Assembly: GCA_030630935.1 (NCBI GenBank)
Contig: DAOVMD010000163.1
Span: forward strand, 1-6,959
DNA: 6,959 bases
Source: Candidatus Mcinerneyibacteriota bacterium
GTDB taxonomy: Bacteria > AUK180 > JAQVHJ01
Direction of reading: 5' to 3'
A program made the translations under genes and the position numbers. The notes under the pieces were generated by a model, which was given only the letters and a program-made list of their open reading frames with translations, made no database searches and had not been told where the DNA came from. This document shows, one piece after another, positions 1 through 6,959 of this stretch. The first letter of the stretch is position 1. Every line of letters starts with the position of its first letter.

Positions 1-26
1 GAGTATGAGTAAGAAACGTCTGAGAT

Positions 27-48
27 AAAAACTCCCCGATTAGGGGAG
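27..48 (-). terminator. Rho-independent terminator of the operon
   Basis: Read on the minus strand, a six-pair G/C-rich stem (CTCCCC, five-base loop TAATC, GGGGAG; 32-48) is followed directly by five T residues (31-27). On the plus strand the same hairpin is followed by CAAACTC, so it would only terminate minus-strand transcription. It lies about 220 bp past the stop codon of the transglutaminase gene, the last gene of the operon. No other minus-strand stem followed by T residues was seen between that stop codon and the left edge, so it is the natural end of the six-gene transcript. Confidence 0.75.
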
Positions 49-74
49 CAAACTCAAACTGATTACTCAAACTG

Positions 75-93
75 TTGTTTGCAGAGCAAACAA
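75..93. repeat. 8-bp-stem hairpin, possible partial palindromic repeat
   Basis: TTGTTTGC (75-82) and GCAAACAA (86-93) are perfect inverted arms around the loop AGA. The right arm runs on into TGCCCCTAC (94-102), but the matching GTAGGGGCA is missing on the left, where the sequence is instead a direct repeat of ACTCAAACTG (52-61 and 65-74). The shape suggests an intergenic palindromic repeat that has lost its outer left arm. There is no T-run on either side, so it is not an intrinsic terminator. Confidence 0.5.
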
Positions 94-173
94 TGCCCCT
101 ACACCGTTTGGGATACAATTCTTTGGTTTTCGAATGAATACATTTTTTTCTCTTTATTTTTTTATTTTTCTCT

Positions 174-249
174 GCGTCCGGAGTTTATCCTGAATCCAAG
201 CGAAGCGCGTGGTTTAGGGCGTCCGGAGGTTACCCCGTTTTTTCGGGAT
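174..249. repeat. GC-rich degenerate repeat patch
   Basis: GCGTCCGGAG occurs at 174-183 and 219-228, 45 bp apart. The patch also contains GAGGTTACCCCG (226-237) and a short stem around six T residues (232-249). TCCGGAGT at 177-184 is found again at 6000-6007 inside the repeat-built tail of the exbB gene, and GTTAC flanked by C/G-rich arms is the core of the palindromes there. I infer a decayed, non-coding relative of that repeat family, but the shared words are short and could be chance. Confidence 0.35.
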
Positions 250-269
250 GGTGAAATGTTTTTCTTTTT

Positions 270-2420
270 TTATTTTTGTTTTTTTCCCAAGCAATAAAGT
301 TGCTTGAGGAACGCATCTTTTTGTGAAGAGGTTACGCCTTTTCTGGAGTATCGGGCGAGGATGAAGGTATTGACGATATGTTTGAGTTCTTCTGATTGTT
401 CGGTAAATATCTGTTTAAGTTTCATTAGCGTTTCATCGGGGGTTAATTTTTCGTATGTGAACGGTTTTTTTCTGACTACATCTTTCAAGAAAGTATGGTA
501 ATTTCTAATTACCTCGACCGAGTCAGCATTTCTATATTCAATTGAGAATTCGAGTTTCTTTTTGAAGAATATTTTCTTTCTATATTTAAAGATGATTAGT
601 CCTGTTAAGACGATTATAATAAGTACAATATTATTTTTTATAAAGTTTCCGACCGATACGAAGAACCTTGAGATCATGACTCCTGTTCTTTTCGGAATTA
701 GTATTTGCGGGTCAATATTAAATATTTTATCTAATAATATTCTCAACCTTGAAATCATGTTCAGGTCACCTGATCTTTGGTAGAACCCTGGCGGGGTTGG
801 GTCAAACGTAACCCAAGCGAAGTCCGTAAAAAAAATCTCCACCCATGCATGTGCATTATACTCACGAATTTGTATCTCACCCTCCTGCCAATTATATTCC
901 CCGCCTGCATATCCGGTAACTACTCTTGCCGGGACATTAATAATTCTACACATTACAACCATTGCCGTCGCGAATTGTTCACAATACCCACCTTCCATAT
1001 TAAAGATAAAATAATCGACTACATCATCCACATCATCCTGGCTCCCTGCAGTTGTATCGAGTGTATATTTATAATTTGTTAACAGGTACTCCTGAATTGC
1101 CAGGACCTTCTCATAACTTGATTCCTTTCCTTCAACAATCTCAAAGGTTTTCTCCCGCAATCTTTCCGGGATATCCGGCAGCTGAACATAGGCATTTAAA
1201 CTCCCTCTAATCTTAACTTCCCCGTCATCCTTCAGCTTATCATAATTAAAATCCTTCACGTACGATACTACGGAGTACTTAACTCCAGGATTAAGTGTAG
1301 TATATAACCAGATGTTCCCCAGTTTAGTTTTCCTAATAGAAGGATACCCAATCCTAACCACCCCAATTTTATAAGCCCCGAAAACCACATTAGGCTGCGG
1401 CGCTATGATCGTGAACGTTTGTTTAACCAGGACCTCATTATAAAGTTCCGACAGTTTCTCATCTGCAGTCCTGAAAATTACGGAGTATTCATTATACCTG
1501 TTCAAAGTTGAATATTTTATTATCCTTTTCATTCCATCGGATATCTCCCAACCCTGCCCGGTATATTGGTCATACACCAGACCCCTGATATACTTTGACC
1601 TCTGAAAATCCCCGGTCTCAACCAGCATCACAATTCTATCCGATAGTTCTGTCCTGGCAAATGAAATGTTAAAGTCTTCGGAGAACCCTGAATAATTAAC
1701 CCTTGCATTCTGCTGATCCTGTTGAAAATACTTAATTATATCATCATTAATTGAGAACCTGAGCCTGATTGAAGATTCGTTCCAGAACTGTGGAATTGTG
1801 ATATAAAGAATTATTGCGAATAAGAACAAAATCACATCGAGCGAAATAATCTTTACCAGCAGTGACTTCGTCAAGAATTTCAGGTTAATAATCTTCTGAT
1901 ACCCGTCCAGTTTCTTAATCTCTGAATTAGACAGGAGCATCAACTGACTCAGGAAAAAGATCAGGAATATAAAAATCTCTACCAGAATATAAATATCCGT
2001 TGCAACAGAAGCCGAGTAAACGAGCAGGATCAGGGAGATTATCCCCATCGTCTTAAACCTGTGCATTTGCGTCAGGGAAAGTGTAAATATTGTTGCGCCC
2101 CAGACCATACTGATTGCCAGCACATCCTTCAGGAAAAATGCCCCGCTCCCCATTAACTTAAAATTATTATATAGAATCCCGATAAAAATTAACCCGATAA
2201 TATTATCGATAAATAAACCTACTTTCCGTGCCTTCCGCAGTTCAAGACTGAACAAGCTTAAAATCACACTGAAAATTAATACAAGTATAAATTCATCTAA
2301 TCTCTTCAGGTATTTAAATGTACTGAATGCCGCAATAAAGAATCCGCCCAGAGTAACAATATAAAGATAAATTAAATTCTCCTTCTGAAATTCCTGTTTA
2401 AAATCACGTTCCTGATTCAT
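270..2420 (-). CDS. TgpA-type membrane transglutaminase-like protein
   Basis: A 716-residue integral membrane protein with the layout of the TgpA family (DUF3488 N-terminus, transglutaminase-like core, DUF4129-like C-terminus). About seven hydrophobic segments fill residues 16-210. A large, presumably periplasmic domain follows, and it holds the full papain-like triad: Cys480 in GGYCEQFATAM, His524 in YNAHAWVEI and Asp540 in VTFDPTP. One more membrane helix (about 597-612) is followed by basic residues and a cytoplasmic tail ending in the ARYSRKGVTSSQKDAF region typical of DUF4129. Family knowledge supports a cysteine-protease or transglutaminase-like activity on envelope proteins or peptides; the substrate is not known. 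The start codon directly follows the DUF58 stop (TAAATG), and the only weak SD-like AGGT lies about 9 bases upstream, so translation is probably coupled. It is the last gene of the operon. Confidence 0.93.
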   Translation of the reverse strand: MNQERDFKQEFQKENLIYLYIVTLGGFFIAAFSTFKYLKRLDEFILVLIFSVILSLFSLELRKARKVGLFIDNIIGLIFIGILYNNFKLMGSGAFFLKDVLAISMVWGATIFTLSLTQMHRFKTMGIISLILLVYSASVATDIYILVEIFIFLIFFLSQLMLLSNSEIKKLDGYQKIINLKFLTKSLLVKIISLDVILFLFAIILYITIPQFWNESSIRLRFSINDDIIKYFQQDQQNARVNYSGFSEDFNISFARTELSDRIVMLVETGDFQRSKYIRGLVYDQYTGQGWEISDGMKRIIKYSTLNRYNEYSVIFRTADEKLSELYNEVLVKQTFTIIAPQPNVVFGAYKIGVVRIGYPSIRKTKLGNIWLYTTLNPGVKYSVVSYVKDFNYDKLKDDGEVKIRGSLNAYVQLPDIPERLREKTFEIVEGKESSYEKVLAIQEYLLTNYKYTLDTTAGSQDDVDDVVDYFIFNMEGGYCEQFATAMVVMCRIINVPARVVTGYAGGEYNWQEGEIQIREYNAHAWVEIFFTDFAWVTFDPTPPGFYQRSGDLNMISRLRILLDKIFNIDPQILIPKRTGVMISRFFVSVGNFIKNNIVLIIIVLTGLIIFKYRKKIFFKKKLEFSIEYRNADSVEVIRNYHTFLKDVVRKKPFTYEKLTPDETLMKLKQIFTEQSEELKHIVNTFILARYSRKGVTSSQKDAFLKQLYCLGKKQK

Positions 2421-3638
2421 TTACTTTGTTACCTGATTAAAAATCTCTGAAATTAAATCCTCTTTAAAATACGGGTATAGTTTCACACCTGTCAAAGCAA
2501 TCTCTGATAATTCATCTTCCACATCCTTCCTGAGTTTTACCCTGGAAACTGACCCCAAATAACTCTCAGGAATAAGATAAATAAATATTACCTTAACCTT
2601 TTTCGCCCTAAATAAATTCATATAATAAGTATATTCCTTCTTCCACTTTTTACAGATAATAATCAATACACTCTCCGTTTCCACTAAATTCTCTGCCTTC
2701 TCGAACGAATCCTTCAGCCCGAACATTTTATCTGCTTTTAACAGGGCAAGGTTATTCAGGATTGCGTATAGCTGTTCGTGCCCTGTACTGGGAAAGATAT
2801 AGTCTCGTCCCCAGATCATTCCGATATTATCGTTGTTATCAATTCGATTCTTTATAATTGACGCTGCAATATTTATTGACCTTTCGAAATTGGAATCTGC
2901 TCCGGACCCGATTAGTCCTTCCGAACTTATATCGAGTATGATATAACTTGAATGACCCAACTGCTTTTCGAATTCCTTAACTACTAACTTATTAAATCTT
3001 GCCGAGACCTTCCAATCGATTATCCGGATACTATCTCCGCTTTGATATTCCCTGATCCCATAGAATTCATTACTCCCACCGATCGTTGTAATAATTTTAT
3101 TTGAAGACGACGTCAGGATCTGTTCATAAGTCGGGAAGTTCATTATCCTGGAGATCTCCGGGTAAATTAAAATAGTCGAATAATTCTCTTCAATTGAATT
3201 TCTCGAAACTAATAAGAACGGATATAGCGAAGTTATCTGAGAGGGACCGAGCAGATGTCTTCCCCGGGTAGTTGCAGTAACTGAATACCTGAATATTATA
3301 GACTCATCCTTCTTTGTTGAATAAATGAAGAAATTCTTCTCACGGTCAGATTCAATTGCAGGAAGGAACTTATCCTTTATCAACAGAAATAACCTCGGCT
3401 CGACCGAATCAATTTTCAACTCAACATCAACCACCTGATTCTGAAATGCGACCGGTTCAGTTATCCTGCGCACCTTTAACCCTTTCAAGTTCCGGGCAGA
3501 GAAAATGATTGCGATAATAAATATCCCGATTAACAAGTACCCGATAAAAAACAGGAGGTTTGCCCGGGTATTCCAGCCTGCAGCAAATATTATTATTGTA
3601 ATTACAATGAAATAAAGTGAGTTTCGCGTTAATTTCAT
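2421..3638 (-). CDS. DUF58 family protein (vWA-like), MoxR partner
   Basis: This 405-residue protein has two membrane helices near the N-terminus (about 8-21 and 27-47). A periplasmic or beta-rich stretch follows, then the DUF58 signature at about 192-226: FYGIREYQSGDSIRIIDWK, then SARFNKLVVKEFEKQ. After it comes a von Willebrand A-like fold starting at YIILDISSE (232-240). The usual metal-site motif DxSxS appears as D236-I-S-S-E, so the second serine is replaced by Glu and metal binding may be lost or altered. DUF58 proteins nearly always sit beside a MoxR ATPase and are thought to be its partner in assembling or activating envelope proteins. The start lies one base after the MoxR stop and lacks a recognisable Shine-Dalgarno sequence, which points to translational coupling. 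Family assignment is firm; the exact role is not. Confidence 0.93.
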   Translation of the reverse strand: MKLTRNSLYFIVITIIIFAAGWNTRANLLFFIGYLLIGIFIIAIIFSARNLKGLKVRRITEPVAFQNQVVDVELKIDSVEPRLFLLIKDKFLPAIESDREKNFFIYSTKKDESIIFRYSVTATTRGRHLLGPSQITSLYPFLLVSRNSIEENYSTILIYPEISRIMNFPTYEQILTSSSNKIITTIGGSNEFYGIREYQSGDSIRIIDWKVSARFNKLVVKEFEKQLGHSSYIILDISSEGLIGSGADSNFERSINIAASIIKNRIDNNDNIGMIWGRDYIFPSTGHEQLYAILNNLALLKADKMFGLKDSFEKAENLVETESVLIIICKKWKKEYTYYMNLFRAKKVKVIFIYLIPESYLGSVSRVKLRKDVEDELSEIALTGVKLYPYFKEDLISEIFNQVTK

Positions 3639-3639
3639 T

Positions 3640-4611
3640 TTATTTAGGTATAATTGTATCGCCTAAGATATTCTCTAAGATTTTAATCGGGGTTAACCCG
3701 GTTAATTTCGCTTGCGGAGTAAGAATGATTCTATGTTTCAAAATTGAAATAAAAATCTTTTTCAAGTCGTCAGGAATAACATAATCTCTCTCATGAATCG
3801 CAGCAACTGCCTGAGCTCCTCTTTGCAGGTATAAAGACCCTCTTGGGCTCGAGCCGATTGCGAGGTTAGGATGGAAACGCGTAGCATTTACTAATGCAAG
3901 GATATATTTTTTCACGGTAGGTTCAATGAATATTTTCTTAATTTCGTTCTGGACAAAACAAACTTCTTCAACATCCACAACCGGTCTCAAACTCTCTAAA
4001 GGATGAATAATAATCTGGTCGTTCATGATCCTTAACTCACTATCTTCATCCGGATACCCAATCTCGACTGACATAAAGAATCTATCCAGCTCCGCTTCCG
4101 GTAATGGATATGTTCCTGCCTGTTCAAGCGGGTTCTGTGTCGCGATTACAAAAAACGGCACAGGAAGCTTAAACGTTTTCCTTTCTACCGTAACCTGGTA
4201 CTCTTCCATCGCCTCCAATAAACTGGACTGAGTCCGTGGTGTACCACGGTTTATCTCATCACATAACAGGATATTTGTGAATACAGGGCCAGGTCGAAAA
4301 ATAAAATCAACTTCCTTCTGATTATAAACATAAGTCCCGATAATATCTGCCGGGAGCAAGTCAGGAGTAAACTGAATCCTGTTAAAGTTACCCTTTATTG
4401 ATCTTGCCAGGGATTTTGAGAGGACTGTCTTCCCTACTCCGGGGATATCATTAATCAGGATATGCCCCTGGGAAATGAAACCTGTTAAGATTAATCGAAT
4501 AACCTCGTCCTTTCCCCTGATTACCTTTTTAATATTCCCGAGAATCTTCATCAGGATCGAATTCACTTTCAGGATATTTACATTATTCTTATTTACTTCA
4601 GTTTCAGGCAT
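3640..4611 (-). CDS. moxR: MoxR-family AAA+ ATPase
   Basis: A 323-residue cytosolic AAA+ ATPase of the MoxR family, at the usual length. It has Walker A NDIPGVGKT (54-62), Walker B NILLCDEINR (113-122) followed by the family block TPRTQSSLLEAMEE, sensor 1 FVIATQNP (154-161), the GTYPLPEAELDRF block (166-178) and a sensor-2 Arg257 in GSSPRGS. All nucleotide-binding and hydrolysis residues I can check are present. MoxR proteins are thought to act as chaperones that remodel or mature partners carrying vWA domains, here most likely the DUF58 protein encoded immediately downstream. The start is backed by AGGAAG (4619-4624) seven bases upstream, overlapping the end of the TonB-like gene's stop region. 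An in-frame Met21 is a possible but less likely alternative start. Confidence 0.96.
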   Translation of the reverse strand: MPETEVNKNNVNILKVNSILMKILGNIKKVIRGKDEVIRLILTGFISQGHILINDIPGVGKTVLSKSLARSIKGNFNRIQFTPDLLPADIIGTYVYNQKEVDFIFRPGPVFTNILLCDEINRGTPRTQSSLLEAMEEYQVTVERKTFKLPVPFFVIATQNPLEQAGTYPLPEAELDRFFMSVEIGYPDEDSELRIMNDQIIIHPLESLRPVVDVEEVCFVQNEIKKIFIEPTVKKYILALVNATRFHPNLAIGSSPRGSLYLQRGAQAVAAIHERDYVIPDDLKKIFISILKHRIILTPQAKLTGLTPIKILENILGDTIIPK

Positions 4612-4618
4612 TGGTCAG

Positions 4619-4624
4619 CTTCCT
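4619..4624 (-). promoter_or_regulatory. Ribosome binding site of the MoxR gene
   Basis: On the minus strand AGGAAG precedes the ATG at 4611 by seven bases. It is the only clear Shine-Dalgarno sequence within the MoxR-DUF58-transglutaminase half of the operon; the two genes downstream lack one and appear to depend on ribosomes arriving from MoxR. Confidence 0.7.
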
Positions 4625-5380
4625 TTATTTCATTTTAAAAATTATAATCGCTTTACCCTTCACGTTCCCGGGTTCCTTCACCGCTTCCCAGCGAAATTTC
4701 TGAATTAAAGATATTGAAATTTCCGTTAGTTTCTGATCCGCAATAATGACCGGGGAAATATTAACCGCATTCCCTTCTGGTGTAACTTCAAAATCAAGAG
4801 CAACCTGGACATTCTCCTTTAACTTTATCCCCTTTGGTATGGTAGGCCTGTGAATAATCCTTCTCTTCTGAAGGTCCTTACCCGTGATCCGGATCAAGGA
4901 GTCTTCAGAACCTGTGCTGTCGCCAATTTCAAAATCGGAATCATCAATAATATCCGGGTAAAACAAGTCGGAATCCCTTCTTTTTATTTCCGTATTACCC
5001 TTACCCGGTGAGTCATCCTCTGTACCAAGTTTGAAGATCTTTTTAATCTTATCCTTTGAATAGAGTACAGGGTCATTTAATTCATGAGCAAAACTTCGGG
5101 ACTCAGGAAGATGTACCTCGTCAATCTCTTTAAATTGTAAATCACTCAACACAACTGATGACTCCGGGATCCCCAGGATCTTTGACTTTTTCCTCATATT
5201 AGCTACCTTCAACGGCTGTGGAAGGTACTCACCTTTCATAAAACTAACCGAGATATATTTCCTATCCGAAATTGGTTTTGACATAATGAAGAATGATAAT
5301 ATCCAAATAAGTAAAATATGAATAATAAACGAATACAGAAAGGAGTATCTAATCCTCCTATCATCATAATAATTCATCAT
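4625..5380 (-). CDS. tonB: TonB-like energy-transducing protein
   Basis: A 251-residue protein with a single N-terminal membrane anchor (about 13-33), a periplasmic linker and a C-terminal TonB-like domain (about 188-251: VQVALDFEVTPEGNAVNI, then a helix with LIQKFRWEAV and a final strand KGKAIIIFKMK). The anchor has S17-x-x-x-H21, the Ser/His spacing that in E. coli TonB is needed to couple to ExbB/ExbD. The linker is charged and rich in Asp, Ser and Lys, without the long Pro-Glu/Pro-Lys run of classical TonB. It follows exbD with an ATGA overlap. AGGA abuts the first ATG, so the second ATG (5377) may be the true start. I infer that it transmits the ExbB/ExbD motor's motion, but no receptor gene lies in view, so its outer-membrane partner is unknown. 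Confidence 0.87.
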   Translation of the reverse strand: MMNYYDDRRIRYSFLYSFIIHILLIWILSFFIMSKPISDRKYISVSFMKGEYLPQPLKVANMRKKSKILGIPESSVVLSDLQFKEIDEVHLPESRSFAHELNDPVLYSKDKIKKIFKLGTEDDSPGKGNTEIKRRDSDLFYPDIIDDSDFEIGDSTGSEDSLIRITGKDLQKRRIIHRPTIPKGIKLKENVQVALDFEVTPEGNAVNISPVIIADQKLTEISISLIQKFRWEAVKEPGNVKGKAIIIFKMK

Positions 5381-5790
5381 TCCTGTTCCGGGGTAGTTGC
5401 GATAATCAAGTCTTTCAAGTTAAGTGAGTTACAGATATCCATGACCTTAACAACGACTCCATACTTGACATCACGATCACCTTTTATTATAACTGTTTTA
5501 TATTCCGGGTGAACCTTAATAAAGTTCCCGAGCTCAATCTCTAAGTTATATAAAAAAACCTCTTTATTATCGAGAAAAATTCTTCCGGACTCCGTAACTG
5601 AAATCACTAATGCATGCTTAACTTCAGGAAGTGCAGACTTTGCTTCAGGCGGGTTAATATTTATTCCGGATTGATAAATAAATGTAGTCGTCAGCATAAA
5701 AAAGATTAGGAGTATCAAAACCACATCAATCAAGGGGGTCAAGTTAAACATAACCTTTGTTTTTATCTCATCATCTGCAAAGAATTTCAT
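5377..5790 (-). CDS. exbD: ExbD/TolR-type proton channel subunit
   Basis: A 137-residue protein of usual ExbD length: a short cytoplasmic N-terminus, one membrane helix (about 19-37) and a periplasmic domain ending at PEQE. The helix starts NLTPLIDVVLILLIFFML, with Asp22 at the place of the essential proton-carrying aspartate of ExbD/TolR. The periplasmic part has the expected strand and helix pattern (VISVTESGRIFLDN, TVIIKGDRDVKYGVVVKVMD). It would dimerise inside the ExbB ring to make a proton-driven motor in the inner membrane. AGGA (5797-5800) lies six bases upstream of the start, inside the end of exbB, and the gap between the two genes is 2 bp. TolR is the alternative name; the adjacent TonB-like gene with its SxxxH anchor favours ExbD. 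Confidence 0.93.
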   Translation of the reverse strand: MKFFADDEIKTKVMFNLTPLIDVVLILLIFFMLTTTFIYQSGININPPEAKSALPEVKHALVISVTESGRIFLDNKEVFLYNLEIELGNFIKVHPEYKTVIIKGDRDVKYGVVVKVMDICNSLNLKDLIIATTPEQE

Positions 5791-5792
5791 TG

Positions 5793-6683
5793 CTATTCCT
5801 GATCATCTGGGTTTATCTCTGGCGGCGTTTCGGTGTCGGGGTCAGTCCCCGTTCCGGGGTCAAGCCCTTTACTAAGCGGTGTTACACCGCCGGGGTCCGT
5901 TATGGTATCGGTCTCATCCGTCTCTGTTTCGGTTTCAATCTCAAGCCCCGTGTCGGGGTCATTAGAATGCGGCGTTACGCCGTCGGGGTCAAACTCCGTT
6001 CCGGAGTCCTTAGAATGCGGCGTTACGGCGCCAAGCCCCTCTGAAAGCGGTGTTATACCGCCGGGGAATTTAATAATATCGATCAGTTCGATCGAGTTCA
6101 TTTCAAGTGAAAGCAGAATCTCTTTTGAATACCCTACCATAAAATTATAAATAATAACCGCTGGAATTCCTATTGCCAGACCTGTTGCCGTTGTGATCAG
6201 AGCCTCTGCAATCCCGCTTGCTAACAAGTCCGGATTCCCCACTCCTCCTGCTGAAATTGAGAAGAACGCCCGAATCATCCCTGTCACAGTTCCCAGTAAC
6301 CCGATTAACGGGGTGATACTTGCAATTGTTCCCAGGACCGAGATATTCTTCAGTATATTTGGAGTAATTGACCTGCCCCTATCCTGAATCCGTTCCTTTA
6401 ACTCTGATAACGGCAGATATTTATAGATAATAATCTCATTAAATAATAATGCAAGGGGTCCCGGATTATCTTTACAGAACTTCAATGCTTCCTTATAACT
6501 CCCTTTTGAGACCAGTCTCTTGATTCGCATTGAGATATTTGTAATATACTCTGTTAAGTTCTTAAAGACCCAGAGTCTCTCAATCACGATTGTCATCGCG
6601 ATTATCGATGCGATCCCGAGGAATATCATTAGTATCCCACCGCCCTTTAAGAACAAGAAAACATGTTTAATTCCTGATATCAT
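5793..6683 (-). CDS. exbB: ExbB/TolQ/MotA-family protein with repeat-built acidic tail
   Basis: The first ~205 residues are a normal ExbB/TolQ core: membrane helices at about 15-38, 112-140 and 157-183, with GTVTGM (Thr132) and IAEALITTATGLAIGIPAV (Glu160, Thr165). By alignment with E. coli ExbB by eye these match Thr148, Glu176 and Thr181. It would form the ring around ExbD. ATG at 6683 is preceded by GGAG (6691-6694) at seven bases. The unusual part is residues 207-296, a cytoplasmic, Pro/Asp/Glu/Thr/Gly-rich tail absent from ordinary ExbB. It has four copies of [GA]-[VI]-T-P-[HL]-S (from 209, 219, 235 and 266) and three of D-[PS]-x-T-[GE] (from 226, 242 and 275), plus a TETETDETDT run. Its DNA is clearly more GC-rich than the core (39 of 60 bases in 5821-5880, against 19 of 60 in 6121-6180). 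It is the first gene of the operon. Confidence 0.93.
   Translation of the reverse strand: MISGIKHVFLFLKGGGILMIFLGIASIIAMTIVIERLWVFKNLTEYITNISMRIKRLVSKGSYKEALKFCKDNPGPLALLFNEIIIYKYLPLSELKERIQDRGRSITPNILKNISVLGTIASITPLIGLLGTVTGMIRAFFSISAGGVGNPDLLASGIAEALITTATGLAIGIPAVIIYNFMVGYSKEILLSLEMNSIELIDIIKFPGGITPLSEGLGAVTPHSKDSGTEFDPDGVTPHSNDPDTGLEIETETETDETDTITDPGGVTPLSKGLDPGTGTDPDTETPPEINPDDQE
5847..6066. repeat. In-frame array of small palindromes inside exbB
   Basis: Two kinds of short inverted repeat recur through the 3' part of exbB. Kind 1 has a GTTAC core: GCGGTGTTACACCGC at 5876-5890, CGGCGTTACGCCG at 5970-5982, and copies with one mismatched pair at 6018-6030 and 6047-6061. Kind 2 has a three-base loop: CCCCG-TTC-CGGGG at 5847-5859, CCCCG-TGT-CGGGG at 5946-5958 and ACTCCG-TTC-CGGAGT at 5993-6007. 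Five to seven-base arms are perfect in five of the seven. TTAGAATGCGGCGTTACG is identical at 5962-5979 and 6010-6027, 48 bp apart. All seven centres (5853, 5883, 5952, 5976, 6000, 6024, 6054) fall in the same codon phase, so the array keeps one peptide reading. Confidence 0.8.
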
Positions 6684-6690
6684 TTTTTGA

Positions 6691-6694
6691 CTCC
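6691..6694 (-). promoter_or_regulatory. Ribosome binding site of exbB
   Basis: GGAG on the minus strand, seven bases before the ATG at 6683. It supports this start over the in-frame Met19, which falls inside the first membrane helix. The large palindrome at 6709-6730 ends 14 bases upstream of it. Confidence 0.7.
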
Positions 6695-6708
6695 ATTATT
6701 AATTTAGG

Positions 6709-6730
6709 GAGACGTGCCATGGCACGTCTC
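6709..6730. repeat. Perfect 22-bp palindrome upstream of exbB
   Basis: GAGACGTGCCA (6709-6719) is followed at once by its exact reverse complement TGGCACGTCTC (6720-6730), with CCATGG at the centre. In the transcript it would fold into a strong hairpin just above the exbB ribosome binding site; on DNA it could bind a dimeric protein. Similar GTAGAGACGT-type palindromes are, as I recall, widespread interspersed repeats in several bacterial groups; here the right flank CTCTAC matches that form while the left flank does not. A repeat element is the simplest reading. Confidence 0.7.
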
Positions 6731-6748
6731 TACTATTAACTCGGGTTA

Positions 6749-6769
6749 CTGTGAAATGGTTATTCACAG
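6749..6769. promoter_or_regulatory. 7-7-7 inverted repeat, candidate operator
   Basis: CTGTGAA (6749-6755), seven bases, then TTCACAG (6763-6769) make a perfect inverted repeat centred about 76 bp upstream of the exbB start codon. Its size and position suit a transcription-factor site near the operon promoter, which should lie in the AT-rich DNA around 6770-6820. The half-sites resemble those of Crp/Fnr proteins, but TGTGA and TCACA are nine bases apart rather than six, so that family is not indicated. No regulator gene is in view. Confidence 0.35.
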
Positions 6770-6849
6770 AAACTTGTTATTTATCGAATAATACAATCTT
6801 TATTAAAATATTTACTTGCCTTTCCGAAAAAGCAAAACAAAAAAAAGAT

Positions 6850-6877
6850 TAACCACTGAACACGCTGAACACGCCGC
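6850..6877. repeat. Tandem 9-mer within a degenerate interspersed repeat
   Basis: CTGAACACG is repeated back to back at 6856-6864 and 6865-6873, preceded by TTAACCA (with TTAACCAC spanning its start) and followed by CCGC. From general knowledge, TTAACCAC followed by short GA-CAC-G units is a common interspersed repeat style in many bacterial genomes; this looks like a worn copy. It probably has no bearing on the operon. Confidence 0.4.
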
Positions 6878-6959
6878 AAAACAAAAAGAACCAGAACAAA
6901 CACTCGCTTCGCTCAAACTTTTTTAAATTGACAGGGAACTTAAGAGAACGGACGAGAAC

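Follow-up and report, generated by a model that had tools for sequence, protein, structure and literature searches.

In elements of the Rickettsia type, each insertion is one longer stem-loop of about 100-150 bp. Rickettsia palindromic elements (RPE), the coding palindromes of Wolbachia and Methanocaldococcus jannaschii, and PARCELs have been summarised together (PMC2996958). RPE and the Wolbachia and M. jannaschii palindromes lie in frame in genes for ordinary proteins, within a disordered part, and are absent from orthologues; they form families whose similar members are spread over many unrelated genes per genome. PARCELs, repeated coding units with dyad symmetry in their DNA, occur in many taxa and ORFs; the motif that they encode (DUF285/TIGR02167) is amphipathic and 25 residues long. 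REP elements, which RAYT transposases mobilise, are dispersed, mostly extragenic palindromes that share sequence, and ordinary intragenic minisatellites are lineage-specific, local, in-frame and degenerate copies in disordered tails. Hairpins, paired changes and re-perfected arms are known products of template switching (PMC8794818).

The stretch of DNA analyzed here (the window, 6,959 nucleotides) is one contig of a 3.16-Mb MAG that comprises 471 contigs and is 80% complete. Its minus strand carries, in the order of transcription, exbB, exbD, a gene for a TonB-like protein (251 aa, no Pfam match), and genes for a MoxR-type AAA ATPase, a DUF58 protein and a transglutaminase/TgpA protein. This single gene cluster, exbB-exbD-tonB-like-moxR-DUF58-tgpA (window 270-6683), is conserved within the family-level lineage. 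The exbB product, a common membrane motor protein (5793..6683, minus strand, 296 aa), has a conserved ExbB core of residues 1-206, with a Pfam MotA_ExbB match over residues 94-195 (E 4.9e-27), and exbD (5377..5790, minus strand) matches Pfam ExbD (1.8e-29). Only 2 nt separate the exbB stop from the exbD start codon, a gap that is identical in a same-family relative. The remaining 90 codons of exbB (codons 207-296; 5796..6065, minus strand, also given as 5793-6065) form a tail without any Pfam match. AlphaFold2 pLDDT values are ~44-62 per block from residue 211 versus more than 90 for most of the core, and the tail is predicted to be disordered from about that residue.

The original prediction described two kinds of small inverted repeat in this tail, and both were recovered. 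With a minimum arm length of 5 bp, seven inverted repeats were found within the last 90 exbB codons, and their arms measure 5-7 bp. Type A palindromes are built around GGYGTAACRCCG and encode (G)VTP[HL]S, type B palindromes are built around CYCCGRMACGGRG and encode D[PS]xT[GE], in agreement with the peptides that had been named. Read along the minus strand, on which all copies are given, the series begins with type A copy 1 (GCGGTATAACACCGC, GITP, 6047..6061; DNA hairpin -5.4 kcal/mol), type A copy 2 (CGCCGTAACGCCG, AVTP, 6018..6030), in which the symmetry is broken, and type B copy 1 (ACTCCGGAACGGAGT, DSGTE, 5993..6007; hairpin -5.2 kcal/mol, z -3.4). It continues with type A copy 3 (CGGCGTAACGCCG, GVTP, 5970..5982), type B copy 2 (CCCCGACACGGGG, DPDTG, 5946..5958), type A copy 4 (GCGGTGTAACACCGC, GVTP, 5876..5890) and type B copy 3 (CCCCGGAACGGGG, DPGTG, 5847..5859), each of them recognized both as an inverted repeat and by hairpin folding. 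The seventh inverted repeat (CGGGGACTGACCCCG, 5837..5851) is a composite of the 3' arm of B copy 3 and the 5' arm of B copy 4, and not an independent copy. B copy 4 itself (CCCCGACACCGAA, DPDTE, 5829..5841) has lost its symmetry and, like A copy 2, stands beyond the seven. Most palindrome copies fold as single-stranded DNA hairpins, with -5.2 to -6.6 kcal/mol for the intact ones. The reported spacings of 93, 48 and 30 nt between GTTAC cores are right, except that the fourth core is GTTAT, and an 18-base exact match between copies is real (5962-5979 and 6010-6027). The claim that G+C is about double in the tail was not upheld, as the values are 58% for the tail versus 40% for the ExbB core.

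All seven centres fall in one codon phase, as had been predicted; they lie on the third codon base, and third positions pair with third positions. However, the seven, of which one is composite, are in-frame copies of two palindromes, and the single codon phase is due to common descent rather than to seven independent events. What remains as an independent observation is the agreement in phase between types A and B.

The number of palindromes exceeds expectation under four null models (seven versus means of 1.2-2.3, P 0.0005-0.007). Synonymous recodings that preserve the peptide contain about two palindromes on average, and the observed seven still exceed this number (P 0.003-0.007), so that symmetry may be favoured by more than plain duplication. 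Background values were drawn from sampled stretches of the same genome, 827 kb in total. Coding sequence elsewhere in this sample contains 0.25 GC-rich palindromes per kb, which makes the density in the tail about 120 times higher. In this sample, palindromes in coding sequence as a whole showed no evident preference for a codon phase, and no second palindrome cluster lay inside a real gene. A candidate for such a cluster was rejected, as its ORF looks spurious and the palindromes beneath it intergenic. Paired arm changes (C-G/T-A) occur in both types, synonymous in type A and non-synonymous on both sides in type B. With four copies per type, arm covariation between copies was suggestive but not significant (77/500 shuffles for A and 236/500 for B), and covariation was therefore dropped as proof of a selected structure. 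On the plus strand, a 105-codon open frame runs antisense to the tail (window 5833-6150). GVTP is read repeatedly there too, because the palindromes keep the frames of both strands matching.

In-frame self-comparison of the tail gave three main matches, at offsets of 48, 171 and 147 nt. The first is a 48-bp tandem duplication, with a first copy at 5988..6032 (GAVTPHSKDSGTEFD) and a second at 5940..5984 (DGVTPHSNDPDTGLE), both on the minus strand and 80% identical. The other two connect block X (PGGITPLSEGL-GAVTPHSK-DSGTEFDPDGVTP, 5970..6065, minus strand) with block Y (PGGVTPLSKGL-DPGTGTDPDTETP, 5826..5894, minus strand). At offset 171, PGGITPLSEGLGAVT and PGGVTPLSKGLDPGT are 80% identical, and at offset 147, DSGTEFDPDGVTP and DPGTGTDPDTETP are 82% identical; the two offsets imply an 8-codon indel. 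Between the blocks lies an acidic, ET-rich core (EIETETETDETDTIT, 5898..5942, minus strand, identified by direct reading), the sole part of the tail that resembles the tail of the orthologue (AETETEIEVEVEE); given its low complexity, it is at most inferred to be homologous to it. From this pattern, we would say that one block of ~70-95 bp was copied to the other side of the ET core, with an indel of 8 codons, while one part was duplicated in tandem. Synonymous and non-synonymous codon differences number 0/8 for the pair at offset 48, and 1/5 and 0/5 for the other two of the three best copy pairs, with all codon positions affected, the pattern to be expected if the peptide is not constrained. 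Since the differences are mostly non-synonymous, it was DNA that was copied, under weak peptide constraint. TRF at score 30 did not call the array; the copies are old and degenerate, and the number and order of duplication events are therefore uncertain.

Comparison with relatives places this growth within the lineage. One same-family genome was used (record JAQVHJ010000054.1, MAG STE_202), which has the same six genes in unchanged order. Identity between the two ExbB proteins is 79% across residues 1-206; beyond that they diverge, as the orthologue ends with a 23-aa acidic tail (QEVNPLPLPEAETETEIEVEVEE) and the window protein with 90 aa. The orthologue alignment that had been proposed as a check thus found the long tail missing as a unit. 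In about 60 ExbB homologues of greater divergence, 0 to 42 residues follow the aligned core, and none of these proteins has the tail peptides. The second ExbB of the host genome has no tail-like extension either. Judged by this alignment with one same-family genome, the 90-codon tail is lineage-specific and has grown by DNA copying within the lineage.

Copies elsewhere were sought at the DNA and peptide level. A blastn search of the host MAG (3.16 Mb, 80% complete) with the tail as query returned only the tail itself and chance matches of 15-17 bp. The type A word, at up to 3 mismatches, had just its four sites in the tail, and the type B word occurred at control level (43+32 sites versus 35+33 in the reversed control). 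No protein similar to the tail peptide was found in the host genome, and tail k-mers were not enriched over codon-shuffled controls in the sampled genome. Among 386 genomes, the type A word had two matches outside its own genome, which is chance level in the 385 others. Matches of type A in 22 viral contigs, one in each, were also taken as chance, and in plasmids the matches were just weak ones of 34 bp (E 0.3). These searches do not support a dispersed, mobile family of palindromes, with the caveat of the missing ~20% of the genome. The original prediction of a mobile or self-expanding element holds insofar as the tail was grown by DNA copying, and is not supported as to mobility and dispersal.

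The genome contains palindromic repeats of other kinds, with GC-rich palindromes about nine times denser between genes than in genes. The intergenic repeat GTCCGGAGTTTACCCCGA...TCGGGGCGGTGAA (window 176-238) has 127 sites in the whole genome (57+70, up to 3 mismatches) versus 1 in the reversed control. As the same-family genome has only 7 sites and relatives of the class have 0-9, it has undergone a strong lineage-specific expansion; it often occurs in tandem pairs, and its hairpin loops are variable. A relationship of the tail to this repeat was considered and rejected: CGGAGTTTGACCCCGA in the tail resembles it in 15 of 16 positions with one gap, which was taken as chance, and an HMM from 74 members of the family did not match the tail. 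At least nine further dispersed intergenic palindrome families (window 6709-6730 and 32-48; L100, L107, L108, L116) include AGACGTGCCATGGCACGTCT, CCCAGCAATAAATTGCTGGG, GCATGCTTTGCATGC and TCCCGACGCGTCGGGA, and in the GGGTTAAGGGCCTTAACCC family the arms covary inside constant flanks. Dispersed families number about ten in all, and their sequences are unrelated to the tail. A two-hairpin intergenic element (GTAGCCTGGGG...CCCC...ACACA-hairpin-AGT..TGAAAACAA) was found at L101 370-440 and L108 5810-5880, with paired changes distinguishing the arms of the two copies. Three Y1_Tnp (RAYT-type) genes are also present, with no GC-rich palindromes in the flanks examined.

Several explanations of the tail can be weighed against these data. 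A mobile coding palindromic element of the Rickettsia kind could have been inserted in exbB once or repeatedly, with other copies lost or unsampled. In-frame, GC-rich inverted repeats in the disordered part of an ordinary gene, gained in one lineage, would fit such an element, as would a genome rich in palindromic repeats and equipped with Y1_Tnp genes. Yet there is no second copy outside exbB in 3.16 Mb, the 385 other genomes hold no more than chance matches, neither k-mers nor the HMM link the tail to other sampled repeats, the intergenic family of greatest abundance included, and the examined Y1_Tnp flanks lack such palindromes, so that we consider this origin quite improbable. Selection for the peptide, as a repeat linker or binding motif, would reduce the palindromes to a by-product of composition and repetition. 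GVTP[HL]S and DPxTG do recur, and peptide-preserving recodings alone account for some of the palindromes. Against this stand the mainly non-synonymous differences between copies, the lack of the tail in relatives, its predicted disorder and a palindrome count above the peptide-preserving null, and selection for the peptide appears very improbable. The original prediction had named two signs of selection on the protein, repeat words not found elsewhere and a peptide conserved in distant relatives over varied DNA. The former is what we observed; the latter is not, as the tail is absent there.

Very improbable as well, in our judgment, is that the hairpins are selected as structure of the exbB-exbD mRNA, acting on stability, pausing or translation coupling. 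The RNA fold has a z of -2.4 versus dinucleotide shuffles (5/200 as good), and pairing of third with third positions is the phase most permissive for synonymous compensation. Still, the hairpins are short and lie inside translated codons, A copy 2 and B copy 4 have decayed, the covariation falls short of significance, and the relative with identical gene order does without the repeats.

Together, the above observations are best explained by a lineage-specific, in-frame local duplication of a palindrome-bearing coding minisatellite in one gene, to which we assign a probability of roughly 0.75. A short GC-rich segment with two small palindromes would have been copied locally and in frame several times at the 3' end of exbB, one event being the 48-bp tandem copy and another the placement of the ~70-95 bp block beyond the older acidic ET-rich tail. 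The added peptide would have been tolerated because the protein end is disordered, according to the prediction, and poorly constrained. Copies that broke the frame would have been lost, probably by spoiling the exbB stop 2 nt before exbD, where we infer translational coupling. Such a frame filter, together with the common descent of the copies, would leave a single codon phase. Duplications that arose locally in a disordered protein end and were filtered for frame would thereby account for the lineage specificity, the confinement to one locus, the phase and the pattern of differences between copies.

Hairpin-forming strands in replication may well have promoted both the copying and the near-perfect arms, by slippage or by template switching between arms. 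As a driver of the two, hairpin-driven template switching is plausible but unproven. There is a slim chance that the tail represents a new kind of coding palindromic element that multiplies only locally, with template switching copying and re-perfecting palindromes within one frame, third positions always paired, and a tail grown without dispersal. If the hairpin-driven reading is true, the tail would be a small natural example of a protein tail grown from palindromic DNA by local copying, and a case intermediate between minisatellites of the plain kind and the coding palindromes of Rickettsia. The scope is one gene in one MAG, and the general picture is unchanged.

Compared with the known systems, the tail resembles RPE and the Wolbachia and M. 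jannaschii palindromes in being in-frame palindromic DNA in the disordered part of a protein whose orthologues lack it. It differs in that all copies lie in exbB, with no similar copies in unrelated genes or spacers of the 80% complete genome, and in that separate palindromes of 13-15 bp within duplicated units take the place of a single longer stem-loop. With PARCELs it shares dyad symmetry in tandem coding repeats and an open frame on the opposite strand; its repeat units, however, comprise ~16 hydrophilic residues instead of 25 amphipathic ones, and are confined to one ExbB. The dispersal and shared sequence of REP elements are not seen. Template-switch (quasi-palindrome) mutations (PMC8794818) have the same perfect short arms and paired changes between arms. 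Like ordinary intragenic minisatellites, the tail consists of several adjacent or nearly adjacent copies of one segment within one gene, but it is unusual in that each unit bears a pair of GC-rich palindromes that share a codon phase. The tail is thus best classed as an intragenic coding repeat expansion whose units are palindromic.
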